Of a stretch of DNA of 64,000 nucleotides, positions 1 through 64,000 are shown in pieces (the first letter of the stretch is position 1; every line of letters starts with the position of its first letter). The notes beneath the pieces are model-generated. The model made no database searches and was not told the origin of the DNA. It saw only the letters and a program-made list of their open reading frames with translations. Position numbers and translations under genes: made by a program. The stretch comes from Cymodocea nodosa. Taxonomy: Eukaryota > Streptophyta > Magnoliopsida > Alismatales > Cymodoceaceae. The DNA lies in assembly GCA_036874045.1 (NCBI GenBank), contig CM072336.1, forward strand, positions 25,991,501 to 26,055,500. Direction: 5' to 3'.

Positions 1-1760
1 CAAGAGCATTAACAGTTTTATGACATTTTGGTGTAACAAAAAATTGAGTATTAATTTTACAAACAAAAGTCTCAATAGATATAACAATGTTCTTTCTATC
101 CTTTAAAAGATACACCCAACATACCCGTGAGAAATCATCAATAATAACAAGATAGTACCGATAACCATGAGAAGAGGTTATATAGCTAAGACCCCATACA
201 TCACAATAGACTAAATTAAACATAGCAAGACTTTTAGTGAGAGAAACACGAGGATAAGACGAATGACAATGTTTGCCTAGTTGACAAGATTCATACTCAA
301 ACTCAGAAACATCGACCTATGGCAACGCCTGCTGAAGTTTGTGGATAGAGGGATGACTAAGCTGTCGATGCTAGAGAAGAGACGACTCGATAGTAGAGGA
401 CAGTGAGGCAACAAAACCATGTGAAGGTGCATCTCGAGCAAAAACATACTCCCTAGTGTTCTTCTTATGGCCTAAACCAATACTCATTCTCGTCTGTAGA
501 TCCTGAAAGGTACAATGGAAAGGAAAGAAAGTCACAAAACAGTGTAATTGAACTATGATAGAACTAATAGATAGTAAATTCATAGAAAGCTCAGGGACAA
601 AAAAGGTATTCTCAAGTCGAATATCAATAGTGACATCAACTATGCTACATCCTGATATTGGACATGAGTGACCATCAGCTACAGTGACACTTTGAAGGTT
701 GAGAATTTTCTGAAGGCAGGAGAAAAGAGAAGGGCAACCTATCATGTGTTGAGATGTACTTGAATTAACAATCCAAGTTGGTGCCTCACTTGCACGCACA
801 GTTATGCTAGAAGTAGAAGCCAATGATGCAACAGTAAGGGGGCTAGAGCCCTATGCCCACTTCAACCTCTCATATTCCTGCTAAGTGATCACCATAGAAG
901 CTTCCCTAGAGGTACCACCTTTTGCTGATGTATCATGGAACTCTGTCACTACCATTGCTTAAGTAAGTTTGCCAAACTTTTCCTAGCATTTTTCTGACCG
1001 ATGATTGACTTTTCTACAGTGGATGCAAGGAACCCGACGTTGCCTAGTTCCTCCCTGATCGAATCCTAAGTTGGGATGACTATCCTGTCTACTCTGTATT
1101 CCCTTAGCTGCTAAAGCAAAGTTGTTCTAAGTTTCAATACTTGCTAGATTGCTAGCTTTGGATATGCGTAAAACCTTGGCAAAAGTTGATCCTAGATCAG
1201 GTGTAGTATCTCCCCCTAGCAAATGGCCTCGGACTTGGGACACTAACTTTTGGGGAAAGCTAAACAAGAAGGCAACCACCTGTAAGTCATTCCTATAGTG
1301 TTACAATGTCACCAGGTCGGTGGTCGATGGTTGAAAGACATTCAATTCCTCAAAGAGAAACCTCATAGTCCTATAGTACTCCTACATAGACCAACGACCC
1401 ATCTTGAGTGTGAAAATCTGCTCATAGATGTCATAAACCTTTAGAATATTTCTTTCCTTTGCATACATCTACTTGAGAGTATCTTAGATTAACTTGGCTA
1501 GATGAAGCATCATCACACCCTTGGCAACTAACGGTTCCATACTACTTTCTAACCAAATGATGACAGTGGCATCATCAACAAATCAGTCATCATATGTAGC
1601 ATTCTTGATGTCTATCGACAGTTGAGTAAGATACTTGCTCTTTCTTTGTGCAGCTACAAACGTAAGAAAACTCAAGGACCATGTATATTAAGCTCATTGA
1701 GCTTCACTGATAGTCCAGATAAAGGATAGATCATCGATTCCTTCAAAGCCATTCCAAAAC
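1..1760 (-). mobile_element. Ty1/copia gag-protease-integrase pseudogene (partial)
   Basis: Read on the minus strand from about 1760 down to 1, the translation follows the copia order. A gag segment has phrases such as IWLESSMEPLVAKGVMM and FEELNVFQPSTTDLVTL. A CCHC zinc knuckle, CIHCRKVNHRSEKC, lies near 1010-1050. The protease site is WIVNSSTSQHMIG (near 735-780), where intact copies have W-I-D-S-G/A-x-x-H-M. The integrase start (1-370) has CQLGKHCHSSYPR, VYCDVWGLSY and YYLVIIDDFSRVCWVYLLKD. Several in-frame stops occur in gag, and the catalytic Asp of the protease is Asn, so the copy is dead. The longest open stretch is 371-823. The element leaves the window before reverse transcriptase. 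It may lie in the fifth intron of the ERDJ2-like gene if that gene continues leftward. Confidence 0.85.
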
Positions 1761-2059
1761 AAGATTGTAGGTTTAACAGCCACCTTTTGCAATACTAGTG
1801 GATTCAACAGCCACCTTTTGCACCTAGAATCCTACACTAGTCACATCCAAGTCACAATCAGCACGCAGTCATTGCATTAAGGCACGTTTTCATCTTTGAA
1901 CCTTGTTCTTTGTGTTCTTCACTACCTAAATGGCAAAGTCAAAGAACCATAGGGCGTACAACCAATCGTACAAAACGTAGACACACCTTTACAAAAGAGA
2001 TGGACCTGAAGTTCTTAAGAAATCAGAGGTATGCAAGGAAGCATAACAGGAAGAATGCA

Positions 2060-2270
2060 GGATGCACACTGGACGTGTGCAAGACGTGTGCAGACGTTCC
2101 CCCTTCAAATGCGTAGGATGCACAACTACGCACAGGATGTGCACAGGACATGTGTAGGACATGCACAAGTAGCGTGCGGCCGACGTGTAGGTCACGTAGG
2201 GCACAGTTGACGTCGTGCCAGACATACGCAGGTTGCACACTCGCATAGGTCACGCGAGTTCGTGCAGAAT
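2060..2270. repeat. Cluster of degenerate GACGTGTGCA-like repeats
   Basis: This CpG-rich block between copia gag and its primer-binding site repeats short units of the form GGACGTGTGCA, GGATGCACA, GGACATGTGTA and GACATGCACA about ten times in 200 bases. The units are too diverged to give one clean period. No convincing reading frame runs through it; short open frames on both strands are by-products of the repeat. It lies in the 5' untranslated leader of the neighbouring copia element, so it may be leader sequence of that element. Confidence 0.5.
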
Positions 2271-2376
2271 GGCTGGTCGAGTTCCTTGAGCTTGTTCCTC
2301 AGGCAAAGATGTGTGTGTTCCTTCCTTAGATGTGCATGTTCCTTCCTCCAAACAGGACCAAAAAAAAGGAAACCTA

Positions 2377-2480
2377 GCTCTATACCATGTTGAAGTGGCA
2401 ATGAAGGAGAGAAGAAGCCTTCACTTGCATTGTATTTTAGGAAGTAAAGTAGATAAATATATTGTAGGATCGTATGGCTA
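2377..2480 (-). mobile_element. Copia primer-binding site and 3' end of its 5' LTR
   Basis: On the minus strand, bases 2387-2377 read TGGTATAGAGC. This is the plant copia primer-binding site complementary to initiator Met-tRNA (TGGTATCAGAGC) with one base lost. It is preceded by ...TTCAACA, the CA end expected of an LTR. The spacing to gag (starting near 1760) and the orientation fit the copia pseudogene to the left. The LTR itself seems cut short at about 2480, where an unrelated LTR-like block begins. This is inferred from motif order, not from an aligned LTR pair. Confidence 0.55.
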
Positions 2481-2483
2481 CAC

Positions 2484-3990
2484 AAGAGGGGGGTGAATTG
2501 TGTATCTTTAATATTTTCTGAAATATAATTGAAACTTTAAAACTCAAAAACAAGTCGAGACATTGTTTTCATAAAATCATTTTTATTTAAGGTTTCAATT
2601 ACAATATACAATTCAATTCTCCTCAGAAATTGTAGATGCAATTATATTTCGATACCATGTATTATTTAAACAATTTCATAACTACAAATAGAGAAAACTA
2701 ATTTACGGAATTTAAAACTTTTCTCTCTGTTTGAGATCTTTCTTCTTTTTCTTTTTCTTCTTCAGCAATTCTTCAGTGACGAATATCTTGTCTTTTCATG
2801 CTTCACCGAATTTGCTTTCTTCTGATACTTCAAATCTTTAGTGACAAAAATCTTACCTTTTTATGCTTCACTGAACTTTCTTCCACTTGAGAGATTTTCC
2901 CCGAGAAGAGGTGTTTTTGATCCCTGAAAAAGATTTTTCTTTTGGTGTGCAGGGATGGTTTGATCTTTGAAAAGATTTTTCGTTTTGTGTGCAAGGATAA
3001 ATTGATCAACGAGAATTCTATGCCTTTTATACTGTATCTTCATTTCATGCATATCCTTCACGTTTAACTATCACCAGTTTTCCACTTTTCCACGTCTTTT
3101 CTTTTTCCTTCATCGAAACACACATGTTCTAACCCACGTTTATATTTCGAATTTTCTTTAATCATCAGTCTTGGATCTCTGAAAAATTTCCTGCAAAATA
3201 AACTTTCTCGTCCAAAAGTTTTTCATTAGTGTAATAAGAAGTCGTTACTTTAATGTTAACTAAACAAATAACACAAGTATATATATAACTTAACGTTTCT
3301 AACTTAACGAGTTCCTCATGTGCCATTTCACGTGACAAGTACTATAACTAACTCAACGAACTATGTCTATGGTGTTATGATATCTCAACGAACCATCTCC
3401 GTTGTGTTATGATAACTCAACGAACCAGTAATAAACAAATGTTTTTATAATAAGAATTTTACCACGTGTAAAAATAACAACTTAAGTTTATAACGCTAAC
3501 CTAACGCGTTGCCTTAGTGTTCAATATAGCAACTCAACGCGTTTAGTTATGTTAACTTAACGAGTTAAACATGTGCACCTCACGTGATACAATATAACAT
3601 TCGTAACTTATAATTTCACCACGTGTACAACACTAACTTAACGAGTTCGTCTCTTCTTTTACTCACTAACTTAACGAGTTATCACGTGACCTATTTTAAC
3701 CTTTAAGCTTCTAACTTAACGAGTTCTCACGTGACCTCTATACAAACAAAACTCTAACTTAACGAGTTGTCTAAACGTGTACTGTTCATGATACAGAAGA
3801 TATAACATTAAAACGTATCATGCTTTTCAATAAAAACACACGTTAACTTAACGTTTAGCTAAATGAGAAATTAATGCAATGAAATGACTAGTTATTAACT
3901 TTAGATCCAATACAGACAAGTATTTATATCAGTAAGCTTTTTCTGTATTAATTGATGATTTTAATTTCTTTTCACAAGCAATAGTAATTG
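2484..3990 (+). mobile_element. Putative LTR of a second retroelement, preceded by a polypurine tract
   Basis: The string ACAAGAGGGGGG at 2482-2493 looks like a polypurine tract. It is followed directly by TGAATTGTG, the TG start expected of an LTR. No protein domain is found from here to about 4 kb. The block is AT-rich and contains the dense AACTTAACGAGTT/CACGTG array described separately. A pyrimidine-rich stretch with TTCTTCTTTTTC lies at 2740-2765. The right boundary is not defined and I could not find the partner LTR, so the LTR call is an inference from the tract and its position next to another element. Confidence 0.35.
3287..3853. repeat. Interspersed array of AACTTAACGAGTT and CACGTG motifs
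   Basis: Six exact copies of AACTTAACGAGTT occur at 3301, 3554, 3635, 3668, 3713 and 3756. At least six variants occur at 3287, 3350, 3414, 3498 (AACCTAACGCGTT), 3531 and 3845. Interleaved with them are six perfect G-box cores, CACGTG, at 3329, 3463, 3581, 3620, 3683 and 3728. Each 13-mer has short inverted arms, AACT and AGTT. Spacing between copies varies (33 to more than 200 bases), so this is not a simple tandem repeat. It looks like a cluster of binding sites within a long terminal repeat. Confidence 0.8.
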
Positions 3991-3999
3991 AGCAAATAT

Positions 4000-6170
4000 G
4001 ATTATTTTCATTCAGCACACATCATCAAAACAAAAATACTCAACATATATATATAGGAGGATGGATCCATATACCCAACTAACCTAACATACACAACTTC
4101 ATACATAATAACACTCTAATAGTTATCATTATACTACAATTATTATTTTAGGTTAATTGTTGCTTGTTTTTCTTATTGATTATCTTATAAAAATCTCATT
4201 CTAATATATATTAAGTAAATTAGTCATATGTGTCCTTGTCACATATTTATGCCATTAGAAGTAATTCTCATACAGTCACACTCACATCCATGCCATTCAA
4301 TTTGAAAATTTGAGGCATCTGTAACAATGTCCATGTCAATACTCACATCTATTACTTGTATCTGTCTGTACCTAAGCATCATACTATAAGAATGATTTAG
4401 CACTTCTGTAATATGAATATAAATGGGGTTGGTTGGAATCAAGTTTGCAAATATCATCATTGGCTACATTCATGTATATCAATCCAAAAATCAACTTTTT
4501 AAGGCACCTAGGTGATGAGCTAGGATGCCTAAGCCATGCTTATTATATTATTTTTTATATTTTCATGTATATATTATATATATTTAATAATAATTATGTA
4601 TACCCTTACCTGTATTATTTCCTAAATAACATTCAAGTAAATAGACAAGACTAAGATAACATCAAAATATAATGTGTAATAATGCTAATATGTATATTTC
4701 ATAAATTTATATACTTTAATAATTAAGTATATTTTAGTAGTACTCCATCAAAAACTTTATATTTAAGTCTTTTTTGCAATGACAAATATTTAAAACTTTG
4801 AAAAGACATTTAAATAAATAGATCTAGATCCACTGGTTCAAGACAAGAAGAGGTAAACTGCCAAGGTGTGATCATTTCACACCTTGACATCTACGCGTCT
4901 ACTTCAAAAAGTTTGCCATAAACCACACCAACATCGGATAAATCTTAATAGTGTGGTTTGAATAGCATAACTTATCAATTTAATGATTCTGTCGTGCACC
5001 ATAAGAGTACATTGTTAATAGAGACCAAGAAAATATTTTAATAGATCTAAAAACTTAAGACAAAAGATGCAAGGAAAATACTATAAAGTAATATATATCT
5101 TCAACGAAATAGCCCAAAGTTATATAAAGGAATTAATGGAAAGTTCAAAAATGAAAAATCACAGTTTTTTTTTTCAAAATATATACAAGTAATAACAAAT
5201 ATTATATATATATATAATTAGGTCGAGTTGAGTTAACAGGAGACAATCCCATCATTAATCCATCCCCATTTAAAATAAACAGTGAATCCCTGTCCCATCA
5301 GCCAGCACAAAATAATCAGGGAAAAGCCATCTCAATAGTGATGGCACATTGTGATGCACTGCCTCAAAAGTGCAAATTAAGCTTAGAAATGGATATTCAA
5401 ATTCCAAAACCCAATTTAAATCCAAATTCATTTAGCAATAAAAAACCTAAATCTGATAAACAACAATCCGAGTCAAAATTCTTTTATGTGAGTTCAATCA
5501 CATGAATTCTTTTTTTTCAAGTATTTTTATCTATTGTTAAATTTTTGGTTAAAATATGTAAATTTAAATCTTTTCTTATAATTTCTAACTAAGTAGTTTT
5601 AAACTTACCTCTCCTATTTTTAATTTCTTATACACTAAATTATTACTCCTTTCTTAACTAGTAAATCTGACAAACAACAAACCAAATTTGTATTCCAAAA
5701 TTAATATCCAAATCAGATTCAGATTTGTATCTTATCCATCAGATTAAAATTAGATCCAAATCCATTTGGGTAGGCATTTGAGTATCCACCAATTTGAATC
5801 TATTTAGCTATTATGAAGATATCCCCTAATCTAAATCCATTTAGTAACTATTTAGATATTTACCAATACAAATAACAATATCCAATTGTATTTATTATAG
5901 TATCCTCACTATAATAAAAGGACAAAAAACTAAAATATGTTTAAAAATACCATATTTAAAAATAAAAATCACATTTAATCTATCACACTACTCAATTTAT
6001 ATATTTATGTTTACTCAATGAAGCAAAATGTAGAAAAATGTGTTATTAAAATCAACTTCCCTATTTTAAAAGGAAATGAAAGCAAAGTCCTATTTTAAAA
6101 TTATATTTCTTAAAGAATTACTACAATTGAGGAGAGTGGTTTTAAATTGTGGAATATAGGAAATGATAGG
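4000..6170. other. AT-rich stretch without a recognised gene; degenerate ATCCAAATC repeats at 5360-5890
   Basis: No exon or transposase domain could be read here on either strand. From about 5360 to 5890 the sequence repeatedly returns to variants of CCAAATCCAAAT, AATCTGA and TATCCA, a degenerate simple pattern also seen at 22540-23100 and 41700-41830. The short open frames near 4239-4654 have no recognisable family and lie in low-complexity sequence. The interval may be intron 5 of the ERDJ2-like gene or intergenic; the sequence does not decide this. Confidence 0.5.
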
Positions 6171-6179
6171 CATGGGAAT

Positions 6180-6660
6180 GGGGTTAGAATAATAGTTGAT
6201 AAAGGTTTAAGAGATGAAGTTGGAGTAATAAAAATAGAAGTTACAAATAGGAAATGAGATAATATAATTAATGCATGTGTTACAAATAGGTTTAGGATAA
6301 GCTATTAAACAAAATTTTTGGAATAAGCTAAAAAATGATTTTATTAGGAATGGAGTAGAAGTTATACCTATTAGAAATAAGATAAGAGAAAATCGACTTA
6401 GGTAATTTGACCATACACTAAGAAGATCAAAGAATGTATCAATTAGGAAAGGATAATCAAGTAATACCAAAGAAATAAAAAAGGTAGAAGTAGGTTTAAA
6501 TTACTTGGTTAGGAATTGTACAAAGAAATTTAAATTTATGTTATTTAACAGAAAATTTGATAACAAATAGAATTATTTGGAAGAAAAGGATTTATGTGGC
6601 TAACTTCACATACTGGGATTATGACTCAGATTGCTCTTATAAATAATTACGACAATCATG
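6180..6660 (+). mobile_element. RTE-type LINE, 3' end fragment of reverse transcriptase ORF
   Basis: Plus-strand frames between 6360 and 6660 give KIRENRLR-x-FDHTLRRSKNVSIRKG and then, after frame changes, IIWKKRIYVANFTYWDYDS. These match the end of plant RTE-clade LINE proteins, which read roughly KIRENRLRWFGHV.RRP followed by W+KRI+VADP..WD. A stop replaces the Trp after RLR, and at least two frameshifts separate the pieces, so this is an old dead copy. The upstream part (6180-6350) is weaker but in the expected order. Confidence 0.6.
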
Positions 6661-7009
6661 CTCCTGAGAAATACATATTGGAAAACCTCAAAATTACTAT
6701 TTTATTAATGAGAACTTCTAGTAGAAAGAAATATGCAAGCCTTCATATTTTAGATACAAAAAAAGCACTTTTGCAAAAAACTGAAATTCCAAAGCACATC
6801 TCTGTTGATTTAAATTAGGCAGCTTGTTTATCTTGGTTATAAATATTGCTAAAAAGACTTATGTTATAAAAAACATCTACCTATATATGAAATTCACCAA
6901 AGATGTTTTGCCTACATGTTTCATATGAATTCCTTGAATAATTCTTCAAAGATAAAGAGGAGACTGCAATTATTCAACAATTTATTTATTGAAATTCACA
7001 GAATCTCCC

Positions 7010-7300
7010 ATTGTTAAGCAAATTAATATTTCATTCTCAAATATCCGATGAAGAATAAACAATATGTTCTCAATATTTGAGAAAAATAATCTAGCAGACC
7101 GTTGCAATGTCAAGCACCCAAAAAATGACATTTAATTTCTCCAAAATTCATGCCTTGAGCAAAAAGCATATGCACATATATAATACTCTCATCAAATGCT
7201 TTTGTAAATATATGGGTTAAATATTTTTGATAAAAGCCATATGGCCTGGATAACTCATTTGTTGCAGAACAACTTTTAATATACATGAAATGATGATACA
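7010..7300 (-). mobile_element. Possible copia RNase H tail and polypurine tract
   Basis: The minus strand encodes YLTHIFTKAFDES (7140-7240), reminiscent of the copia C-terminal phrase ADIFTKAL. Downstream at about 7010 it has AATGGGAGATTCTG, similar to the GGGGGAGATTGTTG polypurine region of copia elements. The remaining residues are not typical. An alternative is that this is random intron sequence of the ERDJ2-like gene. Confidence 0.25.
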
Positions 7301-7416
7301 CCAGGTATAACCAACAGGACTATGAATTTGACCATCAAATCTGTTATTTCTTAGTAAGTTACGGATCAGCCTCCACGTTATGTAGAAAACTGAAGGAAAA
7401 GAGAAGTATTCCATAC

Positions 7417-10400
7417 CTTGGAGCTAACGAAGGTCTCATGAAATGATCATAAGTGGACAGTGTCCGGTTCATTACATGATTTCCAGTATATTTTGAAGAC
7501 CTTGAGAGATAAATCACTGCTATTATCAAAGGTAGAAGAATACAACCTCCAACAATTCCAAGCAAAAGCAGTCCACTAGATGCACCATTGAAGTTCAGCA
7601 TGAATTGAGGTAAAGCAATTCCCATTTTAAAGCCCTGAGTAGAAGCAGATTAATACAGTTAGTTGGAAGCGGATCAAGAAAAGTGTTTGCATGAAATTGA
7701 GCAATAAAGACTTTTACATTCCCTCTGCTTAAAACTTGGAAGTCCATTGTGAAGTACCTGTTTACCATCTGGATGCCCCCATTTTTCAAAATTTTCACGA
7801 GAGATTGGATCAGTAAGGGCCTGATATGCCTTAGATATGAACTCCACAAAATATTTGTGTGCCTCTGAAAAACAATCATTACATGGAACAAATTAAATGA
7901 GTGAAAAAAAGTACCATAGAAAAGGTCAAAAAATATGATAAAAAACCCAACCTGGGTCAGGATTTTTGTCAGGATGATACTGAATAGAAAGTCTCCGATA
8001 TGCCTTCTTTATTTCTGAATCTGAAGCCCCTAGCTCTAATCCAAGAATACCAAACGGTTCAAAAGGTTCCCTCTGAAAATCATAAGAATAATTTCAGCTT
8101 ACACATTTAGTGATTAGAGCCCTAAGAGAAACAGTAAAAATAAACTACATTACATAGCAATTATCACAGAATATTCCAAAAAGTAAGAAAAGGAAAGATT
8201 AAAAAATAGACTGTTATTCTTGATAATTATATTTACAAAAAATCCCCAATAACTAACATATGTGATCTCTTCTAGAAGAGATTTCCCCATGAAATTTCAT
8301 GGCATCCATATCTTTGACTTTAGAGCATGTACAACAAAATGTAAATGTCCTAGAGAATTTTCCAACTAAACAAACTTTTAAGTAAAGCCTGAATAATATA
8401 AAAAAGAGAATTCAAGTGACTCCTTCCTATAATTTCTTCCTCATTGTTTCCACTTTTGGCATCCATAGATGACTTAACATTACATATAATGACTAAAAGA
8501 TATCCAAGAATATGTATGGATATCTAAAATAAAGCTAATAGACATAGTTGCCATCATTTCCAACTGTAGAGTGCTGACCCAGCATTACCATGTACAAATA
8601 TGCCAGGAGTCATTATTTATTGACCAAACATTGAAATGCATTTGGTTTAAGATATTTGTTGTCAAGTTTATCTACTTTCATGCTGATGTTGCATATTACT
8701 TTTGGTTACTTTGGCATCACCTTTGTTTTGTAGTCAATTATTTCAACAATAATCGATGGCTTAATCTCACTATATGGGACAAATATTGAATCAAAAGTTC
8801 TGAACCTTCCTTCCACTTCAATATTTTCCTGTCATTTCCCCCCGCACTTCCCTTCAGTTGTTTCCATTGTTAAGGAAAAAAGAAATGAGTTAGCCTTTTT
8901 TCTTCAAACCTGTAGTTGTCATCATTGCCCAAGAAACAAGTTAAATAAATAAATATTCCAACAGAACCTTCTACCGAGGATGAATCATTTCCTTCCCTTT
9001 TATTTTTATCCATCACTAAATCTTTTGTTAAATTATATTTCTTAAAATGTATACAGAACTATTTCAAAATCAATTAGTTATGAGGGGAGAATTCACTTAT
9101 TATTTATCTATATCAAGCCAAAATTCATATTTTTTGGTCATTTTTTATGGACTTCATATTTTTTGGTCATTTTCCATTGAAATCCAACACATTGATTTTT
9201 AGAACAATAGAACCAAAGTACAAACAAAACAATGTTAGACACCATGCTTGTAACCACCACCCCTCTCTACAATCAGTTTAAAATTTTTCATATCCTTATT
9301 TATTTATTTATATTAAACTGATGATTTATATATAGTTGCAAATTTAATTGAATTTTTGAGCTTGCCAAACTAAAAAGGGAACCAAAATGAAAATTGAAAT
9401 AAAAGAGTATTTTTTATGATACACTTCAAATGCAAACTGAAGTTTAAATTTTTAACTCTTTTTTCTATAGACCATAGATTATTTTCTCTTCTCCTACTTT
9501 ACGTTTCTCTCACATCCTTATCTATTAATATTAAATTTATGATAATCTATGTACTAAATTTATTTTTTAAGCACACATGCTAAAAAGGAATCAAAATAAA
9601 AAGAAAAGAAAACTGTAAGAGTATTGTGATTCTCACATAAAGTTGAATATGCATGAAATTTAAATATTTAAATGATTTTTTTTGAATAGAGTAATTTTAT
9701 AAATAAAGAACATCCTTCACATTTTAGATCATCATTCATGGCTTTATTATTGTGTTGATTCATTTCATACAAAAACATGCATCTATGACGTTGGCCTCTT
9801 TTTCAAATAATTATAATGTCAACAAAATTAATTTTCTTTTCTTTATTAAAATTTAGATTATAATTGGTTACAAGTAAAATTTTAATTCATTTTTTGTTAT
9901 ATACTATAGTCGAAAAATGTCTAGGTAAATAAGTGATCCTTTGAAATTTTTTATGAATCTAAAGTACATTATAAACAAATAATTATAAATAAGTATATAC
10001 CATAAGAGCATTGTTTTGACTAATAAATATGCATCCAAGAGAAAGCACAATGAACTAAAATTTGTTTTATCTAATTATAAATAACTAAAGTACAATTATT
10101 TATATCTAATTTATTTGATAATGGTGATTTTTTATATATAAGTATATTTATATTTATTTATTTTAATTTAGTACATTTTTCAAAATAATTCCATTTAAAA
10201 CCCTGCTTTTAAAGAAATTAATTTCCAATTAGTATAATGTCCATTTTCTGGTTTTTGACATCATTGTTTTTTTTAGCAGTTTATAGTTTCAAGATTCTCA
10301 CTATTCTTAGATTTGTGATATTTTCCCTCTTATTAACTTTTGGAGATTCACATTCTCTCTTCAAGTTTCTCTACTTAGGGTGCATTTGTTTCATCCTACT

Positions 10401-11617
10401 TCTAGCTTCAACCCATGTCAGGAGCTAGGCACAGAACGGAATAAAAAAAAACATATCATTGCTATTTTAGCATATGCCTAACTCCAATCTGCTCCTAGCT
10501 TCAAGTTTTATATTTGGATGATCCTCAAGTGATGCATGATTTTATTCCCGTGGTCAAGTAAAGAAACTGTTCTTATGATGTGAAAAGCCCTTGTTTGTGA
10601 TACCAACCCTTGCTCGTGATTAAAAATTAAAATTAAAATTTTTAATTAAAAATTATCTTATATAACTTGAAAAAATAATTTCACAACATAAATTAAATTT
10701 TTTTAATATCTATTATATTATTTCATATAATTTATAATATTACAATATCAATAAAAACAGCTTACAATGCACCAAATATCCATTACATTATTTATTTTCT
10801 TAAAAAATGATTAAAGGGTAAATTTGAAAATCTACATATAATACTGTTCTAACAAACAAACACTACTTTTGAATTTTTATTTTTTTCTATTAGAATTCTC
10901 AAAAGCCAGTCATAACTACAGTGTCACTTCTGACTAGAACTGTCATACTATGGAGTTAAAACAAACATAGTCTTATCAGTCTAATCCCTTTCACTTTAAA
11001 GTATCTACAAGTATCCTTTTAAAGCAAATGACTAATGATAGATATCTTATGGTGGTTTATTTTTCCGTCTAATTCTCATTATCCCACTTTTAGTTTTAGC
11101 ATTTTATCTCTATAATTCTTTTCCCAAATAAAATTGTCATGGAATTTTCTACAAGCCCAATGGTTATGTGAATACTGGATACGGTAATAACAAGCATCAC
11201 AAATTTTATTACCTCTTGACCAACATGTTTGATATAATAAACTAGAAAACCCATGATAATCCATAGGATCACAAGTGTTAAATTGCTGCACGTTGAGAAG
11301 TTTGAGATCTGCCAATGGAAGACAAAGCAATCAGATTATTTCTCAAAATCAACAACATTTGCATTATAGGACTACTGTGTACAACTGTACAGGGTATGCC
11401 ACTTAACCTGAAGAAGTTAAAACAAACATACCCTCTTAAAAATAGAGATGTGGTACTTCTCAGACCGTGAACAAACAGAACATTGGCAGTGAATGCTCTT
11501 CGTTTTCTTTGTGGCAGCACGGCACAATTTTGTAATTGTATATGGCACTAATGGCAGTGCCATTATGGTCAACACAAAAAACAGGAACAGGGAGTTGCTC
11601 TCCTCAGCTGCAGCCAT
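7417..11617 (-). CDS. ERDJ2: ERDJ2/SEC63-like ER DnaJ protein, first five coding exons only
   Basis: ERDJ2 proteins are plant Sec63 homologues: ER membrane J-proteins that recruit BiP to the Sec translocon. Exons read on the minus strand are 11617-11432, 11308-11213, 8072-7952, 7864-7758 and 7634-7417. They join in frame with GT/AG borders. The product starts [16 protein letters not shown] (first membrane span) with CxxC pairs in [10 protein letters not shown]. It continues with [17 protein letters not shown] (second span), then a J-domain with [20 protein letters not shown] and the catalytic HPD in YHPDKNPDP, then a third span [17 protein letters not shown] and SSKYTGNHV. The family continues for about 450 more residues (the Sec63/Brl region and acidic tail), none of which I find left of 7417. 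Either a transposon-filled intron separates the rest, beyond the window, or the gene is truncated. A 5'-UTR intron probably ends with TTTTTCAG at about 11650. Confidence 0.88.
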
Positions 11618-11659
11618 GCTTCAGCTTATATACTTTAACTAAAACCTGAAAAACAATGC

Positions 11660-13200
11660 CCCTGAAAAATTCAAAAGCTATCACCACACCATGAAACACA
11701 AAAAATTTAGGAGATAACTAATCATTATCATGCCCTAAAATACCAAATTTTCAACAAAGAAGAAGTAGATTTTTTCTCACAAAAAACTAAAGTAGAAGTT
11801 TGCCTTCACATGATCAGGAGGAAAATGAAGCCAATGGGAGATACAGCGACATGAATTCATCAATCCATCATATAAAAGACATTTTTCTCCATCATTTTCT
11901 TTACAAAAACCCCTCACTAAGGAAACCAATTCCAAACATGTCCACCAACCACAACAAGTCCTCCATCTAGACAATCTTGTCGCAGCACTAAAAACCCTTT
12001 CGTTCACAAACACACCTTCAGACCTCAACAGATCCTCCTTGCCGCAGTCCACATCTTCCCCATCATAGCCCCTCCTACTCCGTCTCCCAACAAACCCTCC
12101 TCGTGAAATGGCAGCATCAATCTTTTAGATATTGACTACATTATTTTCTCTTCAAAGAATTCCACTGCAAATCCTGTGTCTCAATTTTCAGGTCTTTTCC
12201 TTTCCTTAAATATCCCAAATCGACAGCTTCTCGTCAACCATCCCTGACAGCATAACTTGCCTTCCTTATCTACTAAACCATCATTCAATTGCACTCTAAA
12301 CCTTTGTTCATGACCTTCAGTTGAACCACCATCGGCTGTGTACAATGAAATAATCATCACAGCCTGCTCTCGTACTTCCAACTACTACTACCAGGAGATA
12401 AGCTTCCCTCTTCCAATCCGTTCATCATACCTTTCGGTTGCCATTCATTCTTAGTAGGAGTTCATCACAATTCCAACCCAAACCAGCAATGAAAACAACA
12501 TCCTTCTTTTGGGAGGCAAAAAAAAAAAAAAAAACATCGAGAACATCATGAAAACTTCTAATGAACGACATCAATCGATTGAATCGTTAATTTCTAAACA
12601 CCATCGCGTTTTGGATATTCAGATCAGAAAGAATTGGGAACGAGATGCACCTGCGACTACCGCCGACCGAGGAACCAACGCTCAGAAGCAGAACTCTTTG
12701 ACCACTGGAACCCTTAGCTTACGGTCGAAATCTATCACAGTACAAATACTTTCCTTTTGATAAAAAACATTTTTCCTTTCAAAAATATGGTTTTTAATAA
12801 TAGTCAACGAAAACCACGTCTACCTAAATTAATGATATTTAAAAAATAATGATGCCAAAAAAACATATATCGATTAATTAATTGATTTGACAGTTTTTGA
12901 CGTTGGGTTCAAGACTTTGAACAAGGTAATCGAGACTTATCGCTTGATGACACATTTGCTGTAGTTAATCGATACATTTGTTTATTAACATTTTATTTGC
13001 TTTACGTTGATTTTTTGTTTCATAACTTTTTTTATTTTCACTTTCATCACATTCTAAATACACAGACAAATTTTAAGTTGATTATTTTGAATGTCAGATA
13101 CTTATTAACGTAACAATATCTATACCATACGACCATCACGTGAGATCAACGTAGATGACCGTTGTTTGCATGAATATCTTATTATTTGAGGTTTGAAAAA
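11660..13200. other. Upstream region of the ERDJ2-like gene; no supported coding sequence
   Basis: This interval probably holds the promoter and untranslated exon(s) of the ERDJ2-like gene, which is transcribed leftward. Open frames of 66-91 codons on both strands (for example 11777-12052 minus and 12509-12760 plus) carry no recognisable domain. A purine tract GGAGGCAAAAAAAAAAAAAA lies near 12512. Base composition is richer in G+C from 12000 to 12730 than in the surroundings, as expected near a transcription start. Nothing else is identifiable. Confidence 0.4.
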
Positions 13201-13245
13201 AATATTTAAATAATAAAATCTTAAACGAATAAGTATGATTTCTAC

Positions 13246-13690
13246 GTGCTTCTCATTTCCAAATCAATAACTTTGACCAAATCCAAAATGGATGAGATCG
13301 AGGGAAGGTTTCTGGAGTACGTGACAAAAGAAGACTCGTCGATCGAGAGGTGGTATGGAAATCGACGGACAACGTCGACTTCACCTCTCACGTCGGTCGG
13401 TGGTTCCTCCAGTTCGAGGAGGGCAAACGACGAAGGACGTCGTCTCGCTTGTTGTGGTGGACAAACGTTTCAGCGGCGGCCACAGGCGTCAACGTAAATG
13501 GAGATGGGCGCTTGCTTATCCTCTCGGTGCACGGCGGTGTCGGTCACGGAGATTACCTCTCCTCTCCCATTTCCAGCGGCGTTTGCGTGCACGCCTTGAT
13601 AAATTTCTCGTTGCAAAGTCCGAGATTTATATATCATATATAATGATTCCTTCCTTCCTGAATTTCGTCTTATATCAGGTTTAGGTACAT
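13246..13690 (+). other. GC-rich island with overlapping open frames, possible gene relic
   Basis: A GC-rich block of about 450 bases stands out from AT-rich surroundings. Three plus-strand frames stay open for 83-109 codons across the same bases. The most gene-like start is ATGGATGAGATCGAGGG at 13288, giving MDEIEGRFLEYVTKEDS. A second frame gives VDFTSHVGRWFLQFEEGKR, suggesting that a frameshift may divide one ancestral reading frame. I do not recognise the family. It may be a decayed exon or a CpG-rich regulatory segment. Confidence 0.25.
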
Positions 13691-13796
13691 TTGCTTAATT
13701 CAAGGAAAAAGGAAGAAGATACTTGTAAGCTTGAGATAGAGGTGAAGAAGAGTGCTGAAAAGCTTCATATTGAATGAGAAAGAAATAGAGCTTAAA

Positions 13797-13798
<2 letters not shown>

Positions 13799-13837
<39 letters not shown>
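13799..13837. repeat. (TA)n microsatellite
   Basis: About 19 uninterrupted TA dinucleotides follow GAGCTTAAACT. Likely length-polymorphic. Confidence 0.95.
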
Positions 13838-13840
<3 letters not shown>

Positions 13841-14099
13841 AATAAATCCTTTCATTTAGGTCATTTGATTTTAAATTGAAATTTCGTTTTTCTTTGTTTT
13901 AGAGATTAAAAATGGGGCAAAATTTGTATTTCACTTGTAGGCTGCATTTGGTTGGAAGCATTCTCAAGTTCCCTCGTCTGTGGAGTCAGAATCCAACGCT
14001 TGTGCTAAGGAGCGGCTTTGGTGGCGATGACAAGATTACGAGAGCCACATCTGTACATGTTTTCGTAGATGTTGGTATTGGTTTTTCGTTGAATTGATT

Positions 14100-14480
14100 A
14101 CATGAATTGTGTGAGGTTGGGTGAGGAGGATCGATCTGCGTGAAGGAGAAGACATCGAGCAATGAAGTGCAAGGGGATTTTGCCAGTAGAAGAAGACATT
14201 TATAGCCTGACAATTTATTTGGTGATGCAAATTCAGATGCCAAATAGAATCTATGATGATTGATTCAATGCCGGGCATAATGAGTATAAGGGCCTCAAGA
14301 TGCCTTCTTCTCGTCTTATGAACTTTAAGCTGTATGAAAGCCTCATATTTGACTCTTGGAGTATACGATAGAGACTATATTTAACTTATTAAGTTGAATC
14401 TAGGAAGGTTTTCTGTGTGAGATTAGGTTAGGAGAAACCACATGCGGAAGAGAAGACGTCGAGTTGGGGGGGGGGGGGGA
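14100..14480. repeat. Degenerate direct duplication ending in a G14 run
   Basis: Two segments about 305 bases apart are similar. One, at about 14108-14160, runs from GTGTGAGGTTGGGTGAGGAG through GAGAAGACATCGAG. The other, at about 14415-14465, runs from GTGTGAGATTAGGTTAGGAG through GAGAAGACGTCGAG. The second copy runs into 14 consecutive G residues at 14466-14479. No coding function is apparent. The arrangement could be two copies of an LTR or leader segment. Confidence 0.5.
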
Positions 14481-15959
14481 TATGCACAAAGGAAAAGCTG
14501 GACGAGGGTTTCGGAAGAGTCAAGAGCCATTGCACTCAGATAGAATTGATCATATGAAGAGCCGTTTCTACTCCTTTCTTTTTTCTTTTTAACGTTCGTC
14601 TATAGTAATTAGAAACCGTCGCATTATGCTTGATACTGTGCGGTATTTGTACACTTGTTTCATCGTTTACTAACTCCGAGATGGAGCTAATGGCAAGCAA
14701 ATGGTTTGAGAATACCCTCAGATCTTGATTGGGTCTCATGTAAAGACATGCTACAAGAGATCAGCATCATCCATTGATATAATAATAACGGAGGGTTGGA
14801 AAGGAGACAAGGAAAGTTGCTTCATGGGCCATTATCCGTTATTATTTAAAAATTTTATTTATAGGTTGTAGTTTGTGTTTTGCAATTAAGATTTTTTTTT
14901 TTTTCAATTTAAAAAAAAAAACTTATTTGAATATATATATGACAATTTTTTACATCCAAGGTCAACTGCAAGGACGTGGCTCCAGCCATCAAGGAATATG
15001 ATTGAGATTAATAGGTTATTATAATAGTTAGCCATCAAGGAAGGATTTTTTTTTGCTTGTATGCCCTTGTAAAATCTTATATTGTCATGTATATATTACC
15101 AATATAAAATACTCATTCAGCAGCATGCCCTCCTAAAACATAAAACACCATATTCAATGCCATTTTCATTAAAGTATCCAACTTAAATCTTTAATTTATT
15201 ACTCTACCTTGCAAGTGAAATTACTAAATTATCCTCACTATCATCTTATTTTACCGTGATCACCACCATTGATACATTTGTTTTGCCACCCGTCATGTGA
15301 GGGAGAGTAGTTGGTTGATAATTTATTGGCTAGAAGAAGAAAGATGATATTTAAAAAATATCTTTTACACATAAATAATTAATGGTCTAAATAGATATTT
15401 AATCACAGGTGGTGATGATCATTGTAGCTGATTTTTTTTACACACTACCTGTCATGAATTAATTTAGAAGAAATCAATACAGTACAACGCACTTTACATA
15501 TATACTTTATCAGATATGGATTGGGTGCATGCATATTTATTCCAATCATTCAAGAAAAAGAAAACGTTTGTTGGGCATGCACATGCCAGGGATCGACTTG
15601 ATTTAAACCAGAGATGGATTGGAAAGTTCAGATGTTTGCATGAAGAAAGTCCTGGAGGAGAGTCAGGCTTGATTTTTTTTATTTTATTTTGATAGCACTT
15701 GCTTTTTTAAGGTTTCAATCTAAAGTTTGATTTGATTATGATCATGGGTAAGTGAAATTTTACAAAGTTAGCTTCTATTTTCATAAGCTAACAGTGATGA
15801 CTTTATAGATTTTTAAAAGATCGATATGTGAATCTTGTTTGACAAATTTTTCATTAAGAGGTTTTTTTTGGTATACAAATTTGTTAAGTCAAAATCTTAT
15901 ATAAGTGGAAAAGAAAAGGAATTTAGTTTTACATGAAGATATTAAGACCTATCGCTCAC

Positions 15960-16240
15960 AAATTCTCATTTGATATCAGAGCTAGATTTTTATCGTGGAC
16001 CATTTGTAAGTATATAAAATACTAAAAGTCACAAATGAAAGAATTTATTAAGATAACGTCTTACATCGGTAGAAAAGAAATAGAACCGAGCTTATATAAA
16101 AGAGAAAATATCACTCACTTTCAATTAATTTTGAGTTGTACTTTCACTCTGCTTATAAATCTTATTTTTCAAAATTCATGCCACCATAAGCTCAAATCAA
16201 AGATTGATTTAATTTTTTGATTCTCAAGTTTTAATTGTTT
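15960..16240 (+). mobile_element. LTR retroelement remnant (PBS-like site and LTR promoter-like motif)
   Basis: TGATATCAGAGCTAG at about 15971 resembles the plant primer-binding site TGGTATCAGAGC. About 90 bases further, ACATCGGTAGAAAAGAAA is followed by GAGCTTATATAAAAGAG, a typical LTR promoter block with a TATA box. Similar ATCG..GAAA..GAGCTTATRTA blocks occur near 13770, 23450 and 23600, suggesting a dispersed LTR family. No protein domain is present, and order and boundaries are unclear. Confidence 0.35.
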
Positions 16241-17150
16241 GACATGATTTTGAACTAATATTAAGTCACAAGCACAAAAGCTTTTCAATACTTGTTAATG
16301 ATTTAGGGTTTCTAGCAAAAAGTAGTACCACGATTTACCCAATTAAAATCCCTACACAAGATTAATTGTTTGTGCTTGCTTTTTAAGGTATTGTTTCTTT
16401 TGGATGCATCTAGCTAGAGAGTGAAAAGGAATCTTGCCTATGCTTATCCATGAACAGTTTGGTCACCCACAAGAATATGTCATGGAAACTTCTCACAAGG
16501 TTTGTCTTCTTGATATAAAAAAATGAAACTTGAGTACCAATGCTTGTGGTGGTTGCCAAGCTGCGCGTTACAGCTCATGCATACGCTTCCTTTCTTTCAT
16601 GTTCATCTTAATGGATGTTGTGCTGTCTTTACTTCCAAATAGTGCACTGTGATGTTTGCGTGCATGAGAGCCCCCCCCCCCAATTAATTCCTTCACTCAA
16701 CACAACAAGTACGTATTACATGGTTTTATTCTTTCAAATTAAATTCTGAACTCTTTATGTTAATTGCCTTCTTTGTTTTTCAATGGCATGCGTAAGACAA
16801 GCTCAAATGAAAAATTGCATCTTTCAAGTGCGAGTGATGGAGGTGATCGATGAATTTAATTAGCTCAAGTGTGCTTAATTACCTCTCGTTTGTTTGAGAA
16901 TGCTATAGATCATCATAGTAAAATGGTAACGTCGAGAGGAAACACATATATAACCACAACTAATATGTTTCAGTTTTTTTATTGGATAATGGTAGCATTC
17001 TTACCTAAATAAGATTCATAAAGGTTTGAAGTGAGTCCAATAATTTAGTGAGAATATCTCACACAATATTGGTGACCATGGTGAAGGGCTGATCGGGTCA
17101 AAGGAGAAGATAAGCTAAGTTTGGATGATTGTGGCAAAGGGTGGAAGGTT

Positions 17151-17184
<34 letters not shown>

Positions 17185-17365
17185 TTAAGTCATTGTGATA
17201 AAAGATTAGATGAATTAAATGCTATAACAGGTAAAGCCATGGTTTGAGCAATAGCCTACTCATGGCAGAAGACCAAGATAGCTCGAGCCAAGCATACATA
17301 CCCAAATGCGATGGTGTTGGTGTAGATGTCATCCATAAAATCATTTGCACCATAATTAACAACTA

Positions 17366-17600
17366 CCAACTTTCAATATAGTGGTTATGCACAATCCTAA
17401 AACTAATATTAAAGCACAAGTCATGGGTTCAAATCCCAACAAGCGTGTGTTGGGAGGGATTACTTGTGAATGTGGTGAGGGGTTGAGTAAGTTAGAAGCG
17501 AGAATGGGCCAAGTTATAAAGACTGTGGCAAGGGACCAGATGGAAAGTAAGTAGCGAGCAAGAGTGAAAACAAGCCATTCGAGCAGAAGTGTATACTTTT
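17366..17600 (+). mobile_element. tRNA-derived SINE-like sequence
   Basis: A box A-like TAGTGGTTATGCACAA (about 17378) is followed at typical tRNA spacing by a box B-like GGGTTCAAATCCC (17425-17437). The following bases do not fold as a full tRNA, and the anticodon arm is not convincing, so a tRNA gene is rejected. A tRNA-derived SINE head is the best explanation. No clear poly(A) end or target duplication was found. Confidence 0.45.
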
Positions 17601-19228
17601 TACCATAGCATAAAGATTTACCATTGTAGGTATGTACAACGACATTTTTCACTTTAACAAAACCTCTAAAGTTTTTTCCTATATAAGGAATATATAATGG
17701 TAATATTTTTACCTGGATTTGAAACAAAGACCCTTTCTCCCCAAAATCTTATAAGGAGAGCAAAGATCAACTACACTATCCACTATTGATTATTTTTAGT
17801 TCTCTACATTATAATAAAGCCAAATTAATGTCTCAAAAAGGAAAAAACCAAATGCCTAGTAAAAAAAGACACTACTTATTACACTTTATTATGAGGTTAA
17901 CTATAATAACTTTTTGTCAGAAAATGCCAAAATACTACCATTATAAAGAACTTTATCGTGTGGTTCTTAGGTTTAAATTAAAATTACTAATAGTAAAAAA
18001 GGAAAATATTGAATAAAATATTACCAAACTTGAGTTCAACGACTTTTTAGCACTTGGTTTCGAATATGTGATCCGAGATTTTGAGATTATGATAATGTAA
18101 CCATAATTTGGATAAAATTATCAGTAGTAACTCTATAAGAGGGACACCCCAATAATCCACATGGTCCACTTTTTTTTAATTAAAAAATTAGCTTGTTGAT
18201 TATGAAATGTGCATAGTAAAATAGGCCATAAAATCTTGTGACCCATAAACTCAATTAGACAAAACAACATAATAGTAGACTGTAAACCACCCGATTTCTA
18301 TCACACTGTAAATATGTATAATAATAGTGATCATAATGTATGATTTGAATTAAACAATACCTATTTTAGTAGCAGGTAAGCTTAATTAATCAAACTATTT
18401 CAGTCCAATCAACAACATATAACCTACATTTTTTTGGCAAACCACTAGTATTAATTAGGTTAACCTCCACATCTGAAACCACCGATAAAAGAATAATATA
18501 ATTGATATTTCACTTTCATGTAAAGTTTAAAAAGAATAGCCCTCCTGAAATGGATTTTTTATATTTGCATGTAAGTAAAAAAAAAAATGTAATAATTATT
18601 TTTATATTATTCAAAAATTTATATTTACTTGTACAGTTAGGAGGGGTTTGTGTCTAAAGGGAAATAACTAGGCAAATGGAATGTTGAAAAAAAGAGAGGA
18701 AAGTTTTAAATTCATTTGTGCTTGATAGATTCTTGGAAAAGAAATTAAAAATTTATCATTTTTGTCAAAATACTAAAAGGTTTCAATAAAGGAGGTTACT
18801 AGTAGTTTTGTAATTGTAATTAACTTTTAAATTGATCATCAATTTCTTAAAAGAATATGCGATTTGAAATTGAAATAATAGTAAATAAAATGAATAAAAG
18901 ATACACTACATGAACAATAATATTTATAATGATTTATTAGATGGTTACATGTACTCGTCAAGTAAATCTCCTTGAACCTATATTATATTCAGTATTGTTT
19001 CAGGCTAATACATTACTGTTTTAAAAAGGTTGAATGTTATACACTTAAAGAATGTGATACGCATACGCCAAAAATCTTAATATATTATTTTATTTGATAA
19101 TATATTAAATAAATATAAATTTTAAATAACATAGAAGTAGGAACTAATTTTTACCTGGCATGGAAGTAAAAGTTCCTTTAAGAAAGTCCGATTCATCTCT
19201 GGCAGAATCATTTGAGGAACAACGAGGC

Positions 19229-19234
19229 CACGTG
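19229..19234 (+). promoter_or_regulatory. G-box (CACGTG) upstream of the DREPP gene
   Basis: A perfect CACGTG in the context GGCCACGTGGGA lies about 680 bases before the DREPP start codon. It is within the GC-rich proximal region that begins near 19190. G-boxes bind bZIP and bHLH factors, often in light or ABA responses; regulation of this gene by it is an inference. Confidence 0.5.
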
Positions 19235-19751
19235 GGACGACGCAAGCTTACAGATCGGCTGCATCGTCTGCGGGTCCCGCGGGGGACACCCAATCGCCAG
19301 CTACCATTTCACCCATCGTTCCCGAAACACCCCTTGTCTTCCAAAAAATCTACGGTCCGTACCGTCGCCCACCGCTTCGGCCGAGGGTTCGGGGGTCCCA
19401 AAATGACCATTCTGCCCTTTACGTGCGTCTTGAGCGTAGAGGCGTGCGAAGCGTGGATCCTCAGGCCGACGGTGGATTCAAGGGTGATGTGACCGTTGCG
19501 TGGGTACGGTGGGCCTGGGCTTTTCGTAATTTTGTGGGACGACAGGGTGTTTTGGTAGGCTTGTCCTCCCCACCCCCTCCCCCTTCCCTTCTATATTTCT
19601 TTCCCCCGTACCACTAATCGTGGATCGCAAACCCTCCCTCCCTCTCATTCTTCTTCTTCTTCTTCTCCTTCCTCCTCTTCCTCTTTTGCAGATTCCTGTT
19701 TTTGTTCTTCCACCGAGAGGAGCCCGGAAACTGCTGAGATATATATAACTG

Positions 19752-19883
19752 GTATGTACCAATCGATTCCTTCCATGTCGTAGCTTGTGATATATGTCAC
19801 CCTGAACGCCCTCCTCCTTGTTCCTGCTTCTCTGTGTGTGTTTATGAGCTAAGCTTGGTGCTTCAATATCGATCGTTTTTCAG
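19752..19883 (+). other. Probable 5'-UTR intron of the DREPP gene
   Basis: AACTG/GTATGTACC at 19752 is a good donor, and TTTTTCAG at 19876-19883 is a good acceptor. The acceptor precedes a GAGAGA-rich leader and the start codon at 19913. A CTT-rich tract at 19645-19690, typical of plant 5' leaders, precedes the donor. The intron is inferred from splice consensus only. Confidence 0.55.
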
Positions 19884-19912
19884 AGGACGAGAGAGAGAGA
19901 GAGAGATCAGAG

Positions 19913-21584
19913 ATGGGTTACTGGAAAACGAAGGTGGTCCCAAGGATCAGGAAGTTCTTTGACACCAAGACTGGTCCTAACAAGAAGGCTGCTGCCGATG
20001 CGTGCAAGGACTTTGATGAATCAAAGGTGTGCTGTGTTTTTCCCCCTTTTAGATTCTGATTTCGTTTGGGTCTCCTTTGTCTGGAGCGATGATCATCTTG
20101 ATTGGGTCTATGGTGTGTATATATCGCAGGAGAAGATGGATAAGGAGTTGGAAGAGAAGAAGGAGGAGCTCCAGCCGAAGGTCATGGAGATCTACGAGGG
20201 TTGCACTGCAGAGATCAAGGTATAACACCACCACCACCACCACCACCTTCCTTAATACATATCTATCTATATGATAATGATATAAATATATTTACAATTC
20301 GACCACCCAAAAAATTGATTTTTAAAGGTGACTCCTGATTTGTATCTGTATATTGAAAAATAAAAGAGGAAGATCAATTTGTTTTTAATTAATTCTGGAG
20401 AATCAATCAACACCAAAACTATAGTTTCATATATGAGAATATTGGTATATATCTTGCATACAAAAAAATCTTAATTTTCGGAAATGAAATTGTTATTTCA
20501 AACTAAATCAATTAACAATCACCAAAAAATTTAAAGATAAAATAAAACTTATCAAAAAATAAATCAATTAATATGTATGGTTGGTTGCCAGATCTCCAGG
20601 CACTGAAATTTTTGTTGACTATGCTGTTTGGCGAATGTCGACATTTGATTGACAAGAATATTATTACAGCAAAAAGTTGGCATCTTTGCCTTTATCCAAA
20701 CATAAAATCCAGAGATTTCCCTCTCATTCCAAAATCAATTATAATAACTCAATTCATCAGAAATAACAATATCTATGATTTTCTTTGAAAATTTTGAATC
20801 TTTCGGAATGAAAAAAAAAGAAGAAGAAAAACACTGTTATCGCGAAAACCAAACCTGTTTGCCTGGCTTGTCTTGTCCGATGACTAACAATCGTTTGCTG
20901 GCTTGTTTGTCCTCACTCAGGCGGTGCTGAAGGACCCATCGGTGGCTTCCGTGGAGAAACACTCTACCCTTGTCAACAAGCTTCTTGAAGATCTCGCCCA
21001 GATAGGTATATTTACAGAAAAATGTTAAATTCTAATCATTGATCATGAATTGCCATAATCAGCTCGGGCAACAATATATTCCGACTATAGTTGTTGGCTG
21101 GTCGATCACATGTAATTTTCTATAACCTACGATGGATAAAGAGTGCAGTTCATTCATCGTTTTTCTTTTTCTTTTTTCTGTTGCAGACTTTCCTGGATCG
21201 AAGAAAGCAAGCGAGGCATCGGCCAAGTACGGTCCAGTCCTGGTCTCCAGCTCGGTGTTGTTCGTGTTCGAGAAAGTTGCCACCTTTCTTCCGGCAGAAC
21301 CAGAACCAGAGAAGGCGGTGGAGGCGGAGGAAACCCACAAGGAGCCACCCAAGGAGAAGGAGGAGGAGAAGACGCCGGCCGCCGCTCCGGCGGAGACTCC
21401 GGCCGCTGCTGTGGAGGTGAAGAAGGATGAGGTGGAACCTGTGGAGGTGAAGAAAGAAGTGGAACAAACCCCACCGCCTCCACCAGCGGCCAAGGAAGAG
21501 GCACCCACCACCGAGGAACCGGCGCCGGCGAAGGCTACCGAGCCGGAGACGGCCACCAAGCCGGCAGAAGGAGGGAAGGCATGA
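19913..21584 (+). CDS. PCAP1: Plasma membrane-associated cation-binding protein (DREPP/PCaP family)
   Basis: Four coding exons, 19913-20026, 20130-20219, 20921-21005 and 21187-21584, join in frame to give 228 residues. DREPP/PCaP proteins bind Ca2+ and phosphoinositides and sit on the inner face of the plasma membrane. The start MGYWKTKVVPRIRKFF has the family's N-myristoylatable Gly2 and the basic phosphoinositide-binding stretch. The middle has EKMDKELEEKKEELQPKVM and KYGPVLVSSSVLFVFEKV, both typical. The C-terminal half (about residues 130-228) is a Glu/Lys/Pro/Ala-rich tail with repeated VEVKK and EEAP units. The last exon is much richer in G+C than the introns. The start codon is fixed by the myristoylation context and follows a GAGAGA-rich leader. 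Many long open frames overlap the last exon but are shadows of it. Confidence 0.95.
20225..20248. repeat. (ACC)n microsatellite in DREPP intron 2
   Basis: Seven to eight ACC units lie immediately after the intron 2 donor of the DREPP gene. Confidence 0.9.
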
Positions 21585-24500
21585 GACGGGCTTGCGATCT
21601 ATTAAGCTGAATGTACAAGCACAAACCCGTGGCTATTAATTTGAAGATTTGTTATTCTTTGATCGTCTTCTGATATTTGAATATTCTCTAGTGCTCTATG
21701 AATCTACCCATGTTCGCTGTTTCTTTTGCTTTTCTCTTTCCTTTCTTTTTTTGTTGTTGATGTGAACGCCGAGAAGATGTATATGATCAAACTCTAAATA
21801 TTATATTTATTGTGTGTTTTATTCAGACAGAAAAATGTTTCTGGCATTCAAGCATTTGAATATTGTCTGTGTTAGTACATCGCATTCTTTTTGAATAATG
21901 CTAAGTAGTGTGTGTGTGTGTGTTTTTTTTTTTTAAACCTTGATTTGAATCAACACCTCATGCATTCTTTCTCTCGTAATAGTTGATTCTTGACTTGTGG
22001 TAGCATATCTTTGAAATATTGATTCATTGACGGTGGTTTTGCTAGCTGCTTCTTCCTTCCCTATCACTTGATTAAGAAAAACAGGCTACATATTTGAAAG
22101 GTCATGCATATATGCATGCAGTTCATCTTGAACCATGAAAAACAGTAAATTTCTGTATTGCACACCATTACTTGTTCTAAGATAAAAATACCATTATTAT
22201 CAAAGAAAGGGCTGCCATTTAGTAATATAATAAAATATCATGATTGATCGTTTACTTAATTGTGGTTGGAAAGCGGATAAAATACACTACCAAAATTGAT
22301 GGAAGCATTTCAAACCCATGAACCAAACGCACGTCAAGAACATCAAACTTGGTGTCATCAAGAACATATGAATAGCCCTTCTTTTTTCTTTTGATAATTA
22401 TGTATCCATCATGTTTTTCATATTTTCAATTACGTAAATGTCCAAAAAAAATCCTAGACTAACGAACACTAAACTAATTAAAGTGAACATCCTCATTGTG
22501 GTCCTCCCACAAGTTGGAGCATCCTAATTATGTTAGGGGACATATATGAAGTGGATTCAAACCCATATGTATCCATATCCCAATTAATTTTTAGATAATC
22601 ATTTGAATATCTGAATTCGCATCCAATGAATTTATTGGAATTCAGATAACATTAATTTGAATCAGCAAAAATGAAATCTGTATAATCAAAATCTGAATAT
22701 CCGAATTCAAGTAATCCATAATATATTGTTCTTCCTACCAAAAAGATTATATATTTGTCTACATTTTTATAGAATCAGCACAAATATAAATTGAGTTGCA
22801 TGATAAATATTTAAAAGAGATTTTTGTTTTTAAATATGTTATTTTTAAGCATTGCAATTTTGTACCCTTCATTTTTTTTTTTTTTTATATGAATGATGTT
22901 AATGTATATATACCTGCATATATATACGTACGTCATTTGGCGTGACAGATATCTGAATGGTACAATTAAGTAGATTTAAATTACAGGATGTCTGGATGTT
23001 AGCTAAGCAGATTCAGATTGGTGGATATTCAAATGGTAAGTAGATAGATTTTGGGTATACATATCTAGTTTGAACCGGATATTTTCCAATATCAATTTCG
23101 GAATCAGAATGATTCCTCAGATATATACATCAGAATGAAGGTCAAATGTCTATGTCAGGAAGAACAAAATGCGGATTGTGACAAGAACGTAATCCATAAA
23201 AATAAACACACGTGTATATCTCCGTCACAGCTTGATGGTTCCCTACACGGAACTCCAAACTTGGCGTGCTCATATTACAATGTAATTTTATAATTCCATC
23301 AAGTGATAAAGCAATCGCTCAAGATCGATGCTTGTGCTTGGTTGGCTCTCCCATCATCAATCCACTCCACCAGTCGCCTGGAGATACAGCATGCGGCATG
23401 CAAGACCAAGAAAACCAATGATCTTTTCTGAAAGATTTCACATCGAGTACGAAAACGATGAAACTTGAGCTTATGTAGCGAAGAAGAATCCATCTCCTTT
23501 GTTAACTTTCACTTAAAACTTTACATAATACCGAAATAGGTTCATATACGTTCACCTATAAATAAAGAAAAATGTTAGAAAATTAAGTCTTCCATCGATG
23601 AAATTTGAACTTATATAACGATAAACTTCTCTACTCGTAATTGATTGATCTTAAACTGAAACTTCACAAATTCCAAACAGAAGAAAATATTTTCCACCTG
23701 ATGCTTATAATAACTGAATATGTTTATGTAGTGTAGGATCTGATGATAAACTCAAGTGGCCGCTACTTGAGATAAGAGAATAATTAATGGGTACGATCAA
23801 TGAGGATGGATATGTTTAGAATTTTTGAATGCAGACAGGCATGCATGACAAAGAGAGCAGATGGTCATGGGATTACCTTGCCACCCTCTCTTGATAAGAT
23901 TTTGTTTAGATAGAAGTTTATCTTGACTGCTGCCAACCATGGGAATGATCTTAACCGTACCTCAAGAGGTGTCGAAGATTTTTAAATTTGTTTACGTTGC
24001 ATCACTAAATTTCCAAGGATTTTGGGAGATGACATCATGCAGCAAGTGGTGTTCTATTTGTCTCTAGAAATTTTGATACAGATTTGGGTAGCAGTTCTTC
24101 AGAGAGGGTAGGTTCTAACCATTTACTTTCCCAGAAAAGCACAGATTTTTCATCCCCATCAATGTGGTGACAGAAATTAACAAAGGAGAAGATGTCTTTT
24201 TTAAGAGTTTTCCACAAGGGGAGAAGCCCTGCGGGATGAAGAACTACCAATAACATGTAGACGTAGACATGAATAATAATTTTACACCACATAGAAGCTT
24301 CCAAATTAAGGAGCTTGCACTTCAAAGCAATGGTAATGTTACTTAGACGTTTAATTACCACACCCCTTTTGGATTTACAAACACATTAATTGCCCATTTA
24401 GAAGGAAGAGAGCATATAATTTGGTTTGCCATTACCAGTAGAGCCGCGTAGAAATACAATATTATATTTATCTTTTCCTTATCTTTTCTATTGACATGGG

Positions 24501-25000
24501 AAGGTGCGAAATCAACAAGAAATATAATACAATAATACAACGTGGGAGAGGGAAGAAGTTGTTATAAATACAATATTGTATCAAGAGTTGCAACTGCATC
24601 TATTATACTACTTTGATAAAGGCCAACCATCGTTATATAAGAAGCATAAATTATAGAATTTAAATTAATCTATGAAGAATTCGTAGAGGTATCATAGATA
24701 ATACAAAAAACCATAAAATTTCAAATAATCCATCCCCATCCATGTAAATCTATCCGTCACCTACAAAGAACAATACCACGGGCTCGAGTTTATGTGGTTG
24801 GGATTAGTGGAAAAAAAATAAATCTTACCCTAATAAACATATATCTCAAAGCAATAAAACATACATCTCAACGTAGAGTATCCAAAACATGCGGGTTAAT
24901 TACATCTGTCGGGTTAATATATGAAGTGTATATATTCAGGACAATAGATAAGTGGATATCCATTTACCCGATAAGAAACCCTCGTTTCGACGCCCTACCA
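21585..25000. other. DREPP 3' end and repeat-rich intergenic region
   Basis: The 3' UTR of the DREPP gene probably occupies the first 250-300 bases. A (GT)n/T-run tract lies at 21907-21934. At 22540-23100 the sequence cycles through degenerate ATCCGAATTC/GAATATCCGAAT units like those near 5.4-5.9 kb. At 23400-23690 two diverged copies of an ATCGATGAAA..GAGCTTATRTA block, like the LTR promoter motif at 16 kb, lie about 160 bases apart. A LINE fragment (listed separately) occupies about 23.8-24.3 kb. No gene is supported otherwise. Confidence 0.5.
23815..24330 (-). mobile_element. L1-type LINE fragment, C-terminal zf-RVT domain
   Basis: Minus-strand frames give SVLFWESKWLEPTLSEELLP (near 24085-24150). 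They then give WLAAVKDKLLSKQNLIKRGW and GNPMTICSLCHAC (near 23830-23950). This is the order of the zf-RVT region at the end of plant L1-type LINE ORF2, where RFWED.WL is followed by W.....L.TKDNL.RRGW.....C.LC. The two parts are in different frames, so the copy is broken. It lies between the DREPP and eL43 genes. Confidence 0.7.
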
Positions 25001-25015
25001 GTGCCACTATAAATA
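24976..25015 (+). promoter_or_regulatory. Telo-box and TATA box of the eL43 gene
   Basis: AAACCCT at 24976-24982 is the core of the telo-box common in plant ribosomal protein promoters. TATAAATA at 25008-25015 is a good TATA box 103 bases before the start codon. Pyrimidine-rich CATTCCTCTCGC just after it is a likely initiation region. Confidence 0.6.
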
Positions 25016-25117
25016 AGTGGCATTCCTCTCGCATCGTTTCGTTCCCTCGGCGGCGGCTGCGGATCTCCTCTGCTCTGCGGCATCTCCTCTGCGCTCTAGC
25101 ATCTCCTCTGCGTAGCC

Positions 25118-27426
25118 ATGGTAATCCATTTGTTGTTTTTCTATTTCCCGTGAGGATGTTCTCCATGCCTTTTCCTTTTCTTTTCTCTTTGTTTGCTATT
25201 GGAAATGTATTGTTTCGGTTGGTAGATTTCGAAATTTGTGTGGAGTAGATATGGGTGGGTTTGGAAGAGGAAGTGGTAATGTTGGCGAAGAAGTAGGCGA
25301 GGAGTTGGGAAAAGGAGGAAGGCCGGCGACATGAAGGGGAATGAAGAGAAGAAGGTAGACGGAGGGAGAGCCGACGGGGGTCTTGTGGAAGTTGAAGGCG
25401 GAGCTTGGGTCGTATTGGAAGTTAGGTAAGTAGTGAGAAGGAGAACTAGGGTTGGAGTGGTTGGGGAAGGATGAAGCGGGTGAGGGAAGAGAGAGCGTGC
25501 GTGCATAGCGATATATGATTGTAGATAAAGAGATTTTTCTGTTGGAGATGCTGGACAATGAACCTCCTTTTCTTAGTACCCGTAGATTGAAATGTTTTGA
25601 ATTGCTGGCACTATCGAGCCATTTTTACATGGATAGATTGTTTTAGACAATTCAGCTAAATTCCCGTGCTTCTAAGTTCCTTACTCTACTAGCGTTGGTG
25701 GTGATTCTAATAACTGTAGTCTCAGCTTTTCAGCTTGCATATTTGATAAGGGTCTTTCTTCTTATTTCGTTATATTAGGAAACCAATTTGCGTTATTGGT
25801 TTCTAACAGATCCAAAAGATGGGGCAGGCCGGACTCCGAAACTGGTTGTGCGACTAGTATCCCACTGAAAGAATATTTTTTTAATCAAACCAAACCAATG
25901 CCTTAACCACCTTGAATCAACCCATAATTTTTTTTTGTGGTTAGACCATGGTTTTTATGGAAAAGTTTTTTGGATAACACTTTTTCCTAAAAAATTGGTC
26001 ATATTTTTGGATCTTTCGATTTGGGCCTCATCAAAGGGAAAATACTAGCGATCCAACCTGATTGCCAGTGTCAAAATCTTGATATGTGTTTTTGGTGTAC
26101 TTTTGCCCAGTTTGGTTTTGCCCTTTGCTTTGTAGTTTCATTTTTTAATTTTCTTCTTTTGATCCTAACAATGTTAGCATGTAAGTTGTGTGGTTGGATG
26201 CAAGATTAGGAATCGTTTTCAGTTGTTCTCATTGTGTCCATCTACAATTTGAGAGATCGGTGAAAATCTTTTCAATTTTTCTTTATTTTCATATTATCTT
26301 GGATTGCAGATGCAAGTTCTTGCTTTAATTTAAGAAATTGTCTTTCACAGTTATAGTTGTTGTTATGATTGCTCTTCTCACGCACTTGATTCAATGCTAT
26401 ATCGACATTTGAAATGTCAAAACCACACACTCATGAAGAACCTTAACTTACAAGAGAAAGAGAGTGCATGATATAGTACTGAATTTTAATTTACCATTTA
26501 GTAGTAACGTTACTGAATTTAAGAGTGTTGGACAGTTCCAATATTCCTTTGTTATTCTAAAACCGTCGATAATATTTTTATTTTTGTACAGACAAAGCAC
26601 ACCAAGAAGGCCGGGATTGTTGGAAAATACGGTAATGAGATATTTAGCATAGACATGTGCGTGGTTTTCTGTATCGTTCAAATTTATATTTTTATGGGTG
26701 TTCCAGGTACCAGATATGGTGCAAGTTTGCGCAAGCAAATTAAGAAAATGGAAGTTTCTCAACATGCAAAATATTTCTGCGAGTTCTGCGGGAAGGTACA
26801 ACATTGTGCTTCTCTTTTTTCAAACTTGATACATCAGATACAAAACCCTTGTTTAATTTTACTGTGTATTTTAATTGTATGTTACGATTTTGAATGGATT
26901 CCTCACCTGCATAAGAACGCGAGTGGTATATTTGTATCAAGCAAAACATGATCAGTGAAAATGTTACATTAACTGATTAACATGTTACATTAAACTATGT
27001 AATCTGGTTATCTCAACATTTTATCCTGCAACGCAAATCTCGACTCTAACCCATCTCTTCTTTTGGTGCCGATCGTAATTAACACTCACTACGACGTACA
27101 TCTCCAATTAAAACGTTGAACATACATCTACTGTTCATCAGATTACTTATTTTCTCTCCCATTTTGTGCTCCGCCAGTATGCAGTAAAAAGGACAGCAGT
27201 TGGGATCTGGCGATGCAAGGACTGCGGCAAGGTCAAGGCTGGTGGTGCATACACGCTAAAGTAATTATTCTATTTCGTTTGTTGTCTAATGATATTCCTG
27301 TACCCGTAGTACCATCCAGATATTAAGTTGTTTTCTTATTCTCTTCTGATTTGTCTTTACAGCACTGCCAGTGCGGTCACTGTGAGGAGCACCATCCGTA
27401 GGTTGAGAGAGCAGATAGAAGGTTGA
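25118..27426 (+). CDS. RPL37A: 60S ribosomal protein L37a (eL43)
   Basis: Five coding exons, 25118-25120, 26592-26631, 26707-26795, 27178-27260 and 27363-27426, give 92 residues, the normal eL43 length. eL43 is a small zinc-binding protein of the cytosolic large ribosomal subunit. The translation includes [20 protein letters not shown], a CxxC pair in YFCEFCGK, a second in WRCKDCGK, and the ending [12 protein letters not shown]. The two CxxC pairs (about residues 39/42 and 57/60) form the zinc ribbon. The first coding exon is only the ATG, directly followed by the donor GTAATC; intron 1 is about 1.47 kb. All junctions are GT/AG and preserve frame. A telo-box and TATA box precede it. The protein looks complete and undamaged. 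Confidence 0.97.
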
Positions 27427-29600
27427 CCCAAGATTTTGTTGTTCTGTTGCTACCATTGTTGTTTCTGAACTTGCTTTTAGCTTCTTCAAAGATAGCGGCC
27501 TTTTTTGTCAAGTATTGGATATCTGATGACTTCTAATGCCACTTCTGATTAGCCTGCAACGTGTCATGATCGCTAATTTGGATGGCGCATTGTGTTCGTC
27601 TCGTATCTGACCTTTTTGCTTAGTTTTATAAATTTATTTCGACTTTCGTTCCAATTTATTTGGACCATATTTATTAGAAAGTGATGGTATTTTATTGTTT
27701 GTGATGTTAATTCTTGTGGGAGAGGGGGCAACACGGATTAGGCTTGTAAGGGGCAAATGTATGTTGTTCCTGCAACAATGGTATGCTTGTTATCACATTA
27801 TTACACTTGCCTTATAATGCCGAAAGCATTGGGTGTATCATGAAGATCAACGTCATAAATTTATCTATACGTCCACTTTTTGAAAGTTTAATGATATTTA
27901 TATTAATGTAAATGCAAGCAAAAAACAAAACTTATAAATACGTTAATCAATTCAATTTACTCAAAATCAACTTTTACACCAAAATAAGTTTACAATTGAA
28001 GGATCATAAGTTTGTTTTTGAAGATTAAAATAACCCTAGGTTAATTTCACAATAATGGAGACTCAAAAATGATATATTCAATTGTTTGATTTTGATGTTT
28101 TGTTATCTAATCTTCGTAAAAGATTTCAGAGTACAACATGAAAATGCTTTAATATCTTTTATAGATAATGAAGTTTTCAACTGATAATTAAAATAGTTAT
28201 GCATCATTTCAATATTTTACATGATATAATTCAAATTATTTTTCTCTAATGTATTTTTTTCTAATTATTGTAGCTTATTTTAAAAAAATTTCTAGCTATG
28301 CATCACCTTTAAAAATTGTTGCATTCCTCGTTGCAAGAGAATGAGAAAGAATACCACGTAGATACTAATACAAGATTGACATTTCCATGTCCAAATCTCT
28401 GTGACCAAAAAAAGGAGATTAAGTAGACAAGAACTTAACGAGATATGCATCATTTGATATGTACGTATATTATTTGTCTAATTAACTAAAAGAAAGATTA
28501 TGTAAACAAGAACCTAAGAAGGTATGCATCATTTGATATGCACATATATCATATAGGATGTTTTGTCTACTTAACCAAAACAGCATATTCAATTGGACAT
28601 ATATTATAGTATCGAACTACACAATATGCATATATATAGAAATTTAAATTTGAATACAAATAAAAGGAAGTGAAACGATCACACCTGAAACAAGAAGTAA
28701 ATCATAAGAACATGGCTGATCTATATTAATTTGATCATTTCCTTCCTTCAATCCCAAAGAATCTCCACTTGATGAGCTTTTCCTCTAAGCATTCTCTCAT
28801 TCATAGGTGAAGAAACTTTTAAACCAAGCCTACATTCCATAGGCGGAGAAGCCTTTACATGGTTCTCTAATCACACTCAATCAAGATTACAAGCTTTTGT
28901 GAAAAATTATTTAACACAATTCAGAAGAGACTTAACATGCACCATATGCTTTACACACTTCAAACAATTACAAGTACCACATCAAGGCACACAAATAGAT
29001 AAAATAACCTGTGTCATCAATCAAGAGTTCCGACTGTATAAAGTTTTCACCTTCATGAGATGTTTGATCGGCCATTTAAGTCTTCAACCTGCACAAATAA
29101 AAATTATTTTCTCGTTATGTGAAGTTTTTTTTTTTTTAATATTTACAACAACTTATTTTATCTAAATATTTTTCATCAGGAGCTTCTCTTACTATATAAC
29201 ATTTCAACAACTATTTTCAAGTTCAAAAATTATTTCTCTTAAAGTCAAATTAATCTGAAGAATCTCTTAAAGACTTGAAAATATAAGCAAAACATTTATC
29301 ATAATCTATTAAGAAAATTAAAAATAGAATCAAATCTCTGTTCCCAATGTATTAAGAATATTACATAACATTATTAAGAATATCACACAATATTATTAAA
29401 AAATTTAACAAGTATATTTTCTAAAAAGTCAGTAAATTAACATTCAAAAATTTAAATTTAATTATTTTCCAAATTATTTCAATTGTTTCTAAAAACATGA
29501 AAGTCTGTTTTACACCATATAATATTACATTTTATTTTTATTCAACGAAAACTACATAATAAATCTCTAACTCAAAGGAACTTACCTTATTTTCAAGACC
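27427..29600. other. Intergenic region with an 80-bp direct duplication
   Basis: After the eL43 3' UTR the sequence is AT-rich and non-coding. Two tandem copies of about 80 bases (about 28412-28490 and 28491-28575) share AAGAACTTAACG/AAGAACCTAAGA and ATATGCATCATTTGATATG. No exon was recognised; the open frame at 28899-29165 has no identifiable domain. Bases 29160-29600 are AT-rich and probably contain the 3' UTR of the adjacent leftward-transcribed NLR gene. Confidence 0.5.
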
Positions 29601-29631
29601 AATTCAAGCAAATGTCTGGTCTAGTAGAGCT

Positions 29632-32382
29632 TTATTTAAAATAAAACGGCTTATAAATTATATGTGGGATATGTTTGATCTTTGCCCAATCTTTTCCACC
29701 TTCTTGACAATTTTGAATAAGTTCTCTGTTCCCTGAAATATACAAACTTTGAATAGAACCATTATGTTGTATCCAATTAGGTAAATCATGCATCTTATTA
29801 TCATGTATCTTGACATATTTCAATGTGCTAACATTTTCAACTTCCTCTAAAGCAGAACATTCTGAAATTTCCAAGTTTTCAAGATTGTAGAGGTTTGAAA
29901 TTCTTTTCAAATAGGGCATGCCAATAATCTCCAATTTCTCAATGGATGAAACGTTTTCTATAGCTTTGATGCTGAAAGCTTGCCCTATTCTTAATCTAGT
30001 TAGACGGGGAAGAGATGATCCAGACGTCCAAGTTGGGAGCTTTCTTCCATAAAATCCATTGATGATAAGTTCTTCGAGGCACTGTGGCGGATAGAGTTGT
30101 TCGACCACCTGCTCAATTCTACTAATACTGTCCTCTGTTGGTTGATGCGTGATGTATATAATATTACAAGACAATACAAGAGTTCTAAGGTTAGTTATCT
30201 CTCTTAAAGCAGCAACATGAGTAGCACTTGTTGTGATCGACATTCTCTGTAACTTGACAATGTGAAGGTAGTGAAGCTTTGACAGATGTTTCAATTCAGT
30301 TATTGTACAACCAAATTCTTGCCTTTCAGGTACGTCTCTTGGACCCATCACAAATCCATCAAGTCTTCTAAGATCTGTTAATCTCTTTATCTCTTGAGGC
30401 ATGTAATCAAGTGAAGTGTTTCTAATAGAGAGATCTCTCAAATTAGTCAATGAGCTAATGCCTTTGGGAAGTTTAGAAAGAAATGTACAACCACTAACGT
30501 TCAACATTAGTAGATTACGGAGGCAACAAATAGATTCTGGCAGCTCTTTGAGAAATGTTGAAGAGATATTTAGAAACTTCAAGTGCACAAGTTTTGCTAT
30601 AGAACGAGGTAAGATTTGAATTCCTGTTTTACTTAAATCCAAAACACGTAGGTAAACTAGTCTGCTAAAGATATCATCGAATAAGTTCCCATGAACTTGA
30701 CTTCCACTGAGCAAAAGTGTCCTCAAACAACCCTGCTTCTTGATACCATGGGGAATCTTCACATTTTCTGTATTCATCATGGAAAGGTGTCGAGTCTGCA
30801 AATCTTTGGCATTTACCAACTGTGCATCTTCTGAGAGGCACTCATCTTTTGCTAAGAAACACGCAAGAGAACGAACAAGATCATGCATTTTAAAATACTC
30901 CATATCATAATCATTACTTAGTACCTGAAAAAGTCCTCTTTCAATCAACTCCCAGTAGTATTCTGTAGCTATGTGATCCATATCTGATTGCCCTGTCGCT
31001 TTGACGAAACCCTCTGCAATCCAAAGTTGTTTAATGTCAAATAGTCTTATCTCATAGTCCTCAGGAAACAGAGAGCAAAACACAAAACATTGCTTAAGTG
31101 GGGATGGCAGTTCCACATAGCTCAAGTACAAAGCATCCAGTACCCCCTCGGGAAGCTCTTTTGAGTTCCATATCTCATCAGCTATAATTCTCTCCCATTC
31201 TCTCTTGTTTCTAAGTCTCTTCCTCAAGACCCCTCCAATGGCCTTGACGGCCAATGGCAAGCCACGACATCTATTAATGATCCTCAGCCCTGTGCTCCTC
31301 AAGGTCTCCATATTTTCGTCTCTAGTTTCATCTTCGAACACAATTTTGCATAGCATCGACCAGCAATCCTTGTCAGACATAAGTCTCATTTTGTGATGAT
31401 GCATTGCACGCATCTGCCTTGCGATCTGCTCGTTTCTAGTTGTGACCAAGATCTTGCTACCAATACCAGTGGTGTTCAGCAATGGTCTTCGAAGGACATC
31501 CTCCCAGACCTGTACGTCCCACACGTCATCGAGCACTAGGAGGAACCTCTTCTCACTGATTGTCTCCTTAAGCTTTAGGTCGAGCTCAGTCTTCGTTTGG
31601 GCCTCACCACAAATACCTCCTACAGATCTGATGATCTGCTTAAGGAGATTAACTTGGGAAAAATTTTGGGAGACACAAACCCAAACCTTGACGTCAAAGT
31701 GCGCATCAATCTTATCACGATTGAACACCTTTTGAGCAAGGGTAGTCTTACCTATACCACCCATCCCAGTGATCACATCAACGGTCGCAGGTGTTCTAGC
31801 CACGTCGTTCACCTCCACCAACCACTTCACAAGTTGATCCACATCTTCGTCCATCCCAACAATATCAGATTCCAGAACCGAAGGCGATGTCTCCCTGTTA
31901 GAGAACCTCCTTGTCGCCCCTGTAACATCAACATTCTGATGAAAACCACCACCCAGCGGCGACGATGTCAACTGCAGCTCCAATCTCAACTTATGCATCT
32001 CTTCCAACCTTGCATTGATGCTACCAACCCTAACCCCCATCTCATGGCGGAACGGAATCCCAATGATGCAGGCCAACAAAGAAACGTAACACTGATGGTG
32101 GCCTTGGTGCATTGCCATCTTGGCCGCTTTCAATCGGCAATCGTCAACAAGGTCGTCGACGTCGTACACGACTTGCTTCAAGTCCACCAACCACCGACGT
32201 ACTGAAGCATCACGGAGCTGCTTGCCCTCAGCATCTTCGATGACTTCTTTTATGACTTCTAGCTTCCTTTCCAATTTCCTTAGCTCGGTTGTTACGCCAG
32301 ATAGCAGTCTAGCCTCGCTCTCGATCAAGGACAGCAGCTTCTCCACGAGTGTAGGGACAACGCTGCTCAACACCATCTCCAT
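29632..32382 (-). CDS. CC-NBS-LRR (CNL) disease-resistance protein, RGA type
   Basis: A single uninterrupted reading frame of 916 codons encodes a complete NLR immune receptor of the coiled-coil class. These are cytosolic ATP/ADP switches that trigger cell death on effector recognition. In order it has a coiled-coil Rx-type N terminus (about 1-150), with DVDDLVDD at 74-81 where the EDVID-type motif lies, and then the P-loop GMGGIGKTT (206-214). The NB-ARC motifs follow: VKVWVCVSQNF (231-241), LLVLDDVW (281-288), GSKILVTTR (308-316), GLPLAVKA (374-381) and CFVFCSLFPEDYEI (432-445). The MHD motif is KMHDLV (498-503). Leucine-rich repeats run from about 555 to 905. All key motifs are intact, so it may be functional. 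No intron or premature stop is present. A (TA)n tract lies about 70 bases upstream. The start at 32382 is the first Met and gives the usual MEMVLSSVVP beginning. Long plus-strand frames over this gene are shadows. Confidence 0.97.
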   Translation of the reverse strand: MEMVLSSVVPTLVEKLLSLIESEARLLSGVTTELRKLERKLEVIKEVIEDAEGKQLRDASVRRWLVDLKQVVYDVDDLVDDCRLKAAKMAMHQGHHQCYVSLLACIIGIPFRHEMGVRVGSINARLEEMHKLRLELQLTSSPLGGGFHQNVDVTGATRRFSNRETSPSVLESDIVGMDEDVDQLVKWLVEVNDVARTPATVDVITGMGGIGKTTLAQKVFNRDKIDAHFDVKVWVCVSQNFSQVNLLKQIIRSVGGICGEAQTKTELDLKLKETISEKRFLLVLDDVWDVQVWEDVLRRPLLNTTGIGSKILVTTRNEQIARQMRAMHHHKMRLMSDKDCWSMLCKIVFEDETRDENMETLRSTGLRIINRCRGLPLAVKAIGGVLRKRLRNKREWERIIADEIWNSKELPEGVLDALYLSYVELPSPLKQCFVFCSLFPEDYEIRLFDIKQLWIAEGFVKATGQSDMDHIATEYYWELIERGLFQVLSNDYDMEYFKMHDLVRSLACFLAKDECLSEDAQLVNAKDLQTRHLSMMNTENVKIPHGIKKQGCLRTLLLSGSQVHGNLFDDIFSRLVYLRVLDLSKTGIQILPRSIAKLVHLKFLNISSTFLKELPESICCLRNLLMLNVSGCTFLSKLPKGISSLTNLRDLSIRNTSLDYMPQEIKRLTDLRRLDGFVMGPRDVPERQEFGCTITELKHLSKLHYLHIVKLQRMSITTSATHVAALREITNLRTLVLSCNIIYITHQPTEDSISRIEQVVEQLYPPQCLEELIINGFYGRKLPTWTSGSSLPRLTRLRIGQAFSIKAIENVSSIEKLEIIGMPYLKRISNLYNLENLEISECSALEEVENVSTLKYVKIHDNKMHDLPNWIQHNGSIQSLYISGNRELIQNCQEGGKDWAKIKHIPHIIYKPFYFK

Positions 32383-32829
32383 TTTTCTCCTCTCTTCTCC
32401 AACCTCTTAGATTTCCAGAAGCGATGGTTGAGCACCCAAGCAGGGGACCAAGTGAATATATATATATATATATGTATATTATGTAATTCACTTATTCACC
32501 CCATACAATGGAATTAATATACGAAATTGCAAAAGCATAACCAAAGCGTGAAGGAAACAACAAGGAATAAATTATTACATGGTGTAGAATAAAATACACG
32601 TCGACAACCAAGCTATCGCTGGACGACTCCTCAAATAAACATCATGACTACAACTTGGCTATCAATTTATCGAATTTCTTTTTCTATTGTGGCTTAGCTA
32701 GAATATCAACAATTTGTTTTCCAGTAGAAATATATCATGTCTAACTGGATTCCGTCGCGAATAGAATAAAATAACAATTCTTGACATACATAGATTAAAA
32801 TATCAAATTCCAATTGACCTACATAATTT

Positions 32830-33305
32830 TAAGTGGGGGCATTTGAAATATAATTGAATTCGAAGAATTTTAAATATACAGAACGAAAGAATTTATATAG
32901 TCCGTCAACTCCACGTAATAGGATTATTATAGGTATTGAATTTGAAGGATTTTAATTAAAGATTAATGAATTCATAAATTTAATCATATTACATTACATT
33001 TGGGATGAGCTTTCCAACTCTAATCTTACCAAGACTTGGGACCGACGAACCAACGGTTGGTCGACTGTGTTTGATTTGAGTATAAACAGTCACCCTTACC
33101 CAACTAGTTTCAACTGGGGGTACATGAGATCAACTTCTTATAATTGAATATGAACATTCTTAAATATATATATATAAAAAAAGAATTCATGTGCATAACT
33201 CCACATGGTAAATTTATAGTTCACGTTCTTGTTGTTGATTTTGAGGGATTTTTATTACAAAAATAGTGAATCTAATAATTCAATCATACATGTTCCATTA
33301 CATTT
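32830..33305. repeat. Diverged tandem duplication upstream of the NLR gene
   Basis: Two segments, about 32832-33003 and 33112-33304, share an ordered set of phrases: GTGGGGGCATTTGA / GGGGGTACATGAGA, then TATAATTGAAT, AAAGAATT, AACTCCAC, GGATTTTAATTA / GGATTTTTATTA, and TTCAATCATA..TTACATTACATTT. They are about 280 bases apart and moderately diverged. They lie 450-920 bases upstream of the NLR start codon and may form part of its 5' region. Confidence 0.5.
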
Positions 33306-33309
33306 AAGG

Positions 33310-35700
33310 TTACAGCCAACAACCAATCAATCAAGCCAAGGGATATATGGGATTAGCGTTTTTTTTTTCTTTCTATTTTTTTAATAGAATAGGTGGCATA
33401 TCTTCCCTTTTATTGAAAAATAGCTACCGGCAGGCAATTTAGTGTGAGCAACTGAAGTACATTTTATATCGTGCTATATTGTAAGCGCCTCTCAATGAAT
33501 GTATTGATTTGCAATATTGATCATCAGTGACATGCATATACCGAAGTACGAATTCTACAATGCAATACTAAATGATCTCGATCCTATCTTACAGGTTTGA
33601 CATGGAGATGCTGTACGTACTCTTTTTGATAAATGATCATAGCTTGGGATCAACGTTTACATCACAAATTAAGGTGGGTAAGGTAATGGAATGGATCATT
33701 CATAAGTGGTAGAGTTCAATATGAAATAATTGAAGATTTTCATGCAACAACACTCAGATGCGTAGGCTGGTACCGTGCCTCAACAGCCCGGGGGAACCCA
33801 GGATGCCAACATTGCTGATAAATATTGTTCATTTGATCATCAAGAATAATGACTTGATCACTCGACTCGATATCAAAAGGAAAGGAAATCTTGATCTTTC
33901 CATGTACCTGAACGGAGAAGAAAAGGTTGGAACTTCCCTGCTCGTACGTATCTCAAGAACGTAAGTAATCTCCGTGATCAAAATCAACCTCAAGCCTCCA
34001 GTCTGCTACAACCCTCACATAAACAATAATGTTAGGGAGAGAAAAAGGGGCGTACTCGTATCGTAAACAATATACATCATAAAGAGCTGATATCAATGTT
34101 TTCATTCTGCTTCGGTGCAAGCGATCTTCGATATGTAGCTTTGGAACAATAATTTTCTTTTGTCAAACGTCGGACAGAAGAAACCCAAGATGGTCTTCCC
34201 AGTTGAGTGCCGAAAGTTCCTTCCAATTATCATTATTTTAGAGCTATTGATGAAAATGAAAAAAATGAATAGACCACAAAATTTGTCAACTGTTTTTAAT
34301 ATGAATTTCTTTATTCTAATCAAATAATCAACAAGATGAAACAATCTGCAATTTATCCATTAAGAAGTTTAAAGAAGCATCCAAAGAGGTTCATTTAACT
34401 GTACAAATTATTTTTTGTTTTTTATATTATAGACTTTTTTATTCTATTTCTTTCTAAAGACGGTTCTTTACATGGGAGGCCAAAATTTTAAAAAAAGAAG
34501 AAGCTATTTTACATTTAAGAATTGTACACCACTTTGCGAAGGCCGAAGGTTCATGTCGGACTTCACGTAAGGAATCCATCTTGTGTAGCTCCCCCAACTT
34601 GAGTTCATATGCCTACAAAAGACAGGGAAGCAATTACTTTCTTCTGTGTGATATTTCTTTTTGATTTCTTTGAAAGAAACGAGGGCTGCCAACTTTCTTT
34701 GAAAAATTGCAATATTTGCCAATTACATATTTGTTTAATTTCAGACCGAATATCCTAAACCCAGGGAAGCCACATTTTGTACAGGCTTATTCACCCCCAA
34801 CATCTTAATTCTCCCAAGGCCCATGCAATGATATGTGTGTTGGTCTCCAATTACAAATATTGATCAGAACATCAAAAAAAGTTCTGAAGACATCCATTGT
34901 TTTACTGACATTTGTACCTCCAGAAAGATCCAAAGCAAAGCTTCTCCACTAGGAAGAAGGTACAAGTGGAACAACCTAGAAGAACCCATATTGAAGGGTA
35001 GACACAATTATTTTGAAGCATAGTCATGCAAAATTTGGCAAGATGAATCATTCTTATCAAGCATGATTTTTGTGAGTACAGAAAATCACTCTTCCAGCTG
35101 AAAAAGTGAACCAAACAGTTTATTTTCCAAGCGGAAGGAAAAGAAATGGCAGTTTTGCCATTCCCCTTTGTACTAGAAACATCACCAATTGATAAGATTC
35201 GAAATAAAGCATTTCAAGAAAGACACAACAAAGTCATTTTCCTCAACCACTCTTCGTAATTTCAAGTAAACCACTTTCTATTTAAATGTATATATGTAAA
35301 GAGTAATCTCAACATTTTAAAGAAAATGCTTATTTCACATGTTGGATTTGCCAAACAAGACTGAAGATCTCTAAAATAAAATCTTTACAAGCAGCCTAAA
35401 AATGACATTTTATTGAAATATACGCTGAATAAAACGGTTCACTACAAACAAAGTTTTTAATTTCATGTTTTGATTCATTCTACAACAGTTTTGCAAGGTC
35501 AACAAGCATGTGGTTTGTTTTCACATACAGCAATTCCACCATCGTGGAAAGAACAATCATCTAATACAGAAAATATATGACTACGAAATATCTTTCAGAA
35601 TCCAGATGATGACTATAACACCAAACTATGGAAAACAAAACATTATCAGCAACAACAATAACATACCTTGGTCGGTAGTACACAGATGAATCAAATTATA
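33310..35700. other. Intergenic region between the NLR gene and RPC3; no supported gene
   Basis: The interval is AT-rich. A GC-richer short open frame at 33758-33964 (start MRRLVPCLNSPGEPRMP) has no recognisable domain. Frames near 34100-35110 are low-complexity and overlap on both strands. The right end, about 35400-35710, should contain the 3' UTR of RPC3, which is transcribed leftward. Confidence 0.4.
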
Positions 35701-35710
35701 TCTTGGAGAT

Positions 35711-38700
35711 TCATGTCACCTCGAAATCATGAAAGAGCATTAGAACATCATCAAGCTTGAGGAGGGAATATTCCAATATCTTCTTTCTATTGCCATAGCG
35801 ACTGTATTTTTGCTTTTGAATGGCAGTCATTGCATTAACTGGAAGGTCGGCAACCTGAAAAGGAAATGCAAGACATTTGATCACAGGCATATGAAGTAGA
35901 CAGCATGTGGAAGAAAAACCCATCAATTCAATAATCTTCCTTGTATCTCCTACAAACCTTTTTTCGAATGTTACATTTCCTTCTAAAATCACTTGATTAA
36001 TTTCATGCATATCAAGAAAATACAACAATTTTGAATATTTCAGTAGTGGACATTGAAATGGAGAAGCAGTTTCTCCAGACAGTCAACTGTAGCAAAACCG
36101 AGCACCCAAACAGATTCAAACATCAGACAATACTGGATTTTTGTTTGAGTAATGCTTTCTAGGACTCAAAAGTAATATCCTATCTAATCAGTGAAGTTAA
36201 TATTTCTACACCAATAAAATCAAAATCTTATTTGCCTTTACATATTCCCATACTATCATTTTACAAAAATATTACTACCCAGATGACCTATTACATTACA
36301 TTATGTTAGTCCTTCAAACTTGATATGTAAGGAAAGAAATGTTGGTTAGGTTAGTTGAACAATGGAGTTAGAGTTGAGTGTGTCGAATGTTGTAATGGGT
36401 GACATAAAAGGCAGGTTGTATACCAATTGACATGGGAAACTCCCATTGGCTGGGTGGTTGTTTCTGTTATGGAATGAAATAAAAATCAGGAAAGGAGAAG
36501 TTAACACCTTAGTTCCAAACACAGTCTCACGTAAGGATCTCCAACTTCACCATTAATAACTCCACCTTGTTCAACTCGTCACTCACCTACTAGAACTTAA
36601 TAAGAGCTAGCTAATCCAATCCAAAAGCCAGCAGTAAGTGCAGGAACATGCCCCCATTAGACCATGATAACAAAAAGATATTAGAACCTTTTTCTCTAGA
36701 ATAAAAAAAATCAGAACTTGAGACTGAGACAACGAGCTATATCAATTTAAAATTTTCATCGAAAGAACAAATGTTGAGAAACAATTATCTGTCTACACAA
36801 TACAAACAAAAAAGGTTGACAGCAGAAAACCTCTTTTTCTTGTTCATAGTTGTAAGCAATCCTTTGGTTCAAATTAAAAGCAGCATGATACATATCATCA
36901 AGAATATTCTCCCACATAGAATTTCTGTTCACTTTCCAAACGAAATATGTTCTCCTTGTTTCTTGTGATACCATTTTCTACAATAAAAACCAGTTGACAA
37001 ATGTCAGATAAATCAAGTGACGGCATATTTCCTTTCCATCAAAATTAGAAAAACAAATCACGAAAATAAGAAATAGATCAATAAAAACTACGATTACTAA
37101 AGCAAATCAACAGTAATAATTATTGGACAACTTGGTCAACAATTCTGATATTAGTGAATCTTAAATATTACTTAGGCATAAAAGTGGTAGCATGTTTTTT
37201 GCCTGAATTCGAACCCAAGACATTCTTCCTTTATTGGCTTCATAAGAGAAGCAATGATAAATTGCACAATCCATTGTTGGGGTTCAAAGTGTTACATGCC
37301 ATACTACATGTATGCTGAATTCCGATTCTTTTTAATTATTTCTAACCATGCAATTTACAATCATCCTCTAGTTTATTAACTCTCTCTTCATCATTGATGC
37401 ACATATTATCAAACCATCTAAAACAATTTTCTCTAATTTTATCCTCAAATAGCAAAGGAGGGTGTTGCAAATTTCGAAAGCAGTCTAGCAAAACAAATCC
37501 TTTCTTTTGCGATGCATGGTTAAACACCAGTCCTACATTTTCTTTTCCCCCGTATGGATCAAAGAGATGGGGCCTGTGAGTGTACTAGGCTATTATGTAT
37601 GTGTTGTACATTGTATATGAATTTAGTCCCACATTGCTTAACTTATATTTTCTAATATAGCATCTATACATAGAAGCATTGTGTTATTAATGAAACAATC
37701 CTATTCCATCATTTCCAATTTTCATATGACATTAAAGATTAGGATTTAAGAGTGGTTAAGAGAAAAATGAGCGAAACCCTAGCCATTATTGACCACCCTC
37801 CTTACCCCAAAACTCTAGCTGTCAATCTCCTCCACCTCGGTCAATTCCTATGTCAATAGCACAATGCCAGCAACACAGGATCACCATAGTATGCCTGCTT
37901 TAATTGCATCTATCCATTTTAATTGTCCCGGATCGCCAATCCCACTTTCATCTCTTGGTATTTTGCTCCACCCATCAGCCGTTTCAATAATCTCTCCAAT
38001 TCACCTATTTCAGTTGCTACACCTAGGAGGTGCCATCATATTGAACGTCATCCCTGTCACTACAACCCACTCTTTAGGGCACTTCACTATTGACTTTTTT
38101 CTGGCCTGATCTCAATGCCAAAAGGAATCTTCTCTCTATGCCTCCAACCAAAAGTGGAAAAAGAAAGCTTTTGGTGCTAGTGCATGTGTGGTAGTGAATG
38201 ATGATTTCAAGGCCAATGCCCAAGGGTTCAAGGACAACGATGACTCAGAAGTGGAAATCAATGATGAGTATGACTTGGAAAGGTTGAAGCCCTTTACTGC
38301 TGTCACCCCCAAAGTTCCCCTTGGGAGAGAGAAAGAGAAAATAAGAGAAGAGTATTAAAAAAAGGTGGAAGTTTAAAAGAAGGGAAGGAACAAAAAAAGG
38401 GAATGAAAGAACAAAAGAAAAAATGACAAGAAAGGAGTGTTTAATACTCTATTATCAATGTCCAACCAAATTAATTGTATTTGTCCAACATTCCTATGGT
38501 GTTCCATCAAAGTTGTTTGTCATCAACAAGATCAGTTTCAATATTGGGCAATATTGTTCTATCACCCTTATTAGATGATTAATAATGTTGTATTAGTATT
38601 TGTTGGAGTGTGCAAGTTTCTTAGTATATTTAGGTGTCCATATGTTGACTAAAGCTAATGATGCCAACAATGGATCAAAGTTTGTACTAGTTAAAGTGCG

Positions 38701-41700
38701 GTCAACGTTTGACCATTCTTCATGCTTGCAAAACATGTCTAGTTATTGATCCTGCTACTACTACAGCATCCATGATAGTTAGTTTTTGTTGGTTCGATCA
38801 TTAAGTATCTTCTTGTTTAATTGTTTGGGTTTATTACAAGCCAAATTCTCCAGCATAAAGGGAGAGACAGAATATTAGGATAGTATGTGTATTGCATCTT
38901 GTATGTGGGTTTAGTTCTACATTAACTTACACTCGCCTTCTCTATGCAGAGTCTATACATAGAGGCTTTATGCTTTGTTAATGAATTAATCCACTTCTAT
39001 CATTTCTAGTTTTCCCAAGGCCCATAGGAAGTACTTCGTACAGTCCATGAGAGGCAAAAAGGCTAACCCAAATACAAGGGGCTCTAGTGTTGATCACTAA
39101 GGTAATGGTTGTAAACAAGGTATCCATTATCGAAATCATATCAAATTTCTATGCAACGAATAATTGAAACATGTTGAATATTGATGAAAGCATGTTAACA
39201 CCAAGGAAATGGTACAAAAAATCAAGATTTTGATATAAATATTTCAAGAAATACATTATTTCAGTTGACATTAATCTATGCTGACTTATTTTATTTTTCA
39301 CTAGTGAATGCTCATGGCAGCAATAACATCATTTTCTACCAATGTTTGCATTTTTCTAAATAGGGATAGTCGAATCCCAAACCTTGCACAATTTAACCTA
39401 ATTTATAACATCTTAGACACCTCTTATGTGTCTTGATCCTTTTATGTAAATACCTCTTAGAACTTCGATATTTTTCCAAAAGAGTTCTTAATATTTTTAG
39501 AATAACAATAAAGTCAATGTATGCATAAAATTCACAGATGTACTGATTAAAGCCAGGTATTTATTATTACCTTATGTTTTGTATGTATGCATATTTGCAC
39601 GTACATGCATACATACACATGTGTGTATGTATATATTATGTATGCAGGCATGTATGCATGCATGCATACATCCATACACATACATACATACGTATGTACA
39701 AGTGCATACATCTATGATGTATGTGTCTATAAAATTTTAAAGGAATTGGAAATTAAAACATTTAAAAAAATGGGTGTTCACCAAACATTTTTTGGAAAAA
39801 TAGTATAAATAACAAATAAATATAAATATATTTACAAATATACAAGCATCAAGTTAATTAAAGGAATTTAATGGAATAAATTATAATTCAATTCCATGTA
39901 ATACAACTTCAGAAAAAAAAAATTATTACGTGTAATTATCACACTACTGGTAGGCGAGCGCTAAATGTTGTTATGAGGCATCTTTATGCCTGGTGTTTCT
40001 CATTTCAAGCTGTATACTTTTTGTTGGATCCAATAAAGATCCACCATCCTATTGTTTCTTTTAAGGATTTTTTAATCATTTTTAGTTAAATTTGAATAAT
40101 TGAGCCTTTATCTTGAATACTGAGAGTTGTTCACCTTTCTTTGTTTATTCTCAGTGTGGTAAAAAAGGAAAAAGGACATTATACAGATTTAAAATTAAAA
40201 CCTTTTTAAATAATGAGACCATGGGTGCTTCCCAAAAAAGATAGTATAATGAAAAAAATGAACAAATATATTTACAGATATAAAAGTACTACAATCTCAA
40301 AATAATTGCATAAAATAAATTATAATTCAGTTACATCTAATACAATTTTAAAATATATTTTTATTATATATAATTATTATTTAAAAAACAAACACTTAAA
40401 GTCAAACATAAATAAATAAAATTACAAATAAAGTTATACAAAATAAAATAAGTAACAAAATAGTAAAATTATATCAATGAAAACAACTCAAAAGATGAAA
40501 TCTAAAAAAAATTTAAAAAACATTTCAACAGCCAAAAAGGGGGAAAATAGCCATTTTCTCAGAATAAAAATGGCCATTTTAATGAAAAATGATCATATTT
40601 CAAACTGTTTCCTTTTTCCAAAAAAACAAATTGAGGCAAACAACGTATTCCTATTTTGTGCTCTAATTCCTATAGAACAGGGAATTATAGTCCTCAAGAT
40701 TATTTTCTACCCTACTTTTTAGATAGGAATCCATCAAATATTCAATTGGGAAATATAAATAGACAACTTATGAACAATGACTGTCACCTGTGGAGTTCTA
40801 TTTTTATTCTTTTGTATTTTTTCATTTACAACTGAACTAGTAGAACCGTTTTTTAGCTTTCATAGGTTCAGTTGCCGTTGCATTTTTAGAAAATTTAGTG
40901 GGAAAATTAAAGCTGCTTGTACAGTATTTTACCATAGCACCTGCAAAGACACGGGTAAACAGACCATGGAAAATTATTACTTATATTAGACAAACATGAT
41001 AACAAGTGTGAAAGGTGATGTTATAAAAAAGAAGAAATTCCAGCACTTAAAGATTAACATGTGAAACAAGATAACCACTATAACCGTAGTGTGGCTACTT
41101 ACCTCCATCAACAAAATATTGCCCTTCCAAAGTTTGTAAAGGAGTATCCGTGCTTCATTTTTTTCAACAAACGTCATATCTGAAATCTATGATATTTTAA
41201 CATATAATTATAGTTACTATTCATAAAAGAATTACAAAAATAATGACCAAAGAGTAATGCAGTTCTTAGTATTTTCCAATAAAACAGTTCTACGTAAAGC
41301 TCCATAAAATGAAATTTCACATGCATAGTTCCTCTTGGTGAAGTTTTTAGAATTGCAGTTAGACCTCCGTTCTTGAGTAAAGAGAAAGTATGAATCAAAT
41401 TTAATTGGATATTTTATAATATAAATAAAACTTATAATAATAATTAATATATATTACTTAAATAATTCTTAAATTTATTTAAATTATCTATTTGATTATA
41501 TCATAATATATATTTTATGCAAACCCTTCACTTAAATGTGTTCTAGATATAGAGATTAAATCTTTATAAATGTTAAAAGATCTCCAGAGTCTAATCCCAC
41601 AAAGTATGCATTTTTACAATTTATATAGAATAAAAATCCAGTCATTAGCATTTCTATATGAAAATATTAATAATATTTGTGTTGCTATTTAAATCTAACA

Positions 41701-44700
41701 AATTCAGGAAAAAAACACCTAAATTCATATTCGACCAAATCTGTATAACAAATATCCCTGTTCAAAAAAATTCAAATTTGAGTCCAAATTTTGTTTTGAT
41801 ACTTGGATCCATATTGCATCCCTAATTGAGATACAAATCAGAAGCTTAATTTGTGCTTAGGTCAGCATATATAAATTCACGCATTCATCCACTCATTTTC
41901 ACATTCACCTTTTGTTCTCCTATTTTTATGCTATAAACTAGGTGATGTCAGCATGACACCATAGAATAAGGTGATTTTTGTGTTCCGTGTTCAATTATTA
42001 TGAATTTCAACTCCTTCCAAATAGTCAATGTAACCTACTTCACTTGTGTTTTCTCGTGACTCAAGAGCTAGTGCCCCTTCCCTCATGGTTATAAACCCAT
42101 TTTAAACTTGATTTTTGTTAAATAACTCATTTCCATCTTTTTGGCCTATTTGATTTGAATCAATTGTAATATCAAAAATCCCTTAGACCAATCTCTTTTC
42201 AATTACAGATTATATCCAGATCGGCATATCAATCAAATCTTAAGATTTTTTGTATGAAACAGAGATCCTTTTCACCTACCAACGGCAGGTGCACCAATTA
42301 CAGCTACAGGTATGTTTCTCCTCTCTCCTCTTCAATCCTCTTGATCTCAATTCCAATTGGGTAAATCTTTGTATTGATAAAATAGAAGGCTCTCGATCTA
42401 CAATCCAAAGGTATTTTTCATGGGAGAAGGCATCAAACCAATATTTGATTTCTCTTCAACTCTATCGTAAGGTGGATTCTCATTTCCATCTCATTTCTTT
42501 AATTTTAAGACAAATCTAAAATATTTATATTATGTTTTAAGTTTTTTTACAATCTTTGAAGTTTTTATGAATATCAGTGATTTTCTATGGCTATTAGTCA
42601 ATATATTAGAGAATAGTAATTTTCAAAGAATGTTGGTGATTTTGAGTGAATATTAGTGATTCTCAATCAATATTAGTTAGTTTCAAAGAATATTAGTTAT
42701 TTTCAGAGAGCATTAGTTATTTTCAGAGAATATTAACGAATTTCTGTGAATATTAATGATTTTCAGATAATACTATTCATTTTCAATAAATATTAGTGAT
42801 TTTCGTTGAATATTAGTTATTTTCTGAGAATATTACATATTTACAGTAAATATATTTTACAAATTGCATTGATTCCACTTAATCAATTACGAAAAAATGA
42901 TGATTTAACTTATATCATTGGTCTTACTTGTAGTTACCAAGATATCAAGTAGATCAACTGAAGTGAGTGACCATGAACAAAATTTTGGCAAAAATGAAGA
43001 TCCCAATTGGCTCCATGGGTTTCCTATTGATAACAATAGGAGAGACCCAATGAAAATATTGTGGTAGGAAAATAAGAGGACGTAGCATATCCAATTTGAA
43101 ATAGCATCTGGTTGGTCACTACAACAATATCACGAAGTGTCCATGTCCTACCATTGTTAGAGGACAAATGAAACAGTTACTGACAAACAAGTGCAAACAA
43201 GAGTGAGTAGGAGGTATGAATGGTTCAAAAGTATCTTAGAGTAGAAGGCTAAGCAAATTCCATGTAATGGTGGAGAAAAGAGTCAAAGACTCTCAATGTC
43301 TATTCTTATTAATGACAATGACAAAGACATTGATTACCTACCAACCTGATATGATAAACAAAGAAGAACAAAAATTTTATAAAGAAGCAATGATGTGATC
43401 TAGACAAAAACAAAGGCAAAGAGGGCAATTTAAACTCTCATATGATGCTTCAAGAACTACACTTTGAGAAGGGGAGTACAACAAGTACACTGCATCACCT
43501 ACTTCAAGTAGGTTTAGAACATACAGTTAGAAATTTGATTGTCCAAATAAAGCAGTTGTGAAATGAAACAAAAGATGCATTTACACCTACTACCAAACAC
43601 CTACTCCTGTAAGAATTCTGAAGTTAATTGTGTTTGGGTGGAAACAAAATCAAGATGGGTGACCACTTGGGAAATTCTCATACAATATTTATAGACAGTA
43701 ATGCTGGCTCTGCCTAGGTGTAGGCAAGCAGTAGGTATGTGCACCTACCTAAAAATCATGTGTCGTATCTTGTCTCTATCAGTACTCTCGATTAAGTTGA
43801 TGGATAAGACTACTTAGGTACCCCCAATTAATTGAGAATATCTGAGAAACAAAGTGCATGGTACATAGGATCAAATTCTAAAAGAGTGTTCTTCTAGGTA
43901 CCTAGGAAAGCCTATTTTTGCAAGCTTTCACCTCTATGGATACTCTTGGTATATACTAGATTGTTTGAGTGTCTATAGAATATCATCCATTATTAACTAC
44001 ATGGATACTCCTATATTCACTAGATTGTTTGAGTGTCTATGGAGTTTTACTTGTTATCATCTACATAAATACTCCTGATGTACACCAGGTTGTTTGATTA
44101 TCCATAAAGTGTCACCTTAAAAAAAAAAAAAAAATGAGACAAGTATAAGCAAAGGACATTGAAGAGATATAGACAAATGGCAAAGAAAAGATTATAGCTG
44201 CTATATCAAAGTTCATATTTTATAATGTCATTTCCACAAATGCAACTAAAAAACCATATCTACAACATATGGTAATTGTAATCACAAAAGAAAAGCCAGG
44301 TGTATAAGCACCATCATGTCTAATGGATAGATGTTTGCTATGTCAAAGTAGATCAACAATTTCATGGCATGCCATGATAAAAGAGCTATTTTCTTGAAAT
44401 TCTTCCATGCATCAAATGCTACATGTATCAATATAAATTGATTTCTGATGTTGCCAAGGAGGTTGCACCATCAAATGTGTAATGGGTGGTAATAGGCAAT
44501 GGTGTCAACTTTAAGAAAGCTGAGAAAAAGATAGTGGAAAAGTAAGCTCTTTTTGAACATCATGTGAAGAACATTGTATTGATTTTATATTAAAAAACCT
44601 TAGAAAGAGTAAGCTGATAGGAAAACTAATAAAATTAGTTCAGCTTGCCACGCACATCTACAATCAATCACTCCTATCATATATGAAGTCACTTTAAGTC

Positions 44701-47700
44701 TATGGTGGTGACAGGTGCATTTACACCTACTACCAAGCACTGACTCTTATAAGAACTCTGGAGTTAACTGTGTTTGAGCGGGAGCAGAACCAGGATGGGT
44801 GACCACTTGGGAAGTTCTCGTGCAGTGCCTATGGGCAGTTGTGTTGGCTCTGCTGAAGCATTGGCAAGCTGTAGTTGTGTCCACCACTTACCAAAGTGGG
44901 CCTAGCGAGGCCCCTTACAAGCTTTCGTCTTCTTGGATACTCCTGAACTGTTTGAGTATCCATTGAGACTCACATGTTATCACCTCCATGGATACTTCTG
45001 GTTTGAGTGTCCATGAAGGTTCACCTTCTATCACCTCTAAAGATACTCCTGGTGTTCACCAGGATGTTTGAGTGTCTAAAGAAGACATTTGAAAAAAAAA
45101 AAAAAAAAAAAAAAAAGAAATGAAAAAAAAAGTCTATGGTGGTGACTTAAATCTTAGGGTTACTCATATCACCACCAACTACATGGCAATTCAATCTATA
45201 CTTAACAAGAAGGCAAATCAAGACACATGTTTAATTTTAAACTAGATACAAGCATTTAAAAAGTGAGAGCCCAATTATCAAGGTGTTGTCAATCATGAAT
45301 GATCATACATTCTAAGAGATTGCTAGGAAATGTGTTGCAGTTACAAAATCTATTTCAAAGGCTTTAAGATATGTTGATAGAGATAAGAAACTATTAGAGT
45401 ATAAGAGTTAGTAGTGTTACGTTGGAAGAGGAAATCTTGACTATCACCCTCCTCCCTTCCACCATTACCACTGACAACCTGTTCACTCACTCACCTATTC
45501 ACTCACTATCCTCTTCCATCCAACTGTCATGGCCGTGCGAGATTGAACTTCCTTTGGTTTACTTTAGTCTAGACTGCAACCACCATGTTCTTTCCCTATG
45601 ATGCCCCTCCTCCGACTTCTCTATGACTATGATGTTGTGACATGCAAATCTCTCCTATGTTGACCTCAAAAAAAACTCTCCTTGACATCATCCCTATCAC
45701 TGATGTTGCTAACAATGATCGCTATCTTTATATGAAATATTGAAAATTTTCAATGAACACATGAAATTACTAATATCTAATCTTATTTTTATTATTCAAT
45801 TGAATGGTGGGTAATCCATGGGATAGACACTCTTAATCTAAGGAAGATTACAATTAGAGTGCTTTTTTACACTACCTCTACTTCTAACTGTGAAAGAAAC
45901 TAAAGCACATTCAACTCAATCCTCGCAAGGTAGAGAAATAGACTAGAAGTGTAGAGGTTGAATTAATCTTCGTTCACTAAAATATAAGACTTCATATAAA
46001 GCAATAATTGATGGAAAAGACCACAATATGTATATCCAATTGATGCCACTTTCATCTACAAAAATTAATGCAATGAGGATTCTATTGTAGAATACATGGA
46101 ATAGAATGAGAAGCCAATGCTTGATGAGAAGGGTAGGAGGCTATATCAACATAATGTAGAGCAATTAGGTGTTGTTATTGATAAATAAATTAAATTCCTC
46201 TTCACAATCTCATGGTGTTGAAAAGTCTAGGCATAGAGCCAAGCACAAACTTTGATAATAATTCCATAGTCTCTAGATGATAATGGTGGTAGAGCATCAC
46301 CACTCCTCCCAAATGGTTAAGAGGTTTACCTCTCATCCTTAAGTTGCAAGTTCGATTTCCCACACTCATTTTGCTAGAGGAAAAAAATTCCCCAACTTAT
46401 GTTTGGCTGTGGGACTCAATCTCGTGACCTCAATGTCATACAACTACAAGGTAACCATTGGGCTAAGGCCCACCAAATAAAATAAAAAGATGACAATGAT
46501 AGTGATGATGGTAATGGTGATGGTTGTGGCAGTAATATTCTTCATTCTAAGAGTCAAAGATCACTTAGTCTATTTACAAGAAAGGGAATCTTTACCCATG
46601 CCACCATGATCAAGATCATGGAGCTAGGTTACTTATAGACATGATTATGAGCCATTGTTATATTATGACACAACAAAAGGCAATATGGCAAGAAAATTTA
46701 ATTCATTTTTGTCATAGATCTTCAAGAGTTTATATATGAATAATCCTAAACCTCGACCTCATAGTCAAGATCCTTAGACGTACAGTCTCTATAAGGATCA
46801 CACCCCTATTTGATAACTTCTCTGATGGTGATAAACAAATTTGCTATCATCACATGGTGAAGGAGCTTCTAAACAAATTTGCTATCATCACATGGTGAAG
46901 GAGCTTCCAATAATCATATGGCCAATCTAGTTACTACATCATCACTATTCTTTAAGTCAACATGGTAAAGGAGTTGTAGAATCCAATTATGGTGCATATG
47001 ACCCTTTCCTACAGTTAAGAGAATTGGAACTCCTACCCCAAAAGAACCTAAAAATATCATCATAATACTTCATCATTTCCCACATCTCGTACATGTACTT
47101 GATTCAAAATATTATAAGTGAGTTACAGATTATCATACTATTTATAACACTCAAATTACAATGGAAACATTACATAGTGTAGAGACAACAAATGACGTAC
47201 AACCAAATGTTCCGAAAATATCTAGCACAACAAGGACAAGGCTACCACCCTTCAAGGCAATCAACCTAAAATTGATCTTAGTATAACTTAATTATATTTT
47301 AAATCATTTGACACTATGGACTATTTTTCTATTACTTCTGCATAATTTAAGATGTTTTTCATGCATGCTACTGTCATATATCAATCTAATTAACATTTTA
47401 TGCATGATAATTGCCTAAAAAAATTATCAAAGTATCTTTATATGACTATCATAGCCTGTTTTATCATACGCATGAGTTTCAATTTGAAATTCAGAGATTT
47501 TGGCTACTTCCACCAAAGTATCAAATTTCCACCAATACGATCCTTGACACATTTCATTTTTTTTTGAGAGACCAATCTTCGATACTAATACTTAAAGGTT
47601 CATAATGTCATTTAACAAGGGAAAAATTCTAGAATCTACAAGTTCCTGGTACTAGAAAATTTCAAAAGGTTCAGACAATAATGTCAAAAGGTAATTTCTA

Positions 47701-50700
47701 AAAAAATTGTCAAAAGTGAACTTTAGCACTCATGGAAGTTAACTTTTCCACATCCAATGTTAGCAAGCAAACAAATAGATAATGAAGAAGAGAAATTGCA
47801 CCATATATTGAAATAGAGGTAATTTTCAAAAAGAATGGAACCTTGTCTGTCTCAATTGCCTGATTTTTAGTCACTAACAAACGGAATATCCTGTAGGCAT
47901 CTTTGCCATACCTCTTAAGCACAGTTGATTCCACCTACAATACAAGAACAACTAATGCTTCTGCATGATAAATAAACAAGAAAAAAAAATAGTACCTCAC
48001 TAATTTGGCAATCCTTAATTATCTCTTTTAAATCTGCAAGATAAAGTAAAATGTCATAATAATTGGAACTAATTATAAAACAGCTCTAAAAACTGTTTTA
48101 TATAATACCAATTGAAAAAATACAGACATACATATGGATCAACAACAATCACATAATGGGCTCTATACAGAGAATATTATCTTTTATATAAAAATTTCAT
48201 GATTAAATTAAAATAAGCATGTTACCAAGGTCCAGAGGAGGCAATAATCATTTACCCATGGAAACAAAACGACAGATACAAATATATAAGAAATGATTGC
48301 AACCACATCAAGACATTAAAGTGAGCTCATTATCTGACTTCAATGCCGCAATCAAATACAAATATAAATTATTTGGAAAATTTATTACCAATAGTATAAA
48401 AGACTGATAGATCCTTGACGGATGACTCGCAACCAAGCTCTTCAAGGATTGCTCTAACATGTTGTCTATTCATTATATGACCTTGAGGATTTGCAATCAA
48501 CCGCTCAAAAATGCAATCCAGTGATGATGATACTTCAATAACATCAGAAAAGTTTGAAAAAAAATGTGAGAATCATAAATTTTATCATAGTAGGAACACA
48601 TAACCAACATTCCTAAAATATAAACTTGCCTAATAAAGAGAGAAATTATCAATAAACACAAGGACCAAACTATCCAAAAAAGATAGAACAAAGAAACTAC
48701 CAAAAACATTCCCCTTTTTTAGAAATTTGGTATGCCCTCTTGACAATTGAAACTTGTCTCAAATAGATGCCGATTGCTTCATTGAGTATGGATACAACAA
48801 AAATAAACTTATTAACCATTAAGTGTCTTGTATGCTATAAAAATGAGCAAATCATAAAAAAGTTTAAAAACTGATAATTACAAAATAAGTTGAAATTATT
48901 TCTCATATCAATCATACATAAAGACAAAATAATAACATTAAATCATTTGTAATCACAATAGTATAACAACATAAAAATTACACGAGATAACAAAAGGACT
49001 TTCAAAGTAATTCTATAGAACTTAAGAATGTAGATGGCAATTCAGTAAATGCACAAGTGCATATGTAATTAAATCAAAAATAAAAACCAAGAAATTTATT
49101 AGATATTGTACAAGTGAAAAAGTGAATGCAGTATAATTTTCATTCCCATGCCATGATTGGAGAAATTTTTATGAAAGAATGCCAATTTTCAAGCATGGAC
49201 TGCACTATTTACTATTTTAGCTAGGTTATTAGTATGCAATATTATGGAAGAAAATGCAAATCATCATTTCTTAAGGGATAAACTAAATGAGCAATTGAAA
49301 ACTAAATTGAATTTAGTTTCAGGAAATAAATAGGAATCATGAGTCAGTCAACAAAGAATTCAATATTCCATCCAATAATAGCTCAAACTTTAATGCATGT
49401 AAAGCTAAACAAACAGTATAGACAGAAATATATAACTCATACATACCAGTATTTCTCTTCAGTTGCTTCACATCACAAGAATCAATCATTGCTTCCAATA
49501 CAACACCAGCATCAAGACACAAGCTGGCCTTCTTAAAAGTTACACAAGTCTACAAAGCAAATCTGAGAAAAATAAATTAACCGTTTAACATGAACCAAAT
49601 TTTCTGGTAGTATAAGGAAACAAAAAGTATTATATTTCTGGAGCAATCATTAGAATGGGATGAAAATTCTAATGGTAGACAATTCAATTGTTTCAACTTT
49701 CAAAGATTGCAGCGGTAATTAAGTAATTCTTTCACAAGGTGGGTACAGCAAATTAGGTTGCTTACAAAGTTAGCTATTAAAAGGAGGAAAGCATGGTTTA
49801 TTACATTGATTAGGGCTTAACTTCATGCCCCCATATAAACTTATACAAGCATCTACACTTTATGAATCTAGAGATTGATGTGTTTAACTCCATAAAGAAA
49901 TCATAGCTAATAAATCCAATAATAATTTTAATGCTCTCCCACAGGCTGGAACACAGAATTGCCATGCCCAGCTTGTTACAAATAGTTTTAAAAATACCCA
50001 AAGATAATCTTTTGCAAAAATATCCACAAATTGCATATAAGAAAAGTATAGAAAAGGCACAAAGTAGTCCTTTCGTATCTGCTTTTCTAACAATGATAGT
50101 CCATCAGTCTTTCATAAAACACTGGATTATTGGGAATAAAGATAGTGGTTTGACATCATAAACACCTTTATGGAAAGCTTCACAGTGATTCAACTCAATA
50201 AGTAAAGATTTGTTCCACATCATACTGCATGTTGACTAAGCCATAGACATATACTTTACAACAACACGATATTTTGCTTCTTACTTCTCCATGTGAGCAA
50301 GTTGCCTTTTACAAAGACAATACCTACAAGTAGATCTTTGATCTCTATTGCATGCATAGCAAGAATCAAAGTACACCATATTGTCAAGGCATGCTTCCTT
50401 CTGAAAATGTACACATTATTCACTGGTGTCTCTTTAACATATGTCAGGACATATGCTCCTCTAGTGGTCAACTTGTGGGTTGTATGTAAACTAGATTAAT
50501 AGTTCAATAATGTAGGAAATAACTGGTGAAGTAATGACTAGGTAAACAAGGTTCCCAATCAATTCAAAGCACTGACCAGCATCATCAAAGGGTTCAGAAC
50601 TGTCATCCCAGAAACATGGGTTTGAATTAGTAGGAGTATACTTAGGCATGCATCCTAGAAGATGCCTCCTAAAAGAGATCAAGTGCATACTTCCACAGAG

Positions 50701-53700
50701 ATAACACCATTTGTCATTCACATGTGCAAATATGATTCCAATTAAGTATTGGACTATCATGTCTTTGACAACAAAACTCTTACCAGGATGTTCACTGATC
50801 ATCGGCATGTCCATAGTCTGTCATAACAACACTCCACATAAACAACAATACATGACCTTTGTTGTTCTACCTGATAAAAACTAGGTGAACCATTACACAT
50901 TGTCCAAAACCAACCTCTGTTGCAATCTAAATGAAGTTCACAGGCCAAGCATGAGGATTATTCTTGAGACCATATATAACCTTCTTTAGTAAGCAATCCT
51001 GGCAACAAACCCCAGAAGTCAATCCATAAACACATGTTCCTGTAGCTCTCTATATAAGAAAGCATTTCAGACATACACGCAAAGCAATTGTAGATCTGTG
51101 CAGCTGGGGTCAGTTTCTGGGGCTATTGGAGAACATATCTTCCTCCAGAAATGAGAAGGTTGTAATCCACCACCAGACCTGGGTTGATATTTGCTGTTTA
51201 TGATACTGACCCAAAGGCCCATATCCTGCCGAAGTGACCTCCAGAGCCACTTCACAAAACAGCAACATTAAAAGTTCCCTCAAGGATCTAACATTAAGTC
51301 CTCCATGACTTCTTGGTTCACACACCAGTACACTTGACAAGGCATATACCTTTCCTCTCCTTAAAGTTACCACTCCATAGTCAACTCCTGAATTTCTTTT
51401 CCAATGAGTTTATAACCCCTGCAGGAATTAGGCAGGCATATTAAAGATTATAACCCCTGCAGGAATATAGACAGATATATTAAAGATTATAACCCCTGCA
51501 GGAAAATAGACAGACATATTAAAGATTGGGATGCTTCTCAACACACTTTTCAAGAGTATCAACCTTCCACCAAAACTAATATATCTGCCCTTCCAGCCCT
51601 CCAACCACTTATCAACCTTGTCTACTAAAACCTCCAATCTGGCCTTCTCAGCTTGCACATAGAGAGCAGCAATCCTAGATAAGGGAGGAGACTCCATGTT
51701 GCACTGTAAAATTCTAGCTGCTTGATCACTGAGGCTGCTGTACACAGATACCCATCACTGAGCTGATGTAATAATTTATCCTAAGCCCTGAAATTAATTC
51801 AAACAGTTTAAGGAGGAATTTTAAATTATGTATTTGATCAACCAAAGGTTCACAAAAGAAGACCATGACATCCACATATGAAGCAAAAAAAACCAAAACA
51901 TTATCACCGCCACATCTCCGTCCCCATATCCATCCATTTCTACTAGCTGCACTGCACATATAGGCAAGAGAATTAACACCAAGATTAAAAAGAAGAGACA
52001 ATGAGTCTCATAGTCTGATCCCATGCATCTAGGAGAAGACAGCCCATGATTTGCCATTGATAAGAACTGAATCTTATGTTAAAGTAATAGATGTCATAGT
52101 CGAAGTCAAGGAAGAATCAAGGGTCCTAAGTGTGGTCAAGGAGCTCCCCAACAAGGAGGCCTTCTAAGCCCAGAATTATCGGATACACCATGTGGAGCCT
52201 CCAAAGGACCTGGGCTCAAAGGTTGTACAGGAAAAAAGGTTGGGGATGCAGCAATCAGAATTCTGACAAGGATGGCAATCAACCCTAAAGAAGGAAACCA
52301 ACGGGAAAGGGGGGAAGCTTCCTCATCAAGCCCAACCTTTCTGCAAAAAAAAAAAATCATCAATTGCATCACCCATTACATCAACCTTACAAGACCAGCA
52401 ATTATCAAGCCACATGTTTGTCAGTTCATACGGCACTGATCCCAATGACCCCAATGCTATTAAAAAGACAAATCTAATCTTTGACTAGATGGACCACTTT
52501 ATTGTTTTTGTTTGATAACAAGAGTATGGATTCTCATCAAACCCTTTTATGCTATGAAGGCTTTTGGTAGCAAGCCCACAAGACTCCACTTAGACCAATA
52601 AGCCCAAAAGGCTGGACTGGACCAGAAGCTTTTGAATTCACTAAATCCAGAGCCACAATGTAGGCCCAACTCAGCATGCAGTCTTGAGCCCAACTCACCA
52701 TCAACACTAGTTGGGATAAGGCAAGAGAGACAAAGAATAGCATGACCTTCTGGTTGGGTTGGGAAACGAAGTCAACTTCTCCAATCTTTAAACTCATAAA
52801 TGAAGATTGCCTTGGAACCAATGGCTCAGGATCATCTAATGGCAAGCTCTATTCCCCATCAAACCCTTGTTGGAGGCTAGAAGGGTGGAACCAGAGGTTG
52901 GCAGGATGAGTTATCAACCAACATGCTTCATTCATAGGCTATCATTTGGAGGGAGAAGTGGCTACTTAAAAGGGCTTAGGAAATTCTAGATGCTAAAGAT
53001 GAGAGTGAAGGTGTGGCATTGGAGGGCATGGACAAAGCCGGTTATTAATGAGAACCCTGAACTGGAATGTTGAGTGGTGTGGCAAGGTGGGCAAGCAAAG
53101 GTTGGTGGGTGAGTTGGTGAGAAAGTATGATGCAGAAATTTTGGTGTTACAAGAGACAATTGGAGCAGTTGAATGGGTCGATCCTTCAAGTGTTACACAC
53201 ACAACGATTCAATAAGGGCTTTCAAGGGATTTTTCTGGTGTATAGTAGGTGTTTTCTGAACCTAGAGGTTGTACTGACGGAGCACATTATCTCAACACTC
53301 TTTGAGAATATAGAAAACTTGAGGTGGGTTCTATGGCTTATGCTCTACAGGATCAAGATCGTAAGAAAATATGTTGGGTAGAGTTGAAGGAAATAAGATA
53401 TGAATGGACTCAACCATGGCTGATCAAGGGATATTTCAACTGCATTAAGCAGCCTTTGTAGAGATCCATTTGGGGGAATTTTACCATATTGATTTGCTTC
53501 AGCTTCTTGATTTGCCAATGGAAGGTGACTCCTTAGAAGAATCTCTAAAAGCAACATACTTTTTCAAGAATTGATAAAGGATATTGGTAGACAGTGGTTG
53601 GGAGTGATCCATACAGAGCAACATCAAACCATATGTCACTTATCTTAAACTTGAACAATGAAGGGCAGCAAAGTCCTTTTAGAATTGAAACCTAATGGAT

Positions 53701-56700
53701 GAGACATGATAGTTTAAAGTTGCTGATTGATGCTAACAATAACAATATTAATATACTAGTATGTAACAATAGTTGTATCAGAAGTAGCAACATGGTCAAT
53801 CATGATGATCATTTAGGAATAAATAGACAAACAGAATCAGTTAAAATGTGCAATTGTGCAAGTAAACGTAAAAAATTTATTTCCATCCGTAAAATTTTGT
53901 TTAATTGGCCAATATCATTTTTTTTGTCTACCTAGGAAATAGGATCAAGTTGGAAATGTGAAACAACAATAAAACTAGAAATAAGTAAAAACAGAATAAC
54001 AGGTTCCTAGAAATGAAGCATACAAACCTTCTTCCTTAGAAAATATATAAACCTCTCAAAATTTGCTCGCCAAAGAACCTCCTTCTCAATAATTGAAGCT
54101 TCAGTCTTTCTATCCATCTCTAGAGCTTCAAATTTTCTCTGAATAAATTCAAGAAAACAAATGAAGAATAAAATTTCCCCTTAGAAACATAAAAAATGTA
54201 TATGACATTGTTGGAGAGTGTTCATTATTCTACCATAATTTGTAAAATTCAAAATAACAAATAATCAAATAAAAGCTTCCCTTTTATGCAAATGGAAAAA
54301 TATGTCTACGATGTTAGTAGATGAGAGTGGTGACAAAGGCTAACATTAAAGAACAAATATGTAAAAGGCATTGGCTAAATACCCACCACCCAGCCATGAG
54401 AATAATGACAGAAAATAGAATCATGTATGCCACAAAAAAGACAGAAAAATAAAGTCTTATCATTCCTACAGACCCGAGCAGAGGTGTTGAACAGCAACAA
54501 AATAAGCTTCAATGAGGTCTGAAACATTCCAGACATGGAAGGAATTGACCATTCCAGGCAGTTGGACCCGGAAGAATGCATCCAAAAAGGTTTCCTTGTC
54601 GATAAACACAGGTCTTGAAGAAGGGTTCCCAGGCAAGGATACTCACAATGGGGGACTTTTATTGAATGTGAGTACCATGACAAAGAGAAGCCTCAACAAT
54701 AACTGCATCATTGTTTTCCTACCTCCTGATGCATCTCTTTCAATTCCAGAAACTTACCAGACTTTTCCCATTTTTCTACATGCCTCCACAATTCCACATA
54801 CACATGGTTCAACTCTTATCAACAGTGGAAATAATGTCCCAATAGACAGAGAAGCGGGTGGAGAAGAGTGGGTGGATGTAAGGAGGATGGGTACTCATGG
54901 TCAAATTGCTGCCTAATTGGCCTGACAAGGATGGTGGGCATCAACATGGCATCTTGTGTCCAAACAGATGGCAATTCTGAACAATAAGAAGGAAGAGACT
55001 CTTCAACTGGCAGTGGATGAGGCCAACAAGGCTCCCTGAAACACATAAAATCCCCCTCACCCTACTACTACTGGTCAAGGATCATAGGAGTAATCAGTGG
55101 GTGAGAATGGAACAAGAAGAGAGCAGGAGGAAAAGATTCCATTCAGGTGTCGTTTCATAAGAAATGGTGGTAGGTGGACCACTGTCTGTGATACTTGGAA
55201 AGGGGTCATTAGGCAAAAGACTACCTAGACCCAGTTAAGTGTCAAAGATTGAGTAGGCTAGGACTCTCAGGTATCACCTAGTGGATCAAATGGTTTCAAA
55301 GTGGCGACTTTCTAGTTCATTTTCTAAATACTCAATGGCAAGAGGAACTACCTACTGAAGTTTACAAGAGAATGGAGGGGGTTGAATGGTCAAAGTGAAT
55401 GGTAGCTGTGCCACATTTTCTGGTTTTAATTAGTCTAAATATCATCATACACATGGGACATTTTGGAAGACCATAGTAAATTCACAGTGTTATAATGGCA
55501 AAAACAAGCCTGGAAGCAGCCTTCACACAGGTAGAATTTTTGGCAGAGTTGTAGACTCCAACAACAATAAAGCTCCTCCATGGAGGAGTGTCATTGGATT
55601 GGGATTTTTAGGATGGGGTTGCAAAACCCCACCAAACAGAGACCTACCAACAACTGAAACTTAGTCTTTGGTAGTCAAGAAGAAGAAGACTGAGAAGACT
55701 TTGATGTAAGGCTCATCTTTCAACAGCTTGACTATGGTATGATAACAAGAAAATAAATGAACCAGTGAAAAAAGTTACTTTGTTTCTTAGAGTGTGTTTG
55801 GGAAGGGCACGATCCCACTCCTCTTGGATTCCAATACATTAAACTAATGTTTGTTATGTTTTAAAAAATAATATCTTTTTCTTGAGAATTTGTGTTCAAA
55901 GAAGCAAAATTTTTCTGCTTCTCCAAATTCTCACCTTAAAAACCGTTACATTTGCTCCATTTGCCAAACCATGCCTTTAGTTACAAGCAATAATAAGTTG
56001 CATTTACCTTGTCACCAACATTCAGGTTAGCTTCTGAAGATGTATCAGCATTTTCGTCCACATTCATGATTCCAGAGAATCTCTCAGCATCTATGGGTGT
56101 TGCAGCTTCTAGGGCCTGTTTTTCTAAAGTCTTCGTCAGAGCAGTCTGAAAAAAGGAAAATATAACATGGTAAGTTTATGTGAACCATTTATATGTGATT
56201 GACTACCATAAATATATGTTCCAATGAGCCAATACTAGATTTAGAAATGTTCTACAACCCTCAATAATAAGCTTACAAAATTACTGCTTAGGAAAATTTT
56301 GCAGCAAAAACTGCTACATTTATATTTGGTACATGTGAGAGCCTCAGTTTGTGGCAAAACAATCCACCAGATTTTAGGATGCATTATAAGGTTGTTTTAT
56401 ACTACTAAGTATTTATGTAATATTATTAGTCCTGTTGTAATAATACATTGTACTCCAATGTATCGATGTATGGTATGTTTCTATTGCAATAAATGTTCAA
56501 AAATTAAAATAAATTATTTGTAAAAGTGTATTGTTGATTATTTTAGTTGTCCTAATTTTTTTGCCAAAATTCATAGTTTTGTAATAGTAGACACATGATT
56601 TTCACAAATTTATTAACAGTTCCACCACAAAGTTTGATCCATGAATATTTTTCAAAGGACCGAAGTCTGACATGACACCAACATTGAAAACCTTGTCTAG

Positions 56701-59700
56701 AATATGTTACCTTCTTTGAGGCAACCCTGACCATAGTTGTGGATCCACCTACCTTCGACCTAGATATGCTTACTATGCATCCTATTACCTTTTCTCAGTG
56801 GCAAGGTATGATATGTGAAAATTGAGAAAAAAGAGGCATACAAAAGTTTTACGCAAGCTGAACACAAAAAAAAGGCAAAAACAAAAGGCAAAAAATAGGT
56901 TCCAGGATGAAACCTCCAAACAAAGAAAAGAGAAAACCATCAATCCCAATCCCTCTCCTTTTTCCCTTTTTCCTTTTCTTCTTTCTCTCTCTCTCCTCCT
57001 CCCCTTCACTTTTTTTCTTTTCTTCTCAATGTGTAGTTCACTCCCTCTCTTTTCTTCTTTCTTCTTCTTCTTCATCGCCTGCCCACCCACTAAAAACCCT
57101 AATGGATTTCAATGGTTTGGATAGAGGCAAAGGTTTTGATGATCAACAACAGATGTGATGATGCAATGGAGGCACAAAGGTAACGATGTGACGAAGGCAA
57201 TGATATGACAAAGGCAACAACACAAGAGACAAAGCTTTGTTGAATCAATCAAACCAGCACACAGATCAACCAATCCAACTTTCCACAGCTTAAAAACATT
57301 TCTAGTTCCAACAACTTCACGAAAAGATAACAATCCTAAAGGAAGGATCATTCAAACCCTAATGATATTTGAAACACATATTGTTTCAATATCATTAATC
57401 CGAAAATCCAATCCAAATCAACAAAGATCAATTTTTTAATCCTTGATTGCTCCACCCACAAACAATGGAATGAATCAGATTATTTGGTGATGACCACGGT
57501 CAGACAAGGCAAATTTCTCATATTTACCTAAAGTCAAATTGGGCCAGATTCTGTCATTGCACCTACCCCAAAACCATAGCTAGCTATCTTAATGACCATG
57601 ATATCACGGTGAGGGGCCTATAAAGATGCCTTATCAATCCCCTATTACAACTCTCCAAAACCAGACTTATGCAACTCCCATGTGAGGAATAATACATTGC
57701 AAAGCAGAAGTGTGACATAAATAAGTTCGAAACATCATTTGTCTTAGAAAAAGGTTCATCATGCAAAGATTCATCAACCATGGGGCTTAATCAAGTAGAA
57801 CTGGGTTGTGCTACTTGATGTTTTGAACAAAAACAAATACATGGAGCCATGCTGATACAACAGAATGTGTCCGAAAGGCTGCCCATCAAATCCCCATTGG
57901 ACATTTGAACTCTTCAAGAGTTTAAGAATGTCCTTTATAATGATTAGTTCAACCAAATGTGTATGAAATAACCTCTAACGTACATTGCTTTAATGATGGA
58001 TTCTGATTACAAACTCTAAAAGGTTATTATGGCATCAAACATTGTCCATGAGAATGGTTAGAAAATTTCAGTAATGTGGCCATAATGGTTTCAAGTGTTG
58101 TAAATCATTCAATGTTTTAGAAAAGGACAACCAGTGGTTGTGTTATTTTGGTCATATAAATGGATACTCTTTAGGGGAAAATTTTAGAGATAGTTTTAGC
58201 GATCATTATTATTTTTGATATCCATTTAAATGGATACTATTTAATAGTAACCTAATTATATAAATATGTAACCCTTGTTTAGCAATAATATAATCCAATA
58301 TTTTCACTCCCAACAGGTATGTTGCATTTTAATTGAAATTTGAGTTACTTGTTTAAATTTAATTCCAATAAAAACAATTTATATATATAGATATATCAAT
58401 TTGACTATCTCTGATGTTGATAGCTATTACATCAAAATTTAATTAATATATATTGTTTATTGAATGAATTGGAACAAGGCATTCAAATACTCAAAAGTAT
58501 ACAGATAATATCCAGAGAAACTAGCGTAATTTAAATAGAGATGCATATTAATATGTGGTTAAGAATTTTAAGGTATGAAACATGCTAGCAAAGCTACTAT
58601 AAATTGGCTTTATTTGCATTCATCATTCACCAATATGACCACATACGCTATAGGGCACCCTATATGGTTGTATCATTCCCATATTGTTGACCAAACAACA
58701 ATAATACTCATAAATATGCACCGTGCAGAACAATTTATAATAAATTGTCAATAATGTACGTAACATATTGACCCTAGAAGAAAAACAATATTATCTATAC
58801 ACAATAGATTTACTAGTATTTGTGGCAGAACAGCAGTTTAGCTAAATTTTTCTATTATTCCACCAAATCACAAAGAATTTGAATTCATTCCATAAAGCAT
58901 GAATATATGATAAAAAATTCAACCCATATGACCATACATAAGGCCACATATTTTGGATTTTCAAATTATAGAGCCCAATGAATGACTATTGTATGGTATT
59001 TAGTTCTCAACTTAGCAAGTTTTTTTGAAGCTTCATTATTTGTAGGTGCAATGAAAGGCTCAGGCTTGGGGCAGCGCTCCACATATTGTGCTTGAACAAG
59101 TTGATTGAAACTTGCAAGCAAAGCATCTCGATCACTAACACTTCCTGCATGGTATCAGAAATCAAAAGTGTATAGCAAAAGAATTCCATTCAATATGCTA
59201 GATGAAAAAAGTGGTCAAAAATCAGTGGCATGAAATAAATATTACTCCTTACAAAAAATCTCATTTAATAAATCCACATTGTTAACAATAAATATAAGAT
59301 GCACCAATATATAATATATCACAGAGCAGTGGTTCTCGGTCACTTAAATGACATTTGAAATACATAAGAATAACAAAAAATCCCCTATATACAATGGGTT
59401 AGTGGATCAGTGATATTTAATGCACGTGGCATTATTTTTTTAAGCTGAATCAAGAATAACCAAAAGATTACAACGAAGGATTACATACTATTATTTTGTT
59501 TCAATAATGGTAAAGAACTTCTTTATGTATTGCTTCGAAATGCTTGTTGCCAAGACACTGAAACAGCTGAACTAGATGGTGTAGCACCGCAGTAAACTTT
59601 AGAGCTCATTGAAACATACCTTGCTTTGATGTAGCACGTTCTATGAGCTGCTCAAAAGTAAGCCTACCATGCTGAAGGAGACCCTCAAGAAGAACCTCAC

Positions 59701-60371
59701 ACTGAACAAAGTTGATAGAACCAGAGATGAGAAAATCATGGGTGCGTAGTAACCTTCGATAATAATAAATCAGTGCCATCGCTTCCCCCATATTTCCCGG
59801 AATCATGTACGATTCAAAAAAGAATAGCACCAAAAGCATAACATTTCGAAAATTACCTGAGTCCCAAGGTCATCTGCAACGATAGAGAGGAACTTTGAGA
59901 ACCGCATTCGGTGAATCACGTTGTCGAATAATGCCATATACAGCGTCACTCCTCTGTCATCTGCCCCAGGCTCAACTGAAAAAAAAAATTAAAATTTTTA
60001 AAAAAATCCAACCACGAGATAGGAAAAAAAAACACCTTTTTCCCTCTAACCGAGAAATTAGAGAAAGACGTCATCTCTGGACTAACCTGACCTGGGGACG
60101 AAGAACGCCTGTACGCAGTTATGCTGGATGAGAACAAGGAGACAATTCTTCACCTGCGCAGAAGCGAGGCCCGTGTCCCTAGATATCTCCTGAAGAGTAA
60201 GTGAGCCTTTCCGCAGAAGGCAATCACACACCTTCTGCGACATGGAGATCAATGCGTTAGCACGGGTCTACGGGTACTGGAAGGACAGGTAAAAGGTCTT
60301 ACAGATACGATGTCTCCGAAGTGGTCTTTGATGAGGGAGACAGCGAGGAGCAAGCCGTGCTGCATCGCCAT
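35711..60371 (-). CDS. RPC3: DNA-directed RNA polymerase III subunit RPC3 (RPC82/C82)
   Basis: RPC3 is a winged-helix subunit of Pol III that helps open promoters of tRNA and 5S genes in the nucleus. Fourteen exons are visible on the minus strand: 60371-60303, 60234-60087, 59975-59857, 59701-59620, 59144 to about 59012, 56145-56008, 54138-54028, 49549-49447, 48532-48389, 48033-47996, 47934-47842, 41186-41103, 36977-36831 and 35854-35711. Together they give about 518 residues, the family's usual size. Landmarks are VCDCLLRKGSLTLQEISRDT, NCLLVLIQHNCVQAF, LLEGLLQHGRLTFEQLI, LWRANFERFIYFLRKK, VLKRYGKDAYRIFRLL, ARILLYKLWKGN and, near the end, YSRYGNRKKILEYSLLKLDD. Frame is kept at every junction except the end of exon 5, where AA/GTTGAG would need one more small exon or another donor. 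For exon 12 the acceptor CATAG/ATTTCAGAT is required; the alternative TTTCAG six bases downstream gives an immediate stop. The introns are full of transposons. No exon is broken. Confidence 0.93.
37201..37290 (-). mobile_element. Weak tRNA-like SINE head in RPC3 intron 12
   Basis: On the minus strand TTGGGTTCGAATTCAGGC at 37218-37201 is a box B-like element, preceded at tRNA-like distance by TGGATTGTGCAATTTATC, a poor box A. A cloverleaf is not supported. It may be a decayed tRNA-derived SINE. Confidence 0.3.
37580..39015 (+). mobile_element. Short non-autonomous LTR element (two similar LTR-like ends) in RPC3 intron 12
   Basis: Two direct repeats about 1.29 kb apart are alignable by eye over about 130 bases. 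One is at about 37585-37715 and the other at about 38873-39010. Both read in order TRTTAGG..TAGTATGT.., GTATRTGRRTTTAGT, CTATACATAGARGC, TTRATGAA and CTATCATTTC. Just before the right copy is the purine tract AAAGGGAGAGA, a possible polypurine tract. The interior encodes no recognisable polyprotein. This fits a small non-autonomous LTR retrotransposon (TRIM/SMART-like). The exact termini and target duplication were not resolved, and strand is inferred from the purine tract. Confidence 0.5.
39584..39725. repeat. Compound (CATA)n/(GTAT)n microsatellite, partly palindromic
   Basis: Interrupted runs of CATA, GTAT and GCATG tetranucleotides span about 140 bases, with self-complementary parts such as GCATGCATGCATGC. 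Confidence 0.9.
42562..42860. repeat. Minisatellite with a unit of about 20-23 bases in RPC3 intron 11
   Basis: About a dozen diverged tandem units of the form TTTTCAGAGAATATTAGTTA fill roughly 300 bases. Units vary at several positions (GATTTTCAAT, TATTTTCTGAG) and by a few bases in length. The array lies just left of the hAT transposase pseudogene and may belong to that element's 5' sub-terminal region. Confidence 0.85.
43573..44131 (+). mobile_element. 5S-rRNA-derived SINE, copy 1 (older)
   Basis: The first about 120 bases align to plant 5S rRNA, including AGTTAATTGTGTTTGGGTGG (box A region, from 43622) and AGATGGGTGACC (box C, 43653-43664). A middle part of about 200 bases follows. Then come three tandem units of about 64 bases, each with ATGGATACTC..GAGTGTCTAT-type inverted arms (about 43935-44118), and a poly(A) tract. 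The flanks are AAATGAAACAA (43561-43571) and AAATGAGACAA (44132-44142), a likely target-site duplication with one change. Internal T4-T5 runs would now stop Pol III. It is inserted in the hAT pseudogene. Confidence 0.82.
44713..45129 (+). mobile_element. 5S-rRNA-derived SINE, copy 2 (younger, perfect target duplication)
   Basis: The head aligns along the whole plant 5S rRNA: GGTGCATTTACACC at the start, AGAACTCTGGAGTTAACTGT, box C GGATGGGTGACC at 44793-44804, then TTGGGAAGTTCTCGTG. The tail has three tandem units. The first holds TGGATACTC (44934-44942) and GAGTATCCA (44954-44962), perfect 9-base inverted arms. The third nests CCTGGTG/CACCAGG (45048-45054, 45057-45063) inside AGATACTC/GAGTGTCT. 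A poly(A) end follows. AAGTCTATGGTGGTGAC is present at 44696-44712 and again at 45130-45146, a perfect 17-base target-site duplication. No run of four T occurs inside, as expected for a Pol III unit. Plant Cassandra LTRs also carry 5S sequence, but they have 5-base duplications and no poly(A). Confidence 0.9.
46296..46476. mobile_element. Two tRNA-like SINE heads in inverted orientation
   Basis: On the plus strand AAATGGTTAAGAGG (46311) and AGTTCGATTTCC (46349-46360) have the form and spacing of tRNA boxes A and B. On the minus strand, reading from 46474 to 46405, TAGCCCAATGGTTA and GGTCACGAGATTGAGTCCCA form a second, better pair. About 45 bases including an A7 run separate them. Neither folds as an intact tRNA. 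They are best read as two tRNA-derived SINE heads facing each other, just past the end of the hAT pseudogene in RPC3 intron 11. Confidence 0.55.
49800..50820 (-). mobile_element. Copia reverse transcriptase/RNase H end fragment with polypurine tract
   Basis: The minus strand reads LGCMPKYTPTNSNPCFWDD and LIGNLVYLVITSPVISYII (about 50500-50650), the end of copia reverse transcriptase. Next come GNLLTWRSKKQNIVLL (about 50260-50310) from RNase H and FVDIFAKDY (about 50025-50055), matching ADIFTKAL. Then ACAGCCTGTGGGAGAGCA-like sequence (about 49930-49945) is at the place of the polypurine tract/LTR start. Frames are broken several times. It lies in RPC3 intron 7, in the same orientation as the gene. 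Confidence 0.7.
51060..52075 (-). mobile_element. L1-type LINE, reverse transcriptase and zf-RVT part
   Basis: Minus-strand frames give NGKSWAVFS, SLSLLFNLGVNSLAYM, VLVFFASYVDVMVFF (where intact copies have FADD) and FLLKLFELISGLRIN. These are the palm region of LINE reverse transcriptase. WLEGWKGRYISFGGRLILLKSVL and CEPRSHGGLNVRSL, then MKWLWRSLRQDMGLWVSI, are the downstream thumb/zf-RVT part. Stops and frameshifts disable it. It is in RPC3 intron 7. The matching upstream (ORF1/endonuclease) half lies at 52110-53620 on the opposite strand. Confidence 0.82.
51418..51530 (-). repeat. Three tandem copies of about 42 bases inside the LINE
   Basis: A unit containing ATATTAAAGATTATAACCCC and TGCAGGAA is present three times in a row, giving a repeated peptide NMSVYFPAGVIIF-like unit in the LINE frame. 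The copies differ at only a few bases, suggesting a duplication after insertion. Confidence 0.8.
52110..53620 (+). mobile_element. L1-type LINE, end of ORF1 and endonuclease part, inverted relative to its RT
   Basis: The plus strand encodes RTLNWNVEWCGKVGKQRLVG then ELVRKYDAEILVLQET (53047-53155). This is the start of a plant LINE endonuclease (family form MKILSWNVRGLG...LVLQET). Further on, PWLIKGYFNCIK (about 53410-53450) corresponds to the GDFN catalytic motif with Asp changed. The upstream region to about 52110 is a broken frame that may be the end of ORF1. No reverse transcriptase follows on this strand; it lies on the minus strand to the left. The copy is non-functional. Confidence 0.7.
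54390..55750 (+). other. RPC3 intron 6: relatively GC-rich degraded sequence of unknown origin
   Basis: This part of intron 6 has broken open frames on the plus strand, the longest at 54512-54916 (starting MRSETFQTWKELTIPGSW). A short phrase PPWRSVIGLGFLGWGCK lies near 55573. Composition and broken frames suggest an old retroelement, perhaps a LINE ORF1, but I recognise no domain and do not assign it. Confidence 0.3.
56146..59011. other. RPC3 intron 5; nothing recognised apart from a possible missed small exon
   Basis: This 2.9-kb interval is mostly AT-rich, with a CT-rich tract at 56940-57080. Open frames there are low-complexity. Because exon 5 and exon 6 do not join in frame with the obvious splice sites, a short undetected RPC3 exon may lie here. 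Confidence 0.4.
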
Positions 60372-60416
60372 CCCCTTCCGCTCTTCCCGACGGTGGTCGC
60401 GGTCGAAGAGGAGGGC

Positions 60417-60426
60417 TTAGGGTTTA
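60417..60426 (-). promoter_or_regulatory. Telo-box upstream of RPC3
   Basis: The minus strand reads TAAACCCTAAGCCC, with a perfect telo-box core (AAACCCTAA), 46 bases before the RPC3 start codon. Telo-boxes are frequent near starts of plant genes of the translation and transcription machinery; eL43 in this window has one too. Binding is inferred. Confidence 0.55.
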
Positions 60427-60504
60427 GTCCGGTTAAACCGTAAAAGAAAAACTGAAAAAGTTTTTCATTGACGCCTAAAAAGTAAAAAAGAGAAAAATAT
60501 TTTT

Positions 60505-60832
60505 TACATGAACGTTCATAAAAATTCTATTTTAACAAAAATTATAAATATGGTTATTTTAATGAACTGTAATTATTAAGAAAATTGATTCTTGTAACTA
60601 AAATTTAAAATCTATTAAACGAAATATCATTATCCTTATTAAATTTTTTTTTACAAGGACGTCAGTTTTACGTTCATATGAAAATTTAATTTTAACTAAA
60701 TTTATAAATATTGTTATTTCAATGAACTGTAACTAGTAAGAAAATTGGTACCTGTAATTAAAATTAAAATTCTATTCAACGAAATATCATTGTAGAAAAA
60801 CAAATATCCATTACTCCTATTGAATTTGAAAA
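60505..60832. repeat. Tandem duplication, period 160, upstream of RPC3
   Basis: Two adjacent copies (about 60505-60650 and 60664-60832) share AATGAACTGTAA at 60561 and 60721, AAGAAAATTG, and CGAAATATCATT, and start with ACGTTCATA. They are AT-rich and about 80% alike by eye. They lie about 130-460 bases upstream of the RPC3 start codon. Confidence 0.75.
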
Positions 60833-60839
60833 AAAAAAA

Positions 60840-62300
60840 AAGAAGAGAGAAATCCGATTCCGAAACATGTAGTTGTTTGTGGTAGACGTAGCTCATTTCC
60901 AAACACATTGTTAGGTGACTTTTTTCAAATAACAGTTTTCGTAAAAATAAATTATTTTGAGAATGTTTTCCAATATAAGTTTATTTATTATTCTAAATCA
61001 TTTTATGTGTTGAAATTTTTACGAATAATAAAAGATTTAATTGAAATTTTTTGATAGTGATTGATCCAACCATCGATCAACATTAACGAGGATTCCTTAA
61101 TTGATTGTAACAATGAATTCTAATAGAAATGTTTTTATTTTGACCAAATTCTACGTTAAATTTTCTTTAGTTATCAAATTGTAGTAGACACTTAAAAAAT
61201 GATGGAGTCTAATAACCATGTTGCTAACTTGCAGCGGAAAATTTTTTAGTTCAATTCCTTGAACTATTGAATCCTTCGCTGCAATCAACTTCCATGCCAA
61301 AGAAAAAAACACTTGATGTAGGGGAAATAATTGAAAAATATGTAAATTCATTCCAAAATCAAGAATTTAAAGCTTCCCAATATAACTAATATTGCCTATT
61401 ATTAAAGTTTATAACCCACTTATCAGCCAACACTGTGAACTCTTAAGTTAATAAATCCTTTGATCCCATGCATAAGTAAATTAAAAATCTTTAACTTCCA
61501 CACAACATCAAGGAACCGAACGTCATTTTTCATGAATTGAAAGTCTTATTTTTGATATTTGGAACGCCATAAAAGAAATATTTTCAAAAACATTACACTC
61601 AAGAAGTTAGAAACGTACATGTATTCATGCACAAATGTACACAAAATAAAATGTTGCCGTTGGTTAAAAATCGATCAGCTGAGAGAGGGAAGAGATGATA
61701 ATAAATGCTCCTAACCGCACCTCCACTTCTATATGGATCGTATAGACATGTCTTGTTGCTTCCAATTACGACACTATCTCTCATGAATCACATAGAATCG
61801 ATGTGTCTCATTGTTATTGATCTACCATTACTTCTCATATAAATCAAGTAGATGCGTCTTACTCATTCCCAGCCTCTGCTCACACTACCGCTCCTTGATC
61901 TGATCACGCAGACGAAGGCACCATGAGTGTTTACAACAACTTCATTTAGACTCACTCACTGAAGACAAGAATCAAGGAAGTGAACTACTTAAGCAAGATA
62001 AGGAACATTCCAATCAGAGAGGCCAAGAAGACATGAGAAGCATCGTAAGGATAATTTCAACATTTTCCTTTCCTTTATCTGATGAATGGATTTACAGGAT
62101 GGAACAACCTTTGAGGTGTATTCATCGCATGTCAGTGGAGGAAACAAACAAAATCTTTAAGGTGTGGCCACAAATTGGTTCAAGAAGATAAGCAAAGATC
62201 TAAGTACAAAGGGGAGAACATGTAGAGGAAATCAAGGCAAGATTCAGGATTCAATCCTAGAGTTGCAAGTATACATACCCAGAAGAGGAAAGGAAGGGGC
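60840..62300. other. AT-rich intergenic region; no gene seen
   Basis: No recognisable exon or transposon domain was found on either strand. Open frames of 60-66 codons are isolated and low-complexity. Confidence 0.4.
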
Positions 62301-62347
62301 GGTCGGATGAAAAAAGAAAAAGCAAATCTGAATTTCCAAAAACGCCC

Positions 62348-62821
62348 CTATACGTCCTCACTGCTCCCGCTCTCCCGTCCCTTTCTGGCTCCCGCACTCT
62401 CCGATGATTCCTTTCTGATCCCTAAATCCACCGTAGCGGAGAAATTCGACCGCGAGGAGGTGAACGATCCGAACTTCGGGGTTGTCCCGTTCGGCGATTC
62501 CGGCATCGTCGTATCGAAGGAGAACGAACATCCACCTCCACTGTCGACAACAACCGCTGCGATTTCTTCTCCCCTCCTGCGCGTCCTCTTCTTCTCTCGG
62601 TTCTCCTCCTCTTCGATTTCCCAGTCGTCTTCATTTTCCACCTTTTCTTCTTGTCCACCTTCCCCGTGTTCTTGTTGATCTTGTACGTTGCCGTCGGGTG
62701 ATGGAACCGTACTCGTCGCAGGAAGGATTTCGTCGTCGTGGGGAGGAGATGGAGGCCACATCCGACATTCTTCCGCTGCCATCGGTACGTTCTTGGGAGT
62801 GGGAACTCGAGGAAGCTTCAA
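62348..62821 (-). CDS. Unrecognised acidic protein or first exon in a GC-rich island (uncertain)
   Basis: In a GC-rich island, the minus strand stays open for 157 codons. From the second Met it reads MAAEECRMWPPSPPHDDEIL. An acidic and then basic stretch follows (about residues 60-90: EEKVENEDDWEIEEEENREK then KRTRRRGEEI), then a Ser/Gly-rich region. I recognise no family. Plus-strand frames of 123 and 151 codons cover the same bases. One of them, starting MEPYSSQEGFRRRGEEMEA at 62701, runs into a good splice donor (CATCG/GTACGT), so the true strand is not settled. It could be an untranslated CpG-rich exon. Confidence 0.3.
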   Translation of the reverse strand: MKLPRVPTPKNVPMAAEECRMWPPSPPHDDEILPATSTVPSPDGNVQDQQEHGEGGQEEKVENEDDWEIEEEENREKKRTRRRGEEIAAVVVDSGGGCSFSFDTTMPESPNGTTPKFGSFTSSRSNFSATVDLGIRKESSESAGARKGRESGSSEDV

Positions 62822-63462
62822 GCTTCGTTTGGTCTGGGTCTTTCCTGGTGTGGGGAGGCGCGAATGAGATGCCCGTGGAAAATTTAAAAAAAATTCACTT
62901 TTTTCTTTACTCTAGTCTTCTTTACTTTCTACCGTAAAGACGAAATAAAATCAATAAATGATAATACACTTGTTATATTTATCGGGTGCATTAAGGAAAT
63001 GACTTTTGTTAAACAAATAAGAACGCATTAAGGAAAAGTGCCAGGTGAAAAAATCACCGTTCGAAGAAGGAAAAATATGAAGCGAGGCGAACTTTGGAAA
63101 AAGTTATTTCTTCAAAAGATAATTTTATATTTTTACCCTCATTTTAAAGTTTTTTTTTTTTTGTGCTCGATATTTCTCATTTACGTCGATGACACTTCAC
63201 AAAGACAACATTTGATGGATTTAAAGTTTTCGACAAATTCAAGTTATCAAATGCATATTTAGCATACAATTTAAATAAAATATCTTAATTTTAAATCCAA
63301 ACAAAGAAATAGCATTATGAAAAGCCAACACAACAATCGGATCCAACACAACCCGTTTATCACACCCGAACCCAAGCGATAAGGCGAGAAAACCCCTCTC
63401 CCCGTTTCCATCTCCCTCGCGTTTTCTTCTGGATAAACCAACGAAGAGGAGGGCGCGTTCCA

Positions 63463-64000
63463 ATGGCTTCGCTCCAGCTGCTGTCTTCCACTTCAGCATG
63501 TTGCTTCTCTCTTCCCTGCAAACCCAAGCCCTTCACCATCAGCCGGAGCTTCTCCCTCCCCTCTCAGACGTACAAGCCCCTGGCTTTCTCGGCCAGTGTC
63601 TCCATCGCCGCTTTCCCCAAAGGTGAGCCACTCTATTCCATGTTTCGACCGTGACGTTGGGTTCTTTTTGGGTTTGATGGCTCCGTCTGGGTTTATTTGG
63701 TTTGGGTAGCGGTTCTTGTGGTTTGTGCTCGAGTAGCCTAGACGTTGGATCTTTGTGCTATCCAATTCGCTACATGCTCTGAGCAAGCGTTGGTTGATCG
63801 TGATTAGGAATGGTGAAAGGTGAATTAAGAAAAATGTAAGCTTTAGTGCGGCGGTATTAGTTGTCTTTCTACGGATGAATCTAGAAATGAGGCCCGTGGT
63901 TTAGAAATTAGGACCAGAGAGCCACGTTGTATAATACGTTGGATAAATGTATCCTGCTTTTGTTGTTGTCTTCCAGCTGATCTTTGGAGGGGGCAAGTGG
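63463..64000 (+). CDS. Plastid-targeted protein, 5' end only (cut by window edge)
   Basis: Exon 1 is 63463-63622 and exon 2 begins at 63977 after TTGTCTTCCAG; both borders are canonical and frame is kept (phase 1). Exon 1 encodes MASLQLLSSTSACCFSLPCK and continues with PKPFTISRSFSLPSQ for 53 residues. It is rich in Ser, Ala, Pro and basic residues and poor in acidic ones, a typical chloroplast transit peptide. The mature part begins about ADLWRGQV and leaves the window after eight residues, too little to identify the protein. The start codon is the first Met after a GC-rich leader. Confidence 0.75.

Follow-up and report, generated by a model that had tools for sequence, protein, structure and literature searches.

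The window analysed here, a 64 kb stretch of the Cymodocea nodosa genome, contains two copies of a short interspersed element (SINE) lying on the same strand 1140 bases apart, and a search of all 64 kb found none besides these two. As described in the initial annotation, which had pointed to two copies in the same orientation at a distance of 1.14 kb, each copy consists of a 5S rRNA-like head followed by a body, three tandem tail units and a poly(A) tract, and every one of these parts was located in both copies, as follows.

43561-43572, no strand: copy 1, probable target-site duplication, 5' copy (10/12 with 44132-44143)
43573-43691, plus strand: copy 1, 5S-derived head, the more diverged one (Rfam RF00001, 28.7 bits, below cut-off, model positions 1-120)
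43692-43929, plus strand: copy 1, body, including a 128-nt block (43746-43873) absent from copy 2
43930-44112, plus strand: copy 1, three tandem tail units (43930-43982, 43993-44047 and 44056-44112; fold z -3.28, -4.71 and +0.38)
44119-44134, plus strand: copy 1, poly(A) tail
44132-44143, no strand: copy 1, probable target-site duplication, 3' copy (10/12)
44696-44712, no strand: copy 2, target-site duplication, 5' copy, AAGTCTATGGTGGTGAC (17/17, exact with 45130-45146)
44713-44831, plus strand: copy 2, 5S rRNA-derived head (Rfam RF00001, 38.9 bits, model positions 1-120; 88/115 identical to an angiosperm 5S gene)
44762-44773, plus strand: copy 2, box A-like motif, as in Pol III promoters of type I (compared with the box A published for Cassandra/5S)
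44792-44804, plus strand: copy 2, box C-like motif, AGGATGGGTGACC (box C, 13/13 in the family majority sequence)
44832-44925, plus strand: copy 2, body, defined by alignment of copies (no Rfam match up to E = 1)
44926-45086, plus strand: copy 2, three tandem tail units (44926-44972, 44980-45023 and 45031-45086; inverted repeats, hairpin-capable; fold z -4.56, -4.20 and -2.31)
45092-45131, plus strand: copy 2, poly(A)/A-rich tail
45130-45146, no strand: copy 2, target-site duplication, 3' copy (17/17 with 44696-44712)

The two copies are 78% identical across their first 173 nt, with 95 of 118 positions identical between the heads, and differ by the extra block in the middle of copy 1 plus smaller gaps. 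The 17/17 target duplication claimed for copy 2 proved exact. For copy 1 a probable duplication of 10/11 had been proposed, and only the word "probable" can be kept, since the best border match found was 10/12 (AAATGAAACAAA / AAATGAGACAAG), a level matched by 12-mers at 33 of the 63899 plus-strand positions of the window, the site itself counted.

The element is not confined to this locus. In the host assembly (375 Mb) at least 47 matches, at least 44 of them near full length, were detected on 19 contigs at 84-100% identity, with the query counted and 40 of 908 candidates scored. The initial annotation had proposed such a search for dispersed copies carrying their own duplications and poly(A), and had regarded the existence of only these two copies, as part of a larger element, as evidence against a SINE family; the assembly instead holds a dispersed one. 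Among the 42 copies examined (40 fetched plus the two in the window), 34 start with AGGTGC, at the first base of 5S, and a poly(A) or simple-repeat tail is generally present, four copies (L016, L038, L047 and L048) being without a clear one. The family majority sequence is 404 nt long, and 41 copies, window copy 1 being left out, differ from it by 1.8-5.9% (mean 3.8%). No coding capacity was found: the longest stop-to-stop frame in copy 2 is 62 aa, a 97-codon read-through query gave no protein match at E<=10, and the search of the protein database for ORFs derived from the SINE yielded seven candidates, none of them at this threshold. Searches for exact element patterns in collections of viral contigs and genome contigs gave 0 matches. 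As to the affinities of the host, protein matches of an NLR are mostly with monocots (120 of 3655 hits listed, identity no higher than 42%), and the named matches of a DREPP exon, among 16 hits, are with eudicots and one magnoliid. The closeness of the two window copies might suggest processed 5S pseudogenes or a segmental duplication, with no mobile family involved, but body and tail are common to the copies while flanks and duplications differ at many places, and we give this explanation practically no credence.

Comparison with an angiosperm 5S gene sequence gave 88/115 identical positions for the head of copy 2 (z = 14.3) and 76/116 for that of copy 1 (z = 10.3), with z-scores based on 1000 dinucleotide shuffles per copy; the family majority head matched at 90/115 positions, a divergence of about 22%. 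Of the copies, 15 of 20 submitted (out of the 40 fetched) reached the curated Rfam cut-off for 5S_rRNA of 38 bits, with scores up to 49 bits, and the other five fell below it; both window copies and all 15 passing copies span the whole of model positions 1-120. Box A matches at 11/12 positions in the majority sequence and likewise in 41 of 42 copies, box C is complete (13/13) in the majority sequence and 31 of 42 copies, and the distance between the two boxes is 18 nt in all 42. Because the best scores of shuffled sequences were 12/12 for box A and 12/13 for box C, the motifs taken singly are weak evidence, and the 5S assignment is carried by the box spacing and the Rfam match, not by the motifs alone. 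The earlier description of a 5S-like head with internal Pol III boxes agrees with both the full-length model match and the box spacing. No TTTT occurs inside 32 of the 42 copies, and in the remaining 10 it could act as a Pol III stop. Transcription of the SINE by RNA polymerase III is predicted from the promoter-like boxes.

Downstream of the body, five of the six tail units in the two window copies fold at z -2.3 or lower, and inverted repeats are present. Covariation in these hairpins did not exceed that of shuffles, and the idea of selected tail hairpins was rejected despite the inverted repeats.

Exact target duplications of 12-17 bp flank 19 of the 42 copies, two of these 19 lying inside telomere repeats. 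A set of 123 mismatched-flank controls served to calibrate the duplication score, and 34 of the 42 copies scored above their 95% level; copy 1 is among the eight that did not, the scan being uninformative for this copy since it misplaced its 3' end inside the element. The control maximum (22) was higher than all observed scores but one, probably owing to the mutual resemblance of telomeric flanks. In 21 copies chosen because their duplication is clean (exact in 18, with one mismatch in three), the nick site has the consensus TY|AARY, with T or C at -1 (21/21), A at +1 (21/21), A at +2 (18/21) and C or T at +4 (20/21), and reads as that of L1-type endonucleases. LTR elements generate 5-bp target duplications, and no duplication of this length occurs among the 19 exact cases. 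The earlier proposal of LINE-driven movement, as opposed to LTR integration, is strengthened by the nick-site consensus.

These data also bear on the relationship to Cassandra, a plant LTR retrotransposon that carries 5S sequence in its LTRs and whose reported hosts include monocots, dicots and ferns (PMC10853983). A solo LTR or TRIM of this type would share the two boxes and their spacing, and these do agree with what PMC7215508 gives for Cassandra, but the best match to the primer-binding site (PBS) TGGTATCAGAGC was 7-9/12, like that of shuffles (up to 10), 34 of 42 copies open with AGGTGC where an LTR would have TG and further LTR sequence, and poly(A) accompanies the exact duplications of 12-17 bp. 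The TG..CA ends, PBS and 5-bp duplications that had been named as the signs of an LTR element were not what was found, and this reading was rejected as highly improbable. A different possibility is that the SINE descends from a Cassandra transcript retroposed by a LINE, not from cellular 5S rRNA. A diverged 5S donor is possible, because the head is about 22% off the angiosperm 5S gene while the copies differ by only a few per cent, and according to Kojima 2024 Cassandra RNA extends from the 5' LTR as far as the 5S region within the 3' LTR; this origin is nevertheless unlikely, given that no Cassandra PBS lies downstream and that both window copies and the 15 passing ones match the 5S model along its entire length of 120 positions.

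Taken together, the family very probably represents angiosperm non-autonomous non-LTR retroposons (SINEs) that have kept a full-length, though diverged, 5S rRNA sequence as their promoter head. RNA polymerase III would start at the first base of the head, driven by the internal boxes A and C, and the transcript would continue across the body and all three hairpin units and take in the poly(A). The machinery of an L1-type LINE, with an APE endonuclease, would then nick DNA at TY|AARY, as read from the insertion footprint, and the nicked strand would act as the primer for reverse transcription from the poly(A), which would produce duplications like those of the 19 exact cases. The plant telomere repeat, CCCT|AAACCC, fits this nick site, which would explain why part of the family has inserted into arrays of telomere type, sites at which copies of an L1-type LINE accumulate as well.

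Seven of the 42 copies do lie inside CCCTAAA-type telomere repeats, and at several contig ends SINE copies alternate with an L1-type LINE encoding a DUF4283 ORF1 and an EN-RT-zf-RVT ORF2. With 40 of 66 candidates scored, at least 39 loci of the 3' end of this LINE were found, of which 23 lie no more than 50 kb from a contig end, 12 are in the interior and four have no assigned end distance; in all 23 loci near ends the poly(A) points inward. In each of seven LINE 3' ends read, the poly(A) is joined directly to CCCTAA-type repeats, a sample that is biased because it was drawn from contig tips or telomeric SINE loci. It is possible, at somewhat less than even odds, that these elements form a telomere-directed retroposon system, in which the LINE would insert into (CCCTAAA)n with its poly(A) toward the centromere and the 5S SINE would share its machinery and interleave with it, so that chromosome ends would partly consist of chains of LINE, SINE and telomere repeats, as in silkworm or fly but here in a flowering plant. 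We consider it slightly more likely than not that a general L1-type LINE of the genome mobilises the SINE, and that nothing more than a fitting target site, or a better chance of surviving in gene-poor chromosome ends, accounts for the telomeric copies: the TY|AARY site is a general one, over 70 kb separates 34 of the 44 near full-length matches from any contig end, and the SINE shares no 3' end with the telomeric LINE. Such a shared 3' end was rejected because the similarity between the SINE tail and the LINE 3' end did not go beyond shuffles in any of six LINE ends. Against a general LINE, the telomeric SINE copies at contigs C1, C10 and C17 sit between telomeric LINE units and in the same orientation. 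A 3' end shared with the partner LINE is common among SINEs, not universal, and the telomeric LINE as helper is a hypothesis, left unproven by the dissimilar 3' ends and the many matches far from contig ends.

In the open-access literature we found neither a plant 5S SINE nor a telomeric LINE of land plants, which is not proof of absence but fits the earlier remark that this class is poorly described or undescribed in plants. Searches based on tRNA boxes would miss it. If general, 5S-headed SINEs would add another promoter type among plant retroposons, and they would be a possible source of the 5S captured by Cassandra, an origin that Kojima 2024 mentions as speculation. The telomere chains would make the question of retroelements at plant telomeres directly testable. 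To our knowledge, LINE/SINE chains of this kind would be the first known in a land plant.

With Cassandra, the SINE has box A, box C and their spacing in common, but it is without LTR and PBS and has long target duplications and poly(A). The tRNA-headed plant SINEs (p-SINE, Au, ZmSINE and TS) are likewise short retroposons attributed to LINE machinery; the Cymodocea element has a 5S head instead of a tRNA one and ends in poly(A), in contrast to the T runs that terminate monocot SINEs in Table 2 of PMC3747384. A 5S-derived head is shared with the SINE3 type of animals, including AmnSINE1/SINE3, springhare Ped-1 and lepidopteran HaSE3, and with the 5S-related SINEs of Aspergillus fumigatus, as reported in PMC10886601, PMC3747384 and PMC5063351. 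By description, the C. nodosa SINE differs from these in that it belongs to a plant, its 5S head is of full length, its tail has three hairpin units in tandem and poly(A), and its 3' end is not traced to a LINE. The companion LINE, in turn, sits in telomere repeats like TRAS/SART of insects, Zepp of Chlorella, MoTeR and FoTeR of fungi and HeT-A of Drosophila. Its poly(A) faces the centromere, as in HeT-A, TART and TAHRE (PMC10088271, 2023), a source whose list of telomeric elements gives only Chlorella Zepp1 for Viridiplantae. Unlike TRAS/SART, Zepp, MoTeR, FoTeR and HeT-A, it is an L1-type element of a flowering plant, with a DUF4283 ORF1 and an EN-RT-zf-RVT ORF2, and has a 5S SINE between its units.

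Two SINE copies with a 5S rRNA-like head were identified in the window by repeat comparison within it:

43573-44134, same strand as copy 2: SINE copy 1
44713-45129, same strand as copy 1: SINE copy 2

In agreement with the initial annotation, both heads align with 5S rRNA and span the complete Rfam model (positions 1-120); the score is 38.9 bits for copy 2, above the cut-off of 38, and 28.7 bits for copy 1, below it. Compared with an angiosperm 5S gene, 88 of 115 aligned bases match in copy 2 (z = 14.3 versus shuffles) and 76 of 116 in copy 1 (z = 10.3). The 17/17 target duplication claimed for copy 2, AAGTCTATGGTGGTGAC, was confirmed; copy 1 does have a border match, but 10/12 at best instead of the probable 10/11 proposed. 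The copies share 78% identity across their first 173 nt, and copy 1 is older or a member of another subfamily. A 128-nt block in the middle of copy 1 (43746-43873), missing from copy 2 and with no significant match elsewhere within the window, is either an insertion or the mark of a longer subfamily. Three tandem units, all inverted repeats, close each copy. Folding is more stable than in shuffles for five of the six units (z -2.3 to -4.7) but not for the remaining one, and covariation across all six shows no excess over shuffles.

The dispersal expected of a SINE family was borne out by searching the host assembly containing the window (374.6 Mb, 28 contigs) with copy 2. Of the 47 matches obtained, 44, on 19 contigs, are near full length (84-100% identity, query included); this copy number is a lower bound because scoring covered 40 of the 908 first-look candidates. 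Among 42 copies, the two of the window plus 40 retrieved together with their flanks, 34 start with AGGTGC at position 1 of the 5S model and 19 have their own exact duplication of 12-17 bp, including two within telomere repeats, where its length is ambiguous. Set against 123 controls with mismatched flanks, the duplication score of 34/42 copies is above the 95% level; the highest control score, 22, tops every observed score but one. Divergence from the majority sequence is 1.8-5.9% (mean 3.8%; 41 copies, the too diverged copy 1 being omitted), a spread biased low since the match search prefers close relatives of copy 2.

In 21 copies selected for a clean duplication, the preceding base is T or C and the first base A in all; 18 copies have A as the second base and 20 have C or T as the fourth, giving the nick-site consensus TY|AARY. 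Sites of this type are what L1-type endonucleases lead one to expect. Box A and box C motifs are present in the heads, spaced by 18 nt in 42/42 copies, and internal TTTT is absent from 32 copies and present in 10. Pol III would transcribe the element from base 1, and reverse transcription would be primed on its poly(A).

CCCTAA-type repeats host 7/42 copies, the SINE sense strand being the CCCTAAA strand in 7/7. Among the 44 near full-length matches, ten are found <70 kb from a contig end (a limit chosen after positions were seen), at four ends and with poly(A) inward in 10/10; the other 34 are away from ends. At contigs C1, C10 and C17, SINE copies sit between LINE units in chains, with telomere repeat on either side of the SINE. 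At the start of contig C5 (fetched stretch L057, 28-370) there are deleted SINE fragments, head-to-tail, possibly a SINE-derived subtelomeric tandem repeat.

The LINE of these chains is an L1-type family found near contig ends:

L049, L050, L054, L057, L061, L064, L066, L069-L073 (stretches of host assembly G000): LINE family near contig ends, several in telomere-repeat arrays

Its ORF2 contains endonuclease, RVT_1 and zf-RVT domains and its ORF1 DUF4283, and at least two subfamilies have about 66% and 84-97% identity to the unit on C1. The poly(A) adjoins CCCTAA-type repeats in 7/7 ends read. Genome-wide, 105 pieces matching the LINE 3' end (40 of 66 candidates scored) merge into 39 loci, 23 of them <50 kb from a contig end, 12 interior and four on contigs of unknown length. 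The end-located loci, at 18 distinct contig ends, are plus at left ends (12/12) and minus at right ends (11/11), poly(A) pointing into the contig in 23/23; since adjacent copies at the same end could have arisen by duplication, binomial figures overstate their independence, but the orientation rule over the 18 ends does not depend on those figures. Contig ends serve here as a proxy for chromosome ends: five fetched tips are N throughout, and no telomere arrays were found at tips C3 right, C9 left, C10 right and C11 left, C9 and C11 bearing the LINE at the opposite ends. Stretches just inside three right ends were also read for orientation, with no expectation fixed in advance; C5 and C6 contain LINE sequence on the minus strand, as the rule predicts, and no telomere arrays alongside, and C7 is telomere repeat alone throughout 8 kb. 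No LINE DNA match was detected in the 64 kb window or in fetched stretches L001-L008. Open-access literature, including the list in PMC10088271, yielded no land-plant telomeric LINE.

That this LINE is the SINE helper is a hypothesis, suggested by shared location and orientation together with nick-site compatibility; we keep it as such because SINE tail and LINE 3' end have no similarity above shuffles and 34/44 SINE matches are off contig ends.

Other features of the window are:

371-850, minus: retrotransposon Pol fragment (Pol_BBD), presumably Copia-type
21126-21584, plus: DREPP-family exon (plasma membrane cation-binding protein)
29632-32406, minus: single-exon CC-NB-ARC-LRR gene, 924 aa
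51488-51637, minus: LINE ORF2-like fragment, 51-aa, 47% identity to the telomeric LINE ORF2

The last is a leftover of some LINE. The CC-NB-ARC-LRR protein has at most 42% identity among the 120 relatives listed, mostly monocots, whereas named matches of the DREPP exon are eudicots and one magnoliid. The segment 39570-39728 is simple-repeat-like, with microRNA and other Rfam matches all under curated scores.

With respect to known systems, the box motifs used for scoring are those published for Cassandra, a plant LTR element with 5S in its LTRs (PMC7215508), and the 18-nt spacing is likewise found in Cassandra. Derivation of the SINE from a Cassandra transcript is regarded as improbable. The family itself differs from Cassandra by its long duplications, poly(A), 5' end other than TG and PBS scores at chance level, so that its identity as Cassandra was ruled out and the earlier reading against LTR integration upheld. 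No plant 5S-headed SINE was found in the open-access literature; according to PMC10886601, PMC3747384 and PMC5063351, SINEs of this kind occur in animals and in one fungus, and the 5S head is common to these and to the Cymodocea nodosa family.
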